A DNA stretch of 60,764 nucleotides from Sneathiellales bacterium (lineage in GTDB: Bacteria; Pseudomonadota; Alphaproteobacteria; JANQFL01), in NCBI GenBank assembly GCA_028277845.1, contig JANQFL010000020.1:1-60764 (forward strand). The letters run 5' to 3'. Position 1 is the first letter of the stretch. Each line of letters opens with the position of its first letter. This document shows positions 1 through 60,764 of the stretch, in pieces. The translations under genes were made by a program, and so were the position numbers. Under the pieces are notes generated by a model. It did not search any database. It saw nothing but the letters and a program-made list of their open reading frames with translations, and was not told where the DNA came from.

Positions 1-192
1 AGCCGCCGGATTTGGCGCCAAGACGCCCGTCCCACAAAAGCGCAATGGGGGTTTCCGAGCGGCCGCCCCCCACGGCGTCAGACGGCTTGCGCGATGCACC
101 CCATCGCGCGGCCCCGTCTTCCTGGTGGCCATGTGCGTTTCTTGGCAGACCGCTCGAGAAACAGAATGGATTCCATCTAAAGAGGAACTGCT

Positions 193-1824
193 CTAGGCGG
201 CCGCTCTGTCTCCCGCCGCGGCTTCTTTGATCATGTCTGCCGCCTTCTCACCGATCATGATGGTCGGCGCGTTGGTGTTGCCGCCGATCAGGGTCGGCAT
301 GATCGACGCGTCGGCGACCCGCAGCCCTTCAAGACCGCGCACCTTCAGTTGACTGTCGACCACGGCCATGTCGTCATGGCCCATCTTGCAACTGCCCGCC
401 GGGTGATAGACCGTATCGGCGCGTTTCCGAATGATGTCGCGAATGTCGTCGTCGTCATGGATCTTGGCGGTGTAGAGTTCCTTGCCCTTGACCGCATCGA
501 AGGCGGGTGCTTCCAGCATCCGCCGCATGATCTTGAAGCCCTTGAGCAGGGTCTCGACATCGGCGTCGTCCGAGAGAAATTTCGGATCGATCAACGGATC
601 ATCCTTGGGCTTGGCGCTTTTGAGCCCGACATAGCCGCGCGACTTGGGCCGCAACACACAGACATGGCAGCTATAGCCATAGCCCAGGTGCAGCTTGCGG
701 TTATGGTCGTCGACAATACCGACAACGAAGTGCAGCTGGATATCCGGCACGTCCAGGTTGGGGTCGGTTTTCAGGAACGCGCCGGCTTCGGCAAACGGGC
801 TGGTCAACAGACCCGTCCGGAGATTCTTCCATTCACCCATGGCCTTTAACACCGCCACGGTGGCGCCGGGCGACACGCCGAACACGTCCTTCGATTTGGT
901 TTTGTAGGCGGTGACGTAATCGATGTGATCCTGCAAGTTGCGGCCGACGCCCGGCAGTTCATGGACCACGTCAATGCCGTGTTTTTTGATCTCGTCGGCT
1001 GGGCCGATGCCGGACAGCAGCAGAAGCTGCGGTGAGGCAAAGGCACCACCCGACAACACGATTTCGCGGTTTGCCTTGACTTCTCTCTCCGAACCGCCCT
1101 GCAGATACCGCACACCCGTGGCGCGCTTGCCGTCGAGCACGATCTTCGAGGCCCGTGCCTTGGTAACGACCGTCAGATTGGGCCGGTCCAGATTGGGCGT
1201 CAGATAGCCCTTGGCGGCGGAGCACCGTTCACCGTTCTTTTGCGTGACCTGATACATGCCGACGCCTTCCTGCTGGGCGCCATTGAAATCCGTTGTTTTC
1301 GGCAGTTGCAGCTGCTCTCCGGCCTCCAGAAAAATATCGGTGAAGCCGCGGGGAGAGGTTTGTTCGGCCACGTTGAGCGGACCGCCCGTGCCATGAAAGT
1401 TATCGGCGCCCCGTTCCTGGTTCTCCGCCCGCTTGAACAGCGGCAGGACATCGTCATAGGACCAGCCTTCGTTGCCCAACGACGCCCAATGATCGTAGTC
1501 CCAGCGATGGCCCCGCACATACAGCATGGCGTTGATGGAACTGCTGCCCCCCAGCGTCTTGCCGCGCGGCTGGTAGCCCTTGCGGTCATTCATGGCCGCC
1601 TGAGGCTCCGTCTTGTAGCCCCAGTTGTTGATCTTGGTCGGCAACATCGCCGCAACCCCGGCGGGGGCGTGGATCAACACGCTCTTGTCCGGCCCACCCG
1701 CTTCCAGTAGGCACACAGTCGTATTGGGGTCCTCGCTCAATCGGCTGGCAACAACCGAACCCGCGGATCCGCTTCCAATGACGATGTAGTCGAAGGTGCT
1801 CCCCGAACCGTTTGACGCGGCCAT
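193..1824 (-). CDS. GMC family FAD-dependent oxidoreductase (choline/alcohol dehydrogenase-like)
   Basis: Flavoprotein of the glucose-methanol-choline family, expected to oxidise an alcohol or choline-like substrate in the cytoplasm or at the membrane. The N-terminus carries the dinucleotide motif GSGSAG (about residues 17-22). The GMC signature [19 protein letters not shown] follows at about 80-100, a second signature [17 protein letters not shown] comes mid-protein, and the C-terminus has the active-site blocks HPAGSCKMG and [11 protein letters not shown]. About 543 aa is normal for the family. An in-frame ATG lies 18 codons upstream, but the start at 1824 has a strong AGGGGAGGG ribosome site, so it is preferred. 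It lies downstream of an SDR gene on the same strand (about 100 bp gap), so the two may be co-transcribed. The substrate cannot be read from sequence. Confidence 0.9.
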
Positions 1825-1927
1825 GACGTCCCTCCCCTGTTTGAATATTTTTGTTGCAGTAGAGTGATGGTAACGCAATTGACGTTACGTCAGGCCAACA
1901 AAAATGTCCGATCGGTGGCGGTGCGGT

Positions 1928-2695
1928 TCAGCCGTTCATGGTCAGGCCGCCTGAGACGCTGAGCACCTGTCCGGTGATAAATGCCGCATCTTCGCTGGAC
2001 AAAAACACGATCGCCCCCGGCAGGTCCTCCGCCTGGCCCAAACGGCCCATAGGCACGGCGCGGCGGAAGGCTTCGGCCAGCTTGTCGGGATTTCCGGCTT
2101 CCGCCATGAAATTGTCCAGCAAAGCGGTTTCGGTCGGTCCCGGGCAAACGACGTTGAAGGTGATGCCTTGGCGGGCATGTTCCCGTGCCAGCGTCTTCGA
2201 CAATGCGATCATGCCGGCCTTGCAGGCGGCATACACGGCTTCACCGGACGATCCGACACGGCCGGCATCGGACGAGACATTGACCACCCGGCCGGCCTTG
2301 CGGTCCACCATGCCCGGCAGCACCGCGTAATGCATGTTGAGGGCGCCGTTCAGGTTGATGGCAATCAGCTTCTGCCACTCCTCGGGCTGGGTCTTGAGGA
2401 ACGGTTTGAAGATGTCCCAACCGGCATTGTTCACCAGCACGTCGATGGGGCCGAGGTTGTCTTCAATCGCCGCAATACCGTCGGTGACCTGACCCAGATC
2501 CGTGATGTCGATCTGATATGCCTTGGCGGTCCCGCCGTTGGATGTGATGGCATCGGCCGTTTGCGCCGCGCCATCGGCATTCAGATCGCACACTGCCACA
2601 TGGGCGCCCTCCTCGGCGAACCGCCGGCATGTCGCTCCGCCGATGCCACCGCCACCGCCTGTCACGACGACCACTTTGTCGTTCAAACCACGCAA
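1928..2695 (-). CDS. SDR family NAD(P)-dependent oxidoreductase
   Basis: Short-chain dehydrogenase/reductase of about 255 aa. It has the cofactor motif TGGGGGIG near residue 12, the NNAG structural motif, and the catalytic serine with YAACK (YxxxK). The C-terminus FITGQVLSVSGGLTMNG is typical of FabG/BadH-like enzymes. The likely start is a TTG at 2695 with GGGAGGT just upstream. A longer reading frame to 2773 would add 26 residues of no recognisable domain. It probably forms a two-gene oxidation pathway with the GMC flavoprotein downstream. The substrate is unknown. Confidence 0.88.
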   Translation of the reverse strand: MRGLNDKVVVVTGGGGGIGGATCRRFAEEGAHVAVCDLNADGAAQTADAITSNGGTAKAYQIDITDLGQVTDGIAAIEDNLGPIDVLVNNAGWDIFKPFLKTQPEEWQKLIAINLNGALNMHYAVLPGMVDRKAGRVVNVSSDAGRVGSSGEAVYAACKAGMIALSKTLAREHARQGITFNVVCPGPTETALLDNFMAEAGNPDKLAEAFRRAVPMGRLGQAEDLPGAIVFLSSEDAAFITGQVLSVSGGLTMNG

Positions 2696-2819
2696 CGCTA
2701 CCTCCCTCAATACGCGATTGTTCGATGTCGATAGCCTGCATAATACAGAACAGCGTCCCAACCAAGTGCGCACATGGCCTGGCGTTCTACGGTCTTGCTA
2801 TTCGGCAGGAGAAACTGTG

Positions 2820-3038
2820 TCAGGCCCGCAGGCGTTTGCGGCGCCGGCCTTTGCGGTCACGCATTTTTTGCACGTGTTTGCTGACCTTGGGGCCGGTCTG
2901 CTTTTTTTCTTTGTTATTCATCAATTCGGGCACCCAGCGCACGAGTTCGCGTATGACGAAGAACAACGCGACGAAGACGATCGGTCCGAACACCATGAGC
3001 GGACCCAGATAGCCGACAACTTCTGACAAATCTGCCAT
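2820..3038 (-). CDS. small membrane protein, basic C-terminus
   Basis: Not recognised. The 72-aa product has one clear transmembrane helix (about residues 9-30, YLGPLMVFGPIVFVALFFVI). A charged, strongly basic C-terminal tail follows (KKQTGPKVSK...RDRKGRRRKRLRA), suggesting the tail faces the cytoplasm or nucleic acid. CAGGAG lies 6-7 nt before the ATG, which supports translation. It stands alone between the SDR gene and a divergent lipoprotein gene. Confidence 0.6.
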   Translation of the reverse strand: MADLSEVVGYLGPLMVFGPIVFVALFFVIRELVRWVPELMNNKEKKQTGPKVSKHVQKMRDRKGRRRKRLRA

Positions 3039-3196
3039 TGCTTGACTCCTGCAGGGAGCGGTCTTTCTGCTCCATGCAAACTATGCTGCGCTGCACGCAA
3101 AGTCGCCATGACCATATGTCGCAGAGCATAGGTGGCATCTTATCAGCGACGTTTCGCCGCTTGTAATGTATACAATCTCCGCTTATCTATTGAGCC

Positions 3197-3919
3197 ATGA
3201 ATACTCTCATGAAGTGCGGACGCACGTATTCCGGATTTCGGGCTGCGGCCGCATTTTTGATCCTTCTCCTGGCCTCCTGCCAAACGACCGTACATCCGGA
3301 CAAGGCCGTCACGTTTTTCAACGACGTGGCGTTCCGAGGCTCACCCGGCGGCCACCCGATGTCGGGTCAGGCCTTGGCCACCAGCGGCTTCGAGAAGCAC
3401 AGATTGCTGAGGTGGGAGAGCCAGATCGTCGCTCGCATATCCGGCCGGTACGAATCCACGCATCAGGACCATGTTCGCCGCACATTCGAGACCTTCCATC
3501 GTATCACCGGGCAAGACTATGTCTGGGCCGAGGCAGGTGGTCCGGACGTCAATTTCGACATTGAATTCGTCGCAAAGGATGGATTTCTGGTCAACAAGGT
3601 CGAATACGTCCCGTGTTACGCCCAGACGTCTTACAAAGACGGCCGGATTACCGACGTGGAAATCAAGATCAGCACGGAATACCCGGATGCGGTCGCCCAT
3701 TGCATCCCCCATGAACTGGCCCATGGTTTCGGCTTTGCGCATTCCAACAAATTGCCGTCGGTCATCAATCCCAACGATCGATTGACCGCGTTCAGCCGCT
3801 GGGACGAGTTGGCCATGGAAACACTTTATGACGACCGGTTGCGAAGCGGCATGTCGCGGCTGGAGGCCTTGCCCATCGCCAGGCAAATCATCATGGAGAA
3901 ACTCGGCGGCCAAGGCTGA
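3197..3919 (+). CDS. lipoprotein with metzincin-type zinc motif (DUF2927-like)
   Basis: Predicted lipoprotein of 240 aa. The signal segment ends in a lipobox LLASC (Cys28), so the mature protein should be membrane-anchored in the periplasm or outer membrane. Near residue 172 it carries HELAHGFGFAH, which fits HExxHxxGxxH, the zinc-binding and catalytic motif of metzincin metalloproteases. The overall pattern resembles the DUF2927 family, but that assignment is from memory of the family. An alternative ATG four codons downstream (3209) is equally possible; neither has a strong ribosome site. It is followed after 29 bp by a second lipoprotein gene with a very similar lipobox and CQTT sequence, so the two are probably expressed together. 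Confidence 0.75.
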   Translation: MNTLMKCGRTYSGFRAAAAFLILLLASCQTTVHPDKAVTFFNDVAFRGSPGGHPMSGQALATSGFEKHRLLRWESQIVARISGRYESTHQDHVRRTFETFHRITGQDYVWAEAGGPDVNFDIEFVAKDGFLVNKVEYVPCYAQTSYKDGRITDVEIKISTEYPDAVAHCIPHELAHGFGFAHSNKLPSVINPNDRLTAFSRWDELAMETLYDDRLRSGMSRLEALPIARQIIMEKLGGQG

Positions 3920-3948
3920 AGGGTGGCACACATTTCTAGGGGGAAACG

Positions 3949-4938
3949 ATGTCGTACTTAAGCAATCGGATGGGCGGAGAATCACCGGCAACGACGAAAG
4001 CAATCGGGCATCGCGCAGGTATCGCAGCGGGCGCCAGTCTGTTGCTGGTCCTGGCCGCATGCCAAACGACAAAACCGACCGTCAGTGTCGATCAAGTGGT
4101 CGTCAGTGAAAACGAAAGCCCTCTTGTATTCACCGACGTTCAAAAACCGCCCATGAACGGCACCTATTACAAACTCACAACCAATAGCCACACATCGGGT
4201 GGTTATGTGGGCGTATGGTCGGGCCGGGCGGCATTCCCCCATGCCCGGATCATCTACACCTATCTGGCGCCGGGCTATTATTATTCCTTCGAACGCGATT
4301 CCGATCATTACCTGGACCGGCTCAAACTGGGTGATTCCGTCAAAATCACCCGCGGCGACGGCGGCCACCACGTGAATGTGCTCGGCCGGGCCTCGTATCG
4401 GCATTTCAGTGCCGGGCCGGCGCATTGCGTGGCATTCTCGCAGCAATTCGGCGCGGCGCGCCGTAATTCCGGGAACAAGAAAGTTTCGGGGCATTACTGC
4501 CAACAATCGCTGCACCGGATCGGGCAGCAAAAGGTCAAACAGATTCTGGACAGTATCGGTATCCGTGACGTTGCGCTGCCGGCCAACTATTCCGCCCGCA
4601 ATTCGGGTCGAACGGCCAACACGCGTGATATCAATTTCTCCGGCAGTTGGGAAAACAGGTATCCCAATCTGAAAGGCACATTTTCCAGCTCGGACCCTGG
4701 CCGAAATAACGGCAAGGTTTACTTCGTTCTTCCCGAAAACAGTGGTGAGTGCGTCGGCAATTGGTCTGTTGACCCGGAATCAAAACCGGCAGATGAGTCT
4801 GTTCGGGGCATTTGGACGGCCATATGCACCAACGGCCTCACAGCCAAGGGGAGTTATGAGCTGAACGGCAAAGGAACCGGCCATGCCGACGGCAAGGATA
4901 GCGACGGCAACGGTCTCCGTTTCACGTTTTCAATCTGA
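3949..4938 (+). CDS. lipoprotein of unknown function
   Basis: Not recognised beyond its export signal. The 329-aa product has a long n-region, a hydrophobic stretch and the lipobox VLAACQTT (Cys38), nearly the same as in the preceding gene (LLASCQTT). The mature part has an aromatic-rich segment (PGYYYSFERDSDHYLD), several cysteines, and a C-terminal half with glycine-rich beta-like repeats (SGSWENRYPNLKGTFSSS, GIWTAICTNGLTAKGSYELNGKGTGHADG). AGGGGGAAACG precedes the ATG. It lies 29 bp after the metzincin-motif lipoprotein, and the pair may act together at the envelope. Confidence 0.7.
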   Translation: MSYLSNRMGGESPATTKAIGHRAGIAAGASLLLVLAACQTTKPTVSVDQVVVSENESPLVFTDVQKPPMNGTYYKLTTNSHTSGGYVGVWSGRAAFPHARIIYTYLAPGYYYSFERDSDHYLDRLKLGDSVKITRGDGGHHVNVLGRASYRHFSAGPAHCVAFSQQFGAARRNSGNKKVSGHYCQQSLHRIGQQKVKQILDSIGIRDVALPANYSARNSGRTANTRDINFSGSWENRYPNLKGTFSSSDPGRNNGKVYFVLPENSGECVGNWSVDPESKPADESVRGIWTAICTNGLTAKGSYELNGKGTGHADGKDSDGNGLRFTFSI

Positions 4939-4976
4939 CTTGAAAAGGTGTCGGACCGGATGGTCCGGCCTCAAGT
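4938..4976 (+). terminator. weak hairpin after lipoprotein pair
   Basis: Just after the stop codon, an outer acttga/tcaagt pairing encloses an inner cggacc/ggtccg stem. No T-run follows, so it may be a transcript-end stabiliser rather than a classical terminator. Confidence 0.3.
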
Positions 4977-4997
4977 GATTGACAAGCGAAAACGGGC

Positions 4998-5127
4998 CTA
5001 AGCGATCTGCGACAAAAACGCGAACGCCAGGACCATCAATACCCCCATACCCATGATTAGGGGCCGCTGCCAATGAACTGCGCGTGCTTCTGTCCGACAG
5101 AACTGCGCGTGCTTCTGTCCGACACAT
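4998..5127 (-). pseudogene. tiny single-TM protein frameshifted by a tandem duplication
   Basis: From the ATG at 5127, which has a perfect AAGGAGG five bases upstream, translation begins MCRTEARAV. It then runs out of frame because a 25-bp unit is repeated. If one repeat copy is removed, the frame continues as HWQRPLIMGMGVLMVLAFAF and ends LSQIA, giving a 34-aa protein with one membrane helix and a TAG stop at 4998. As it stands, the helix is joined only to a frame opening at 5189 without a good ribosome site. The gene therefore appears broken, or reversibly switched off, by the duplication. Function unknown. Confidence 0.55.
5076..5125. repeat. 25-bp tandem direct repeat, two copies
   Basis: Two adjacent copies of a 25-bp unit beginning AACTGCGCGTGCTTCTGTCC occupy 5076-5100 and 5101-5125. 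They differ only in the last base. Because 25 is not a multiple of three, gain or loss of one copy shifts the reading frame of the small membrane-protein gene that spans them. Confidence 0.95.
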
Positions 5128-5189
5128 GGCGACCTCCTTACTGCAATCGATGACATGTTGTCATCTGAATCGCTGAACGTTTCATCCAC

Positions 5190-5585
5190 TTTGACCAGAT
5201 CTTACGTCATCAACAAGTCACATCGCTGTGATTATGTCGCCGTGCCCGAGATTTGTCACAACCGTGACGACTGGGGACGAAATTGATGAGTCCAAAGTGA
5301 ATGCTTTTTTAGGGCCAAGGCCAGTTTAGGATTGTAACACCGGCGATACCTACGGGTAGAATTTCATTGCCAATTCTGCCGTGCGGGCGCACGATAATTG
5401 TCGAAAAAACGATTGAGCCTTATCCAAAGTGAAAAGGCCGGGGAGACGACAGGGAAGAATGGACGGACCGCACAAACCGGTCTGCCTTATCGCGCACTAA
5501 ACTCAAAAAACTTCAGGAAACTCAATTTCGGTTGCGCACGCAGCATCGACGATTCGATTCCGGTAATAACAACAGGGAGTATGAT
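5190..5585. other. intergenic region before ABC importer operon
   Basis: About 400 bp without a convincing gene. It is noticeably less GC-rich than the neighbouring genes and presumably holds the promoter of the ABC importer, but no motif is clear enough to name. A short open frame at 5398-5589 lacks a ribosome site and family resemblance. A good AGGGAG site lies at the right end, just before the importer start at 5586. Confidence 0.5.
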
Positions 5586-6794
5586 ATGACAAAGCTCACC
5601 AAATCACAGAAATCCAGTACGGCGACAATGGAGGCCGCGAAGACCTTCAACCGCCGGACCTTCCTCAAAAGCACGGCCGCCGCCGGTGCCTTGGCCGCCG
5701 TCGGACCTGCCTTCGTGCGGGATGCCTTTTCCTCGTCGGGTTCCGTCAATGTCCTGATGTGGTCGGACTATCTGCCGCCGGGATTCCTGAAATCGTTCAC
5801 GGACAAGACCGGCATCAAAATCAATTACACCGGCATCGGCTCGAACGAAGAAATCATCAACAAGATGAAGGCCACGAAGGGCCGCGGTGTCGATATCTGC
5901 AGCCCGACCAACATGCGTTCGCCGCAGTGGATCGAACTGGAGCTGCTGCAGGCGTTCGATTACGGCCGCATCAAGAACATCAAAAACGTCAATCCGGCCA
6001 TGTTGCGGGTCGGCGACGAGGAATGGAACTTCGGCAACAAGGGCTCGCACTGGCTTCCGCACATCTGGGGCACCGAAGGCGTCGCCTGGCGCACGGACCT
6101 GTGGACGCCGCCGCGTGCCGGCGAAATCCCCAGCTACGGCGACATCTGGCAACCCGACGTCAAGGGCAAGACCATGATGCGGCCGCACTCGGGCATGCTG
6201 GGCGCCGGTCTTTATCTCGAGACCACCGGCGAGCTTGCGCCGGGCGCCATGAAGAAGGCCTACAACGACGAAGACACCATGCGTAAGACGTGGGAGAAAG
6301 TCACCGCCTTCTGCATCAAGAACAAGGAACAGATCAAACTGTTCTGGAACGATGCCGACACCCAGAAAAACGGTCTGCTCAACGACGGCGTGCTCGTCGG
6401 CCAGACCTGGGACGGCCCGCCGATCACGCTGATGAACAATGCCGATCCGGTGCAGTACCGGGCTCCGGCGGAAGGCTCATTGGCCTGGGTCGACGGTATG
6501 GCCCTGTCGAAAGGCGCCGAAAATCTCGACGCCGTCTACGCGTTTATCGACTACTGCTTCGAAGCCGCACCGGCGGGCCAGTCGATCGACGGCGGCGGCG
6601 ACGATGCCTGGGGCGGCCACGGCTACAACTCGGCCGTGCTCGGCGCCGACAAGCATGCCAGCGCCAAATACGCGAAGACCTTCGCGTCGGTCTATCCGGG
6701 CGAATCCCTTGCCAACCTCTGGCCGTGGCCGAAGGAACCGCAGTGGTACGCCGACGTCCGGACGGAATACCGCAACAAGTTCGTCAACGCGTAA
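5586..6794 (+). CDS. polyamine-type ABC transporter substrate-binding protein
   Basis: Periplasmic solute-binding protein of the spermidine/putrescine (PotD/PotF) type, 402 aa. It has a twin-arginine signal (NRRTFLKS around residues 22-29, then an alanine-rich h-region), so it is probably exported folded through Tat. The mature part starts VNVLMWSDYLPPGFLKSFTDKTGI and has NEEIINKMKATKGRGVDICSPT, typical of the family. The start at 5586 is chosen because AGGGAG lies seven bases upstream. It heads an operon with ATPase and two permease genes. The ligand is not proven: polyamines are the family default, but the downstream methyltransferases leave betaine-like or other amines open. Confidence 0.9.
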   Translation: MTKLTKSQKSSTATMEAAKTFNRRTFLKSTAAAGALAAVGPAFVRDAFSSSGSVNVLMWSDYLPPGFLKSFTDKTGIKINYTGIGSNEEIINKMKATKGRGVDICSPTNMRSPQWIELELLQAFDYGRIKNIKNVNPAMLRVGDEEWNFGNKGSHWLPHIWGTEGVAWRTDLWTPPRAGEIPSYGDIWQPDVKGKTMMRPHSGMLGAGLYLETTGELAPGAMKKAYNDEDTMRKTWEKVTAFCIKNKEQIKLFWNDADTQKNGLLNDGVLVGQTWDGPPITLMNNADPVQYRAPAEGSLAWVDGMALSKGAENLDAVYAFIDYCFEAAPAGQSIDGGGDDAWGGHGYNSAVLGADKHASAKYAKTFASVYPGESLANLWPWPKEPQWYADVRTEYRNKFVNA

Positions 6795-6803
6795 CGTTTA
6801 CGA

Positions 6804-6839
6804 ATATCCCTCCGGCCGCGCACGTGGCCGGAGGGATAT
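6804..6839 (+). terminator. strong hairpin between binding-protein and ATPase genes
   Basis: A perfect 14-bp stem (ATATCCCTCCGGCC paired with its complement) with an 8-base loop lies 10 bp after the substrate-binding gene and is followed by a T-rich stretch. Such hairpins often stabilise the highly expressed binding-protein mRNA and reduce transcription into the transporter genes. Confidence 0.75.
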
Positions 6840-6950
6840 CTTCCCAGTTTTCGTTTTCTTTTTGTCCTTCTCCAGTCGTAGCGTCTTCGTCCCTTCCGGG
6901 CAAAAAACAATTGAGAAAAACCACACCAATCTACCAATGGAATCCCGAAC

Positions 6951-8057
6951 ATGAGTGCTGACGTTGAATTGGATGATGTCTGGATCAAGTTCGGCGAGTT
7001 CGTCGCGGCCCGTGATGTCAACATCACGATCAAGGGCGGCGAGTTCTTCAGCTTCCTCGGACCGTCGGGTTGCGGCAAGACCACATTGTTGCGCGCGGTT
7101 TCGGGGTTCCTGGAACCGTCGCAGGGTGAAGTCCGTATCGGCGGACAAAACATGCAGGGCATCGGCCCCAACAAGCGGCCGACCGCGCTGATTTTTCAGA
7201 ACCTGGCCCTGTTCCCGCTGATGACGGTGTGGGAGAACATCGCATTCGCCCTCGAGGTCCGCGGTGTCGGCAAGGCGGAACGCCGCAAACGGGCCGATGA
7301 ACTTCTGGAACTGATCGCCCTGTCCGATCAGGGCGACAAGATGGTGCACGAGCTGTCCGGCGGGCAGCGCCAGCGGGTCGCCATCGCCCGTGCCCTGGCG
7401 GCCGAACCGCAAGTCCTCCTGCTCGACGAGCCGCTGTCGGCGCTCGATCTGAAACTTCGCCAGCACATGCGCACCGAGCTGCGCGCCATTCAGCAGCGCG
7501 TCGGCATCACGTTCATCTACATCACCCACGACCAGGGCGAGGCCCTGACCATGTCCGACAATATCGCCGTCATGCGCGAAGGCGTCATCGAACAGGTGTC
7601 CGACGGCAATACCGTCTACGACCATCCCGAAACATCGTTCGTGGCGTCGTTCGTCGGTGAAAACAACCTGTTCAGCGGCCGTGTCACCGAAGTGTCCGAT
7701 GGCTTCGCCACGGTGGATACGTCGGAGGGGCCGATGCGTGCGCGCAATGCCCTGAAAAACGGCAGCCCGCAACTGAGCGCCGGCGACAGCGCCTATGTGT
7801 TCGTGCGGCCGGAATCGTTGAAGTTCGCCAATGGCCATGCCCATGACAACACGATCAAGGCGCACATCAACCAGCAGGAATTCGAAGGCCATTTCTGGCA
7901 GGTCTTCATGGACGTGCCGGGCAGCGACAAGACCATCAAGATGTCGATGGTCAACGACGGCATGGAATTGAGCCACGCGACCGGCTCCGAGGTCTCCCTC
8001 GGATTTGCCGCCGATCTGGCGGTGGCGCTTCCCGAAGGCCCCCTGGCGGCGGAATAG
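6951..8057 (+). CDS. ABC transporter ATP-binding protein (PotA-like)
   Basis: ATPase subunit of the polyamine-type importer, 368 aa. Walker A is GPSGCGKT (about residues 37-44), the signature is LSGGQRQR (near 135), and Walker B is VLLLDEPLSALD, followed by the switch histidine in YITHDQGEA. The last 90 residues form a TOBE-type regulatory domain, as in PotA. It energises uptake by the two permeases encoded immediately downstream. The stop codon is 13 bp before the first permease. Confidence 0.93.
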   Translation: MSADVELDDVWIKFGEFVAARDVNITIKGGEFFSFLGPSGCGKTTLLRAVSGFLEPSQGEVRIGGQNMQGIGPNKRPTALIFQNLALFPLMTVWENIAFALEVRGVGKAERRKRADELLELIALSDQGDKMVHELSGGQRQRVAIARALAAEPQVLLLDEPLSALDLKLRQHMRTELRAIQQRVGITFIYITHDQGEALTMSDNIAVMREGVIEQVSDGNTVYDHPETSFVASFVGENNLFSGRVTEVSDGFATVDTSEGPMRARNALKNGSPQLSAGDSAYVFVRPESLKFANGHAHDNTIKAHINQQEFEGHFWQVFMDVPGSDKTIKMSMVNDGMELSHATGSEVSLGFAADLAVALPEGPLAAE

Positions 8058-8070
8058 ACGAGCGTTGCCG

Positions 8071-9000
8071 ATGAACATCGCCCAGTCCATACGCGAGTTT
8101 TTCCTCCGCAACGGCATGGTGCTCGGCCTGTATCTGGTCATCGCCGTCACCTTCTGGATCCTGATCCTGATCGTCCTGCCGCAGCTCTATATGCTGGACT
8201 TCTCGTTCAGCAAGAACCTGCCCCCTGCCAAGATCGGCGGACCGGAAGACGTCCACACCCTCGAGCACTACGAGTTCTTCATCCGCGGCAGCGCCCAGAA
8301 TACGGCCGCGTTCAACGTGGTCGACCTGCAGGTCTTTTTCCGGACCCTGCTGGCGGCGGCCTTCGTCACCATCTTCGACCTGGCCCTGTGTTATCCCATC
8401 GCCTACTACATGGCCCATGTGGCGCAGGGCGGTTGGGCCCGGCTGGTCGTGCTGTCGCTGATCATCCCGTTCTGGGTCAATGAAATCCTCCGGGCCTTCG
8501 CCTTCCGCATCATGTTCGGGTCAGGCGGTGTCATTAACGGCTTCCTCATATGGCTCGGCATCGTCGACGAGCCGGTGGATTTCATCCGCGAGAACGTCGC
8601 CCTCTACGCCGGCCTCGGTTACGCCTTCATTCTGTTGATGATCTTCCCGCTCTACAACGCGGTGGAAAGCCTCGACAAAAACCAGATCGAGGCGGCCCGT
8701 GACCTGGGATCGCCCTGGTGGCGCATTCACTGGCGCGTCGTCATTCCGTTCGCCAAACCGGGCATCACGTCGGGCTGCACCATGGTGTTCATGCTCTCCG
8801 CCGGCGCCCTCGCCGCGCCGCAGATCCTCGGCGGGCCGAGCAGTCTGTGGTTTACGCAGATCATCTATCAGTGGTTCCAGACCGGTAACAACTGGCCGCG
8901 CGGTTCGGCGTATGCCGTTGTGCTGCTGGCGTCGACCATCGTGTTCGTTCTCTTGATGATGAAAATCTTCAAGGTCAGGCTGGGAGAGATCGCGCGGTGA
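8071..9000 (+). CDS. ABC transporter permease (PotB-like)
   Basis: Inner-membrane permease of about 309 aa with six predicted helices. The cytoplasmic coupling motif EAARDLGSPWWRIHWRVVIP matches the EAA loop that docks on the ATPase. The start at 8071 follows the ATPase stop after 13 bp; upstream in-frame codons overlap the ATPase and are rejected. It overlaps the next permease by four bases, indicating translational coupling. Confidence 0.92.
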   Translation: MNIAQSIREFFLRNGMVLGLYLVIAVTFWILILIVLPQLYMLDFSFSKNLPPAKIGGPEDVHTLEHYEFFIRGSAQNTAAFNVVDLQVFFRTLLAAAFVTIFDLALCYPIAYYMAHVAQGGWARLVVLSLIIPFWVNEILRAFAFRIMFGSGGVINGFLIWLGIVDEPVDFIRENVALYAGLGYAFILLMIFPLYNAVESLDKNQIEAARDLGSPWWRIHWRVVIPFAKPGITSGCTMVFMLSAGALAAPQILGGPSSLWFTQIIYQWFQTGNNWPRGSAYAVVLLASTIVFVLLMMKIFKVRLGEIAR

Positions 9001-10403
9001 GGTCGGACACCATCCTGAAGATCTCGGTCGCCGTCTTCGTCGGGGCGTTCTTCCTGTATCTGTTCGGGCCGCTGATCATCATGAGCGTGACCGCCTTCAA
9101 CAGCTCGGCCTTCCCGCGGGTGTCGCCGTTCGAGTGTTTCTCCGTCGAATGGTTCAACGTCCTGGTCAACGACGACAAGCTGATGCTGGGCCTGCGCAAC
9201 AGCCTGTTCATCGGCCTGGGCGTGGTGCTCATCTCGGTGCCGATCGGCCTGGCCGGCGCCCTGATGCTGATGCAGATCAGCCCCCGGGTGCGGTCGTGGT
9301 ACTACACCATCGTTATCTCGCCGATCCTCATCCCCGGCGTGGTGCTGGGCATCTCGACGCTGGTGTTCTGGGACCGGCTCGGCCTGATGTTCAATGCCGA
9401 CTACGACAGCTTTTTCTACAACGGCATCTTCCTTACCATTCTGGGTCAGGCCACGTTCATCTCGGCCTACAGCATGCTGGTCTTCATTTCCCGCCTGCAG
9501 CGCTTCGATTCGGCGCTGGAGGAAGCGGCACTCGACTTGGGCGCCACCCATGTCCAGACCTTCCGCAAGGTGCTGCTGCCGTTCCTGCGGCCCGCCATCG
9601 GTTCCGCGGCCGTGCTGGCGTTTCTGGCATCGTTCGAGAACTACAACACCACGGTCTTCACCATCGTCTCGGAAAGCACGCTGACGACGGTGCTGGCCAG
9701 CAAGGTGCGCTACGGCATCAACCCGTCCATCAGCGCCCTCGCCGTGATCATCGTCGTCATGACCCTGTTCGGCGCCGGCGTCTACGAAATCATGCGCCGG
9801 CGCGAGGAAGCGCAGCGGGCCGCCAGCACGTTGATCGCCAAAGCCGGCGACGCGGCCGCCGTGTTGGGCCGCAAGCGCCGTCCGGTCTACGCCGAACCGG
9901 CCATGATCATTCTGACGCTGGTGTTCGTCGCCGGCCTCGGCACCACGTTCTTCGCCGGCACGGTCGGCGTGGATCAGTGCAAGGTGGCCGTCAAGGAAGA
10001 GAAGCGCCGCCTGGCCGAGGAACGCATCAAGGAACGCAAACTCAAGTCCATGTTCAAGCAGGCCGCGCCCGGCAAGGAAACCGGCAGCAAATCCGGCGGG
10101 GGCACGGGCAAGGTCGAGGCCAAGGGCACCGAAGGCTACAAGAGCATCTTCGCGCCGCAGAACCTGGAAGGCCAGGTCGAGTCCGACGAAAAACCGGCCG
10201 AAGACAAAGGCAAGGTCGACGCCAAGGGCACCGAGGGTTACAAGGGTATTTTCGCGCCGCAGAACCTCGAGGGCCAGGTCGATTCGGAGACCAAGGCGAC
10301 CGAGGAAAAGGACAAGATCGACGCCAAGGGAACCGAAGGCTACAAGAGTATTTTTGATCCGAAAAACCTCGAAAGCCAGTCCGGGACCAACGGCAGTAAC
10401 TAG
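8997..10403 (+). CDS. ABC transporter permease (PotC-like) with repeat-bearing C-terminal extension
   Basis: Second permease of the importer, read from a GTG that overlaps the previous stop (GTGA). Residues 1 to about 265 form a normal PotC-type permease with the EAA motif EEAALDLGATHVQTFRKVLLP. The remaining 200 residues are unusual. A basic linker is followed by an extra membrane helix (about 301-325, AMIILTLVFVAGLGTTFFAG), then a Lys/Glu-rich helical segment. Last come three near-identical 34-residue repeats starting at about 372, 406 and 440, each with the core AKGTEGYKSIF followed by a PQNLEGQV-like end. Normal family members are about 260-280 aa. The side of the membrane and the role of the tail are unknown. 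Confidence 0.9.
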   Translation: MRSDTILKISVAVFVGAFFLYLFGPLIIMSVTAFNSSAFPRVSPFECFSVEWFNVLVNDDKLMLGLRNSLFIGLGVVLISVPIGLAGALMLMQISPRVRSWYYTIVISPILIPGVVLGISTLVFWDRLGLMFNADYDSFFYNGIFLTILGQATFISAYSMLVFISRLQRFDSALEEAALDLGATHVQTFRKVLLPFLRPAIGSAAVLAFLASFENYNTTVFTIVSESTLTTVLASKVRYGINPSISALAVIIVVMTLFGAGVYEIMRRREEAQRAASTLIAKAGDAAAVLGRKRRPVYAEPAMIILTLVFVAGLGTTFFAGTVGVDQCKVAVKEEKRRLAEERIKERKLKSMFKQAAPGKETGSKSGGGTGKVEAKGTEGYKSIFAPQNLEGQVESDEKPAEDKGKVDAKGTEGYKGIFAPQNLEGQVDSETKATEEKDKIDAKGTEGYKSIFDPKNLESQSGTNGSN

Positions 10404-10447
10404 GCCTCCGGCCGCCGCTCCATCGCGTTCACAGGATCAAAGCCACC

Positions 10448-11500
10448 ATGCCCCTCCGCACCACCACCATTGGCGCCTATCCCAAACCCGACTACGTCAC
10501 CGTTCCCGACTGGTTCACCATCGAGGACGGCCCGGACAGCCAGGACCCGACGAAAACCTATCAGGGCGCCGTGGACGCGTTGGGCGATTCGGCCGAGGAG
10601 GTCTTCGCCCGCGGCACCAAGGACGCCATCGCGGACCAGGTCGGCGCCGGTGTGGACATTCCAACGGACGGCGAAATCCGCCGGGAAAACTACATCCACT
10701 ACCATTGCCGCCATTTGAACGGCATCGACTTCGATAACCTGACCGAAAAGGTCCTGCGCGAAGGCGCCTACACCGCCAACCTGCCGACCATTACCGGTCC
10801 CATTTCGGTCAAAGACAATTTCCTGCCCCACGATTACCGGGTCGCCCAGGGCTTCACCGACCGGCCCGTCAAGATCACCCTGCCCGGCCCCATGACCATT
10901 ACCGATACGGTCGCGGACGCCCATTACGACGACCCGAAAGCCCTCGGCGCGGCCCTGGCGGACGCCCTGAACAAGGAAGTCCTCGCCCTGGCCGACGCCG
11001 GCTGCCGGCACATCCAGATCGACGAACCGTTGTTCGCCCGCAAGGTCGACGCAGCCCTGGACTACGGGTTCGACAACCTGGAGCGGGCTTTCCACAACTG
11101 TCCGGATCACGTCACCCGGACCGTACACATGTGCTGCGGCTATCCCGACAAGCTGGACAATCCGGACTATCCCAAGGCACCCAAGGAGTCCTACTTCCGG
11201 CTTGCCGACGCCATCGACAAATCGTCGATTCAGGCCGTGTCGGTCGAAGACGCCCACCGCAACAACGACCTGTCGCTGCTGGAACTGTTCACCCGGACCA
11301 CGGTGATTTTCGGCGTTGTCGCCATTGCCAAGAGCGCCGTCGAGCCCGTCGACGCCATCCGCGACCGGTTGTCGAATGCCCTGGATCACATCGACGCGGA
11401 GCGGCTGATCGCGGCGCCGGATTGCGGACTGGGGCTGCTGGGCCGGGACCGGGCGGTCGCCAAGCTCAAGGCCCTGTGCGAGGCGGCCCATTCGCTTTAG
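10448..11500 (+). CDS. stand-alone MetE-core (cobalamin-independent methionine synthase C-terminal) family methyltransferase
   Basis: A 350-aa protein equivalent to the catalytic C-terminal half of MetE. It starts TTTIGAYPKP and has the TLPGPMTITD block and HIQIDEP motif. The predicted zinc ligands are His227 and Cys229 (VHMCCGY), Glu267 (VSVEDAH) and Cys326 (APDCGLGLL), the H-C-E-C set of this family. MetE proper is about 750 aa; the N-terminal half that helps bind methyl-folate is absent, so the methyl donor may differ. It begins 44 bp after the permease gene and probably belongs to the same transcript, suggesting it uses a methylated compound imported by the transporter. That link is inference. 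Confidence 0.85.
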   Translation: MPLRTTTIGAYPKPDYVTVPDWFTIEDGPDSQDPTKTYQGAVDALGDSAEEVFARGTKDAIADQVGAGVDIPTDGEIRRENYIHYHCRHLNGIDFDNLTEKVLREGAYTANLPTITGPISVKDNFLPHDYRVAQGFTDRPVKITLPGPMTITDTVADAHYDDPKALGAALADALNKEVLALADAGCRHIQIDEPLFARKVDAALDYGFDNLERAFHNCPDHVTRTVHMCCGYPDKLDNPDYPKAPKESYFRLADAIDKSSIQAVSVEDAHRNNDLSLLELFTRTTVIFGVVAIAKSAVEPVDAIRDRLSNALDHIDAERLIAAPDCGLGLLGRDRAVAKLKALCEAAHSL

Positions 11501-11541
11501 TCTGGCCGCGAACGATCGCCAGTGAATCAGGAAAGGCTGTT

Positions 11542-12384
11542 ATGAACGACGCAGACCGCGCCCGCGCCGCCGTGCACGACGAGTGGAAAGACCGGTCGGG
11601 CGCATGGGAAAAGTGGGCCGACAGGCTGTCCCAATTGGCCAAACGCTTCAACATCCCCTTGCTGGATGCCGCCGGCGTTGCCGCGGGCACGGATGTGCTT
11701 GATCTGGCGTCCGGCCTCGGAGAGCCCGCCATTACCGCGGCCGAACGGGTCGGCGCCCACGGTCGCGTGACCGCGACCGACCTGGTCGCCAACATGATCG
11801 ATGCCGCGCGGCGCCGCGCCGAAGCGGCGGGTGTGTCCAACATGGCGTTCGAAGTCTGCGGCATGGAAGATTTGCCGTTTTCGGACCGGTCCTTCGACGC
11901 GGTCACCTGCCGGTTCGGCATCATGTTCGTGCCCGATGTGATGACGGCCTTGCGGGAAGTTTTCCGTGTGCTCCGGCCGGACTGCACGGCGGCGTTTCTG
12001 GTCTGGGGTCCGATCGAGGACAATACGCTCTTCCATGTGCTCGACCGTGTCATCGGAACGGAACTGGGCCACTCCCTTCGCGATCTGGAATTCTCGCCGT
12101 TCCGTTTCGGCGCCGACGGGTCATTGAGCCGGCTGATGGAGCAAGCCGGATGTCCGGATGTCACCGAACGGGAAATGCGGTTTTCGCCCAAGATCGATGC
12201 CGGCACCCCGTTCTGGACGGCCAATTTGGAAATGTCGTTCGGCGACGCCCTGACACCGCTGGCCCCGGCGGAACGGCGCGACCTGGATGCGGTCATTGCC
12301 GAAGCGTTCAGGCCCTTTATCGAGGACGATGTGTACGTTCTGCGGTCCCATGTCCGTCTCGTATCCGGCAACGTAGCCGAATAG
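11542..12384 (+). CDS. class I SAM-dependent methyltransferase (UbiE/COQ5-like)
   Basis: A 280-aa Rossmann-fold methyltransferase. Motif I is VLDLASGLGEP, followed by an acidic ribose-binding position (TATDLVANM), the post-motif EVCGMEDLPFSDRSFDAV, and FRVLRPDCTAAFLVWG. AGGAAAGG precedes the ATG at 11542. It lies 41 bp after the MetE-core gene in the same direction, so a shared one-carbon function is possible, but the acceptor is not evident. Confidence 0.87.
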   Translation: MNDADRARAAVHDEWKDRSGAWEKWADRLSQLAKRFNIPLLDAAGVAAGTDVLDLASGLGEPAITAAERVGAHGRVTATDLVANMIDAARRRAEAAGVSNMAFEVCGMEDLPFSDRSFDAVTCRFGIMFVPDVMTALREVFRVLRPDCTAAFLVWGPIEDNTLFHVLDRVIGTELGHSLRDLEFSPFRFGADGSLSRLMEQAGCPDVTEREMRFSPKIDAGTPFWTANLEMSFGDALTPLAPAERRDLDAVIAEAFRPFIEDDVYVLRSHVRLVSGNVAE

Positions 12385-12412
12385 GCGCGGGTTTCCGCCA
12401 AAAAGCCACCAA

Positions 12413-12427
12413 TTAACCCCACCTTAA
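12413..12427 (+). promoter_or_regulatory. perfect CtrA-type box (TTAA-N7-TTAA)
   Basis: TTAA-CCCCACC-TTAA lies in the gap between the SAM methyltransferase stop and the nitronate monooxygenase start, about 53 bp before the latter. It matches the CtrA recognition rule of two TTAA halves seven bases apart. Binding is inferred. Confidence 0.5.
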
Positions 12428-12479
12428 ACCGCCTTTCCTATCCTATCGGAGTAGACGAGTATTTATTTTCAGCCCCGGG

Positions 12480-13562
12480 ATGGGAGGGGCGGTTTTGAAG
12501 CACGATCACACACTTTCTGCGAGGCAGCCCGATATCGCGTCGGGCACCGGTTCCGCCGTTGCGGATCAAAGGCTTGCGCGTGCCACGGAACGGGGCCGGG
12601 AATTTCTTGGCACCCGTCACGCCGTCATGGGTGGTGCCATGGCGTGGGTGTCGGACCACATCCTGGTCTCCGCCATTTCCAACAACGGCGGCTTCGGTGT
12701 CCTGGCGGGGGCGGCCATGCGGCCGCAGGAACTGCAGCAGGAAATCGACGCCACAAGGGGCATGACCGATCAACCGTTCGGCGTCAACCTGGTCACGCTT
12801 CACCCCAGTTTCGACGATTCGCTGGAAATCTGCCTGAACGAGAAGGTCTCTCATGTCGTGGTCGGCGGCGGCATCCCCAATGCGAAGACCTTGTCCGCCA
12901 TCCAGACGGCCGGCTCCAAGGTCATCTGCTTCGCGCCGTCCCTCGCCCTTGCCAAACGCCTGCTCAAATCCGGCGTCGACGCGCTCATCATCGAAGGATC
13001 CGAAGCCGGCGGCCATATCGGACCCACGGCAACGTCCGTCCTGGCCCAGGAAATACTGCCGCACATTCACGATGTCCCCGTCTTCGTTGCCGGCGGGATC
13101 GGCCGGGGCGAGGCCATCGCCGCCTATCTGCGCATGGGCGCCGCCGGATGCCAGTTGGGCACACGGTTTGCCTGCGCCAAGGAATCGGTTGCCCATGACG
13201 ACTTCAAGCGGGCGCTGATCAGGGCCGCGGCCCGGGACGCGGTTATTTCTCCGAAGCTGGACGGCATGTTCAACGTCATTCCCGTCCGCGCCTTACGCAA
13301 CAAGGCCATGGACGAGTTCCGCACGGTGCAAAGCGAGCTTCTGGCCAAGTTCCGCAATGAGGAGATTTCGCAGACCGAAGCCATCAACGGCATTGAAAGC
13401 TTCTGGAGCGGCCGGCTCCGTCGCGCCGTTTGGAACGGCGACACCGAAAATGGCTCGCTCATGGCGGGCCAGAGCGTCGGCGCGGTCACCGGGGAATGGA
13501 CGGTGTCCGATATTCTTGGGGAACTGATCGATCAGGCACGATCGGCAATGAGGGACTTCTGA
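12480..13562 (+). CDS. nitronate monooxygenase / 2-nitropropane dioxygenase family protein
   Basis: FMN-dependent TIM-barrel enzyme of about 355-360 aa. It shows the family's N-terminal MGGAMAWVSDHILVSAISNNGGFGVLAGAAM and the phosphate-binding stretch GSEAGGHIG, then VPVFVAGGIGRGEAIAAYLRMGAAGCQLGTRF. It would oxidise alkyl nitronates or act as a related flavin oxidoreductase. Starts at ATG 12480 or TTG 12495 are both possible; GGGAGGGG sits six bases before the TTG. It is followed two bases later by a PilZ gene, so the two are co-translated. A CtrA-type box lies upstream. Confidence 0.85.
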   Translation: MGGAVLKHDHTLSARQPDIASGTGSAVADQRLARATERGREFLGTRHAVMGGAMAWVSDHILVSAISNNGGFGVLAGAAMRPQELQQEIDATRGMTDQPFGVNLVTLHPSFDDSLEICLNEKVSHVVVGGGIPNAKTLSAIQTAGSKVICFAPSLALAKRLLKSGVDALIIEGSEAGGHIGPTATSVLAQEILPHIHDVPVFVAGGIGRGEAIAAYLRMGAAGCQLGTRFACAKESVAHDDFKRALIRAAARDAVISPKLDGMFNVIPVRALRNKAMDEFRTVQSELLAKFRNEEISQTEAINGIESFWSGRLRRAVWNGDTENGSLMAGQSVGAVTGEWTVSDILGELIDQARSAMRDF

Positions 13563-13564
13563 CG

Positions 13565-13849
13565 ATGGCGGATGACGCGATGACACGCCCCGACGAACGG
13601 CGGCAGTTCGAGCGCTGGCAGGCCGAGGAACGTGCCCGGCTGACTGTCGGCGACGTCACCGTGGAGGCTAAGATCGAAAACGCATCCGCCGGCGGGCTTG
13701 CCCTTCGTGCGCAGGTTGCCGTTACCGCCGGCGACACCGTTTACGTTGAAATGAAGGGCTTACCGCGATCTGCCATGACGGTCGTGCGCAGCAATGGGGA
13801 TTTCATCGCCCTGCAGTTCCAGGATGGCCCCAATTATCATTTTCGGTAA
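13565..13849 (+). CDS. PilZ domain protein
   Basis: A 94-aa single PilZ domain, the common receptor for cyclic di-GMP. It has the RxxxR motif in RRQFERW (near residue 12) and the second motif as IENASAGGL, with Asn replacing the usual Asp in (D/N)xSxxG. Both cyclic di-GMP contact regions are present, so binding is plausible. It begins two bases after the nitronate monooxygenase stop. In bacteria of this type PilZ proteins often tune motility or polysaccharide output; which applies here is unknown. Confidence 0.85.
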   Translation: MADDAMTRPDERRQFERWQAEERARLTVGDVTVEAKIENASAGGLALRAQVAVTAGDTVYVEMKGLPRSAMTVVRSNGDFIALQFQDGPNYHFR

Positions 13850-14070
13850 TATTTCATATATATAGCCCCCATTCTTCATTTTACATACGAGATAATGCAG
13901 TGGTGCAATTCGCACCTTGAATTATTTATTCAGATTCTATATATATCAATTCGTAATATATCATAACAACAATGTGAATGGATGTGAGGGAAGTCGGCGC
14001 CGGCTGTTTGCCGTGCCTGAATCGCATGTGTCCCTTCATTCAACGTTCGCGGCCAAAGGAACTCGATAGT
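13850..14070. promoter_or_regulatory. AT-rich regulatory gap before PadR gene
   Basis: About 220 bp, far richer in A+T than its surroundings. It holds a GGTGC-AATTC-GCACC inverted repeat (13902-13916) and a runs-of-ATATAT inverted arrangement around 13937-13962. These could be the promoter and operator for the PadR regulator, but neither matches a known PadR site closely. Confidence 0.35.
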
Positions 14071-14610
14071 ATGGATGTACGCACCTTGTGCCTGGGTATT
14101 CTGACCAAGGGTGATGCAACCGGGTACGAAATCAAGAAGGTCATGGAGACCCGGTTCAGTCATTTCTTCGATGCAAGTTACGGCTCGATCTACCCTGCCC
14201 TCAACAAACTGACGGCGGAAGGCCTGATCACGCGGGTGAATACCCCTCAGAGCGGCCGGCCGGACAAGAAAATCTACTCCATCACGGCATCGGGAAGGCT
14301 GTCATTTCTTGATTCGCTGCAGAAGATGCCCGGTGAAGACCGGGTCCGGTCGGAGTTTCTTGCCATCATGGCCTTCGCCGAACTGTTGCCGGCCCGCCAT
14401 TTGTCGAAGGTACTCGATCAGCGTATCGCCACATATGAAGACCATTTGGCCGAACTGTTTGACTGCGAAAACGAACCGATGTCGGAAAGCGAGCGTTTTG
14501 TCTGCGGTTATGGCGCCGCGGTTTACAAGGCCATCATCAATTACGTTCGCGAAAACCGGCACATGGTCGAAGGGGCCGCCTTGCTCTCGGAAACGCGGGC
14601 GGCGGAGTAA
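14071..14610 (+). CDS. PadR family transcriptional regulator
   Basis: A 179-aa winged-helix regulator. The N-terminal PadR domain shows LCLGILTKGDATGYEIKK and the classic SYGSIYPALNKLTAEGLI recognition-helix region, followed by a GRPDKKIYSIT wing. The C-terminal part is a helical dimerisation domain (VirR/Vir-PadR type). The start at 14071 is preferred over 13978 because the domain begins there and AAAGGA lies upstream. It precedes an RND efflux pair in the same direction by 78 bp and most likely represses those genes and itself. Confidence 0.88.
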   Translation: MDVRTLCLGILTKGDATGYEIKKVMETRFSHFFDASYGSIYPALNKLTAEGLITRVNTPQSGRPDKKIYSITASGRLSFLDSLQKMPGEDRVRSEFLAIMAFAELLPARHLSKVLDQRIATYEDHLAELFDCENEPMSESERFVCGYGAAVYKAIINYVRENRHMVEGAALLSETRAAE

Positions 14611-14688
14611 AGAACATTCGGCCTGGAACACGGGCCATAGGCGCCGGTTAGGCCGGCTCCGGGGACATCGAACAGACGGAGAGCAATC

Positions 14689-15786
14689 GTGCTTCGCTCA
14701 GTGTTAATTGCCGTATTCATCGCCCTCGTGGCGGCCGGTTGGATGGCGTCGGGTCAATTTAACCTCAACGCCAACGAGGATTCCAACGCCGTCGCGGTCG
14801 CCAAGATCGAACAGCCGCCCAAGCCCGAAGCCAAAATTCCGGCCGTGCGGGCCCGCGTGCTGCAGGCAACACCTCGGGTCAAGGAAATCATCGCCCGTGG
14901 CCGCACCGAAGCTTCGCGCCGGGTCGATGTCAAAGCCGAAACGCCTGGACGGATCATCTCGATTCGCGCCAAGAAAGGTGCGCGCGTCAAAAAGGGCGAC
15001 GTGCTGGTCCGTATCGAGGCCGGCGACCGCCATGCCCGGCTGAAGGAAGCCAAAGCCCTGGTCAAGCAGCGCCAGATCGAATTCGACGCCGACAAGAAAC
15101 TGCAGAAGAAGGGTTTCCGGGCCGAAACCAAGGTGGCCGGCGCCGAAGCCGCGCTGGATGCCGCCAAGGCGCAGGTCAAGCGCATGAGCGTCGACATCGC
15201 CCGCCTGACGATCCATGCGCCGTTCGACGGCGTTGTCGACCTGCGTCCGGTAGAAATCGGCCATTGGGTCGACACCGGTCATAACGTGGCCACCATCGTC
15301 GACGACGACCCGCTGCTGGTGGTGGCGCAGATCTCCGAACGGGAAGTCGGCTATCTCTCGGTCGGCGATATCGGTGTCGCCAAACTGGTGACCGGCGAAA
15401 CCGTGACCGGCAAGGTGCGCTATATCGCCACCGTCGCCGACGAGAAGACCCGGACATTCCGCGTCGAGTTGGAAATCAACCATCAGGATGAACAACTGCG
15501 GGACGGCGTGACCACGGAAATGCGCATCAAGGTCGGCGAAACCTACGCCCATCTGGTGACTCCGGCCGTGCTGACCCTGAACGACGCCGGTATCGTCGGT
15601 GTCCGCACCGTCAATGACGACGACCGCGTCGTGTTCCGTCCGGTAACCGTCGCCGGTACCGGCAAGCAGGGTGTCTGGCTGACCGGCCTGCCGCCGACAA
15701 TCACGGTCATTACCGTCGGCCAGGAATTCGTCCGTGACGGCGAACAGGTCCGAGTCGTCATCGAGAACAAGGGTCCGACGTCGTGA
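14689..15786 (+). CDS. RND efflux periplasmic adaptor subunit (HlyD/MFP family)
   Basis: A 365-aa membrane-fusion protein reading from GTG (upstream CGGAGAG). It has an N-terminal signal/anchor helix (residues 2-20). The biotinyl-lipoyl-like halves (VDVKAETPGRIISIRAKKGARVKKGDVLVRIE and LTIHAPFDGVVDLR) flank an alpha-hairpin, and a beta-barrel follows. It links the inner-membrane pump encoded next to an outer-membrane channel, for which no gene is present here. It overlaps the pump gene by four bases. Confidence 0.92.
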   Translation: MLRSVLIAVFIALVAAGWMASGQFNLNANEDSNAVAVAKIEQPPKPEAKIPAVRARVLQATPRVKEIIARGRTEASRRVDVKAETPGRIISIRAKKGARVKKGDVLVRIEAGDRHARLKEAKALVKQRQIEFDADKKLQKKGFRAETKVAGAEAALDAAKAQVKRMSVDIARLTIHAPFDGVVDLRPVEIGHWVDTGHNVATIVDDDPLLVVAQISEREVGYLSVGDIGVAKLVTGETVTGKVRYIATVADEKTRTFRVELEINHQDEQLRDGVTTEMRIKVGETYAHLVTPAVLTLNDAGIVGVRTVNDDDRVVFRPVTVAGTGKQGVWLTGLPPTITVITVGQEFVRDGEQVRVVIENKGPTS

Positions 15787-18700
15787 ATGCGATTATCGAC
15801 GCCGCGATCCATCGATCGCGCACGGTCCTCTCCGCGCTGGTGCTCATATTGATCGCCGGCGTGGTTGCGTATGTGACCATTCCCAAGGAATCCGATCCGG
15901 ATATCCAGATTCCCATCATCTATGTCTCCATGTCCCATGACGGCATTTCGCCCGACGACGCCGAACGCATGCTGATCAAACCCATGGAGCAGAAGCTGCG
16001 CACCATCGAAGGCATCAAGGAGATGCGGTCGACGGCCAGCGAAGGCCATGCCTCTGTCCTGCTGGAATTCGAAGCCGGCCATGACATCGACGAAGCCAAG
16101 GACAACGTCCGTGAGAAGGTCGATGAGGCCAAGGGCGACCTGCCCGAAGACACGGACGAACCGACCGTCAACGAAGTCAATGTCGGCCTGTTTCCGGTCC
16201 TTGTCGTCACCCTGGCCGGCAATGTGCCGGAACGGGCGCTACTCAGACTCGCCACCGACTTGAAGGACGACCTCGAAGGACTGGAAGGCGTTCTGTCGGC
16301 CGACATCGGCGGTGACCGTGACGAGGTGGTCGAGATTCTGATCGATCCGGTCAAGCTGGAGAGCTATCAGATTTCCCAGGCCGAGCTGATCACGGCGGTC
16401 ACGCAGAACAACAAACTGGTGGCGGCCGGCGCCCTGGACACCGGCAAGGGCCGCTTCTCGGTCAAGGTCCCGGGTCTGTTCGAATCGCCGAAAGACGTGT
16501 TCGACCTGCCGATCAAGACCTCCGGTGACGGCGTTGTTACCCTCGGCGACATCACCTCCATTCGTCGGACTTACAAGGACCCCGCCTCGTTCGCCCGGCT
16601 CGACGGCAAGCAGGCCGTGGCGCTCGAAATCCGCAAGCGTCTCGGCGAGAACATCATCGAGACCATCGACAATGTGCGTGCATTCGTCGAAGAGGAACGG
16701 CAGGGCTGGCCGGCGAATATCGAGGTTACCTACAGCCAGGACAAGAGCAAGGACATCCGCACCATGCTCACCGACCTGCAGAACAACGTGATCAGCGCCA
16801 TATTGCTGGTCATGATCGTCGTGGTCGCGGCGTTGGGCATGCGCACGGCGGGATTGGTCGGCCTGGCCATCCCCAGTTCGTTTCTGATCGGTATCCTGTA
16901 CCTCTACATATTCGGGCTAACCATCAACATCGTCGTGTTGTTCGCGTTGATTCTGGCCGTCGGCATGTTGGTGGACGGCGCCATCGTCGTGACCGAATAC
17001 GCTGATCGGAAAATGGCGGAAGGCCAAACCAGGAAAGACAGTTACGCCCTGGCCGCCAAACGCATGTCGTGGCCGATCATCGCATCGACGGCCACCACCC
17101 TGGCCGCTTTCATGCCGCTCATTTTTTGGCCCGGCGTGGTCGGCGAGTTCATGAAATACCTGCCGTTGACCCTGATCACCACGTTGACCGGTTCGCTGCT
17201 GATGGCGTTGATCTTCGTGCCCACCCTGGGGTCGCTGGTCGGCAAGCCGGGTGGCGGCAACGAAAAGACTATGAAGGCTCTGGCGGCCGCCGAGCATGGC
17301 GACCTCAACCATCTGCGCGGATTGACCGGTTTCTACGTCAAGTCACTGGGATTTGCGCTGAGGCACCCGTTCAAGATCGTCATGGTCGCCGCCTTTGCGT
17401 TGGTCGGCGTGCAGTACTACTACGCCAAGAACGGCAACGGCGTGGAGTTCTTCCCCGATGTGGAACCGGAAGTGGCCATCGTCATGATCCACGCCCGGGG
17501 CAACCTGTCGGTCTGGGAGAAGGACAATCTGGTCGCCGAGGTCGAGGAAAAGGTTCTGCCATTGAACGACTTCGCCTCGGTGTACACCCGGACGGGCAGT
17601 GCGGCGGAAGGCCAGGAACAATCGGCCGATACCATCGGCACACTGACGCTCGAATTCAAGGACTGGCAGGAACGCCGTCCGGCCAATGTGGTGTTCGAGG
17701 AAATCCGTGCCCTGACCCGGGATATCGCCGGAATTTCCGTCGAGGTCCGCAAGCAGGAAGCCGGCCCGCCGACCGGCAAGCACATCCGCGTTCAGCTTGC
17801 TTCCCGCGATCCATCCCTGCTGGAACCGGAAGTCCAAAAGATCCGCGACTATTTGGATACGGTGGTCGGCCTGGAAGACATCGAGGACAGCCGGCCGATT
17901 CCCGGCATCGAATGGGTCTTGTCCGTCGACCGCGAACAGGCGGGCCGCTTCGGCGCCAGCGTCGTGGCCATCGGCAATGCGGTCAAAATGGTCACCAACG
18001 GCATCAAGGCGGACGAAATGCGCATGCCGGACACCACCAAGGAGGTGGACCTGAACGTCCGGTTCTTTGCCGACGAACGCACCATCAACCAGCTCGATCA
18101 ACTGCGCATCCCGACCGACTTCGGCATGATCCCGATCAGCAACTTCGTGACCCGTTCCGCCAAGCAGAAGGTCGGAAAAATCGACCGGGTCGACGGGAAA
18201 CGGGTCTTCAACGTCGAAGCCAACGTGGATTCCGCCTATCTGGTGGATGACAAGGTCAAGGAAGTCCAGGCCTGGATGAAGACCGCCGATATCGACCCGC
18301 GGGTCGACGTAACGTTCAAGGGCCAGGACGAGGAACAGGCCAAGGCCAGCGCGTTCCTGGTCAAGGCCTTTGGCGTGGCATTGTTCGTGATGGCCATTAT
18401 CCTGGTTACGCAGTTCAACAGCTTCTACCACGCCTTCCTGATCCTGACGGCCGTCATTATGTCGACCATCGGCGTCATGGTCGGACTGCTGGTCACCGGC
18501 CAACCGTTCGGCATCGTCATGACCGGTATCGGCGTCATTGCCTTGGCGGGTATCGTCGTCAACAACAACATCGTGTTGATCGACACATTCGCCAGGCTGA
18601 AGGAGCAGGGGTATCCGCCCATAGAAGCCATATTGCGCACCGGAGCACAGCGTCTGCGGCCCGTCATGTTGACCACCATTACGACCATTTGCGGCCTGTT

Positions 18701-18974
18701 GCCCATGGTGTTCCAGGTCAACCTGGATTTCGTCACGCGGGAAATCACCGCGGGTGCGCCATCGACGCAATGGTGGGTTCAGTTGGCGACGGCCGTCGCG
18801 TTCGGTCTGTCATTCGCCACGGTCCTGACCTTGGTGGTGACGCCGAGCTTGCTCGCTGTCGGCGCCAATGTGAGCGCTTTCCGCGAACGGCGCCGCGTCA
18901 AACGGGCCGAGAAACGCGCGCGCAAAGCCGGTTTGGCGCCCGCACCCGTGACGGCCCCGGCACCGGCCGAGTAA
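15783..18974 (+). CDS. RND family efflux transporter permease subunit
   Basis: A 1063-aa proton-driven inner-membrane pump of the AcrB/MexF superfamily. It has the typical pattern of one helix, a large periplasmic loop, six helices, a second loop and five helices. The GMLVDGAIVVTEYADR stretch holds the conserved acidic helix-4 residues, and PVMLTTITTICGLLPM is the usual late-helix motif. The GTG start overlaps the adaptor stop. It is divergent enough from AcrB that drug specificity cannot be assigned. A strong hairpin ends the operon. Confidence 0.94.
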   Translation: MNAIIDAAIHRSRTVLSALVLILIAGVVAYVTIPKESDPDIQIPIIYVSMSHDGISPDDAERMLIKPMEQKLRTIEGIKEMRSTASEGHASVLLEFEAGHDIDEAKDNVREKVDEAKGDLPEDTDEPTVNEVNVGLFPVLVVTLAGNVPERALLRLATDLKDDLEGLEGVLSADIGGDRDEVVEILIDPVKLESYQISQAELITAVTQNNKLVAAGALDTGKGRFSVKVPGLFESPKDVFDLPIKTSGDGVVTLGDITSIRRTYKDPASFARLDGKQAVALEIRKRLGENIIETIDNVRAFVEEERQGWPANIEVTYSQDKSKDIRTMLTDLQNNVISAILLVMIVVVAALGMRTAGLVGLAIPSSFLIGILYLYIFGLTINIVVLFALILAVGMLVDGAIVVTEYADRKMAEGQTRKDSYALAAKRMSWPIIASTATTLAAFMPLIFWPGVVGEFMKYLPLTLITTLTGSLLMALIFVPTLGSLVGKPGGGNEKTMKALAAAEHGDLNHLRGLTGFYVKSLGFALRHPFKIVMVAAFALVGVQYYYAKNGNGVEFFPDVEPEVAIVMIHARGNLSVWEKDNLVAEVEEKVLPLNDFASVYTRTGSAAEGQEQSADTIGTLTLEFKDWQERRPANVVFEEIRALTRDIAGISVEVRKQEAGPPTGKHIRVQLASRDPSLLEPEVQKIRDYLDTVVGLEDIEDSRPIPGIEWVLSVDREQAGRFGASVVAIGNAVKMVTNGIKADEMRMPDTTKEVDLNVRFFADERTINQLDQLRIPTDFGMIPISNFVTRSAKQKVGKIDRVDGKRVFNVEANVDSAYLVDDKVKEVQAWMKTADIDPRVDVTFKGQDEEQAKASAFLVKAFGVALFVMAIILVTQFNSFYHAFLILTAVIMSTIGVMVGLLVTGQPFGIVMTGIGVIALAGIVVNNNIVLIDTFARLKEQGYPPIEAILRTGAQRLRPVMLTTITTICGLLPMVFQVNLDFVTREITAGAPSTQWWVQLATAVAFGLSFATVLTLVVTPSLLAVGANVSAFRERRRVKRAEKRARKAGLAPAPVTAPAPAE

Positions 18975-18993
18975 CGTTTCATCACATTCAAGG

Positions 18994-19024
18994 AAAAAGG
19001 CGCCGTCAATTCGGCGCCTTTTTT
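18994..19024. terminator. bidirectional Rho-independent terminator
   Basis: An AAAAAGGCGCC/GGCGCCTTTTT stem of 11 bp with an 8-base loop lies between the convergent RND pump and pssA genes. The A/T flanks make it work in both directions. Its right edge touches the pssA stop codon. Confidence 0.9.
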
Positions 19025-19847
19025 ATTGGGTCGGTTCCTGCGGTGGATCGGTTTCTTCCGCTGCGTCTTCCGCGGCCCCACCGCTGCTTTTCCAGTTCTT
19101 GCTAAGCCGCGCGTGGGCACGGATGCTGAAGAAGATCGTCGCAAGATACAGGAAACCGATGACCGAAAGCGTGATCCAGGGATAGGTTGCCAAAGCGGCG
19201 AACAGCAAACCGATGACCAGTAGTACCGGCAGCACCATGTCACGGCGCACGCGGAGCTTCTTGAAGGAATAGGTCGGTACCCGGCTGACCATCATGGCAG
19301 CCAGGAACAGAGTCCACGGGACCACGACATACGGCGTGCGCAGGTATTCGTCACCGATCTGGAAGGCCAGTGCCATGGGCAGAACCGCCAACGCCGCGGA
19401 TACGGGCGCGGACAGGCCGGTGAAGAAATTGCTGGCCCAGGCAGGGCGGTCGGGATCATCCAGTGCCGTATTGAAACGGGCAAGACGCAGTCCCATGCAT
19501 ACGGCAAAAGCCAACACGGCGATCCAACCGACGCCGCCGGCCGTCTGCAGGGTCCAAAGGTACAAGGTCAGCGCCGGCGCAACGCCGAAACAAACCATGT
19601 CCGACAGCGAATCCAGCTCGGCGCCGAATTTGCTCGCCCCTTTGAGCAGCCTGGCCAGACGCCCGTCCAGGCCATCCAGAACGCCTGCCATGAGAATGAA
19701 GGCAACGGCCAATTCCCAACGGTCCTGTTGCGCGAACCGAAACGCTGTCAGACCGAAGCACAAGGCCAGCACGGTCAATATATTGGGCGCCAGAGTATTC
19801 AGCGGCAGCGGGCGCAAGTGGCGTCTCAGGCGTCGTTTCTTTTCCAT
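19023..19847 (-). CDS. pssA: CDP-diacylglycerol--serine O-phosphatidyltransferase
   Basis: Integral membrane enzyme making phosphatidylserine from CDP-diacylglycerol and serine. The CDP-alcohol phosphotransferase signature is intact as DGLDGRLAR...GAELDSLSD (pattern DG-x2-AR...G-x3-D-x3-D). There are about eight hydrophobic helices. The start at 19847 (MEKKRRLRR) lies two bases after the psd stop. An upstream in-frame extension would overlap psd and is rejected. Together with psd it forms the phosphatidylethanolamine branch. Confidence 0.93.
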   Translation of the reverse strand: MEKKRRLRRHLRPLPLNTLAPNILTVLALCFGLTAFRFAQQDRWELAVAFILMAGVLDGLDGRLARLLKGASKFGAELDSLSDMVCFGVAPALTLYLWTLQTAGGVGWIAVLAFAVCMGLRLARFNTALDDPDRPAWASNFFTGLSAPVSAALAVLPMALAFQIGDEYLRTPYVVVPWTLFLAAMMVSRVPTYSFKKLRVRRDMVLPVLLVIGLLFAALATYPWITLSVIGFLYLATIFFSIRAHARLSKNWKSSGGAAEDAAEETDPPQEPTQ

Positions 19848-19849
19848 GG

Positions 19850-20542
19850 TCAGCGTTTCGCCCCGTCCCGCTGCGGTTCCTCGCTGTTGCCGTCGGCGAT
19901 CACCGTTTCGCCGGCAATACACAATTGCCCGACCGATACCAGCGGCGCCATATCGTCATCCAAATAGACATCCACCCGGCTGCCGAAGCGGATCAGGCCG
20001 AAGCGTTCCCCGGCCTGTACGGTTTGCCCCGGTTTGAGCTCGCACAGAATGCGGCGGGCCACCAGTCCGGCAATTTGCACGAATGCCAACTCACGGCCAT
20101 TGGCCATCTTCATCCGCACCGCCATGCGTTCATTGTCCGTGCTGGCCTTGTCCAGGGCGGCATTGAGGAATTTGCCCGGCCGGTATTCCACGGCCAGGAT
20201 CTCGCCATCGGCCGGCGCCCGGTTCACGTGCACATTGAAAACGTTCATGAACACGCTGACGCGTGGGCGGGGGTCGTCCCCCATGCCCAGTTCCGGCGGT
20301 GGCACGGCGTTTTCGACCATTTGAACCACACCGTCGGCGGGGCTGATGATCAGCCCTTGACGGGTTGGCGTGAACCGGTCGGGATCACGGAAGAAATAGG
20401 TACACCAAAGCGTCAGGATGACGCCGATCGCGCCGAGGAAATCGGACAGGAAAAACAGGCCCACCGTGACGACGGCAAAGATGGCGATGAACTTGTGGCC
20501 TTCACGGTGAATGGGAACGAGGACGGAGCGAATGGCTTCCAT
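19850..20542 (-). CDS. psd: phosphatidylserine decarboxylase
   Basis: A 230-aa short-form Psd, typical of alphaproteobacteria. It is pyruvoyl-dependent: the precursor should cleave itself at the Gly-Ser of RFGSRVD (about residues 187-188) to form the pyruvoyl group. Two N-terminal helices (about 17-48) anchor it; SPADGVV and [11 protein letters not shown] are conserved catalytic-domain blocks. It converts the product of pssA, the next gene, into phosphatidylethanolamine. Confidence 0.94.
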
Positions 20543-20584
20543 GGACGTGCGGTACTCTTTGGCGGGTCAAATGCGGCGCACAGT

Positions 20585-22462
20585 TTACTGTGCCGCCGGT
20601 TCGAGCGTAAGAGACTTCGTTTCTTCGGTTTCGTCCAGCATTTCGTGCATACGTTCCTGATATTCCGCGACTTGCTGCTGACGGGCCCACATTTCGGCAT
20701 ACCGTCCGTCCATACGCAGGAGGTCGCCGTGCCGGCCCCGTTCGACGATACGTCCTTCGTCCAGCACGATGATTTCATCTGCGTCGACCACCGTGGACAA
20801 GCGGTGCGCGATGATCAATGTCGTACGGTCGGCCGACACCTCGCGCAGACTGGCCTGGATTTCTTTTTCGGTCTTGGAATCCAGCGCGGATGTGGCTTCG
20901 TCGAACAGTAGAATGCGCGGTTTCTTCAGTATGGTGCGGGCGATGGCCACGCGCTGTTTTTCGCCGCCGGACAGTTTGAGGCCGCGTTCACCGACCATGG
21001 TGTCGTATCCGTCCGGCAATCCGGAGACGAAATCGTCGATGCGCGCCAACTTGGCCGCTTCCTGGATATCCGGCAACGTGGCGTCGGGCCGGCCGTAGGC
21101 GATGTTGTAGCGGATGGTGTCGTTGAACAGGACCGTATCCTGGGGCACGATGCCGATGGCGTCCCGCACCGACCCCTGGGTCACGTCCCGGATATCCTGA
21201 CCGTCGATCTTCACCGCGCCTTCGGCAACATCGTAGAAACGGAACAGGATCCTGGAGATCGTTGACTTGCCGGCACCCGATGGGCCGACGATGGCCACCG
21301 TCTTACCGGCCGGCACCGAAAAATTGACGTCATGCAGGATCGGCCGGCGGGATTCGTACTGAAACCACACCGCGTCGAATTCGACCGAACCGCCGTCGAC
21401 GGCGAGCGGAACCGCGGAAGGTTTGTCCTGGACCTCGGAGTGTACGGCGATCAATTCGAACATCTTTTCCATGTCGACCAGCGACTGCTTGATTTCCCGG
21501 TAGACGAAACCGAGGAAATTCAGCGGCATGAACAACTGCATCATGAAGGCGTTGATGGCGACGAAATCACCCATCGACAAGGTCCCGTTGGCGACGCCCG
21601 TACCCGCCATGATGAGGATAATGAACAAGCCGCCGCCGATGATGCCGCCCTGCCCCACATTGAGCATGGCGAGCGACGTCTGGCTGCGGACGGCGGCGCT
21701 TTCATAGCGTTCCATGGCCGAATCGAATCGCCGCGCCTCGTGGGCTTCGTTGCCGAAATACTTCACCGTCTCGAAATTCAGCAGGCTGTCGATGGCCTTG
21801 GTGTTGGCCTCGCTGTCCTGTTTGTTCATCTCACGCCGGAACTTCAGGCGCCATTCGGTCACGATCAGCGTGAAAGCGATATAGCCGCTCACCGTAACGA
21901 ACGTGACAAGGGCGAACCATGCGTCGAAACGGAACAGAAAAATGCCGCAGACCAGGCCGATTTCCAGCAGCGTCGGCAGTATATTGAAGAGAGTGAAACG
22001 CAACAGGAAATCGATCCCCTTCGTGCCCCGCTCAATGACCCGCGACAGGCCGCCGGTGCGCCGTTCCAGATGAAATCGCAAAGACAATCCGTGCAGATGG
22101 CGAAACGTCCGCAATGCCACCTGGCGCAAAGCGTGCTGGCCGACCCGGGCGAACGCGGCATCTCGCAACTCGCCAAATGCCTGCGACATGACCCGCGCCA
22201 CCGCATAGGCGGCGATCAGGCCGATCGGCAGAACGATGGCGGCATTGAGGTCACCGCCCAATTCGTCAACGACAAGCCCCAAAAAGAACGGAACGGAAAC
22301 ACTGGCGACCTTCGCCAGTATCAGAAAGACCATGGCGAGAAGAACACGGACCTTCAGTTGAGGCAGCCCTTTCGGCCACAGATACGGCAGTAGCGATATC
22401 AGCGTCTGCCAGTGGCTACGCCCACCCGATGTGGCCGAAGGATCAAAGGCCTCAGTTGTCAT
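20585..22462 (-). CDS. ABC exporter, Atm1/HMT1 type (fused permease-ATPase)
   Basis: A 625-aa half-transporter that would homodimerise in the inner membrane. Six helices in the first 320 residues are followed by an ATPase domain with Walker A GPSGAGKST, signature LSGGEKQRVAIART and Walker B ILLFDEATSALD. The sequence around LSLRFHLERRTGGLSRVIERGTKGI and LNFETVKYFGNE is typical of the Atm1 subgroup, which exports glutathione-linked persulfide or metal compounds. Its stop lies 43 bp before psd, so co-transcription with the phospholipid genes is possible. Confidence 0.92.
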   Translation of the reverse strand: MTTEAFDPSATSGGRSHWQTLISLLPYLWPKGLPQLKVRVLLAMVFLILAKVASVSVPFFLGLVVDELGGDLNAAIVLPIGLIAAYAVARVMSQAFGELRDAAFARVGQHALRQVALRTFRHLHGLSLRFHLERRTGGLSRVIERGTKGIDFLLRFTLFNILPTLLEIGLVCGIFLFRFDAWFALVTFVTVSGYIAFTLIVTEWRLKFRREMNKQDSEANTKAIDSLLNFETVKYFGNEAHEARRFDSAMERYESAAVRSQTSLAMLNVGQGGIIGGGLFIILIMAGTGVANGTLSMGDFVAINAFMMQLFMPLNFLGFVYREIKQSLVDMEKMFELIAVHSEVQDKPSAVPLAVDGGSVEFDAVWFQYESRRPILHDVNFSVPAGKTVAIVGPSGAGKSTISRILFRFYDVAEGAVKIDGQDIRDVTQGSVRDAIGIVPQDTVLFNDTIRYNIAYGRPDATLPDIQEAAKLARIDDFVSGLPDGYDTMVGERGLKLSGGEKQRVAIARTILKKPRILLFDEATSALDSKTEKEIQASLREVSADRTTLIIAHRLSTVVDADEIIVLDEGRIVERGRHGDLLRMDGRYAEMWARQQQVAEYQERMHEMLDETEETKSLTLEPAAQ

Positions 22463-22664
22463 TCTTCACCTGGTCGCTGGGAAAACCTTACGGATTTCAA
22501 AGATTTTTACGAATTATGGCTTCGTATCTATATGGTCACGGCATACCGTTTTACCAAACCTTAAGGCGGGCAGGGCATGGTTTCTTGTACGGAGGATCGC
22601 GTTCCGGCAATGACTCGGAATGGCCGGTTTCGTCGGTCCTGACGGAGTATAGGGTACTTGCGAA

Positions 22665-23096
22665 ATGACAGACACGGCGATAGGCACACTTCCCGACTTC
22701 AATGAGATTCTCGATAACGCGCAATCGCGTTTGGCCGAGATGCACCCGGACCTGCCGGTGAATTTCCGCTTCCATTGGCGGGAAATTCCGTTCACGGCGC
22801 GTATCGACGATTTTAGCGGCCAGACCAGGCTGCGGCTGATTTGCGATCTCGGGGTCGTTCCCTACACGGCCGAAAACCCCGGACTGCGCCAGGCGATGAT
22901 GGGTCTGGTTCATACCGGCGATCTAGGAGACGGCGCGCGCTACGCCATGGGCGGTGAAAACCGGGTCAATCTGGTCGGCGATGCGCCCGTACCCGAGGAT
23001 CTCAGCGGCACTTCGATCATCGCCACGGTCACCGGGTTCCTGCTCAAGCTGCGTCCTTACATCGACCTGGCGCGGGACTCACACGCCCTCGCCTGA
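22665..23096 (+). CDS. conserved hypothetical protein, possibly YbjN/CesT-like fold
   Basis: A 143-aa soluble protein without signal or membrane segments. Its alternation of strands and helices (VNFRFHWREIPFTARIDDF, TRLRLICDLGVVPYTAENP, C-terminal SIIATVTGFLLKLRPYIDLA) resembles YbjN-like or secretion-chaperone-like folds, but this is a weak guess. It is transcribed away from the Atm1-type gene, and its TGA directly abuts the stop codon of the convergent LysM gene. Confidence 0.6.
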   Translation: MTDTAIGTLPDFNEILDNAQSRLAEMHPDLPVNFRFHWREIPFTARIDDFSGQTRLRLICDLGVVPYTAENPGLRQAMMGLVHTGDLGDGARYAMGGENRVNLVGDAPVPEDLSGTSIIATVTGFLLKLRPYIDLARDSHALA

Positions 23097-24503
23097 TCAG
23101 TTCACCCGGGGCAGGCTGAAGATCTGACCGGGATAGATCAGATCCGGGTTGCGGATCTGATCCTCGTTGGCCTGGTAAATCACCGAATAGCGCAGACCAT
23201 GGCCGTATGTCCGCCGGGCGATACGCCACAAGCTGTTGCCCGGCTGGACGATGACGTGGCCCGGTTCGAGCGTGATCTGGGCCGCACTGGCGCGGCTGAA
23301 CGGGAGCTCGATCCGCGCCGCGACCTTGCCGCCCTGTTCCACCTGGTCGACCCGAAGCTTATGAACGCCCGGTTCGATCGCTTCTTCCGGCTTGACCTGC
23401 CAGCGACCCTCGTCATCCGCCTTGGCGGCGCCCACAGGCTTGTTGTCCACATAGGCCTGCACGCTCTTGCCGGGTTCCGCCTTGCCGGACAACACGACCT
23501 CACCCTTCTCGTCATAGTCGACCGATTTGAGCGCCAGCCCTTTCGGTTCGTCCGTCTTGTCCTCTGGCGGCGGCGCTTGCAGAACCGTGCTGGCCCCGCC
23601 TTCCTTCGGCGTCATGACCGCAATGACCGGTTCCTTTTCCTGCTTGGGCGGTGCCGAGCAATCCGGCACGGCAATGACCACGACGGACTCCGATTCGACG
23701 GGTTTGCCGTCCGCGCCGATGGCGATGAGTCGCAGTTGGCGGGATCCACTGCGCATGGCCTGACTGACCAGCAGCACCCATTCGCCGTTGGCGTCCGCAT
23801 TGACCTGACCGAGCGGCTGTTCGCCGTCCCAGACGGTCACCTCCGCGTTCGCTTCCGCCCGCCCCGCGATCACGGCCGTGCACTGCTGGCTGATCCGCAC
23901 CACATCGAAACTCGGCCGTTTCATCGGCGGCGCCGATTGCGGTGCGGGTTGTGCCGTATGCACCGGCGGCGTCTGCGGCGTCAGAACGGCGACCTTCTTC
24001 TCCGGTTCCGGCGCGGCCTTTTTGTCGGACGCGCTGCTCGACGCTTGCGTGGAGGGTTGCGTATCCGGTGCGCCCGCCGTCACCGCGCTGTCGGCCTTTT
24101 TCTCCACCGTCTTGACACCGTCCTGGACCGCCTTCCGGCCGGTCTCGACGGCCGTCTTCACCGCCTCCTCCGCGGCCGGTTTTTCGGCCTTTTGCGGGCT
24201 GGGTTCGGCCGCCTTGTCGGCAGGTTTTTCCTTTACCGACGGCGCGGAACCGGCGGCCTCGGTCGCCGGCGGCGGCGTTTTCGATGCGGTTGCCGGCGGG
24301 GCCGGCGGCACGGCATGGGACGGCGCGGATACCGACGGCGTGCGTGGTGCCGTTGTGCCGGGACTCGTCGCGGTCTTGGGGGTTTCGGGCCGTTTTACGG
24401 CCGTTCGCGAGGGTTCGTCCTCGGGCAAAAACCAGAAACCCGCGATGGAGAGCACGATTACGGCCACTGCGACGACGGCCGCGATTATCCCTTTACCTTG
24501 CAC
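23097..24503 (-). CDS. LysM domain envelope protein with proline/alanine-rich region
   Basis: A 468-aa protein with an N-terminal membrane anchor (about residues 5-27). A low-complexity Ala/Pro/Lys segment follows (to about 195), then Ig-like beta segments (SQQCTAVIAGRAEANAEVTVWDGEQPLGQVNADANGEW and VVLSGKAEPGKSVQAYVDNKPVGAAKADDEGRW). The C-terminal LysM domain begins VQPGNSLWRIARRTYG. LysM binds peptidoglycan, so the protein likely spans from the inner membrane to the wall. It ends exactly at the stop of the opposing gene with no spacer. Confidence 0.85.
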   Translation of the reverse strand: MQGKGIIAAVVAVAVIVLSIAGFWFLPEDEPSRTAVKRPETPKTATSPGTTAPRTPSVSAPSHAVPPAPPATASKTPPPATEAAGSAPSVKEKPADKAAEPSPQKAEKPAAEEAVKTAVETGRKAVQDGVKTVEKKADSAVTAGAPDTQPSTQASSSASDKKAAPEPEKKVAVLTPQTPPVHTAQPAPQSAPPMKRPSFDVVRISQQCTAVIAGRAEANAEVTVWDGEQPLGQVNADANGEWVLLVSQAMRSGSRQLRLIAIGADGKPVESESVVVIAVPDCSAPPKQEKEPVIAVMTPKEGGASTVLQAPPPEDKTDEPKGLALKSVDYDEKGEVVLSGKAEPGKSVQAYVDNKPVGAAKADDEGRWQVKPEEAIEPGVHKLRVDQVEQGGKVAARIELPFSRASAAQITLEPGHVIVQPGNSLWRIARRTYGHGLRYSVIYQANEDQIRNPDLIYPGQIFSLPRVN

Positions 24504-24586
24504 AAAATCACCAAGAATTGGATCGCTACTGTCACAAAACTACCACGACTTGCGACACAATCGCCAGACGGCAGGTTGTAGCAGGG

Positions 24587-25474
24587 TTATTTCGGCCGCT
24601 CGACTTTGTTTTTGATGGGCGGCAGCGACAGGATGTAGACGGAAATCGCCCGCAAGTCGGCATCGCTCAGGTATTTCAGGCCGAACGTGATGGCCTCGTC
24701 CATGGCGCCCTGGACGTTGTCGAAATCGGGTTTGAGACCGGTTTTCATCAGTCCCGCCAGATCTTCCACCGTCCAGTCGCCGATCCCCGTCGCCGGGTCG
24801 GGTGTGATGTTCGGCACCAGTTCGCCGTCCGGTCCATCCACGGTGCCGGCCATGTCCTTGGCCAGGTCGAGCCCCCCCATGGCCGTCCTGGGCGTATGGC
24901 ATTCGCCGCAGTGCGCCATGGCCCGCGTCAGGTAGGCACCCCGGTTCCATTCGTCGTTCCGCGCCGGATCGGGTGCGAAAGGGGTGTCGTCGAAGTAGAG
25001 CCACTTCCAGCCGAACAAGGTAAAACGCCAGGAAAACGGAAAGGACAGATCGTGCGCCTTGTTGACCCGCCGCACCGGCGCCAGGGAAAACAGGTAGGCC
25101 CGTATGGCCTCGACGTCGTCGGGCTTCATGGCGGCATAGCTGGCGTAGGGAAACACCGGATACAGGTGGGCGCCGTCGGGACGGATGCCGCGGCGCACGG
25201 CCCGGTCGAATTCGGCCGCCGACCAGGACCCGATGCCGGTTTCCTCGTCCGGCGTGATGTTCGGGCTGAAGAACGTGCCGAACGGCGTCTTGAACGCCCG
25301 GCCGCCGGCGAACGCGCCGCCCTTGCCTTTCGTGTCCGTGTGGCAACCGACACACCCCGCCGCCCGGACCAGGTACTGACCACGCGCGACCGGGTCGGTC
25401 GAATTCCGGGCGAGTGCCTGTTCCGCCGCCACGCAGACCGCCGCGGAAACCACCACACTGAAAAACCGCCTCAT
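24587..25474 (-). CDS. dihaem cytochrome c
   Basis: A 295-aa exported cytochrome. The N-terminal signal peptide ends near residue 23 (ALA). Two haem-binding CxxCH motifs are present: CVGCH (41-45) and CGECH (about 189-193), with distal methionines available in each half. It resembles the dihaem cytochrome subunits of membrane dehydrogenases (for example flavin or molybdenum alcohol/aldehyde dehydrogenases), and would carry electrons in the periplasm. No partner dehydrogenase is adjacent; the GMC enzyme 23 kb away is a remote possibility. Confidence 0.88.
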   Translation of the reverse strand: MRRFFSVVVSAAVCVAAEQALARNSTDPVARGQYLVRAAGCVGCHTDTKGKGGAFAGGRAFKTPFGTFFSPNITPDEETGIGSWSAAEFDRAVRRGIRPDGAHLYPVFPYASYAAMKPDDVEAIRAYLFSLAPVRRVNKAHDLSFPFSWRFTLFGWKWLYFDDTPFAPDPARNDEWNRGAYLTRAMAHCGECHTPRTAMGGLDLAKDMAGTVDGPDGELVPNITPDPATGIGDWTVEDLAGLMKTGLKPDFDNVQGAMDEAITFGLKYLSDADLRAISVYILSLPPIKNKVERPK

Positions 25475-25587
25475 CGAGCCAAAACTCCTCCAAAATGCCC
25501 CGTTTTTCGAACACGGGCGGGGTTGCCGATTAACATCCTGCTAGGACCGCTGGGATATCATAACCTGTCCACCAGGCAGACACATTC

Positions 25588-25974
25588 TTACTTGGGCAGG
25601 TGGACCCGATGGAGTTTGGAAGCATACCCATGCACCTTGTCGTGCACACGAATATCGACCGATGCCGTTCCCGCCGGAACGGCCACGCCGCCGAGCGAGC
25701 GGGTGAACGGCTGCTCCTCCACATGGGGATGCAGCAGAACCCGTTGCCCCAGAACCTGGCCGTCGGGCGACAAGACCTCCCAGCCGTCGGCATAATGGTT
25801 CCATCCGGTATCGCCATGGCGCACGGTGACGTCAAAGCGGTAGACACCGGCACCGGTTTTCACCACATTCACCGCGATAATTTCAGCTTCGCCGGCATGA
25901 GCCGTCATCGTGCATCCGATGGCAACGGCGCCGGCCAATAGTTTAAGGTATTGTCCGATCATGGAGAAACTCAC
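25588..25974 (-). CDS. periplasmic hypothetical protein
   Basis: Not recognised. The 124-128 aa product has a signal peptide (hydrophobic run LKLLAGAVAIGC, cleavage after AHA). The mature part is small and beta-rich, with ADGWEVLSPDGQVLGQRVLLHPHVEEQPF. The start may be GTG 25974 or ATG 25962. The latter shares the palindrome CATG with the start codon of the divergent gene, so the two genes begin head to head. Confidence 0.65.
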   Translation of the reverse strand: MSFSMIGQYLKLLAGAVAIGCTMTAHAGEAEIIAVNVVKTGAGVYRFDVTVRHGDTGWNHYADGWEVLSPDGQVLGQRVLLHPHVEEQPFTRSLGGVAVPAGTASVDIRVHDKVHGYASKLHRVHLPK

Positions 25975-26545
25975 GTCCCTCTGCGTTTATTGCGGCTCCA
26001 GCAACAAGGTATCGCCCGCCCACCAGGACGCCGCGAAACGGCTGGGCACCATCCTCGGGAACAACAGTGTCCGCCTGGTCTATGGCGGCGGCCGTGTCGG
26101 TCTGATGGGCATCGCCGCCGACGCGGTGTTGGAGGCCGGCGGCGACGTCATCGGAATCATCCCTTACCACCTCCACGATATCGAAGTGGGTCACAAAGGT
26201 GTGACCGAACTGATCGTGACGAACAGCATGCATGAGCGCAAACAGAAGATGTTCGAACTTTCCGACGCGTTCGCCGTGCTGCCGGGCGGGCTGGGCACAA
26301 TGGACGAGACGTTCGAGATTTTGACCTGGAAGCAGCTGCAGTTGCACGACAAGCCGGTCATCCTGGTCGACAATGACGGCTATTGGTCCCCGTTTCTCGG
26401 CCTTGTCGATCATATCGTCGACAGCGGCTTCGCCAGGCCGTCGATCAAGGACTTCTTCATCACCGTACCCACGGTCGAGGATATCATACCGGCCATCGCC
26501 GCGGCGCCGGCGGGAAGAATTCCGTCGGAACCGGATTTGCTGTAG
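25961..26545 (+). CDS. LOG family protein (TIGR00730; nucleoside 5'-monophosphate phosphoribohydrolase-like)
   Basis: A 194-aa Rossmann-fold protein of the LONELY GUY / 'lysine decarboxylase-like' family. It has the glycine-rich start VYCGSSNKVSP, GGGRVGLMG, and the diagnostic PGGLGTMDE motif with an upstream arginine (MHERKQKMFELSD). Members cut the base from AMP or cytokinin monophosphates. The start at 25961 fits the family N-terminus; longer frames add nothing. Confidence 0.88.
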   Translation: MEKLTSLCVYCGSSNKVSPAHQDAAKRLGTILGNNSVRLVYGGGRVGLMGIAADAVLEAGGDVIGIIPYHLHDIEVGHKGVTELIVTNSMHERKQKMFELSDAFAVLPGGLGTMDETFEILTWKQLQLHDKPVILVDNDGYWSPFLGLVDHIVDSGFARPSIKDFFITVPTVEDIIPAIAAAPAGRIPSEPDLL

Positions 26546-26686
26546 CGCCGCGCGCCTGTCCCAAAGGCCGGTTTCGGCCGGAAAACGGCGACTTGACCGC
26601 GTCCCTTGCAGTATTCGGCACGGGTGATATGTTCCCGGCCGAGAATTGAGCGATTTGCCCGTTTTTCTGCCCCCGAGAGGACTTTC

Positions 26687-27901
26687 ATGGCGAAGATTAA
26701 AGTGGAAAACCCGGTCGTCGAGATCGACGGCGACGAGATGACCCGCATCATCTGGGCCTTCATCAAGGACAAGCTGATCCTGCCGTATCTGGACATCGAT
26801 CTGAAATACTACGATCTGAGCATCCAGAAGCGCGACGAGACCGACGATCAGATCACCATCGACGCCGCCAACGCCATCAAGCAATACGGCGTCGGCGTCA
26901 AGTGCGCCACCATCACGCCGGACGAGGCCCGGGTCGAGGAGTTCGGCCTGAAGAAGATGTGGCGTTCGCCCAACGGCACCATCCGCAACATCCTCGGCGG
27001 CACCGTGTTCCGCGAGCCCATTATCTGCGACAACGTTCCGCGCCTGGTGCCGGGCTGGACCCAGCCCATCGTCGTCGGCCGTCACGCCTTCGGCGACCAG
27101 TACCGCGCCACCGACTTCGTCGTGCCCGGCAAGGGCAAGCTGACCATCAAGTTCGTGCCGGAAGACGGCGGCGAGACCATCGAACACGAGGTCTTCGACT
27201 TCCCCGGCGGCGGCGTCGCCATGTCCATGTACAACCTGGACGAATCGATCCGCGGCTTTGCCCGGGCCAGCTTCAACTACGGCCTGGCCCGCGGCTGGCC
27301 GGTGTATATGTCGACCAAGAACACGATCATGAAAGCCTACGACGGCCGCTTCAAGGACCTGTTCGAGGAGATCTTCAACGCCGAGTTCAAGGACAAGTTC
27401 GAGGAAGCCAACATCACCTACGAACACCGGCTGATCGACGACATGGTGGCCTGCGCCCTGAAATGGAGCGGCGGTTTCGTCTGGGCCTGTAAGAACTACG
27501 ACGGCGACGTGCAGTCGGACATCGTCGCCCAGGGCTTCGGTTCGCTCGGCCTGATGACGTCGGTTTTGTCGACGCCCGACGGCAAGACCGCCGAGGCCGA
27601 GGCGGCCCACGGCACGGTCACCCGCCACTACCGCCTGCACCAGCAGGGCAAGGAAACCTCGACCAACCCGATCGCCTCGATCTTCGCCTGGACGCGCGGC
27701 TTCAAGCACCGGGCCAAACTGGACGGCAACGACGAACTGGCCAACTTCGCCGAGTCCCTCGAGAAGGTCTGCATCAACACGGTCGAGAGCGGTCACATGA
27801 CCAAGGACCTGGCGCTGCTCATCGGCCCCGATCAGGCCTGGATGACCACCAACCAGTTCCTCGACAAGATCGACGAGAACCTGCAGAAGGCCATCGGCTG
27901 A
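26687..27901 (+). CDS. icd: NADP-dependent isocitrate dehydrogenase
   Basis: A 404-aa homodimeric (eukaryote-like, type II) NADP-IDH of the TCA cycle, converting isocitrate to 2-oxoglutarate. It begins [21 protein letters not shown] and includes SPNGTIRN (substrate phosphate-site loop) and the metal-binding [17 protein letters not shown] lies six bases before the ATG at 26687, ruling out longer frames. It is followed by a strong terminator. Confidence 0.95.
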
Positions 27902-27926
27902 TTGCAGGTCCGGCAAAAGTCACTGG

Positions 27927-27959
27927 AAGCGGCCCGGGTCATCCCGGGCCGCTTTCGTT
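27927..27959. terminator. bidirectional terminator after icd
   Basis: AAGCGGCCCGGG and CCCGGGCCGCTT form a 12-bp stem around a 4-base loop, followed by TCGTTTT. It lies between convergent icd and the K+ channel gene and can end both. Confidence 0.9.
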
Positions 27960-27965
27960 TTGGGA

Positions 27966-29132
27966 TCAATCGCCGTCGGATTGCAGCGCCGCCATGTGTT
28001 CGCTGGAGAACGCCTCGAGTTTTTCCTTGAGTTCGGGCTTGGTGTCGAGAAGGTGATGGAAATGGCCCTTGTCCAACACCATCAGGCGGCATTCCGTCAA
28101 TGCGCGCACCGAACCGGTCTGCACGTGTTCGCGCAGGATACCGAGTTCGCCGAAGAACTCGTCCGCCTTCAGGTGCACCGGTTGCGGATCGACGTCGATT
28201 TCGACCTCCCCGTCGACAATGAAGTACATGGCATCGGGCGGAATGCCCGGCGGTAGAATAACTTCGCCGGACCGGAAGGTGTGCGAGCGCAGCAGTCCGG
28301 CGATCTGGGCGATCGACCGGGCATCCAGTTCCCGGAACAACGGGACCCGGGCGACCATGCCCCAGGTGACGACGAATTCGTGGCGTCGGATTTCGTTGAC
28401 GAAACCCGACGCCATGATGCCGATCGGCAAGGCGTACATGGCCAGGCCCAGCACCGTCACCAGACTGCCGAACACGCGGCCCAGCGGCGTGACCGGCACG
28501 ACGTCGCCATAGCCCACGGTGGTCAGGGTCGCCATCGCCCACCACATCGCCGCGGGGATGCTGCCGAAGGCGTCCGGCTGGGCGTCCTTTTCCAGCAGGT
28601 ACATGAAGCTGGAGCAGAACACCAGCAGGCCGCACATGATCACCAGGGCGGCCATCAGCGCCTTGCGTTCGGAATAGATCACCGCGGCGAGGGTATCGAG
28701 GGCGGTGGAGTAGCGCGCCAGCTTGAGCAGGCGGACCAGGCGGAAGATGCGCAGGAAGCGCAGATCGAGCGCGAACCAGGCGCCCAGGTAAAACGGCAGG
28801 ATCGCCAGCAGATCGATGATGGCGTACGGCGTGATGGCGTAACCCAGGCGGGCTTTCAAGGCGCCGGTCCGGCCCGCGGGCGTGCGGTGTTCGATGCAGA
28901 CCCACAGCCTGGCGAAATACTCGACAGTGAAAATGATGACGGAAAATACTTCGAACCGTTCGAACCAGATACGGTACTTGATCCACAGGGGTTCGACGGT
29001 CTCGGCACACACCGCCGCGACGTTGAGCAATATCAACGTCATCATGAACATATCGAGGCCCCGTCCGAGCCGGGTCTGCTGCTGGCTGTCTTCGAGCAGT
29101 TCGAAGACGTAACGTCTGGCCGATACGGTCAT
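27966..29132 (-). CDS. voltage-gated-type potassium channel with cyclic nucleotide-binding domain
   Basis: A 388-aa inner-membrane channel. It has six helices including an arginine-rich S4 (RFLRIFRLVRLLKLARYS), a pore loop with the potassium selectivity filter TVGYGD, and a C-terminal CAP-like cyclic nucleotide-binding domain (about the last 130 residues, with FFGELGILREHVQTGSVRA as the phosphate-binding cassette). This is the MlotiK1-like layout common in rhizobia and relatives. An in-frame TTG at 29168 would add 12 residues; GAAGGAG lies between the two candidates, so the start is uncertain. Confidence 0.9.
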   Translation of the reverse strand: MTVSARRYVFELLEDSQQQTRLGRGLDMFMMTLILLNVAAVCAETVEPLWIKYRIWFERFEVFSVIIFTVEYFARLWVCIEHRTPAGRTGALKARLGYAITPYAIIDLLAILPFYLGAWFALDLRFLRIFRLVRLLKLARYSTALDTLAAVIYSERKALMAALVIMCGLLVFCSSFMYLLEKDAQPDAFGSIPAAMWWAMATLTTVGYGDVVPVTPLGRVFGSLVTVLGLAMYALPIGIMASGFVNEIRRHEFVVTWGMVARVPLFRELDARSIAQIAGLLRSHTFRSGEVILPPGIPPDAMYFIVDGEVEIDVDPQPVHLKADEFFGELGILREHVQTGSVRALTECRLMVLDKGHFHHLLDTKPELKEKLEAFSSEHMAALQSDGD

Positions 29133-29197
29133 GTACGGACTGTAATCTCCTTCAAACGGCGCGCGCAATCATACCGTGTTTGCGGCGTGCGCAGCAG

Positions 29198-29638
29198 TCA
29201 ATTCGGCCGGAAGCCCAATCGAACCAAATTGGCGTTGGGTGGAAACAACGGCTGGGGCAAGTCGTCCCAGTCGAACCAGTTCCATTCGAGGCACTTGTGC
29301 GGTTCCAGCCGCCGCGGGTCGCCGTCGGCCTCCGCCATGACGAACAACGTGACGTAATGAAGTCCTTCGTCGGGAAACAGGTCGTTGGTGTAGGGGGCCG
29401 GTCGCAAGGCGGTCACCGTCATGCCGGTTTCCTCCGCGACTTCCCGCCGGGCGCAATCCTCGATGGATTCGCCGGCCTCCAGATGGCCGCCGGGGCAGGC
29501 CCATTGACCGGCGCCGTGACTGCCCTGGCGCAGTCCCAGCAAAACACGGCCATCCCGGACGATCAGGACACCCACGCCGACGCGCGGTCCCGCCATACCG
29601 CCGGGACCCGAGACCCCGGCCGGAGACTCACCCGCCAT
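29198..29638 (-). CDS. Nudix hydrolase
   Basis: A 146-aa Nudix protein with an intact box, [23 protein letters not shown], matching GX5EX7REUXEEXGU. It would hydrolyse a nucleoside diphosphate-linked substrate; the size and sequence resemble MutT/NUDT15-like sanitising enzymes. The start overlaps the alaS stop by 11 bp, implying co-translation. A second ATG 14 codons in is an alternative. Confidence 0.88.
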
Positions 29639-32279
29639 GATTGGCGATCGCTTCGCCGATCGCGGTCAGGGCTTCGGACGCCTTGGCACCGTCCGGCCCG
29701 CCGCCCTGCGCCATGTCGGGCCGTCCGCCGCCGCCCTTGCCGCCCACGGCGGCCACGCCGGCACGAACCAGATCGACCGCGCTATAGGTCTCGACCAAGT
29801 CGTCGGTCACGCCGACGACCACGGACGCCTTGCCGTTGCTCACGGAGACCATGGCATAGACACCCGATCCGGTTTTCTTCAGATCGTCGATCATGCCCTT
29901 GAGGTCTTTGGGCGACACATCGTCCAATTGGCGGCCGCCATAACGGACGCCTTTGATTTCCTCGACTTCCGGTCCGCCGGCGCCGCCGCCCGTGGCCAAC
30001 TGCTTGCGGGTCTCGGTCAGGTCCTTTTCCAGCTTGCGGCGTTCCTCGAGCAACTGGCTGACCCGCGTGACCATATCGGCCGGCGTGACCTTCAGCAGGG
30101 ATGCCACCGATTTGACCTGCTCTTCCAGTTCGTTGAGGTAGATCAGCGCGCCCTCGCCCGTCAGCGCTTCGATGCGGCGCACGCCGGCTGCAACCGCACC
30201 TTCGCCGACGATCTTGAACAGGCCGATATCACCGGTGCGGGTCACGTGCGTGCCGCCGCACAGTTCCGTCGAGTACCGTTTGCCGTCGTCGCGGCCGTCG
30301 CCCATGGACAGGACCCGGACCTCGTCGCCGTACTTCTCGCCAAACAGCGCCAGGGCGCCCTGCTCGACGGCTTCATCCGGCGTCATCAGAACGGTGTCGA
30401 CACTGGTGTTCAGTTGGATCTGACGGTTGACCGCCGTTTCGACCTCGTTGATTTCCTCGGCGGACATGGCCTTGGGGTGGCTGATATCGAAACGCAGCCG
30501 TTCCGGCGCCACCAACGATCCCTTCTGCGTGACATGATCACCGAGCGTGTCGCGCAGGGCGGCGTGCAACAGGTGCGTCGCCGAGTGATTGGACCGCAGC
30601 CGGGCGCGACGGCGGTCATCGACGCGCATTTCCACCACATCGCCGACGGACAATGTCCCGGACGCGATCCGGCCGAGGTGGACGTGCAGATCGCCCAGTT
30701 TCTTCAGCGTGTCGGTGACGACGAGTTCCGTACCGTCCGGCGTGAACATCATGCCGATGTCGCCGATCTGGCCGCCCGATTCGCCATAGAACGGAGTCTG
30801 GTTGACGACGACCGCGACTTCCTCGCCTTCGCCGGCCCGGTCGGCCTTGTCGCCGCCGCGGACGATGCATTCGATCTTGCCCTCGGCCACGACGGTTTCG
30901 TATCCGAGGAATTCCGTCGCCCCGACGGACTCGCGGATGTCGAACCAGACGGCATCCGTCGCCGCCTCGCCCGAACCGGCCCACGCCTTGCGGGCCTCCT
31001 CGCGCTGGCGCTCCATGGCCTGGTTGAAGCCGGCCGTGTCGACATCGATGCCGCGTGGCCGCAGCGCGTCCTGGGTCAGATCGATGGGGAAGCCGTACGT
31101 GTCGTACAGCTTGAACGCCACGTCTCCCGGCAGGGCCGAACCGGACGGGATCTTGCCGAGTTCGTCTTCCAGCAGCCGCAGGCCGCGGTCGAGAGTACGC
31201 TTGAAGCGGATTTCCTCGAGCTTCATGGTTTCGCTGATCAGCGACTGGGCGCGGCCCAGTTCGCCGAAGGCCTGGCCCATCTGATTGACCAGCGCCGGCA
31301 CCAGACGCCACATGAGCGGCTCCTGCGCCCCGAGCATATGAACATGACGCATGGCCCGGCGCATGATGCGCCGCAGTACGTATCCGCGGCCTTCGTTGGA
31401 CGGCAGCACGCCGTCGGCGATGAGGAAACTGGATGCGCGCAGATGGTCGGCGATGACCCGATGCGATACGGCATGCGGGCCGTCCGGGTCCGTGTTGCTG
31501 GCGTCCGCCGAGGCCTCGATCAGAGAGCGCAGAAGGTCGGTGTCGTAATTGTCGTGCTTGCCCTGCAGGACGGCGGCGATGCGCTCAAGGCCCATGCCGG
31601 TGTCGATGGAGGGTTTGGGCAGGTCGATGCGTTCGTCCGGCGTCACCTGCTCGAACTGCATGAACACCAGGTTCCAGATCTCGACGTAGCGGTCGCCGTC
31701 CTCGTCCGGCGAACCGGGCGGTCCGCCTTCGATGTGATCGCCATGGTCGTAGAAGATTTCCGAGCATGGGCCGCACGGGCCGGTATCGCCCATGGACCAG
31801 AAATTGTCCGACGTGGCGATGCGGATGATGCGCTCTTCCGGCAGTCCGGCAATCTTGCGCCACAGATCGAAGGCCTGATCGTCCTCGTGGTAGACCGTGA
31901 CCCACAGCCGGTCCGCGGGCAGGCCGTACTCCTTGGTGATTAGGTTCCAGGCCAGCTCGATGGCGAGGTCCTTGAAATAGTCGCCGAACGAGAAATTGCC
32001 GAGCACCTCGAAAAACGTGTGATGCCGGGCCGTGTAGCCCACATTGTCCAGGTCATTGTGCTTGCCGCCGGCCCGCACGCATTTCTGTGATGTGACGGCA
32101 CGGTCGTAGTCCCGCTTCTCGGCGCCGGTGAAGACGTTCTTGAACTGCACCATGCCGGCGTTGGTGAACAGCAGAGTCGGGTCGTTATGGGGAACGAGCG
32201 GGCTGGACGCCACGATCTCGTGTCCGTTGGCCCCGAAAAAGTCGAGGAACATCTGGCGGATTTCGTTTCCACTCTTCAT
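29628..32279 (-). CDS. alaS: alanyl-tRNA synthetase
   Basis: An 883-aa class II synthetase that charges tRNA-Ala. The N-terminal catalytic domain begins [26 protein letters not shown]. The editing domain carries [11 protein letters not shown] and CGGTH zinc/editing motifs. The C-terminal C-Ala domain follows with a coiled coil and ends with a glycine-rich DMAQGGG patch. The start at 32279 fits the family; longer frames add 46 non-conserved residues. Confidence 0.96.
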
Positions 32280-32430
32280 GGAGTCACCACACTCTCTACC
32301 GTTTGACCGCGTTGTCTGATCCCCGGAAAACTCAGGCCTTCCGGGACCGTCTGCTTTTAACCCCAGTTGACTATCGTGTCCAGGAGCGCCCGCCCCTGTT
32401 TGCCCCGGTCCCGCCAAGGCTTCGGAAACG

Positions 32431-32459
32431 AAAAAAGGCGCCGGAATGCCCGGCGCCTT
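32431..32459 (-). terminator. Rho-independent terminator after recA
   Basis: Reading leftward after recA, a GGCGCCGGGCATTCCGGCGCC-type hairpin (10-bp stem, 5-base loop, 32435-32459) is followed by a run of six T. It separates recA from alaS. Confidence 0.88.
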
Positions 32460-32492
32460 GATTCTGAGGGGTATTGGTTTGAATGACCGGGA

Positions 32493-33581
32493 TTACACCG
32501 GCTGCAGATCCTCTTCCTCGTCACCGCCGCCGACGCTTTTGATCTCGAGATCCTCGGCGATCAATCCCGCCTCCTGGCGGATGGTGTTTTCGATGGCGTC
32601 GGCGATTTCCGGATGCTCGGCCAGGAAGGTCTTGGCCGCCTCCCGGCCCTGCCCGACCCGTTGACTGTCATAGGAGAACCAGGAACCGGATTTCTCCACC
32701 ACCCCGGCCTTGACGCCCAAATCCAGCAATTCACCGGTCTTGGAGATGCCTTCACCATACATGATGTCGAATTCCACCTGTCTGAACGGCGGCGCCACCT
32801 TGTTTTTCACCACCTTGACCCGGGTCTGGTTGCCGACCACCTCGTCGCGGTTCTTGATGGCGCCGATGCGGCGGATTTCCATGCGGACGGAAGCGTAGAA
32901 CTTAAGCGCGTTGCCGCCCGACGTGGTTTCGGGATTGCCGAACATGACGCCGATCTTCATGCGGATCTGGTTGATGAAGATGACCATGCAGCGCGAGCGG
33001 GAAATCGACGCCGTCAGCTTGCGCAGGGCCTGGCTCATCAGGCGGGCCTGCAGGCCGACATGGGTATCGCCCATCTCGCCTTCCAGCTCGGCGCGCGGCA
33101 CCAGGGCCGCCACGCTGTCGATGACCAGAACGTCGATGGCGCCGGACCGGACCAGCGTATCGGCGATTTCCAGGGCCTGTTCACCGGTATCGGGCTGGGA
33201 AATCAGCAGTTCCTCGACATCGACACCCAGCTTGCGGGCATACACCGGGTCGAGCGCGTGTTCGGCGTCGACGAAGGCACAGGTGCCGCCGGTTTTTTGC
33301 GCTTCCGCCACCACGTGCAGCGCCAGGGTCGTCTTGCCCGAACTTTCCGGTCCATACACTTCGATGATCCGGCCACGCGGCAAACCGCCGATACCCAGGG
33401 CCAAATCCAATCCGAGCGACCCGGTCGAGATGGCTTCCACCTCCACCGCCTGCTCGCCCTGGCCCAATTTCATGACCGAGCCCTTGCCGAACGCCCGCTC
33501 AATCTGACTCAGAGCGGCGTCCAACGCCTTCTGTTTATCCATATTGTCCGTTCCTACGACGCGAAGTGCTGGTGCCGACAT
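32493..33581 (-). CDS. recA: RecA recombinase
   Basis: A 362-aa DNA strand-exchange protein and activator of LexA self-cleavage. It starts [35 protein letters not shown] as in other alphaproteobacteria and carries the P-loop GPESSGKT and the conserved [17 protein letters not shown] segment, with an acidic tail ([10 protein letters not shown]). ATG 33581 with AAGGA eight bases upstream is preferred; a GTG one codon earlier is possible. A perfect direct-repeat SOS box and a weaker one lie upstream. Confidence 0.97.
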
Positions 33582-33635
33582 CACAACTATCCTTCAGTTA
33601 TTTCATAGCCGCTTCCGCGATGCAATACGGGCAAT

Positions 33636-33650
33636 GTACATGATTTGTTC
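33636..33650. promoter_or_regulatory. near-match LexA box (GTAC-N7-GTTC)
   Basis: GTAC-ATGATTT-GTTC, one base off GTTC-N7-GTTC, about 55-70 bp upstream of recA. It is closer to recA than the perfect box. Confidence 0.4.
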
Positions 33651-33703
33651 TCTTTGGCAAGCCATTTTATATCCATTTGATATCACAAGTGTTTTCGCAC
33701 CAT

Positions 33704-33718
33704 GTTCCGGGAACGTTC
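33704..33718. promoter_or_regulatory. perfect alphaproteobacterial SOS (LexA) box
   Basis: GTTC-CGGGAAC-GTTC, an exact GTTC-N7-GTTC direct repeat as used by LexA in alphaproteobacteria. It lies between divergent recA (start 33581) and a small gene (start 33800), so either or both may be damage-inducible. Confidence 0.75.
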
Positions 33719-33799
33719 AACAAAATACGAAATTTCCAAAGTATATATACTATACTGAATAGTCTTCTAACCTCATTTGAAGGCCAACGAGTTAGAACT

Positions 33800-34060
33800 A
33801 TGTCACAAAACCAGATCAACGAACTGACAACCAACGTTGCTATTCTCCATTTTCTCGTACATCAACTCATGGTCGCGCACTGTGAAAAGGAGTCGGATCC
33901 CGTTGCGTTTGCCCAATCACTCCTAACCGAAATGGAAGGAATGCTCGCAGAAGTGCCAAAAGACCATCAGTGGCAAATCGACATATCCGACCAAATGAAA
34001 GCGTTTTTTGCCCAGGTGGTTTCGACTCTGAAATCGAATACCCATCACCATGACGCGTGA
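33800..34060 (+). CDS. small helical hypothetical protein
   Basis: Not recognised. The 86-aa, probably all-helical soluble product (MSQNQINELTTNVAIL..., LLTEMEGMLAEVP...) ends with a His-rich tail (THHHDA). It is less GC-rich than its neighbours and sits divergent to recA with an SOS box about 82 bp upstream, so it may respond to DNA damage. The ribosome site is weak. Confidence 0.55.
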   Translation: MSQNQINELTTNVAILHFLVHQLMVAHCEKESDPVAFAQSLLTEMEGMLAEVPKDHQWQIDISDQMKAFFAQVVSTLKSNTHHHDA

Positions 34061-34347
34061 TGTAATCGATCGCCTCACTTAACTAAACTGAGTGTTCCAT
34101 GCCAGACCTACATAACCGAATATTTGCTTACGAGGTCAATGCCCTTAAGGGCACCAAAGGTAAACGCCTGACCTATCGAAGGATTGATCAAGCCGCAAGC
34201 GTCTAAAGCGTATATCCGCTGGAATAACTGGCGCCGCTGACTTCTTGCGACCATGCGCGTAATCGCTAAAATAATTTTGCGGAGTGGTGGGGCCCTCTTT
34301 AGCCGAAGGGGTAAACCCACGCCACAACCCGCACGCCCCTCCGGCTA

Positions 34348-34363
34348 GAGGGGCCGAGCAAGG
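34348..34363 (+). repeat. left half of 16-bp inverted repeat
   Basis: GAGGGGCCGAGCAAGG; its exact reverse complement occurs at 34733-34748, 370 bp away, as one arm of a terminator. Confidence 0.85.
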
Positions 34364-34497
34364 CACGGTCCGTCAGAACCCGCCCTGACAAAGCGCTTCT
34401 TTTGACGGGTAGCCGTGTAGCCCGATCCTGTAAATGACGGTGCACCGAGGCATGAAATAAGAGCCAAAGTGACCACCGGCAGGGTGTCAATCGGGTT

Positions 34498-34530
34498 CCA
34501 CTGTGCAGACTCGTACAATCCGCACAGTGG
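34498..34530. other. perfect 9-bp stem-loop
   Basis: CCACTGTGC and GCACAGTGG pair around a 15-base loop. No T-run follows on either strand, so it is more likely part of a structured RNA or protein-binding site than a terminator. Confidence 0.6.
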
Positions 34531-34630
34531 CGCCGAAAGCCAGTGACATGGCGTAACTTTGTCTAGCTGGCCCGGACTTCACAAACCTTTTCGGTCTGTG
34601 AGGCCTCGCGGACCAGAAAGGTGACCTTCT

Positions 34631-34714
34631 ATGGCCATCAATCTGGTCATTAAGGTCAACGTAGCCGCCATAGTTTGGGCTATTGCCTTTGTGGTGGTTT
34701 CTCTGTTGGCCTAG
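34631..34714 (+). CDS. 27-residue hydrophobic peptide
   Basis: ATG at 34631 has AAAGGTG seven bases upstream. It encodes 27 aa ending VVVSLLA, with one membrane-spanning stretch (about residues 9-26) after a short polar start with one Lys. A strong terminator begins five bases after the stop, and structured RNA precedes it. The arrangement resembles type I toxin genes or phage-type small membrane proteins, but no family is recognised and no antitoxin RNA has been shown. Confidence 0.45.
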   Translation: MAINLVIKVNVAAIVWAIAFVVVSLLA

Positions 34715-34719
34715 TTGAA

Positions 34720-34758
34720 GAGGGGTCGGGTTCCTTGCTCGGCCCCTCACCTTTTTTT
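34720..34758 (+). terminator. Rho-independent terminator after small peptide gene
   Basis: GAGGGGTCGGG pairs with CTCGGCCCCTC (11 bp with G-U pairs) around a 7-base loop, followed by seven T. Its right arm is the second half of the 16-bp inverted repeat. Confidence 0.85.
34733..34748 (-). repeat. right half of 16-bp inverted repeat
   Basis: CCTTGCTCGGCCCCTC, the exact reverse complement of 34348-34363, forming the 3' arm of a terminator hairpin. Confidence 0.85.
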
Positions 34759-34851
34759 GTGGCATTGGGGACGTTTCCAGAAAGCGCGTCACAACTTTCT
34801 GAATTTCGAGGTCATTTGTTGGTTTGTCATTTTCTCAAGAATTTTTGTCAC

Positions 34852-35420
34852 ATGTCTGAAACAAAAACCTCAAAGGAGAAGATGGACGAATTTTATGTCG
34901 CCTATGGGAAAGTTATCGACGACTGGGCCTTCATTGAATTCGTCTTATCACAAATATTTAGGTCCATCACGCAGATCGACAAGAAGTTAAGCGCTGCGAT
35001 CTTCTACTCTGAGCGAAGCTTTCAAACCCGAAAAGGTTTGCTTCCGCCGCGATCAGAAGCGCGCCCATCGATGGTGCGCCTGACCAAATAACTGAATTCG
35101 CCCAAGCCTGCCTGAAAAAGGCTACTCAATACAGCACCTTTAGAAACTTACTAGCCCACTGCCTTATTGTTTGGAACGACGTAACTAATCGCGCTGATTT
35201 AAGAGAAGGCGACGACATTGAAGACCTTCATTCGGAAAGACTTTTCTTCCTGGAAGATTTGGTCAACGCCGAAAGAAATCTCAGTGAGTTCAAATCTCTG
35301 ATGTTGAGAGTTATTCGGCCCGACGCCTATGAACCAGGGCTGTCTCCAAGTGAAGGTCGCAAATTAATTCTGCAACTGCCCAATGAGGCGCAGTTTCCTG
35401 CATCCAACCAGAACACATAA
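34852..35420 (+). pseudogene. frameshifted hypothetical gene
   Basis: The frame from ATG 34852 reads MSETKTSKEKMDEFYVAYGKVIDDWAFIEF...FYSERSFQTRKGLL and then loses sense, stopping at 35091. From about 35043 the adjacent frame continues sensibly as AAIRSAPIDGAP...TFRNLLAHCLIVWNDV...LVNAERNLSEF and stops at 35420. One missing base near 35042-35046 would join them into a protein of about 189 aa. The layout, ending in an RNxLAH motif, resembles a widespread family of small helical hypothetical proteins often found in mobile regions. Low GC fits acquired DNA. A sequencing error is an alternative. Confidence 0.65.
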
Positions 35421-35522
35421 GCGCCCTAACACCTACTTCGATCATCTAAAGCTTAGACTAATTCTCCGCGCAGGCCCGTCCGTCCTGAAGTATTGCCTTG
35501 AACATCGGCTGATGGAGACCGG

Positions 35523-38099
35523 TCAAACGTGCTCAGCCGCCATGACTTCCTTCACCTTGCCGGCCAGTTGCTTGAGGCTGAACGGCTTCGGCAGGAAGCT
35601 GATTTCGCGGGCGTCCCCATCCAGGTTCTTGCGGAAGGCGTCCTCGGCATAGCCGGAAATGAAGATGATCTTGGTTTCCGGCCGGCTTTCGCGGATGTGT
35701 TTCACCAGCGTCGGGCCGTCCATCTGCGGCATCACCACGTCGCTGATCAGCAGATCGATGGTGTCGTCGTGATCGTCGACCACCTTGAGCGCGGATTCGC
35801 CGCTGTCGGCTTCCAGGACCGTATAACCCTTGTTGCGCAACGCCCGGGCCGCGAAGGTGCGTACGGCGTCCTCGTCCTCCACCAGCAACACCAGCCCCTT
35901 GCCCGTCAGGTCGCGGGCCGTCGCCGGCTCGTCGGCGACCTCGGCGGCCTCGCGGCCGCCCTCTTCCTGCACGTACTGCGGCAGGTAAATCCGGAACGTG
36001 GCACCCTTGCCCGGTTTGGAATCCGGGAAAATATAACCGCCGGTCTGTTTGACGATACCGTAGACCGTACTCAGCCCCAGCCCGGTGCCGGCGCCGACCT
36101 CCTTGGTGGTGAAGAACGGTTCGAAAATCTTGCCCAGGTGTTCACCCGGAATGCCATGGCCCGTATCGCCGACCTCAATCATCACGTAGTTGCCGGGCGG
36201 CATCAGTTCATGGCTGAGCCGCATGGATTCGTCGACGGTGACATTGGACGTGCCGATCGACAATTCCCCGCCGCCTTCCGACGTGCCCGCCATGGCGTCG
36301 CGGGCGTTGACCGCGAGATTGATGATCACCTGTTCGATCTGGCCATGGTCCGCCTTGACCAGGCCGAGATCCCGGCCGTGTGTCATGTTCAACTGGATGT
36401 TTTCACCGATCAGCCGGCGCAGCAGGTGCGACAGTTCCGACAGCACGTCGGTGACGTCCAGGACCTTGGGCCGCAGGGTTTGCTGACGCGAAAACGCGAG
36501 CAGTTGGCGCACGAGATTGGCGGCCCGGTTGGCGTTCTGTTTGATCTGCATGATATCGGAGAACGACTCGTCGCCGGCCTGGTGGCGCATCAGCAACAGG
36601 TCGCAGAAGCCGATCATCGCCGTCAGCAGATTGTTGAAGTCGTGGGCGATACCGCCGGCCAGCTGGCCCACCGCCTGCATCTTCTGCGACTGGGCGAACT
36701 GCATTTCCAGGTTTTTCTGCTCGGTGGTGTCGATCAGATGAATGACGGCGCCGCTCACCGCGCCGTCATGATCGGTCACCTTGCTGGCAAAGAGCTGCGC
36801 CACACATTGATTGGGGCCGAGAATACGTGCTTCGGTCGGGTCGGTACGCTGCTTGCCGCTCAACGCGCCCTCGATCAGCGCGGTCACTTCGGCCTTGTCG
36901 TCGTGGGATACAAGGCTGGTGAACGGGGTGTCGGACAGATTGCCGGTTTCGCTGCCCGACATCTCTCTGAACGCATCGTTGGTCTCGACCACGATGCCGT
37001 CGCCGTCGACGGTGGCGATACCGATCGGCGCGTCGTCGAAAAACCGGCCGATGCTGTCGCGGGATTGCCGCAACGTGGTTTCCAGCGCCACCTCCTGCGT
37101 CAGGTCGCGGACGGCGGCACGGGCATACAGCATATTGCCTTCGTTGCCGTAGACGGCCTTTTGCGAAATCTCGGCCAGGAAGACATTGCCGCGGCGTCCG
37201 GTCAACGCAATGCGCCCCTGTACGCCGCCGGTGGTCAGCGCATCGGCACCGATCGTCGCCGCGCCATCCTCGGCCACCACATCGACGATTTTGGTGTCAC
37301 CACCGATCAAGTCGCCACGGGAACGTCCCAGCCAACTGGCCAAGGTCGAATTGACGAACAGGAACTTGCCGTCCCGGTCGATGGCGTAAAAGCCGATCGG
37401 CGCGTTGTCGAGAAAGCCCGAAAGCTCGGTTTGCTGCTCCGCCACCATCTGTTCCAGGTCTTGCCGGGCGGTGACGTCGTCCAGGTCCCACAGGGTCCGG
37501 TCGTCGGCCACGAAATAGACGGCCCGGGCGTTGTACCAGCGCCGCGTGCCGTCGGCCGCCGTATGCCGGATAAGGCCTTCGCCCCGCCCTTCCTTGCGCA
37601 CCGCGCCGGTCAGGTCCTTGATCTCGGATTCATATTTGCCGGACAGGCCGAGCACCGCGGTCAGTTCCCGGTCAGCGTCCGGCGTGACGTCGCCGAACAG
37701 AAGCGAGGCCTGATCGTTGCAATACACGACGCGGCCTTCGCCGTCGGTTACCAGGACCGGGCTGTTGCCGCGTTCGACGGCCTCGCCGATGAGACGTTGC
37801 AGGGAGGTTTGATTTTGCTGTGACGATACGGACCGCAGGGCAAGCAAGATGGCGGCCGCCAACAGGACGAACCCGCCGCCCGCGATCGACATGGATGCGG
37901 CGACGCCGAGGCTGGGTCCGTTGAGCACGGCGAAAGCGGTTGCGGCGACGGCAAGCGCGAATGCCAGCGTCACGCTGACCGCCGCGGGAATGGCGCCCGG
38001 TTTACGCTTCTGTACCTTGGGTACCATGCCGGAGGTGTCGATCGATCCGTTTGTCGCGGTCACTGGGTCCCCGCCGTCATCGGCGGCCATTCGATTCAT
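35523..38099 (-). CDS. cckA: hybrid sensor histidine kinase CckA
   Basis: An 858-aa cell-cycle/motility kinase. Two transmembrane helices (about residues 33-85) precede several PAS domains. The histidine-kinase core has the CckA-type H box GGIAHDFNNLLTAMIGF, N box NLAVNARDAM and the ATP lid GTGLGLSTVYGIV. The C-terminal receiver domain has the phospho-acceptor in LLISDVVMPQMDG. CckA feeds phosphate through ChpT to CtrA, which controls flagellar genes. Its position directly after flhB is conserved in this group. ATG 38099 is preferred to an upstream GTG. Confidence 0.94.
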   Translation of the reverse strand: MNRMAADDGGDPVTATNGSIDTSGMVPKVQKRKPGAIPAAVSVTLAFALAVAATAFAVLNGPSLGVAASMSIAGGGFVLLAAAILLALRSVSSQQNQTSLQRLIGEAVERGNSPVLVTDGEGRVVYCNDQASLLFGDVTPDADRELTAVLGLSGKYESEIKDLTGAVRKEGRGEGLIRHTAADGTRRWYNARAVYFVADDRTLWDLDDVTARQDLEQMVAEQQTELSGFLDNAPIGFYAIDRDGKFLFVNSTLASWLGRSRGDLIGGDTKIVDVVAEDGAATIGADALTTGGVQGRIALTGRRGNVFLAEISQKAVYGNEGNMLYARAAVRDLTQEVALETTLRQSRDSIGRFFDDAPIGIATVDGDGIVVETNDAFREMSGSETGNLSDTPFTSLVSHDDKAEVTALIEGALSGKQRTDPTEARILGPNQCVAQLFASKVTDHDGAVSGAVIHLIDTTEQKNLEMQFAQSQKMQAVGQLAGGIAHDFNNLLTAMIGFCDLLLMRHQAGDESFSDIMQIKQNANRAANLVRQLLAFSRQQTLRPKVLDVTDVLSELSHLLRRLIGENIQLNMTHGRDLGLVKADHGQIEQVIINLAVNARDAMAGTSEGGGELSIGTSNVTVDESMRLSHELMPPGNYVMIEVGDTGHGIPGEHLGKIFEPFFTTKEVGAGTGLGLSTVYGIVKQTGGYIFPDSKPGKGATFRIYLPQYVQEEGGREAAEVADEPATARDLTGKGLVLLVEDEDAVRTFAARALRNKGYTVLEADSGESALKVVDDHDDTIDLLISDVVMPQMDGPTLVKHIRESRPETKIIFISGYAEDAFRKNLDGDAREISFLPKPFSLKQLAGKVKEVMAAEHV

Positions 38100-38153
38100 G
38101 ATCCCTGCAGAATGATATCTCACGTTTACGATCCCAAGCCAAGCGGCATGCGG

Positions 38154-39290
38154 TTACACGCCTCGCGTTTGTTGTCGCCGTCCGGATTCGCGCGCTTTGT
38201 TTTCGTCCAGCGTCTTGCGTCTGGATTTCGGGCCCTTCAGCTTCATCACGTAGCTGATGACTTCGGCGACGATCTTGTAGTAGTCGACGGGGATCATCTG
38301 ATCGACGTCGACGTCGCGGTAAAGACCACGGGCCAACGGCGGATTTTCGACGATGGGTATGTCGTTTTCCTGGGCCAGTTCCCTGATGCGGAACGCCAGA
38401 TGATCCTGTCCCTTGGCCACCAGGATCGGCGCTTCCATGGAATCACCGTCATATTCCAGGGCGACCGCGAAGTGGGTCGGGTTGGTGATCACCACGTCGG
38501 CGTTGGGCACGGCGGCCATGATGCGTTCACGGGACCGTTCGGTCCGGATCTTGGCCAGTTGACGCTTGACCGCCGGGTCGCCCTCCATCTGCTTGTGTTC
38601 GTCCTTCACCTCCGACTTGGTCATGCGCATGTCCTTCTTGAAGGAATACTTCTGGAAGGCGAAGTCGGCGACGGCGATCAGGGTCATGATCACCAGGACG
38701 ACGGACAGCATGATCAGGGACAGGCGCCGGATGATCAGCAGGATCTCGGTCAGATCGACAGTCATCATAACCGGCAGGTCGCTCAGATACGGTACGATGA
38801 CAACACCGACGGCCGACCCGATGATCAGCAGTTTGACGACGCTCTTGCCGAATTCCATCAGCGTCTGGCTGGAAAACTTCTTCTTGATGCCTTTCTTGAG
38901 CGACAGGGAATCGAGCTTGGGCTTGAGTTTCTCGAACGACAGCACCGGCTTGTGCTGCATGATGTTGCCGGCCAGCGCCATGACGACGAAAATCAGCAGC
39001 ACCGGCAGGATGCCGGACCCGATTTCCATGATGAGCGTCATGATGGTGCCGCGCAGATCGCTCGGCGACATCGCCATGTCGTGCGGCCGCTCGATGAACG
39101 CGCGCAGCACCTGGGCCACATCCACCACCATGCCATGGGCGAAAACGGCGACCATCAACGTGATGCCCGCCATCATGAACCAGTGATTGACTTCCTGGCT
39201 CTTGGCGACCTGGCCCTTCTCGTGGGCCTCGCTCAGTCGTTTGCCGGTCGGTTCTTCGGTTTTTTCCTGGCCGTCTTCGTTCTCGGCCAT
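38154..39290 (-). CDS. flhB: flagellar export apparatus protein FlhB
   Basis: A 378-aa inner-membrane component of the flagellar type III secretion gate and substrate-specificity switch. Four hydrophobic helices lie in the first 220 residues. The cytoplasmic domain has the self-cleaving NPTH (about residues 270-273). Start 39290 lies 14 bp downstream of the fliR stop. Confidence 0.96.
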   Translation of the reverse strand: MAENEDGQEKTEEPTGKRLSEAHEKGQVAKSQEVNHWFMMAGITLMVAVFAHGMVVDVAQVLRAFIERPHDMAMSPSDLRGTIMTLIMEIGSGILPVLLIFVVMALAGNIMQHKPVLSFEKLKPKLDSLSLKKGIKKKFSSQTLMEFGKSVVKLLIIGSAVGVVIVPYLSDLPVMMTVDLTEILLIIRRLSLIMLSVVLVIMTLIAVADFAFQKYSFKKDMRMTKSEVKDEHKQMEGDPAVKRQLAKIRTERSRERIMAAVPNADVVITNPTHFAVALEYDGDSMEAPILVAKGQDHLAFRIRELAQENDIPIVENPPLARGLYRDVDVDQMIPVDYYKIVAEVISYVMKLKGPKSRRKTLDENKARESGRRQQTRGV

Positions 39291-39303
39291 CAGCGCCCTC
39301 CGA

Positions 39304-40065
39304 TCACGAGGCTAGGAAGGTCGACATCGCGCCTTCGAAATGGTCGAGAAACCAGATCATGATCGCGCTGACGGTCATCATCAGCACGAACAAGGCCATC
39401 ATGATCTGAAGCGGCATGCCCACGAAGAACAGTTGCAGTTGCGGCATCAGGCGCTGCAGCAGTCCCAGGCCGATGTAGTAGACCATGGCGTAGACAATGA
39501 ACGGCGCCGCCAACTGGGCACCCAGTTTGAACGAGTTGGCCACGAACTGCGTGCCCATGCCGACCAGGTCCTCCAGCGGAATGGCCGCGGTCGGCGGCAT
39601 CAGCTCGTAGCTGTCGTGGGCCGCCCGCAGCATCAGCAGGTGCAGGTCGGTGGCGAAGATCAACACCAGCCCGAGCAGGCCGAGAAACGCACTGACCAGG
39701 GCGCCCTGGGTGCCCTGTGCGGGATCGAAGAACTGGGCGAAGCCGAGACTGCTTTGGAAGGCGATGACGGTACCGGCGACGTGCAGGGCGCTCATGGTCA
39801 TGCGCGCGGCAAGACCGATCATCAGCCCGACGACCATCTCCCGCACCAGCAGCATCAGCAGACCCCAGGGCGAGACGGGTTCCCGCGGCAAGGTGTCCAT
39901 CACCAAGGGCGTCATCGCCAGAGCGACGGCCAGGGCCAATCCCAACCGGATGCGCGGACTGACATAGGCCTCGCCGATGCCCGGCATGGACATCAGCATG
40001 GCGCCGGTGCGGACGAACACCAGCAGAAAGGCGAAGGCGCCGAAGGGAAGCAGTTCTTGCAGCAT
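39304..40065 (-). CDS. fliR: flagellar export apparatus protein FliR
   Basis: A 253-aa integral membrane gate subunit of the flagellar type III exporter. The sequence (LLLVFVRTGAMLMSMPGIGEAYVSPRIRLGLALA) is typical, with six hydrophobic helices. It lies between fliQ (21 bp) and flhB on one transcript. Confidence 0.95.
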   Translation of the reverse strand: MLQELLPFGAFAFLLVFVRTGAMLMSMPGIGEAYVSPRIRLGLALAVALAMTPLVMDTLPREPVSPWGLLMLLVREMVVGLMIGLAARMTMSALHVAGTVIAFQSSLGFAQFFDPAQGTQGALVSAFLGLLGLVLIFATDLHLLMLRAAHDSYELMPPTAAIPLEDLVGMGTQFVANSFKLGAQLAAPFIVYAMVYYIGLGLLQRLMPQLQLFFVGMPLQIMMALFVLMMTVSAIMIWFLDHFEGAMSTFLAS

Positions 40066-40086
40066 GGCCCGGCCCGCGCACCTGCG

Positions 40087-40353
40087 TCAGTTGAGGGAGG
40101 CGATACGGGCGGCGATCAGTTCCATGAAGCTGGCCAGCGTGTTGCCCATGAACGGCAGGAAAATGGCCAGCGAGGCAAAAATCGCCAGGATCTTCGGCAC
40201 GAAAACCAGCGTCATTTCCTGCAACTGGGTCAGGGACTGAAACAGCGACACCGCCAGGCCGACCACAAGGCCGACCAGCATGACCGGGCCGGCCACCTGC
40301 AAAAGCGTGAACACCGCCTCGCGGGCGATGTCCATGACCTCGGGGCCGTTCAT
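40087..40353 (-). CDS. fliQ: flagellar export apparatus protein FliQ
   Basis: An 88-aa two-helix export-gate subunit (AREAVFTLLQVAGPVMLVGLVVGLAVSLFQSLTQLQEMTLVFVPK). The start at 40353 has AAAGGGA upstream and fits the family length; a longer frame to 40392 is rejected. Confidence 0.95.
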   Translation of the reverse strand: MNGPEVMDIAREAVFTLLQVAGPVMLVGLVVGLAVSLFQSLTQLQEMTLVFVPKILAIFASLAIFLPFMGNTLASFMELIAARIASLN

Positions 40354-40544
40354 GCCGCTGTTCCCTTTGCGTAATGCGTACCGGCCGGACACGCCGTTCC
40401 GCGTATGAACCGGACGTTAAGGTTAACGCTGTCTCCCACCTGATCGTCTCTCTTTCGTATTCTACGAAGTTGGACCGGCGGTCCGGGGACCGCATGGAAT
40501 TGAAACCGGGCGCGGTGTTACGCGGCATCGGCGGCCGCCATCGC

Positions 40545-40877
40545 CTAGATCGGCATCCGCATGATTTGCTGATAGGCCTGCACCATGCGGTCGCGCACCG
40601 CCACCACGGTCTGCAGGGTGACCTCGGCGGCGTTGACCGCCGTCACGACGTCGACGATGTCGGCTTTCTGGGCCACGGCCTCGATACCGATCTGCTCGCT
40701 CTTGGCCAGCGTATTGGAACCGGTGTCGACCGCCGATTTCAGCATGTCGGCGAAGTTGACGCCACCGGAAACCTCGGTCTTGACGCCGTCGTCGACGCCG
40801 TCGCCGGCGGCGGGATTGGCGGCACGGTTCAGCGCCTGCTGGTAGGCGGTCGCGGCGGAAGACAGATTGACGTTCAT
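40545..40877 (-). CDS. fliE: flagellar hook-basal body complex protein FliE
   Basis: A 110-aa adaptor between the MS ring and the rod. The C-terminal half DIVDVVTAVNAAEVTLQTVVAVRDRMVQAYQQIMRMPI is diagnostic. The start 40877 follows GAGGG by seven bases. It lies between flgC and fliQ; the 190-bp gap to fliQ shows no other gene. Confidence 0.94.
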   Translation of the reverse strand: MNVNLSSAATAYQQALNRAANPAAGDGVDDGVKTEVSGGVNFADMLKSAVDTGSNTLAKSEQIGIEAVAQKADIVDVVTAVNAAEVTLQTVVAVRDRMVQAYQQIMRMPI

Positions 40878-40920
40878 TCCCTGGCCCTCGTGTTCCAATC
40901 AGGTTCCGGACACCGCCGCG

Positions 40921-41328
40921 TCAGCGCAGCAGGTCCACGGTGTTCATCAGCATGCGCTTGGCGGCTTCCACGGCACGGATGTTGGCCTCGTAGGACCGCT
41001 GCGCCTCGCGCATGTCGTTCATTTCGATGATGCTGTTGACGTTGGGCATGCGCACATAGCCGCGCTCGTCGGCCGCCGGATGACCGGGGTTGTAGCGCAA
41101 CCCGAACTCGGATTTGTCAGTGCGGATCTTGCCCACCTTGACCAGTTCGACGCCCTGTTCCCGATTGAGCACATTGCGGAAGGTCAGCGTCTTGCGGCGG
41201 TAGGGGTCCTCTTCCGGCGAGCGGCCCATGGAATGGGCGTTGGCCAGGTTTTCCGCGATCACCCGCATGCGGGAACCCTGCGCCTTCATGCCGGACGCGG
41301 AAGCGAGCATTGATTTGACGAGATCCAT
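40921..41328 (-). CDS. flgC: flagellar basal-body rod protein FlgC
   Basis: A 135-aa proximal rod subunit. Family features are the N-terminal SASGMKAQGSRMRVIAENLANAHS and the C-terminal SYEANIRAVEAAKRMLMNTVDLLR coiled-coil partners. It is 21 bp after flgB. Confidence 0.96.
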   Translation of the reverse strand: MDLVKSMLASASGMKAQGSRMRVIAENLANAHSMGRSPEEDPYRRKTLTFRNVLNREQGVELVKVGKIRTDKSEFGLRYNPGHPAADERGYVRMPNVNSIIEMNDMREAQRSYEANIRAVEAAKRMLMNTVDLLR

Positions 41329-41349
41329 GGCGTCCTACTCCACCGGCGA

Positions 41350-41757
41350 TTAGCGCGCGCGTCCGAGGGCCAGCTTCAGCAGGCCCACATTCTTCTTGTA
41401 CAGGTTGGTGACCAGGCGGTACTGCATCTGGTTTTCCGCCAGTTTCATCATTTGCTCCTCCAGCACGACCGAATTGCCGGACGGTGTCGTCTCGTATGGC
41501 GTGCGCGAGGTCTTCTGCTCGCCGCGAACGGCCTGTTCCTTGCCGCGCGCCATGTGCGACGCGTTGGTGGCCGCCATGGTCATGCCCGAGCCGGCCGTCT
41601 TGGTCAGTTGCTTGAAACTGAGCGGCTGGAGCTCCTGCGCCTGGTAGTTCGGCGTATCCGCGTTGGCGATGTTCTGGGCGATCACCTTGGTGCGCTGATT
41701 GAGCCAAGCCATGCGCTTGGTCAAACCGGAAAACAACGCGAACTTATTGAGATCCAT
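41350..41757 (-). CDS. flgB: flagellar basal-body rod protein FlgB
   Basis: A 135-aa proximal rod subunit, first gene of the leftward flgBC-fliEQR-flhB-cckA group. The N-terminus KFALFSGLTKRMAWLNQRTKVIAQNIANADTPNYQA carries the ANxxTPxY motif; the C-terminal helix MQYRLVTNLYKKNVGLLKLALGR is typical. Two CtrA-type boxes lie in its upstream region. Confidence 0.96.
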   Translation of the reverse strand: MDLNKFALFSGLTKRMAWLNQRTKVIAQNIANADTPNYQAQELQPLSFKQLTKTAGSGMTMAATNASHMARGKEQAVRGEQKTSRTPYETTPSGNSVVLEEQMMKLAENQMQYRLVTNLYKKNVGLLKLALGRAR

Positions 41758-41862
41758 CTGTTTTTCTCATCGGCAAGCCGCGACGCCGCGGTCGTTGGTA
41801 CGCATTACCAGGGCCTCCTACCCGCGCGGCGTTTTGCCTGCCTTCATTGTGGTTTCAGGCCG

Positions 41863-41877
41863 TTAACAAATCCTAAA
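41863..41877. promoter_or_regulatory. near-match CtrA box (TTAA-N7-TAAA)
   Basis: TTAA-CAAATCC-TAAA, about 106-120 bp upstream of flgB; one mismatch to the CtrA rule. Confidence 0.4.
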
Positions 41878-41932
41878 CGCAGACAATCGGGAGCCTTCCG
41901 GTAACCCACGATTCACCATAAATCACGGCCAC

Positions 41933-41947
41933 TTAAATCTTTGTTAA
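41933..41947. promoter_or_regulatory. perfect CtrA-type box (TTAA-N7-TTAA)
   Basis: TTAA-ATCTTTG-TTAA in the divergent gap between flgB and the FhlB gene, about 90 bp before FhlB and 176 bp before flgB. It could drive both arms of the export and rod genes. Confidence 0.55.
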
Positions 41948-42036
41948 TCATAAAAGTGGGAGATTGACGATTGTGCGGCGCGCCACCCGTTCGCGCCGTT
42001 TCGTCCAGCAGAAAGCAGGACGTCCTGCAGAACAGA

Positions 42037-42447
42037 ATGGCCAGACCTGACCAAGACAATACCGCGCAATCCCCCGCCCTCGCCGTCGCGCTGGGGCATG
42101 ACGCGGGCGGTGCCGCGCCGCCCAAGGTCCTCGCGTCCGGCAACGGCGCCGTGGCCGAACAGATCGTCCGCCTGGCGCTGGATAACGGCGTCAGGATACG
42201 CGAGGACGCCGATCTGGCCTCCATCCTGTCGGTGCTGGAGGTCGAGAGCGTCGTCCCGGTCGAGGTCTTCGCCACCATCGCCGAGATTCTGTCCTACCTC
42301 TACCGCGCCAACGGCATGTCGGAAGAGCAGATCGCCGAAACCGTCAACGCGCAGAACTGGTTCCGCGACGTCTCCGACGAACCGGCAGAGCCGGACACCG
42401 TGGACGACGCACCCCCGTTTGACGACTGGCCGGACGACGGCCGGTGA
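42037..42447 (+). CDS. stand-alone FlhB-like C-terminal domain protein (FhlB)
   Basis: A 136-aa soluble protein resembling the cytoplasmic domain of FlhB (PKVLASGNGAVAEQIVRLALDNGVRI...LEVESVVPVEVFATIAEILSYLYR). It lacks both the membrane part and the NPTH cleavage motif. Such FhlB proteins can substitute for the FlhB C-terminal fragment in export switching. It leads a rightward group with fliO and fliP. Confidence 0.85.
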   Translation: MARPDQDNTAQSPALAVALGHDAGGAAPPKVLASGNGAVAEQIVRLALDNGVRIREDADLASILSVLEVESVVPVEVFATIAEILSYLYRANGMSEEQIAETVNAQNWFRDVSDEPAEPDTVDDAPPFDDWPDDGR

Positions 42448-42490
42448 AAACACATGTGTTCAAGAATATCGACTGAGAGTTCGTTGCTTT

Positions 42491-42772
42491 ATGGCGTATG
42501 ACGACTATTTCCGTTTCCTGCTGGCCCTGGTCTTCGTCCTCGGCCTCATCGGCGTCATGGTGTTTGTCGGCCGCCGCTTCAACCTGACCCCGAAGATCAC
42601 CCCGGGCAAGGCGGACCGCCGCCTGCGCATCGTGGAAATCCTGCCGGTGGATGCCAAACGCCGCATGATCCTGGTGCGCCGCGACGATGTCGAACATCTG
42701 GTCCTGCTGAGCGCCACGAACGACGTGGTCGTCGAACGCAACATCGCGGCGGACGCGGAGGCGGCGCAATGA
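42491..42772 (+). CDS. fliO: flagellar biosynthetic protein FliO
   Basis: A 93-aa single-helix membrane protein that helps assemble the FliP ring. One N-terminal helix (LLALVFVLGLIGVMVFVGRRF) precedes an SH3-like segment RLRIVEILPVDAKRRMILVRRDDVEHLVLL. It overlaps fliP by four bases (ATGA). Confidence 0.88.
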   Translation: MAYDDYFRFLLALVFVLGLIGVMVFVGRRFNLTPKITPGKADRRLRIVEILPVDAKRRMILVRRDDVEHLVLLSATNDVVVERNIAADAEAAQ

Positions 42773-43521
42773 TCCCCCGTATCGCCCCGCTGGCCGTCGC
42801 GGCCGTCGCCGCGGCCGCGCTCCTGCCCGACCCCGCGTCGGCCCAGTCGCTGAACCTGAACCTGGGAGACGGCACCGACGCCGGCGCCCTGACCGGCCGG
42901 ATCATCCAGCTCGTCGCCCTGATCACCATTCTCAGCCTGGCGCCGTCCATCCTGGTCATGGTGACGTCCTTCACCCGCATCGTCGTCGTGCTCTCGCTGA
43001 TGCGCAACGCCATCGGCACCCAGCAGACGCCGCCCAACGCGGTCATGGTCAGCCTGGCTCTGTTCCTGACCGCCTTCATCATGGCGCCCACCTTCGAGAA
43101 GGCCTACGAGGACGGCATCGCGCCGCTGATCGCCGAGGAAATCGACGAGGTCCAGGCCTTCAACCGCAGCGCCGCGCCGTTCAAGACGTTCATGCTCAGC
43201 CAGGTGCGGGAAAAGGACCTGCGGCTCTTCATGGACCTGGCCAAGGTCGAAAACGTCGCCGAACCCCAGGACACGCCGCTGCAGGTCCTGGTGCCCGCCT
43301 TCATGGTGTCGGAACTGAAACGGGCCTTCGAAATCGGCTTCCTAATCTTCGTGCCGTTCATCGTCATCGACATGGTCATCGCCTCGGTTCTGATGGCCAT
43401 GGGCATGATGATGCTGCCGCCGGTGATGGTCGCCCTGCCCTTCAAGCTGATCTTCTTCGTCCTGGTCGACGGCTGGACCCTGATCGCCAGCTCGCTGGTG
43501 CAGAGCTTCGGGACCGGCTAA
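42769..43521 (+). CDS. fliP: flagellar export apparatus protein FliP
   Basis: A 250-aa core export-gate subunit. A cleavable signal sequence (to about residue 24) is followed by helices with the signature blocks SILVMVTSFTRIVVVLSLMRNAIGTQQTPPNAV and VSELKRAFEIGFLIFVPFIVIDMVIASVLMAMGMMMLPP. Translation is coupled to fliO. A terminator follows. Confidence 0.97.
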   Translation: MIPRIAPLAVAAVAAAALLPDPASAQSLNLNLGDGTDAGALTGRIIQLVALITILSLAPSILVMVTSFTRIVVVLSLMRNAIGTQQTPPNAVMVSLALFLTAFIMAPTFEKAYEDGIAPLIAEEIDEVQAFNRSAAPFKTFMLSQVREKDLRLFMDLAKVENVAEPQDTPLQVLVPAFMVSELKRAFEIGFLIFVPFIVIDMVIASVLMAMGMMMLPPVMVALPFKLIFFVLVDGWTLIASSLVQSFGTG

Positions 43522-43546
43522 CCCGTTCGACCGTTCCGGAAAAACC

Positions 43547-43572
43547 GACGGCCGGCTGAAAAGCCGGCCGTC
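43547..43572. terminator. bidirectional terminator after fliP
   Basis: GACGGCCGGCT and AGCCGGCCGTC pair (11 bp) around GAAA, with A-rich and T-rich flanks, between convergent fliP and the TPR gene. Confidence 0.88.
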
Positions 43573-43597
43573 TTTCGTCGGGGGTCCCCGGCGTCCG

Positions 43598-46500
43598 TCA
43601 GTTGATGGCGCTCAGATTGCCCTGGGACAGTTTCTCTTTGTAGCTGGTCATGAAGGTTTCCAGCTCGGAGATCTGCGCGATGGTGCTGGCGAGCTGACGG
43701 AAGTTGGTGCCGGTGTGGTTGACGTCCGCCGTGATGACGTCGAACGCCTGTTCGTCCGGCGTGCCCTGAACGTGCCGGCCATAGGCCTTGCGCAGGATCT
43801 GCAGTTCGTCGTACCTGTTGGCCAGGGACAGCGAGACCGCCTGCTGCATGACGAGCCGCCGGGTGCCGGCGTCCAGTTTGTCGTCGGACTTCCAGCTCTC
43901 CCCCAGCAGCGAGGCAAAGGACTTGGCGGCCTCGGGCCATTTCTTCCAGCGCCAGAAGATCTCGGCGCGCAAGGCCTGGCCGTCGCGGCCGTCGTCCTGG
44001 CCCAGCGCCGCCAGGGCTTCGTCGTAGCGGTCCAGATCGGACAGCGAACGGGCTTCCAGCCGGCGCCGCTCCTTCGCCAGGTCTTCCGGCAGGGGCGACC
44101 ACTGGCTTTTGCGCAGCGCCTTCAGGGCGTCGGCCGGTTTGCGGTCCAGCAGGCGGATGACGGCCAGCCGCGCGGCGACCCGCGCCTTCTCTTCCCCCTT
44201 GAGGCGATAGTTGACCTGATGTTCGAGCAACTGCCCGGCCTGATCGAGCAGGTCGACGCCAACCAGCCGGTCGGCCAGACGGCGAATGACTTCATCGCCC
44301 TTCGGTCCCATGGGCGTGAGTTCACGGAAGTCGTTGAACAGGCCCAGCGCCGTGACCGGCGAAAGGTCGTCGGCGCCCCCCTCGAGGAACAGCCGGGCGA
44401 ATTCCTCGTTCATGTCCTTGGCGGTTTCGGGCGCCAACTGGGATTCCGGGTAGTAGGTCACCGCCTGACGCATGACTTCCAACCCCTTGCGGAAATCCTT
44501 TTCCGCGATGTACAGCCGGCCCAGCCGGTGCATGAGGTCGAGTTCCAGGTCGTCGCCCCGCCAGGCATAGCGCAGCTTTTCCAAGGCCTCGATGGCTTCG
44601 GGATGTTTCAACTGGTTCTGTGCGAGCAGAACACGAATACGCCCCAGCCGTGCCCGGACCTGGGTCGGCCGGTAATCGTCCTGGGCAACGAGCTCGTATC
44701 CCTCCAAGGCATTTTGCAGCGCGCCCATGTCCTCGTTCGCGGCCGCCCGCATCAGCATGGCCAGCAGGCGCTGCGGCTTGCTCGCCGCTTCGTTTTCGGC
44801 CTTGGCCACTTGAACCAGGGCGCGGCGCGATTCATGCGTCCGAACCGATGCGAGCGCCCAATCCAAACGGAAATCGGTCCGTGGTGCGTTGGGAAAGGCC
44901 GTCAGGACGGCGCTGCCGTCCTCGAAGGCTTCGTTGGCGGCCGCCCAGGCATGCTTGCCCGTCAACGCTCGGCCACGCCACAACTGCACTTCCGGATATC
45001 CCTTGAGGGCATCGTGATTCAGGGCCTTGAGCGCTTCGTCATACCGCTTGGCGAGCGTCAATGCCGCGCCTTGCAGGGACAGGTACGACGGGTCCGTCAC
45101 CAGGTCGGCGTTTTTCTCCGCGACCCGTTCGAGAACCGCCAGCGTATCCGTCGGATATCCGTGCGAGAAGAAGAACCGCGCCAGTTTGAGACGTTGTTTG
45201 TTGCGCTGCGCCGGAATCGCCGTCGAGACGGCGGCCTGCAATTCGTGCTTGGTCTTGAGATAGTCCTTCGGGTCCGCCAGCCGCCAGGCGGCATAGTTGA
45301 ACAGATACTCCGCCCGGGGCGACTGATACACGGCGACGTTTCCGTCCTGCTTGGCGGTTCCCGCTTGCGCGACCGCGCCCGACAGTTTGAGGCCGCCCGG
45401 GCTGGTGACTTCGAGACCGGTGCGCAACTGCGTCATGATGAGACGGTCGATCCGCGGCGAAACGGCGACGCCCTGCGCGGATTTCAGCAAAACGAACTCG
45501 GCGAACTGGATTTCCTTGCCGATGCCCGCGCCGGGAACGCCCACGGGCACCACGTAAAGCTGATCGCCGACTTCGGGGTCGGTGATGTCGATGCGCCGGC
45601 CCAAATCCCGTGCGGGCAGGAAAATGCGCGGACCGACAGCCGCGGCGGGTTCGCGCCGCACGGGAATTTCCGCGGCCAGACGGGACTGTCCGCCCTGGTT
45701 CAGTCTTACGGTCCACACCGTCCCGCTTCGCCCGACGGACGCCGCCACGCTGGTCTTGAGTTCGAAGCGGTACACGGTGGCGCTGTCGTGCGGCAGTTGG
45801 GCAAACGTACCGACAAAACGGGCCAAACCGGGATCCGGCTTGAACACCTGTTGTGACGGACTGTCGAACACCACCCACAAGTGGCCGGCGCGCTCGAACG
45901 CCGCTGCATTGACCGGTGCCGACCACGGAAAGTGCAATTCGATGCCGGATCCGTTCGTGGTCTCGCTGACGGCGACCTTGCCGGCGGTAGCGGCCGGCTT
46001 CGAAGCTGTCGCGGTTTTCGGTTCCGGTGCCGGGGCTTGTTTTTGCTGTACCGGTGGCTGCGCTGTCTTCTTCGGAGAAGGTTGTTTCGGCGCCTGGGAC
46101 ACGCTCGGGTCAATCGCCTTGGGCAACAACCGGGCCGGCGCCGCCTTGGCCGTCTTCTTGTTTTGCGCCTTCGTTTTCGCAGGCGGAGCCGTTTTGGCCG
46201 ACTTGACCGACTTGTTTGCCGGCCGGGCGCGGAAAATCACGTCGACGACGATCTTGGTTCCGTCCCTGAAATGCCGTACGCGCGCCTTGCCCGGCACCTT
46301 GACCGAAAGGACCCGGCGGTTCTTTTTGGATTGCGACTTGGCGGCGGAGATGAACCTGGGCGGATCGGACCGCAGACGTTTCAGGTTCAGCGGATTGTTC
46401 CGGGAAAACTCGACGGTCAGTGTTTCGCCGGACTTGTTGACCCGGTACGTGGTGTCCTTGGTCCAATCGAATACCAGCCGGCTGTAGCCCGAATGTTCGC

Positions 46501-46927
46501 CGACACGCACGGCAACGGTATTTCCGCCGGATTTCGATACCGGCGCGCCACTGGCCGTGCGAAGATCGAGCGCGACGACATCGTCGTAAACGGCCGAATC
46601 GAGCTTGAAATCCCGCTTGAGGAGGAACGTGACGGATTTGCCGTCGGCGCTTTGCGTCACGCTGCGGACATAATCGCCGAGATGGCGCGTGACGGGGGCG
46701 AAACCCGCCGTGAAGCTGTCCGGAAAGACGACGGTCAGTTTACGCCCGTCCAGTTTGGCCGTGTATGCCACCGGGCGGCGCCAGTCGAAGGCAATACGCG
46801 CGAAACCCTGGTGTACGCCGGCACGGATACGGACCTTCTCGGCCGCTTCGCTGGGCGACCAGCCCACCATCCAGGCGCAGACCAAAAAGGCCAATAGGAT
46901 CAGACGCGATGTCACGGTCATGCTCAT
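43598..46927 (-). CDS. giant periplasmic TPR protein of the flagellar motor cluster
   Basis: An 1109-aa exported protein; the signal peptide ends near residue 28 (SEA-A). N-terminally there are two AMIN-like beta modules (KVRIRAGVHQGFARIAFDW and NTVAVRVGEHSGYSRLVFDW). A Lys/Pro/Ala-rich linker (about 240-325) leads to a third beta module (VAVSETTNGSGIELHFPWSAPV). From about 560 on it is helical TPR-like repeats (YDEALKALNHDALKGYPEVQLWRGRALTGKHAWAAANEAFEDG, LMHRLGRLYIAEKDFRKGLEVM). Stop and start spacing suggest co-expression with the two MotB-like genes. It may be a scaffold around the stator, comparable in role to MotC of rhizobia; no sequence identity to MotC is claimed. Confidence 0.85.
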   Translation of the reverse strand: MSMTVTSRLILLAFLVCAWMVGWSPSEAAEKVRIRAGVHQGFARIAFDWRRPVAYTAKLDGRKLTVVFPDSFTAGFAPVTRHLGDYVRSVTQSADGKSVTFLLKRDFKLDSAVYDDVVALDLRTASGAPVSKSGGNTVAVRVGEHSGYSRLVFDWTKDTTYRVNKSGETLTVEFSRNNPLNLKRLRSDPPRFISAAKSQSKKNRRVLSVKVPGKARVRHFRDGTKIVVDVIFRARPANKSVKSAKTAPPAKTKAQNKKTAKAAPARLLPKAIDPSVSQAPKQPSPKKTAQPPVQQKQAPAPEPKTATASKPAATAGKVAVSETTNGSGIELHFPWSAPVNAAAFERAGHLWVVFDSPSQQVFKPDPGLARFVGTFAQLPHDSATVYRFELKTSVAASVGRSGTVWTVRLNQGGQSRLAAEIPVRREPAAAVGPRIFLPARDLGRRIDITDPEVGDQLYVVPVGVPGAGIGKEIQFAEFVLLKSAQGVAVSPRIDRLIMTQLRTGLEVTSPGGLKLSGAVAQAGTAKQDGNVAVYQSPRAEYLFNYAAWRLADPKDYLKTKHELQAAVSTAIPAQRNKQRLKLARFFFSHGYPTDTLAVLERVAEKNADLVTDPSYLSLQGAALTLAKRYDEALKALNHDALKGYPEVQLWRGRALTGKHAWAAANEAFEDGSAVLTAFPNAPRTDFRLDWALASVRTHESRRALVQVAKAENEAASKPQRLLAMLMRAAANEDMGALQNALEGYELVAQDDYRPTQVRARLGRIRVLLAQNQLKHPEAIEALEKLRYAWRGDDLELDLMHRLGRLYIAEKDFRKGLEVMRQAVTYYPESQLAPETAKDMNEEFARLFLEGGADDLSPVTALGLFNDFRELTPMGPKGDEVIRRLADRLVGVDLLDQAGQLLEHQVNYRLKGEEKARVAARLAVIRLLDRKPADALKALRKSQWSPLPEDLAKERRRLEARSLSDLDRYDEALAALGQDDGRDGQALRAEIFWRWKKWPEAAKSFASLLGESWKSDDKLDAGTRRLVMQQAVSLSLANRYDELQILRKAYGRHVQGTPDEQAFDVITADVNHTGTNFRQLASTIAQISELETFMTSYKEKLSQGNLSAIN

Positions 46928-46930
46928 CGA

Positions 46931-47641
46931 TTACGGTTCTCGTATCACTACATCGACCCGCTGGGCAAGCAGGGCACGTTGAAATTCCGTCAATTTGCGG
47001 GAAAGATCGACGAACCGGGATTCCGAAAAGCCGATCACCGGAATTTCCCGGTCAAACCCGGCGTCGTGCAGTGCGCGTGAAATAGCCAACGCGCGCGCCA
47101 CCGTGAATTCCCAGGCCGAGATGTACCCGCCTTCCATGTCCTGTGCAGGCGCGCTGTGACCGTAAATCTCGACCTGGTTGCTGACCGGACCCAGAACCTC
47201 AACGAGGAGCGCGGCCATGCGCTTGGCCTTGTCCGTCGTATCGGCGGTACCGGGATCGAATAGATCGTGGGCGGGCACGGACAAAACGAGACGGTCCTCG
47301 AGACGCATCATGGCCGTACGCGAAAACTCCGGGTTTTCCGCATACTTGTCCTTTAAAACCGCATGCAAATATCCGAGATCTATGGACTTTTCTTCAACAC
47401 TGCGGGGGATCGACCGGTTTTCCTGTTTGATGAATTCGGGATCGACGAAGACGGGGAACTGGCTTTTCGAAAACGCCTCGACGACGGCCTGCCACGAGTC
47501 GACCTTGACCTCGGTCATCGAAAACAGCAGCACAAAAAACGTCAGCATGAGCGATAAAAGATCGGCAAACGTGATCATCCACGCGTTCCGAGTATTGGGC
47601 GGTGTCCGTGCCTGGTCGACCGTTCTATCGTCCGCGATCAT
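46931..47641 (-). CDS. MotB-like motor protein with conserved transmembrane Asp
   Basis: A 236-aa MotB/OmpA-like protein. The single helix WMITFADLLSLMLTFFVLLFSM contains the proton-coupling aspartate at residue 27, as in MotB. A peptidoglycan-binding OmpA-like domain follows (VEIYGHSAPAQ..., AWEFTVARALAISRAL). It is shorter than classical MotB (about 300 aa). No MotA gene is present in the window. It overlaps the next MotB-like gene by four bases. Confidence 0.87.
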   Translation of the reverse strand: MIADDRTVDQARTPPNTRNAWMITFADLLSLMLTFFVLLFSMTEVKVDSWQAVVEAFSKSQFPVFVDPEFIKQENRSIPRSVEEKSIDLGYLHAVLKDKYAENPEFSRTAMMRLEDRLVLSVPAHDLFDPGTADTTDKAKRMAALLVEVLGPVSNQVEIYGHSAPAQDMEGGYISAWEFTVARALAISRALHDAGFDREIPVIGFSESRFVDLSRKLTEFQRALLAQRVDVVIREP

Positions 47642-48324
47642 TCTTCCTGCCCCAAGGTACTGAAGTCGATCAACGCACGGTCCTTGTCACGAACGAAGAA
47701 CGTGAGCCGGACCTGATCCTTGTTGCCCGGCAACAGACCGGTGCGGACCCAATTGTCCGGGACGCCACGGGCGATCAATGCTCTGGCAAACGCACCCGAC
47801 CGGCTCACCCGCATCGATCCCAATGCCGTTTCTTCGTCGATCGGAACCGTGCCCGAACTGATCATGAATTCGACCTCACGGCGGATGGTCTCGTGGTCCG
47901 ATTGCAGCGCGGCGGCAATGCCGTCCAGTACGGACATCCGTGACGGCCGTAAATCCGCGCCGTCGCGCACGAACAGATTGTCGGTGGGCACGTAAATCCG
48001 CATGACCGACCCGCGTTCGACCACCTCGTAACGTGCCAGGGGCAATTCGGTTTGAAACAGCTGCAGCAACCGGATCTGGAAACCGTCGGGCCGCGCTTTG
48101 CTTCCGGTATCCTGGCTTTGCGGCACGATTTCGAACGTCATCGGCCGTTTGCTGGCAAACGTTGCGTCGAGGCTGCCGATCGCGGCCTCGGTACGGCTTT
48201 GTTCCCTTTGGGAAATGCTGTTCAAAAGTATGAAGAATGCCAACAACAACAGGTACAGGGACAGCAGCGCAATGGTGTTGTTGTCGCTTTTCGATGCTGA
48301 TCCTGCGGCCGGTTTGAAGGTCAT
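47638..48324 (-). CDS. MotB-like protein lacking the transmembrane Asp
   Basis: A 228-aa relative of the neighbouring MotB-like protein: one N-terminal helix (ALLSLYLLLLAFFILLNSIS) and an OmpA-like periplasmic domain (VMRIYVPTDNLFVRDGADLRPSR...LGSMRVSRSGAFARALIARGV). The helix has no aspartate, so it cannot carry protons by itself; a structural or regulatory part in a hetero-complex is likely. It overlaps the Asp-containing gene (ATGA). Confidence 0.82.
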   Translation of the reverse strand: MTFKPAAGSASKSDNNTIALLSLYLLLLAFFILLNSISQREQSRTEAAIGSLDATFASKRPMTFEIVPQSQDTGSKARPDGFQIRLLQLFQTELPLARYEVVERGSVMRIYVPTDNLFVRDGADLRPSRMSVLDGIAAALQSDHETIRREVEFMISSGTVPIDEETALGSMRVSRSGAFARALIARGVPDNWVRTGLLPGNKDQVRLTFFVRDKDRALIDFSTLGQEE

Positions 48325-48330
48325 TTGATC

Positions 48331-48972
48331 CTAATCGAAACTCGCCAATAGGGCGTCGATCTCCGCCTGGGAATTGGCTTCTTCCGGAAGCTGCGGGCCG
48401 TTCAGTAAGGCCGCGTCGCCGGTCCGTTCGTCGGACGGAACGGCGGCTTCGGGGTCGACTTCATGGCCGAAAGCTCCGGCCAGTTGCAGAACCGTACGCT
48501 CGATGTGGTGCAGCGTGTCGACCACTTTGGTGATCCGCTGTCCGGTGATGTCCTGGAAGTTCGAGGCTTCGTAGATTTTGACCGTAATACCTGTGATCTT
48601 CTCGGCAACTTCCGGCGTGACTTCGGTGGACAGGTTCTCCAGGTCTTCGGCGGCGTCGAGGATGGAACCGGTGGCGTCTTCGGTCGTTTTGACGATGGCA
48701 TCGAGTTCGTCCGTCGCCGCCGGAATATGGTGATCTTTGATGTCGGTCGGACGAATCGCCGCGATTTCCTGCTTGGCGTTCTGGATGTAGTCCACCAAAT
48801 CGCGAATTTGCTTGTGCACTTCGATGTCGATGGCGCTGATGTCGCCATCGATCGTGGTCACGATACTCTCCACGACCTCGGCAATGTCCCCGATAGAAAC
48901 GGAGTCTCCCCGGTCTTCGCGCAACGTCTCAACGCGGTCCGCCAGTCGTCTAGAAAAATCCATCGCGTTCAT
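48331..48972 (-). CDS. cheZ: CheZ family phosphatase of phospho-CheY
   Basis: A 213-aa helical protein. The active site EASNFQDITGQRITKVV holds the catalytic Asp141 and Gln145 (Asp143/Gln147 in E. coli). The extreme C-terminus SQAEIDALLASFD matches the amphipathic CheY-docking helix. It would switch off the CheY encoded just upstream. Confidence 0.9.
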   Translation of the reverse strand: MNAMDFSRRLADRVETLREDRGDSVSIGDIAEVVESIVTTIDGDISAIDIEVHKQIRDLVDYIQNAKQEIAAIRPTDIKDHHIPAATDELDAIVKTTEDATGSILDAAEDLENLSTEVTPEVAEKITGITVKIYEASNFQDITGQRITKVVDTLHHIERTVLQLAGAFGHEVDPEAAVPSDERTGDAALLNGPQLPEEANSQAEIDALLASFD

Positions 48973-49027
48973 GATCGCCCCAATCTACATCTGCCTGAAT
49001 CGGTACCTGCCTTAATTCTCGATCTGA

Positions 49028-49414
49028 TCAGAACGCGCCGATCACGCTTTCCATTTTCTGCTTGAGCGTCGCGGCATTGAACGGTTTGACGATATAGTTG
49101 TTGACGCCGGCCTGCTTGGCGGCGATCACGTTTTCCGTTTTGCTTTCCGCCGTCACCATGATGAAGGGCACATCCTGCAAGGTATCGTCCGTGCGGACTT
49201 CCTTGAGAAGCTGCAATCCGGTCATGGGTTCCATATTCCAGTCCGAAATGACCAGATCGGGTTTCTGCTGACGCATCATGCTCAACGCCATACTGCCGTC
49301 CGTCGCTTCTTCAACGTTGTTGAAACCGAGCTGTTTCAACAGATTGCGAATAATACGCAACATGGTTTTGTAATCGTCGACGATCAGGACGTTCATTTCT
49401 TTGTCGACAGCCAT
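49028..49414 (-). CDS. cheY: chemotaxis response regulator CheY
   Basis: A 128-aa single receiver domain. Acid pocket VDD, phospho-acceptor Asp58 in VISDWNMEP, the conserved Thr in MVTAES and Lys in YIVKPF are all present. GGGAG lies six bases before ATG 49414. A perfect CtrA-type box lies about 65 bp upstream. Next to cheZ it forms a response and reset pair. Confidence 0.93.
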   Translation of the reverse strand: MAVDKEMNVLIVDDYKTMLRIIRNLLKQLGFNNVEEATDGSMALSMMRQQKPDLVISDWNMEPMTGLQLLKEVRTDDTLQDVPFIMVTAESKTENVIAAKQAGVNNYIVKPFNAATLKQKMESVIGAF

Positions 49415-49478
49415 CTTTAACTCCCTCAACCGGCAGTAAGCCTTGTGAAAACCGACGGAAACAGTAGGTCTAGACTGG

Positions 49479-49493
49479 TTAAACCGGCGTTAA
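49479..49493. promoter_or_regulatory. perfect CtrA-type box upstream of cheY
   Basis: TTAA-ACCGGCG-TTAA, about 65-79 bp upstream of the cheY start, in the 147-bp gap after the motE-like gene. Confidence 0.55.
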
Positions 49494-49561
49494 TCGCGTA
49501 GCGAATCGAGTGCAATAAGTCGCGGCTTCCGTTGGTTGGCGAACACCCGTCCGATGCTCGG

Positions 49562-50245
49562 TCAACCGCTCTTCTTCGACTCGCCGCCGATCTCGGGCAA
49601 CCGGCGGCGGGTCGCCAGTTCCATGGTCAGGGCTTTCGCCTTGGCATCGTCCATGAACGCCAGAATGCTGGCCATCTTCGCCTCGCGCATGCGTTCGGCG
49701 ACGGTCAGCAGCACGCCCATGTCGAGTTTCTCCAGAATGCGCGCGGCGTCCTTGGGCTTCATCTTCTCGTAGATCTTGACCAGACTGCCGAGTTGCTTGT
49801 CTTCCTCGTCGTCGTGTTTCTTCAGAAGCGCGCCGACCGCGGCCTCGATTTTCTTCAACTCCACGATCTTGCGGTCGATCCGGGCTTCCGCCGCGGTGAG
49901 AAGATTCTCCCGCATTTCAAGTTCCCTGCTCATCTTGTCCAATGCTTTGCGCCGCTCGCCAAGGCGTTGCAGGATATCGATTTCGGACTTGCTGAACTGC
50001 GTCGGATCGATTTCGTCGTCGAACTGCTCGTCGGCTTTTTCAAGGGCGGGCGCGGACGTCGTGACGACGCCGCTCGCGGCGTCCTCGTCTTCTTCCTTGT
50101 CGCCCTCCTTCTCGGCCGCCTGCGCCTGATTGAAGGACACCATGACCATCCGGTCGACACCGACCCAGATGTTGCCGATCTTCAGGCCCAGAAGCAGGGA
50201 GGCCGAGACAATGACGATAGGAAGGAGTTTAATCCGGGCAAACAT
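49562..50245 (-). CDS. MotE family protein (MgtE N-terminal-like domain)
   Basis: A 227-aa protein with an N-terminal signal/anchor (about residues 6-26). An acidic linker and a long coiled coil follow (about 85-150, RRKALDKMSRELEMRENLLTAAEARIDRKIVELKKIEAAV). The C-terminal KIYEKMKPKDAARILEKLDMGVLLTVAERM block is the MgtE-N-like domain of MotE. In rhizobia MotE chaperones the periplasmic motility protein MotC. Here it stands near the giant TPR periplasmic protein, which may be the analogous client. Confidence 0.84.
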   Translation of the reverse strand: MFARIKLLPIVIVSASLLLGLKIGNIWVGVDRMVMVSFNQAQAAEKEGDKEEDEDAASGVVTTSAPALEKADEQFDDEIDPTQFSKSEIDILQRLGERRKALDKMSRELEMRENLLTAAEARIDRKIVELKKIEAAVGALLKKHDDEEDKQLGSLVKIYEKMKPKDAARILEKLDMGVLLTVAERMREAKMASILAFMDDAKAKALTMELATRRRLPEIGGESKKSG

Positions 50246-50253
50246 GACAACAC

Positions 50254-50721
50254 CTAGCGTGACGCGCGGAGGGCTTCGAGCAGTTCCCGCTCGGCTTCGG
50301 ATTTGAGTTCGCTGTCAGGTTCCTTGGCGATTTCCTGGCCGCCGAACGACGGTTTGCGCGGGGTATGGCGCAGAGGAACATCGTTCGCCGGACGGTCCGT
50401 CAATCCGCCTTCGATGCGCGACGCCAGCCGGTTTCCGGATTCCGTCAAAATCGCCAGCTCGTCGGCAAGGATACGCCCTTTGCTCATTTCGCTTTGCAGC
50501 GACTTGACGATTTCGTCGTTCGTTCGCTTGAGCTCGCCGATTCCCGCCTGCGCCCGTGACGTCGCATGGTCGAAACTGGCGATCAGGGCATGCATTTCCT
50601 GTTGGGCGTTACGGACCCGCGAAAGCTGCCGGTAAAGAACAATGCAATAAACGATGGTCGCGATGAGCAGAACCGCAACGACACCGTCGAGTAGAAGACC
50701 GATATCTGGAACAAAATTCAT
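50254..50721 (-). CDS. DUF6468-type membrane protein in flagellar cluster
   Basis: A 155-aa protein. One N-terminal helix (DGVVAVLLIATIVYCIVLYRQL) precedes a coiled-coil cytoplasmic part (residues about 35-105) and a polar tail. It overlaps the fliM stop by four bases and precedes motE by 8 bp, a conserved position in this group. Role in motor assembly is unknown. Confidence 0.75.
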   Translation of the reverse strand: MNFVPDIGLLLDGVVAVLLIATIVYCIVLYRQLSRVRNAQQEMHALIASFDHATSRAQAGIGELKRTNDEIVKSLQSEMSKGRILADELAILTESGNRLASRIEGGLTDRPANDVPLRHTPRKPSFGGQEIAKEPDSELKSEAERELLEALRASR

Positions 50722-51857
50722 TGTTGTAACGACACCCTTTTGAGATCTTCGGAAATGCGTACGGCGACGTTTTTGCCCACGCACCCCATGGACCCGCTGG
50801 CCATGGGAACGCCGCCGCAGCGGACTTCGATGCTGGAATTCGGCGCCGTGTTGAGCATCAGCGTGTCGCCGACCTCGAGATCCATGACGTTTTTCAATTG
50901 CATGCTCTGTTCGTCGAGAACGGCCTCGAGTTCGACATTGGTCGACCACAATTCGGTCGCCAGATGGCTTTCCCAGATCGAATCGCGGCCGAACTTCTCG
51001 CCCATGAACATCTGCAGCAGCAGTTCCCGCACCGGTTCCAGCGTGGCATAGGGCAGCAGCAGTTCGAGACGGCCGCCCCGGTCTTCCATGTCGATGCGCA
51101 ACTTGACTAGAATGGCCGCATTGGCCGGTCGGGCAATCGACGCGAATCTCGGATTGGTTTCCAGCCGGTCGTAACTGCATGTGACCGGGCTCAAGGGCTC
51201 GAAAGCCGCGCTCAGGTCCATCAAAATGACACTGACCATGCGCTCCACCAGGTTACGCTCGATCGTCGTATAGGGCCGGCCTTCGATCCGCATGGCCGCC
51301 GTGCCCCGCCGGCCGCCCAGCAACACGTCGACGATGGAGTAGATCAGCGAACTATCGACCGTAAGAAGCCCGTAATTGTCCCACTCTTCTGCCCGAAATA
51401 CGCCCAGAATGGCGGGCAGCGGGATGGAGTTGAGATAGTCGCCAAAACGGATGGATGTAATGTTGTCGAGAGAAACTTCGACATTATCCGACGTAAAGTT
51501 GCGCAACGACGTGGTCATCAGGCGGACCAGCCGGTCGAAAACGACTTCCAGCATCGGAAGGCGCTCGTACGAAACCAGGGCGCTGTTGATGATCGCCCGG
51601 ACGCCGGACTTGTCTTTCTCTTCCTCGTTGGCGGAATCGAACCCGAGCAGGCTGTCGATTTCGTCCTGATTCAGAACGCGGGTCGGTGCCCCCGATTCGT
51701 CGTCTTCGTCGCCGTCCTCGTCGTCACCGGCCATGGCTTCCCATTCGGCCGCGACGTCGTCGTCGTTGGGGGCTTCGTCGTCGTCGCCGCCGGCCATGGC
51801 TTCCCATTCGGCCGCTACGGCATCATCGTCGACCGCTTCTTCGTTTTCGTCAGCCAT
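50718..51857 (-). CDS. fliM: flagellar motor switch protein FliM with duplicated acidic N-terminal segment
   Basis: A 379-aa C-ring protein. The CheY-binding motif VLNQDEIDSLLGF lies at about residues 61-73 instead of the usual extreme N-terminus. It is followed by the CheC-like middle domain (GGRRGTAAMRIEGRPYT) and the C-terminal SpoA domain (LEVGDTLMLNTAPNSSIEVRCGG). Residues 1-60 are an acidic extension with two copies of VAAEWEAMAG (14-23 and 35-44), resembling the N-terminus typical of FliN. It overlaps the DUF6468-type gene. Confidence 0.95.
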   Translation of the reverse strand: MADENEEAVDDDAVAAEWEAMAGGDDDEAPNDDDVAAEWEAMAGDDEDGDEDDESGAPTRVLNQDEIDSLLGFDSANEEEKDKSGVRAIINSALVSYERLPMLEVVFDRLVRLMTTSLRNFTSDNVEVSLDNITSIRFGDYLNSIPLPAILGVFRAEEWDNYGLLTVDSSLIYSIVDVLLGGRRGTAAMRIEGRPYTTIERNLVERMVSVILMDLSAAFEPLSPVTCSYDRLETNPRFASIARPANAAILVKLRIDMEDRGGRLELLLPYATLEPVRELLLQMFMGEKFGRDSIWESHLATELWSTNVELEAVLDEQSMQLKNVMDLEVGDTLMLNTAPNSSIEVRCGGVPMASGSMGCVGKNVAVRISEDLKRVSLQQ

Positions 51858-51865
51858 GCGTCAAA

Positions 51866-52399
51866 CTACTGGACAATGAATTCTTTGAACAAAACATCAT
51901 TGATTACATAAGGTTGAACGGCTGCGTTCACCCTAAGCAACAACTCTTCCTTGATACGGTACAGGCCCGCCGAGCCGCTTAGGTCCTCACGACGCAACTC
52001 GCGCAGATAGACTTGAAACTGGTCGACCACCCGCGGCATCAGGCTCTCCAAATGCGACTTGGCATCCGCGTTCTCCAACTCCAGCGCCACGCTGATTTTC
52101 AGATAGGTCGATTGCTTGCCACCGGTGTTCAGGTTGACCACCATTTCCGGGAGGTCGAAAAACGACACTTCCTTCGGCACCTCGAGCATCTTCTGCTCGG
52201 TTTCTTCCGCTTCGCCGACTCCCAAAAGCGAGTCGAACGCCCCCATGAGGAACGCGCCAACAAGCCCGCCGAGGATCAGCACAACGGGAAGGATGACGAA
52301 AAGAACCAGCTTCTTGCCGCTGAATTTCTTCCTCGCTACACCCTCGTCTTCATCTAGTTCCGCGTCTAGATCAATATCGTCGGCGACGGCATCGGCCAT
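51866..52399 (-). CDS. fliL: flagellar basal body-associated protein FliL
   Basis: A 177-aa single-pass protein that encircles and supports the stator. A cytoplasmic acidic N-terminus, one helix (LVLFVILPVVLILGGLVGAFL) and a periplasmic domain with EMVVNLNTGGKQSTYLKISVALEL follow. It is eight bases upstream of fliM. Confidence 0.94.
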   Translation of the reverse strand: MADAVADDIDLDAELDEDEGVARKKFSGKKLVLFVILPVVLILGGLVGAFLMGAFDSLLGVGEAEETEQKMLEVPKEVSFFDLPEMVVNLNTGGKQSTYLKISVALELENADAKSHLESLMPRVVDQFQVYLRELRREDLSGSAGLYRIKEELLLRVNAAVQPYVINDVLFKEFIVQ

Positions 52400-52726
52400 G
52401 AAATCTACTTCCGCTTCGATTGGAATTGCCTGTTTCGCACGGAAATCCTACGTCCGTGACAGTTAACAACCTGTTTATTTCGGTAAATTGGTTAACGGAA
52501 AACTACACAAGCGCTATCCATGCTCGACGCAATCGCCCAGTAATTGGATTCGGAGGAATCGGATGGCGGCAAGAGTTGCCCGGTCAACCGTGCAATTCCG
52601 ACCGCTCAGGCGTGGATACAACCCGCGAGTACCGTCGTATCACGTTGTTTTTATTGATGTATTGTTTTGGCATGGTTTCTGCATCGAAGGAGCGCAGCAT
52701 GATTGTCGCTGCCAGAAAGGCCCAAG
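52400..52726. other. divergent control region fliL / flgF
   Basis: About 330 bp without a gene, between leftward fliL-fliM and rightward flgF-flgG. It contains a near-match CtrA box (52463-52477). A TGGC...TTGC pair near 52564 has spacing one base too long for a sigma-54 promoter. Confidence 0.5.
52463..52477. promoter_or_regulatory. near-match CtrA box (TTAA-N7-TTTA)
   Basis: TTAA-CAACCTG-TTTA, 64-78 bp upstream of fliL; one mismatch to the CtrA rule. Confidence 0.4.
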
Positions 52727-53446
52727 ATGCAGAATTCGGAATACATCAGTCTGTCCCTTCAGACCGCCCTTCGGGTGCAGATGGACGTGGTCGCCAACAA
52801 CCTGGCGAACATGAACACCACGGCCTACAAGGCCGAGCATACGTTGTTCAAGGAATACATGGTCGAGACCGAGTCCGGCGAAGAGGTGTCCTTTGTGCAG
52901 GACTGGGGTCTGGTTCGCGACACCACCGAAGGCAAATTCAACACAACCGGTAATCCGTTCGACGTTGCCATCAGCGGCGACGGCTATTTCGTCGTCGAGA
53001 CCGAGGCCGGCTACCAATACACCCGCAACGGACATTTCCGCCTGGACGACACAGGCCGCCTGGTCACGAGTGAAGGCAACCCCGTATTGGACGACGGCGG
53101 ACAGCACATCACGTTCACCGAATTCGATTCGAACGTGAAAATCGCCGGAGACGGCACGATTTCGACCGACGCCGGTGTCCTCGGGCGCCTCGACGTCGTC
53201 ACGTTCGAAAACCAGCAGCTGATGAAGAAAGCCAGCAACAGCAAGTTCGTCACGGCGCAGGATCCGCTGCCGTCCACGACCAGCACGGTCGTTCAAGGCA
53301 TGATCGAAGGTTCGAACGTCAATCCGATCCTGGAAATGACGGACATGATCCGCATCAACCGCGCCTATCAGGCCAACGCCCGCCTGCAAACCAACATCAA
53401 CGAGACCCAGCGCGAAATGCTGCGCCGGATCGCCACCGTCGTCTAA
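52727..53446 (+). CDS. flgF: flagellar basal-body rod protein FlgF
   Basis: A 239-aa distal rod subunit. It has SLSLQTALRVQMDVVANNLANMNTTAYKAEHTLF and the C-terminal EMTDMIRINRAYQANARLQTNINETQREMLRRIA pair. AAAGG lies seven bases before ATG 52727, which is preferred to an upstream in-frame codon at 52703. Confidence 0.95.
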   Translation: MQNSEYISLSLQTALRVQMDVVANNLANMNTTAYKAEHTLFKEYMVETESGEEVSFVQDWGLVRDTTEGKFNTTGNPFDVAISGDGYFVVETEAGYQYTRNGHFRLDDTGRLVTSEGNPVLDDGGQHITFTEFDSNVKIAGDGTISTDAGVLGRLDVVTFENQQLMKKASNSKFVTAQDPLPSTTSTVVQGMIEGSNVNPILEMTDMIRINRAYQANARLQTNINETQREMLRRIATVV

Positions 53447-53491
53447 CCGGCCGACTTCGGAAGACGCCAGAACAGCGCAAGGACAAGAACA

Positions 53492-54277
53492 ATGAGATCC
53501 CTCAGTATCGCTTCCACCGGCATGTTGGCCCAGCAGCTCAATGTGGAGGTCATCTCCAACAACATCGCCAATATGAGCACGACCGGTTACAAGCGCCAAC
53601 GCGCCGAGTTCCAGGACCTGCTGTATCAGGAACTGGAGCGCCCCGGCACGAATTCATCCGATTCCGGCACGATCGTGCCGTCCGGCATTCAGGTTGGTGT
53701 CGGCGTCAAAACCGGGTCGGTGTACCGCATCAATACCCAGGGCAACCTGGCGCAAACGGGCAACCCTTACGATCTGGCCATCAAGGGCAAGGGTTTCTTC
53801 AAGATCACACTGCCCAGCGGCGAGGATTCATATACCCGTGCCGGTTCGTTCCAGATCAACGCCACCGGTCAACTGGTGAACCCCGATGGATACACCGTGG
53901 CACCGGGCATTACGATCCCGCAGAATTCGACCAGCGTGACCATCAATTCCACCGGTGAAGTTCAGGCGAAAGTTGCCGGTCAGTCCGCCCCGCAGACGGT
54001 CGGTCAGCTCGAACTCAACACGTTCTTCAATGAAGCCGGGTTGGAAGCCATCGGTGACAACCTGTTTATGGAAACGCCGGCCTCCGGCACCGCCACCAGC
54101 GGCGTGCCGGGCGGTACGGGCTTCGGCACCATAGCCCAGGGATTTGTCGAAACATCGAACGTGAACGCGGTTCAGGAAATTACCAACCTCATCACCGCAC
54201 AGCGGGCCTACGAGATGAATTCGAAAATCATCACCACGTCGGACGAAATGATGCGTTCGGTCGCGCAGCTCCGTTAA
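53492..54277 (+). CDS. flgG: flagellar distal rod protein FlgG
   Basis: A 261-aa rod subunit. The diagnostic start MRSLSIASTGMLAQQLNVEVISNNIANMSTTGYK and C-terminal TSNVNAVQEITNLITAQRAYEMNSKIITTSDEM are intact. It is 45 bp after flgF. Confidence 0.97.
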   Translation: MRSLSIASTGMLAQQLNVEVISNNIANMSTTGYKRQRAEFQDLLYQELERPGTNSSDSGTIVPSGIQVGVGVKTGSVYRINTQGNLAQTGNPYDLAIKGKGFFKITLPSGEDSYTRAGSFQINATGQLVNPDGYTVAPGITIPQNSTSVTINSTGEVQAKVAGQSAPQTVGQLELNTFFNEAGLEAIGDNLFMETPASGTATSGVPGGTGFGTIAQGFVETSNVNAVQEITNLITAQRAYEMNSKIITTSDEMMRSVAQLR

Positions 54278-54314
54278 CTGCGGCGCGTACCGGATCAACT
54301 GAAAGAAATCGGTC

Positions 54315-55292
54315 ATGACCATCGCGAAAAACATCGTCGCCGGCCTTTGCCTCCTGATTGGTTTGAGTGCCTTGGCCGACGCGGCGCCTCATCCGGTCAA
54401 ATTGCGGCCGGCAATCGTCGTGGACGGATCGGAAATCACTGTCGGTGACCTGTTTTCCGGCGCCGAACAGGCCGGAGAAGTCGCCGATATCACCATTTCG
54501 TTAGCCCCGGCGCCGGGCCGCAAGGTTTACTTCAAGACGTCCTATCTGGCGGCGGTTGCCAGACGCATCGGATTGCACTGGCAGCGCCCGCCTGGCCTGA
54601 AAAAGGTTGCCGTCACCCGCAGCAGCCAGATTATTCCGCGTCAGGATGTCATCGAAGCCATCACCGACGCACTGGACGGTATTGTCGAGCCGGAATCCTA
54701 CGACGTGCAGGTATCGACCCGGTACCTCAACTTGCACGTCTCCCGGACGGCGTTGCCCACGGTGGCTGTCGAAAATCTCAATTTCGACCAGCGTAGCGGC
54801 CGCTTCACCGCAACCCTTCTGGCGCCGGCCGACGATCCCGCCGGCACCCGGACCCGTGTATCCGGCCGCATCCACGAAACGACCGAAATTCCCACGTTGA
54901 AACGGCGCCTGAATCCGGGCGATGTGATAACCGCCCGCGATATCGAATGGCTCAAAGTCCGCAACCGCAAGATCAACCGCAACATCGTACGCAACGATGG
55001 TGAGCTGATCGGCATGAGCCTGAAGCGCGGAACCCGAGTCGGCCGTCCGATTCGCATATCGGATATTCAGCGTCCGATCGTGGTCAAGAAAGGCAGCAAG
55101 GTCGTGATGGAGCTGCGGACCAACTTCATGACACTGACCGCGGCCGGCAAGGCCCTCGAGAATGGCGGTCAAGACGACGTCATTCAAATCGTCAATCTGC
55201 GGAGCCGCAAGACGATTCAGGCCACCGTCATCGCGCCCGGAAAAGTCACCGTCGATTTGGCGCCGCGCAAAATTGCCGCGTCCGCCCAGTAA
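54315..55292 (+). CDS. flgA: flagella basal body P-ring formation protein FlgA
   Basis: A 325-aa periplasmic chaperone for the P ring. A signal peptide (to about residue 24) precedes a SAF-type domain with LKRRLNPGDVITARDIEW and MSLKRGTRVGRPIRISDIQRPIVVKKGSKVVM. It is longer than many homologues because of an N-terminal repeat-like region. Confidence 0.92.
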   Translation: MTIAKNIVAGLCLLIGLSALADAAPHPVKLRPAIVVDGSEITVGDLFSGAEQAGEVADITISLAPAPGRKVYFKTSYLAAVARRIGLHWQRPPGLKKVAVTRSSQIIPRQDVIEAITDALDGIVEPESYDVQVSTRYLNLHVSRTALPTVAVENLNFDQRSGRFTATLLAPADDPAGTRTRVSGRIHETTEIPTLKRRLNPGDVITARDIEWLKVRNRKINRNIVRNDGELIGMSLKRGTRVGRPIRISDIQRPIVVKKGSKVVMELRTNFMTLTAAGKALENGGQDDVIQIVNLRSRKTIQATVIAPGKVTVDLAPRKIAASAQ

Positions 55293-55313
55293 CCGCGTAC
55301 AGGACTCATCACC

Positions 55314-56081
55314 ATGCAGAATTCATACTCCATCCGCACCCTCGTGTTCCGACTGGCGGCGGCCGGGCTGGTAACAGCCTCCCTCGGCGCGTGCAACATC
55401 GTTCAACGCCTGTCGGACGTGGGCCAGGCACCGAAACTTGCGACGATCGAAAACCCTGTACGGGCGAAATCCTACCGTCCCGTGACCATGCCCATGCCGT
55501 CACCGGAACCGCCCAGCCACAGCGCCAACTCGTTGTGGCGTTCAGGTGCCCGTGCCTTCTTCAAGGACCAGCGCGCGGCCCGAGTCGGCGATCTGGTCAC
55601 CGTCAATGTCACGATCGAGGACGAGGCGAGCCTGAATAATACGACGGCACGCAGCCGTGACGCCGACGAGGATGCCCACGCGACAAGCATCCTCGGCATC
55701 GAAACCCGGTTCGGTGAGATCTTTCCCGAGGCCATCGACCCGACCGACCTGGTCGATCTCGGTTCGGACAGCAATCACACCGGTAAAGGCAGCGTCGACC
55801 GCAAGGAGACGGTCAAGGTCAAGTTGGCCGCCACCGTCACCCAGGTCCTGCCGAACGGCAACCTGGTCATCAGCGGCCGGCAGGAAATTCGCGTGAACTT
55901 CGAGGTCCGCGAATTGTCGGTCACCGGCATCGTTCGGCCCGAGGACATTTCGGCGACCAATACCATCAACAGCGAACAGATCGCCGAAGCGCGCGTCGCC
56001 TATGGCGGCCGTGGCCAGATCAGCGATGTCCAACAGCCCCGCTACGGTCAGCAACTGTTCGACATCATCTTCCCGTTCTAA
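55314..56081 (+). CDS. flgH: flagellar L-ring lipoprotein FlgH
   Basis: A 255-aa outer-membrane ring lipoprotein with lipobox SLGAC (Cys at about residue 26). Typical FlgH blocks: SLWRSGARAFFKDQRAARVGDLVTVNVTI and RQEIRVNFEVRELSVTGIVRPEDI, ending QLFDIIFPF. It completes the flgFGAH run. Confidence 0.96.
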   Translation: MQNSYSIRTLVFRLAAAGLVTASLGACNIVQRLSDVGQAPKLATIENPVRAKSYRPVTMPMPSPEPPSHSANSLWRSGARAFFKDQRAARVGDLVTVNVTIEDEASLNNTTARSRDADEDAHATSILGIETRFGEIFPEAIDPTDLVDLGSDSNHTGKGSVDRKETVKVKLAATVTQVLPNGNLVISGRQEIRVNFEVRELSVTGIVRPEDISATNTINSEQIAEARVAYGGRGQISDVQQPRYGQQLFDIIFPF

Positions 56082-56110
56082 GCCGTCCCGCATGAAGGGA
56101 CTCGCAACGG

Positions 56111-56145
56111 AAAAGGGCCGGTTCCTAAGGAACCGGCCCTTTTTC
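56111..56145. terminator. bidirectional terminator after flgH
   Basis: AAAAGGGCCGGTTCC pairs with GGAACCGGCCCTTTT (15 bp) around TAA, between convergent flgH and dksA. Confidence 0.93.
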
Positions 56146-56181
56146 TTGTGCCGCGACGCAAGGTCGGATACGGCGCGAAGC

Positions 56182-56622
56182 CTATTCGTCGCGGTAAATC
56201 TTTTCTCGCCGTTCGTGCCGTTCCTGCGCTTCGATGCTCAATGTCGCGATCGGCCGCGCATCCAGGCGTTTGATGTTGATGGGATCACCCGTGACTTCGC
56301 AATACCCGTATGTACCTTCATCCAGCCGGCGCAGGGCATCTTCGATCTTGCCGATCAGCTTGCGCTGGCGGTCGCGGGTTCTCAGCTCGAGAGATCTGTC
56401 CGTTTCCGTCGACGCCCGGTCGGAGATGTCGGGCTCGTTGACGGAACCCTGCTGCAGGTTCTGCAGTGTCTGCGTCGACTCCTTGAGGATTTCATCCCGC
56501 CATGAGACGAGGCGGCGGCGGAAATACTCGCGCTGCCGCGGGTTCATGAAATCCTCTTCGTCGGAAGGACTGTAATTTCGCGGAAGTTTCTTCGCGTAAA
56601 CCAACTCTTTTGACACGCTCAT
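56182..56622 (-). CDS. dksA: RNA polymerase-binding protein DksA
   Basis: A 146-aa stringent-response cofactor with coiled-coil DxxDxA-region (NEPDISDRASTETDRSLELRTRDRQRKLIGKIEDALRRLDEGTYGYC). The zinc-finger position keeps only one of four cysteines (YGYCEVTGDPIN...ARPIATLSIEAQ), as is common in alphaproteobacteria, so zinc binding is unlikely. It may help adjust flagellar and ribosomal transcription. Confidence 0.92.
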   Translation of the reverse strand: MSVSKELVYAKKLPRNYSPSDEEDFMNPRQREYFRRRLVSWRDEILKESTQTLQNLQQGSVNEPDISDRASTETDRSLELRTRDRQRKLIGKIEDALRRLDEGTYGYCEVTGDPINIKRLDARPIATLSIEAQERHERREKIYRDE

Positions 56623-56751
56623 GACCTTGACTACGCTGCCTTGCTACCCAGTCGCCTCTATCAAGGCGCGGAGTATATGAATCCGGACCCCACCCTGCAA
56701 GCGTATCTCTTCTCCGAGTTTTCACCCCGCCGTGAACAGCGGGTTTCTTTT

Positions 56752-57171
56752 TTACGAGTATTTTGCAATCTCCACTCGCGCGCGCAATTCGATGGCGTCG
56801 AGGGCCTCGAGCAGCCCCGGGTCATCGACCGTTTCACGCTTCAACTGGACTTCCTGCAGGAGCCGGGTCAGCGTCCCGCGCGGGATGGCGCCGTCCAGCA
56901 ACCCAAGGCGGATTTCGTCAAGACGGTCGAGGATATCCGCCCCGCGGCGAACCAGCCGGCGCTTCTTTTCGAGGGAATCGGGAACTTCCTGGAGCGACAG
57001 AAGGCTGTTGACCGCGGCGACCTGCGATACGCCGGAGGCCGGGGCGACGGACGCGTCTTCCGCGCCTTTGTCCAGCTCCGAAACGAACCCGCTGCCGGCC
57101 TTGCCGCTGGCGGATTTCTTCACCCGATGGATGTTCGACGGGCTCGATGCGCCGGGTCCGTAGACTTTCAT
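56752..57171 (-). CDS. fliX: flagellar assembly regulator FliX
   Basis: A 139-aa alphaproteobacterial FliX, which couples class II flagellar assembly to gene activation. Its C-terminal core RRGADILDRLDEIRLGLLDGAIPRGTLTRLLQEVQLKRETVDDPGLLEALDAIELRARVEIAKY is diagnostic. It is divergent from flgI. Confidence 0.92.
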   Translation of the reverse strand: MKVYGPGASSPSNIHRVKKSASGKAGSGFVSELDKGAEDASVAPASGVSQVAAVNSLLSLQEVPDSLEKKRRLVRRGADILDRLDEIRLGLLDGAIPRGTLTRLLQEVQLKRETVDDPGLLEALDAIELRARVEIAKYS

Positions 57172-57235
57172 TGTACCAGACTGTCCTTCTGAACCGGCCG
57201 TGTTGACCGGCTTCTTCGAGGATGCCCCTGCTTTC

Positions 57236-57250
57236 TTAACAAGCTGTAAA
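57236..57250. promoter_or_regulatory. near-match CtrA box (TTAA-N7-TAAA)
   Basis: TTAA-CAAGCTG-TAAA in the 273-bp gap between fliX and flgI, 65-79 bp upstream of fliX; one mismatch to the CtrA rule and the same variant as the flgB-proximal site. Confidence 0.4.
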
Positions 57251-57444
57251 GCATAGGTCTCCGGCGGGCAGTTTTTGCCGGTCGGTGGACGGAAAATTCC
57301 CGGTCCGTTTTTCCGGCGTGAAACACGTATAAAGAATTCATCATATATTTCAATAGCTTATAAGATTCATGCCCGAGATTTCTTTGGCACGGTTTTCGCA
57401 ACGGTCGAAACGACGCAAGAATTCGTTCCTCAGTGATGGGTCCC

Positions 57445-58620
57445 ATGAAGCCAATCGTTCGCAAATTGCCGTTGATGTCCGGAAACGCGCTCAATATCCG
57501 CCGCCGCCTTTATCTGGTTTTTACAGGTCTGTTCCTGGCCAGCCAGTTGGCGCTCTACGCCGTGCCTGCCGCGGCGGCATCGCGGGTCAAGGACATCGCG
57601 GATTTCGAAGGCATTCGGGACAACCATCTCGTCGGCTACGGCCTGGTCGTGGGCCTGAACGGCACGGGCGATTCGCTGACCAATTCGCCGTTCACCAAGC
57701 AAAGCCTGGAAGCCATGCTCGAACGTCTGGGCATGAACATCCGCAACAACAACGTCAAAACCGATAACGTGGCGGCCGTCATGGTGTCCGCCACCCTGCC
57801 CCCGTTCTCGCGCCACGGCACGCGCATCGACGTTTCCGTCAGCGCGCTCGGCGATTCCGAGAGCCTGTTGGGCGGCACCCTTCTCGTCACGCCGCTCATG
57901 GGTGCGGACGGCGAAGTCTACGCCGTAGCCCAGGGTTCGGTCGCCGTCGGCGGCTTTACCGCGACGGGCCAGGGCGGAACCGTCACCAAGGGCGTACCGA
58001 CCAGCGGCCGCATTCCCAACGGCGCCATCGTCGAACGGGAGGTCGGGTTTGAATTCGCCCAGATGAAGAGCGTCCGCATCTCCCTGCGCAATCCGGACCT
58101 GACCACGGCCCGGCGCCTGGCGCAGACCATCAATGCGTACCTGAAGCAGCCCCTGTCCCGCATGTTGGACCCCAATACCGTTCTTCTGGTGGTTCCCGCC
58201 GACCGGCGCAAGGACATGGCCGTGCTGCTGAGTGAGATCGAGCAGCTGCAGATCGAACCGGATCAAATCGCCCGCGTCGTCATCGACGAGCAAAACGGCA
58301 TCATCGTCATGGGCAAGGACGTGCGGGTCGACACGGTCGCCATCAGCCAGGGCAATCTGACGGTTCGCGTCACCGAAACCCCGCAGGTTTCCCAGCCTGC
58401 GCCGTTTTCCCAGACCGGCACGACGACGACGGTCGACCGGACGGATATCGACGTCAGCGAAGGCGGCGACCGCAAGATGACACTGCTGTCGTCCGGCATC
58501 AGCCTGCAGGACCTGGTGGACGGCCTGAATGCCCTGGGCATCGGTCCGCGGGACATGATTTCCATCCTGCAGGCCATCAAGGCCGCCGGCGCACTGCAGG
58601 CGGAGATCGAGGTTCTCTGA
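57445..58620 (+). CDS. flgI: flagellar P-ring protein FlgI
   Basis: About 391 aa, periplasmic ring around the rod. A signal peptide (cleaved after AAA-A) precedes SRVKDIADFEGIRDNHLVGYGLVVGLNGTGDSL, the FlgI hallmark. The C-terminus carries LQDLVDGLNALGIGPRDMISILQAIKAAGALQAEIEVL. Starts at 57433, 57436, 57445 or 57475 are all possible; none has a strong ribosome site. Confidence 0.95.
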   Translation: MKPIVRKLPLMSGNALNIRRRLYLVFTGLFLASQLALYAVPAAAASRVKDIADFEGIRDNHLVGYGLVVGLNGTGDSLTNSPFTKQSLEAMLERLGMNIRNNNVKTDNVAAVMVSATLPPFSRHGTRIDVSVSALGDSESLLGGTLLVTPLMGADGEVYAVAQGSVAVGGFTATGQGGTVTKGVPTSGRIPNGAIVEREVGFEFAQMKSVRISLRNPDLTTARRLAQTINAYLKQPLSRMLDPNTVLLVVPADRRKDMAVLLSEIEQLQIEPDQIARVVIDEQNGIIVMGKDVRVDTVAISQGNLTVRVTETPQVSQPAPFSQTGTTTTVDRTDIDVSEGGDRKMTLLSSGISLQDLVDGLNALGIGPRDMISILQAIKAAGALQAEIEVL

Positions 58621-58937
58621 TGACCGGCAAACTCGACAGCCTCACGGCACTGCAGGCGCAGCAGGCAACGCCCAAGGCCTTCACCCGCGAGGACCGTATC
58701 CGGGCGCAGGCCCGCGACGTGGCGGAATCGTTTGAATCCATGTTCCTGGCGCAGATGTTTGAATTCATGTCATCGGGGCTAGAGGTCGATCCGACATTCG
58801 GCGGCGGCCCGGGTGAAAAGGCGTTCCGCTCGTTGCTCAACAACGAATACGCCAACGGCATCGCCAAGGCCGGCGGTATCGGCGTGGCCGATCCGGTCTA
58901 TCGTGAAATCCTCAAACTCCAGGAAGTGGACCCATGA
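58620..58937 (+). CDS. rod-binding protein (FlgJ N-terminal domain only)
   Basis: A 105-aa version of FlgJ with the rod-cap domain (SFESMFLAQMFEFMSSGLEVDPTFGGGPGEKAFRSLLNNEYANGIAKAGGIG) but no muramidase domain, as usual in alphaproteobacteria. Its ATG overlaps the flgI stop (TGATG). Confidence 0.92.
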   Translation: MTGKLDSLTALQAQQATPKAFTREDRIRAQARDVAESFESMFLAQMFEFMSSGLEVDPTFGGGPGEKAFRSLLNNEYANGIAKAGGIGVADPVYREILKLQEVDP

Positions 58938-59383
58938 GCCAGAACGGAAACCTCATTTCCCTGCTCATTGCCCTGAGCGAGAAACTGATCGATGTCCTGC
59001 GAACCGAATCCGATCTGCTGGAATCCCGCCGGCCGAGTGAACTGAAGGATCTGACGGTCGAAAAAACCAAACTGACCAACGCCTACAACGCCCAGCTTTT
59101 CGCCCTGCAACGGGATCCGTCCCTGGTCAAGCAGGCGGAGCCGCGCCAGGTTGCGCTGCTCAAGCAGGTCACCAATCACCTGAACGACATCATGGAAGCC
59201 AATGTCCGCAAACTGGAGGCCATGAAGACGGTCGCCGAGGGCGTGATCATGGCCGTGGCCGAGGAAGTGACGCGGGAAAACCGCGCCGTCGACCATTACA
59301 CCGACAAGGGCATGGTTCAGCCCGTCGCCAAGAACTGGGCGGTTGCGAAACCGACCTCGCTGGCGTTCGACCGTTCAGTTTGA
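58934..59383 (+). CDS. flagellar export chaperone FlgN-like
   Basis: A 149-aa helical protein that likely escorts hook-filament junction proteins. The N-terminal half LIALSEKLIDVLRTESDLLESRRPSELKDLTVEKTKLTNAYNAQL has the FlgN pattern. It overlaps the previous gene by four bases. Confidence 0.78.
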   Translation: MSQNGNLISLLIALSEKLIDVLRTESDLLESRRPSELKDLTVEKTKLTNAYNAQLFALQRDPSLVKQAEPRQVALLKQVTNHLNDIMEANVRKLEAMKTVAEGVIMAVAEEVTRENRAVDHYTDKGMVQPVAKNWAVAKPTSLAFDRSV

Positions 59384-59445
59384 GATAGGGGAACCGGGCT
59401 TCTATCTAGGCGATCGGGGAAATCCGCCTATACTTAAGACTGCAA

Positions 59446-59505
59446 AAAGGAGCGGGCGGGTGAAGCCCCAACCCAGCATAAGAGCATTCACCCGCCCCTT
59501 TGGTC
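59446..59505 (+). terminator. probable terminator after flgN
   Basis: GGGCGGGTGAA and TTCACCCGCCC pair perfectly (11 bp) across a 22-base loop, flanked by AAAAAGG and CCTTTGG which extend the pairing. No long T-run follows. Confidence 0.55.
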
Positions 59506-59580
59506 CATACTCGATACTCAACTCACGCTACTCTTGGACCAAACTCGGCGAACGGCCCGAAAAACGAGCCGTTCTATGTT

Positions 59581-59946
59581 TCAAAGCTTCTTGTCGACTG
59601 CCATCCCGGCGACATCCCGGAAAAACCTGACGCGCTCGACAATTTCCTCCGGCGGAAATTGGCGCACGACTTTGCCGGTCTCGCTGTCGACGCTCAGGTA
59701 CACGAATTCTCCCGTCTCTTCGTTGAACCGGATCTGCAGACGCGTATTCTCGTCGCTGATGACCTTGGCGCGCAGCATTTCGCCGCGATCGCTGGTGCCT
59801 TCGGCCTCATTGCGGTCGTTGTTGTTCGCCGAGGATTGCTCCTCGGGCTCCGGCGCGCGAATGGCGGTATCCTCGCCCTTCTCCTTCGCCGTGTTCAAAA
59901 CACCGATAGGACGTTGTGTCATTCCTACTGAACCAAAATCGTCCAT
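59581..59946 (-). CDS. FlaG family protein
   Basis: A 121-aa protein. The C-terminal FVYLSVDSETGKVVRQFPPEEIVERVRFF matches FlaG, which affects filament length. AAGGAGG lies seven bases before ATG 59946. It follows flaF in the flagellin transcription direction. Confidence 0.85.
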   Translation of the reverse strand: MDDFGSVGMTQRPIGVLNTAKEKGEDTAIRAPEPEEQSSANNNDRNEAEGTSDRGEMLRAKVISDENTRLQIRFNEETGEFVYLSVDSETGKVVRQFPPEEIVERVRFFRDVAGMAVDKKL

Positions 59947-60004
59947 TGGTGCCCTCCTTTCGCTAGAACACCAAACCGCGCGGCCGCAATACGCGACCGT
60001 TCGG

Positions 60005-60379
60005 TTAGCTTGCCAGCCGGGTCTCTTCTTCTATGTCCACCTTGCCAGCCAGTCCGTCCATGATCGCGCGATTGACATTAATCAGCGCATCGACGTTGAA
60101 CTGGCCCCGCAGGACTCCGGCACTGTGGCGGTCTACCCACAAGGCCAGAGAAATCAATCGTGCTTTCAAGTCGTCGGGAAGCTGGTTTTCGTCGTTTGAC
60201 AAATCGGCTTGCAGGGTCAGCCATAAACGGCGGTTCCAATCGACTGCGTCAAACATTTCCTTGCCGGGTTCGCCGGCCGTTTCCCGCAATGCGCTGGTGA
60301 CCATCGCGAACAAACGGTATTCGGTCTGGCGCGGGCTTTCGGTGACGGTTTGTGCAGTTTGATAAGCCTGTAGTGACAT
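60005..60379 (-). CDS. flaF: flagellar biosynthesis regulator FlaF
   Basis: A 124-aa alphaproteobacterial FlaF, needed for flagellin secretion and translation. It starts SLQAYQTAQTVTESPRQTEYRLFAMVTSAL and has the conserved WNRRLWLTLQADLSNDENQLPDDLKARLISLALWVDRHS. GGAG precedes ATG 60379. It sits directly downstream of flagellin. Confidence 0.94.
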   Translation of the reverse strand: MSLQAYQTAQTVTESPRQTEYRLFAMVTSALRETAGEPGKEMFDAVDWNRRLWLTLQADLSNDENQLPDDLKARLISLALWVDRHSAGVLRGQFNVDALINVNRAIMDGLAGKVDIEEETRLAS

Positions 60380-60523
60380 GGACAAATCTCCGAACTTCCT
60401 AGAATTCAAAACAATGTGCTGGGGTTACTCGACAACCCTAGGACTTTCACTTCGATAACCTCTCGCCCGGTTCCCGGTCGCCATCTGAGCGTGATTAGAT
60501 AGTGACCGGGATGAGAGAGATAC

Positions 60524-60546
60524 GGAGCCGGGCGGCGCCCGGCTCC
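60524..60546 (-). terminator. hairpin after flagellin gene
   Basis: GGAGCCGGGC and GCCCGGCTCC pair (10 bp) around a 3-base loop, just after the flagellin stop. The downstream stretch is pyrimidine-rich rather than pure T. Confidence 0.7.
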
Positions 60547-60556
60547 GCGCCGTCTC

Positions 60557-60764
60557 TTAACGGAAGAGGCCCACCACGGCCTGCGGTGCGCTGTTGGCGA
60601 TCGACAGGGCCTGCACACCAAGCTGCTGCTTGATCTGCAAGGACTGCAACTGAGCGCTCTCCTCAGCCAGGTCGGCGTCCACCAGGTTGCCCACACCCTC
60701 TTTCAGGATGTCGATCAGCTTGGTGGTGAACTGGGCCTGGACCTCGATGCGGTTGGCCGACGAA
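60557..60764 (-). CDS. flagellin, C-terminal part (runs off window)
   Basis: Only the last 68 codons are present. They read [20 protein letters not shown], then [20 protein letters not shown], then [20 protein letters not shown], ending VVGLFR. This is the conserved D0/D1 C-terminus of bacterial flagellin, the filament subunit. The start is beyond the right edge. Confidence 0.95.

What the first reader, a model, noticed from the sequence alone, without database searches (positions are those of the whole stretch)
34334..34758. Structured element with inverted repeats, stem-loops and a 27-residue hydrophobic peptide
In 425 bp there are a 16-bp inverted repeat, a perfect 9-bp stem-loop, a hairpin close to the ribosome site, a 27-aa single-helix peptide gene with a ribosome site, and an immediate strong terminator. 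The layout resembles a type I toxin with a regulated leader, a small mobile element or a structured regulatory RNA. No known RNA class was recognised.
Basis: partly seen in the sequence, partly recalled or inferred. Interest (0 to 1): 0.62.

Follow-up and report, generated by a model that had tools for sequence, protein, structure and literature searches.

The report
Locked mRNA for hydrophobic membrane peptide
Between two conserved genes of an alphaproteobacterium lies a roughly 480-base RNA that folds up on itself and hides the start of a tiny membrane-peptide gene, the way bacteria keep self-poisoning ('type I toxin') messages switched off; no relative of it was found in any collection searched, so its function is inferred from its anatomy only.

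Summary
The + strand from about 34280 to 34758 folds far better than its shuffles (z about -6.5 to -6.9). The signal stops at the element's edges. It holds a promoter-like site (34245-34272), a 16-bp perfect inverted repeat (34348-34363/34733-34748), a 9-bp hairpin (34498-34530), a 27-codon ORF (34631-34714) with a Shine-Dalgarno, and a 12-bp terminator with seven T's. One of 3000 shuffles has a comparably hydrophobic, SD-led ORF, and this is the only such ATG ORF in the window.

The SD is predicted to be masked as soon as it is transcribed. The upstream repeat arm first pairs just upstream, and is predicted to switch to the terminator's 3' arm once that is made. This is the logic of type I toxin mRNAs (hok, aapA, timP).

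Best explanation: an mRNA locked like a type I toxin mRNA, encoding a one-helix membrane peptide (0.6). Not shown: transcription, toxicity, and an antitoxin (none convincing found). No homologue appeared in class genomes, plasmids, phages, viral contigs, syntenic loci or family libraries, so covariation could not be tested. A mobile element is unlikely.

The parts
34245..34272 (+). sigma-70-like promoter candidate TTGCGA-16-TAAAAT, start of transcription near 34279-34282
   Evidence: 9 of 12 consensus matches; score below the 90th percentile of shuffles, so not significant on its own
34280..34758 (+). inferred transcription unit (structured mRNA, about 479 nt)
   Evidence: MFE z -6.9 on + and -5.4 on -; flanking 400-nt tiles outside the element are near zero to -1.9
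34284..34345 (+). 5' hairpins and GCCCTC/GCCCCTC segments that pair with the left repeat arm while the RNA is incomplete
   Evidence: pair probability 0.5-0.6 in transcripts ending 34660-34719, about 0.02 in full length
34348..34363 (+). left arm of the 16-bp long-distance interaction
   Evidence: pair probability 0.95 with 34733-34748 in full-length RNA
34364..34417 (+). two-part hairpin CACGGT/GCCGTG and CCGTCAGAA/TTTTGACGG
34419..34429 (+). segment predicted to pair with 34722-34732 (terminator 5' arm) in the end-paired fold
34498..34530 (+). perfect 9-bp hairpin CCACTGTGC/GCACAGTGG
   Evidence: -15.1 kcal/mol
34539..34571 (+). hairpin GCCAGTGACA/TGTC..GCTGGC
34585..34622 (+). SD-masking hairpin; anti-SD ACCTTTT 34585-34591 pairs with GAAAGGT 34616-34622
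   Evidence: -21.5 kcal/mol
34617..34623 (+). Shine-Dalgarno AAAGGTG, 7 nt before ATG
   Evidence: sequence; unpaired probability 0.15 in full-length RNA
34623..34657 (+). start-codon hairpin GACCTT..ATGGCCA/TGGTCAT..AAGGTC
   Evidence: -15.4 kcal/mol
34631..34714 (+). ORF, 27 aa, predicted single membrane helix MAINLVIKVNVAAIVWAIAFVVVSLLA
34720..34758 (+). intrinsic terminator, 12 bp stem plus ACCTTTTTTT
34733..34748 (+). right arm of the long-distance interaction, overlapping the loop and 3' arm of the terminator

Best explanation
The element is a single-gene transcription unit for a 27-residue, one-helix inner-membrane peptide whose mRNA is made in a locked form, working like a type I toxin mRNA. 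As RNA polymerase moves, the left repeat arm is held by hairpins just upstream. The SD is captured by an upstream anti-SD as soon as it is made, and the start codon is captured by a second hairpin, so coupled translation is blocked. When the terminator's 3' arm has been made, the left arm can pair with it (16 bp) and the 5' and 3' parts of the RNA close on each other, giving a compact, probably long-lived mRNA. Translation would need an opening event (nuclease processing, structural rearrangement or a standby site), and an unidentified antisense or trans sRNA would normally hold the open form down. The structure and the masked ribosome site are predicted strongly; transcription, the opening event, the antitoxin and the membrane toxicity are inferred.
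For: Fold energy z -6.5 and -6.9, confined to the element and stronger on + than -. SD and start codon predicted mostly paired in the full-length RNA and in most truncated forms. Growing-chain folding shows the SD paired by position 34620-34630 and the left arm switching partner at 34740-34750. End-pairing duplex -35.7 kcal/mol. Hydrophobic SD-led ORF p about 1/3000, unique in 60 kb. Promoter-like site and strong terminator frame it. Literature: an untranslatable primary transcript with the SD masked by an anti-SD up to 11 nt away, or by 5'-3' long-distance interaction, is described as a major hallmark of type I loci (PMC6733600); membrane type I toxins are under 60 aa, hydrophobic, one helix, and lack sequence conservation (PMC8309996); DinQ is likewise 27 aa (PMC3567139).
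Against: No antisense RNA gene is evident: the best - strand promoter-like sites score within the range of shuffles, and no trans-complement of 10 nt or more lies upstream. No homologue of RNA or peptide, so no covariation or codon conservation can be shown. Removing the 3' arm does not open the SD in silico, so the opening step of hok is not reproduced. The full-length fold with the terminator hairpin kept is only 3.2 kcal/mol less stable, so end-pairing is favoured but not certain. The + strand promoter is no better than shuffles. All anatomy rests on one sequence and on energy models.
Confidence: 0.6

Rival explanations
1. A structured small-membrane-protein mRNA whose peptide is not toxic but regulates or stabilises a membrane protein; the leader is a riboregulated translational switch without any antitoxin.
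For: Same anatomy; no antitoxin gene found.
Against: The depth of masking (two hairpins plus long-distance pairing in a 350-nt leader) is more than an ordinary small-protein gene is known to need (general knowledge); no neighbouring membrane complex partner in the gap.
Confidence: 0.17
2. A noncoding structured RNA closed by a terminal helix (as large bacterial ncRNAs are); the ORF is incidental.
For: z -6.9 over the whole unit, 16-bp closing helix, terminator at its end.
Against: An SD-led ORF this hydrophobic appears in 1 of 3000 shuffles and its stop codon lies 5 nt before the terminator stem. Enterobacterial ryfA was first filed as noncoding and then shown to encode the toxin TimP (PMC7667032).
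Confidence: 0.13
3. A transcription attenuator for the downstream ORF (34852-35420): the leader arms 34348-34363 and 34419-34429 act as antiterminators for the terminator at 34720-34748, and translation of the valine/isoleucine-rich peptide influences read-through.
For: Both terminator arms have alternative partners in the leader in the minimum-energy fold; the ORF stop is 5 nt from the terminator stem.
Against: The downstream ORF has a reading-frame break and no family match; the leader ribosome site is masked rather than open; the left arm competes with the terminator's 3' half, made last; no long run of one regulatory codon.
Confidence: 0.06
4. A small non-autonomous mobile element with terminal inverted repeats.
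For: 19-nt arms flank a 363-nt interior; the cckA-recA gap of this lineage is long and AT-rich.
Against: Single copy; arms elsewhere only by chance, for example in ABC-transporter codons; no target duplication seen; the right arm is part of the terminator.
Confidence: 0.03

Closest known systems
hok/sok (plasmid R1 family, mRNA end-pairing)
   Same: Long structured leader that neither ribosome nor antitoxin can enter in the full-length mRNA; pairing of 5' and 3' parts; metastable 5' hairpins; small membrane peptide (PMC4147584; PMC6733600).
   Different: No mok-like overlapping ORF was recognised; SD is masked by a local upstream anti-SD that stays closed after 3' trimming; no antisense gene recognised; no sequence relation.
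aapA/IsoA (Helicobacter)
   Same: Sequential SD-masking hairpins during transcription followed by a 5'-3' long-distance interaction (PMC6733600).
   Different: Here the long-distance interaction uses the terminator's 3' arm and leaves the SD in its local hairpin; leader is about 350 nt; AapA1 needs a C-terminal Lys-Arg (PMC10537873 abstract), absent here; antisense promoter not found.
timP/TimR (ryfA)
   Same: Structured leader with the SD in an unusually stable hairpin, small inner-membrane peptide, once filed as ncRNA (PMC11228461; PMC7667032).
   Different: TimP is 38 aa with a signal sequence; the leader is shorter (ORF at nt +145); divergent TimR gene has no counterpart here; no Rfam match.
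dinQ/agrB and tisB/istR
   Same: DinQ is a 27-aa single-helix peptide listed as lacking C-terminal positive charge; its primary transcript is not the translated form (PMC3567139; PMC8309996).
   Different: dinQ is LexA-controlled; no LexA-like box (GTTC-N7-GTTC) lies at this promoter, although an exact match lies upstream of recA at 33704-33718.

Membership tests
Type I toxin-antitoxin locus | ORF for a small (under 60 aa) hydrophobic one-helix peptide with ribosome site | tested here: met
   27 aa, GRAVY 2.29, SD AAAGGTG; 1/3000 shuffles
Type I toxin-antitoxin locus | primary transcript predicted untranslatable, SD masked by anti-SD or long-distance interaction | tested here: met
   (prediction only, no probing)
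Type I toxin-antitoxin locus | antisense RNA antitoxin gene | tested here: inconclusive
   - strand promoter-like sites score within the range of shuffles; no - strand hairpin terminator with a T-run; no upstream trans-complement of 10 nt or more
Type I toxin-antitoxin locus | peptide toxic when expressed, relieved by the antitoxin | not testable with these tools
   needs bench work
Type I toxin-antitoxin locus | opening of the mRNA by processing or rearrangement | tested here: inconclusive
   no simple 5' or 3' trimming clearly frees both SD and AUG in silico
hok/sok family | overlapping mok-like ORF and Hok-like protein | tested here: not met
   no Pfam, NCBIfam or PHROG match of the peptide; no overlapping SD-led ORF recognised in the ORF list; no Rfam hit
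ryfA/timP (RF00126) | match to the Rfam family | tested here: not met
Small mobile element with terminal inverted repeats | more than one copy, or arms repeated elsewhere in the genome | tested here: not met
Small mobile element with terminal inverted repeats | target-site duplication outside the arms | tested here: not met
   by reading the flanks CGGCTA / ACCTTT

The most novel reading that the evidence does not exclude
A so far undescribed alphaproteobacterial toxin-mRNA family in which the terminator's 3' arm doubles as the end-pairing lock and the ribosome site is sealed by two further hairpins, with opening triggered in trans, for instance by an RNA carrying CCGAAAAGGTTTG, the perfect 13-nt complement of the anti-SD segment found in the downstream ORF at 35028-35040.
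Probability: 0.12. Interest if true: 0.65.

Novelty: new member of a known kind. Interest (0 to 1): 0.42.

Why it matters
Type I toxins share almost no sequence, so they are hard to find by homology and are known from a limited set of groups; my paper searches brought up none described for Alphaproteobacteria, though this was not an exhaustive review. If real, this locus would show that strong RNA folding plus a hydrophobic SD-led mini-ORF can reveal such a gene from a single genome, and it would offer a compact case for studying how an mRNA locks itself while being transcribed.

Tried and rejected
Rfam at gathering and relaxed thresholds: no family. tmRNA/tRNA scan of the window: none. 6S RNA: a candidate lies on another contig, so this is not a divergent 6S. 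DNA search of 96 and 385 class genomes: only the locus itself plus short weak matches; L008/L023 (57 nt, 75%, around an SD-ATG) and L025 were read and judged chance similarity of ribosome sites, without the peptide or the rest of the element. Single-sequence covariance model of 34498-34660 over 385 genomes and 80 syntenic loci: only itself and parts of its own reverse strand; L118 (E 0.03), L120 and L121 lie in GC-rich, open-frame DNA and were rejected. Peptide search over 385 class genomes, plasmids and phages, and exact pattern scans of viral contigs: nothing convincing. Synteny: cckA-recA adjacency is common in alphaproteobacteria, but no such element was seen in 17 of the longer gaps. Neighbouring ORFs as anchors: no informative relatives.

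Full report
Setting. The window is a 60,764-base contig (C92) of a 5.39-Mb draft genome of which no other member of the same order is held; CckA relatives point to Alphaproteobacteria around the Rhodospirillales. The element lies in an unusually long, AT-richer gap (33585-35522) between recA (32493-33584, - strand) and cckA (35523-38123, - strand). The names recA and cckA rest on my recognition of the translations and on the syntenic relatives. recA and cckA are neighbours in many alphaproteobacteria, with gaps mostly of 100-1200 bp; 17 of the longer gaps were read and none holds a comparable element.

The observation. None of 1000 shuffles has a perfect inverted repeat as long as the 16 bp seen here. 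The ORF with its SD and hydrophobicity (GRAVY 2.29) is matched in 1 of 3000 shuffles and is the only one of its kind with ATG in the window. The folding energy is 6.5 to 6.9 standard deviations below shuffles; the + strand scores lower than the - strand (-6.9 against -5.4), and tiles outside the element are at background. Twenty-three of 160 pairs are G-U on the + strand, consistent with the + strand being the RNA. That promoter match is no better than the best site of many shuffled sequences.

Anatomy of the lock. In the full-length RNA the SD (34617-34623) is part of a hairpin with an upstream anti-SD, and the start codon is inside the next hairpin (-21.5 and -15.4 kcal/mol alone). When folding is repeated for growing transcripts, the left repeat arm pairs with 34287-34299 from the moment it is made, the SD is paired when polymerase is 0-10 nt past it, and only when 34740-34750 is made does the left arm move to the right arm. 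This is minimum-energy folding of each length, not a kinetic simulation. The right arm includes the 3' half of the terminator; the terminator's 5' half then finds a partner at 34419-34429. Keeping the terminator hairpin costs only 3.2 kcal/mol, so both folds may coexist. Trimming the 3' end or the 5' leader in silico does not clearly free both SD and AUG.

Mechanism. These are the marks described for type I toxin mRNAs: an untranslatable primary transcript, an anti-SD close to the SD, sequential hairpins during transcription and a 5'-3' long-distance interaction (PMC6733600; PMC11228461; hok as reviewed in PMC4147584), with a small hydrophobic one-helix peptide (PMC8309996; DinQ, 27 aa, PMC3567139). 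I therefore propose a locked mRNA for a membrane-acting peptide. Shown by computation on one sequence: structure, masking, ORF, terminator. Inferred: transcription, stability, opening step, antitoxin, toxicity.

Antitoxin. The best - strand promoter-like sites (34919-34890, and a perfect TTGACA at 34490 with a poor -10) are within chance, no strong hairpin precedes a T-run on the - strand, and no stretch of 10 nt or more upstream could encode a TimR-like divergent partner. The one noteworthy complementarity is 13 nt between the anti-SD segment 34582-34594 and 35028-35040 in the downstream ORF, on the same strand; such a length arose in 1 of 300 mononucleotide shuffles. An RNA carrying it could free the SD; this is speculation.

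Homology. Nothing was found by DNA, peptide or covariance-model search in up to 385 class genomes, by DNA and peptide search in 72,556 plasmids and 50,697 phage records, by exact patterns in viral contigs, or in family libraries. The class search is a sample, and the contigs of 84,980 species could be scanned only once, which I spent on synteny. Covariation, the strongest test, therefore remains undone, and that limits confidence.

Verdict. Real, well-formed and unusual in its completeness, most likely a type I toxin-like locked mRNA (0.6), but an orphan: it works like that class on paper, while membership stays open for lack of an identified antitoxin and of any toxicity test. The novelty grade 'new member of a known kind' refers to the kind 'self-locking mRNA for a small hydrophobic peptide', not to any named family.

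Noticed in passing
34852-35420 (+): ORF starting 94 nt after the terminator is split by one frame shift near 35030-35045; its C-terminal part carries RNLLAH, which resembles the R-x4-H motif of HEPN RNases. No Pfam or PHROG match and no relative among 357 class genomes. Pseudogene or assembly error.
   Followed up: partly
34582-34594 and 35028-35040: Perfect 13-nt complementarity between the anti-SD segment of the leader and the downstream split ORF; as long a match arose in 1 of 300 shuffles.
   Followed up: partly
33704-33718 (+): GTTC-N7-GTTC, a match to the alphaproteobacterial LexA box (from general knowledge), upstream of recA, while the small structured element has none.
   Followed up: partly
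33800-34060 (+): Orphan 86-aa ORF between recA and the element; a single weak match (39% over 46 aa) among 357 class genomes.
   Followed up: partly
G000:C67:2416-2575 (L002): 6S RNA candidate just under the family's cut-off (45.3 against 46.4 bits) elsewhere in the genome.
   Followed up: no
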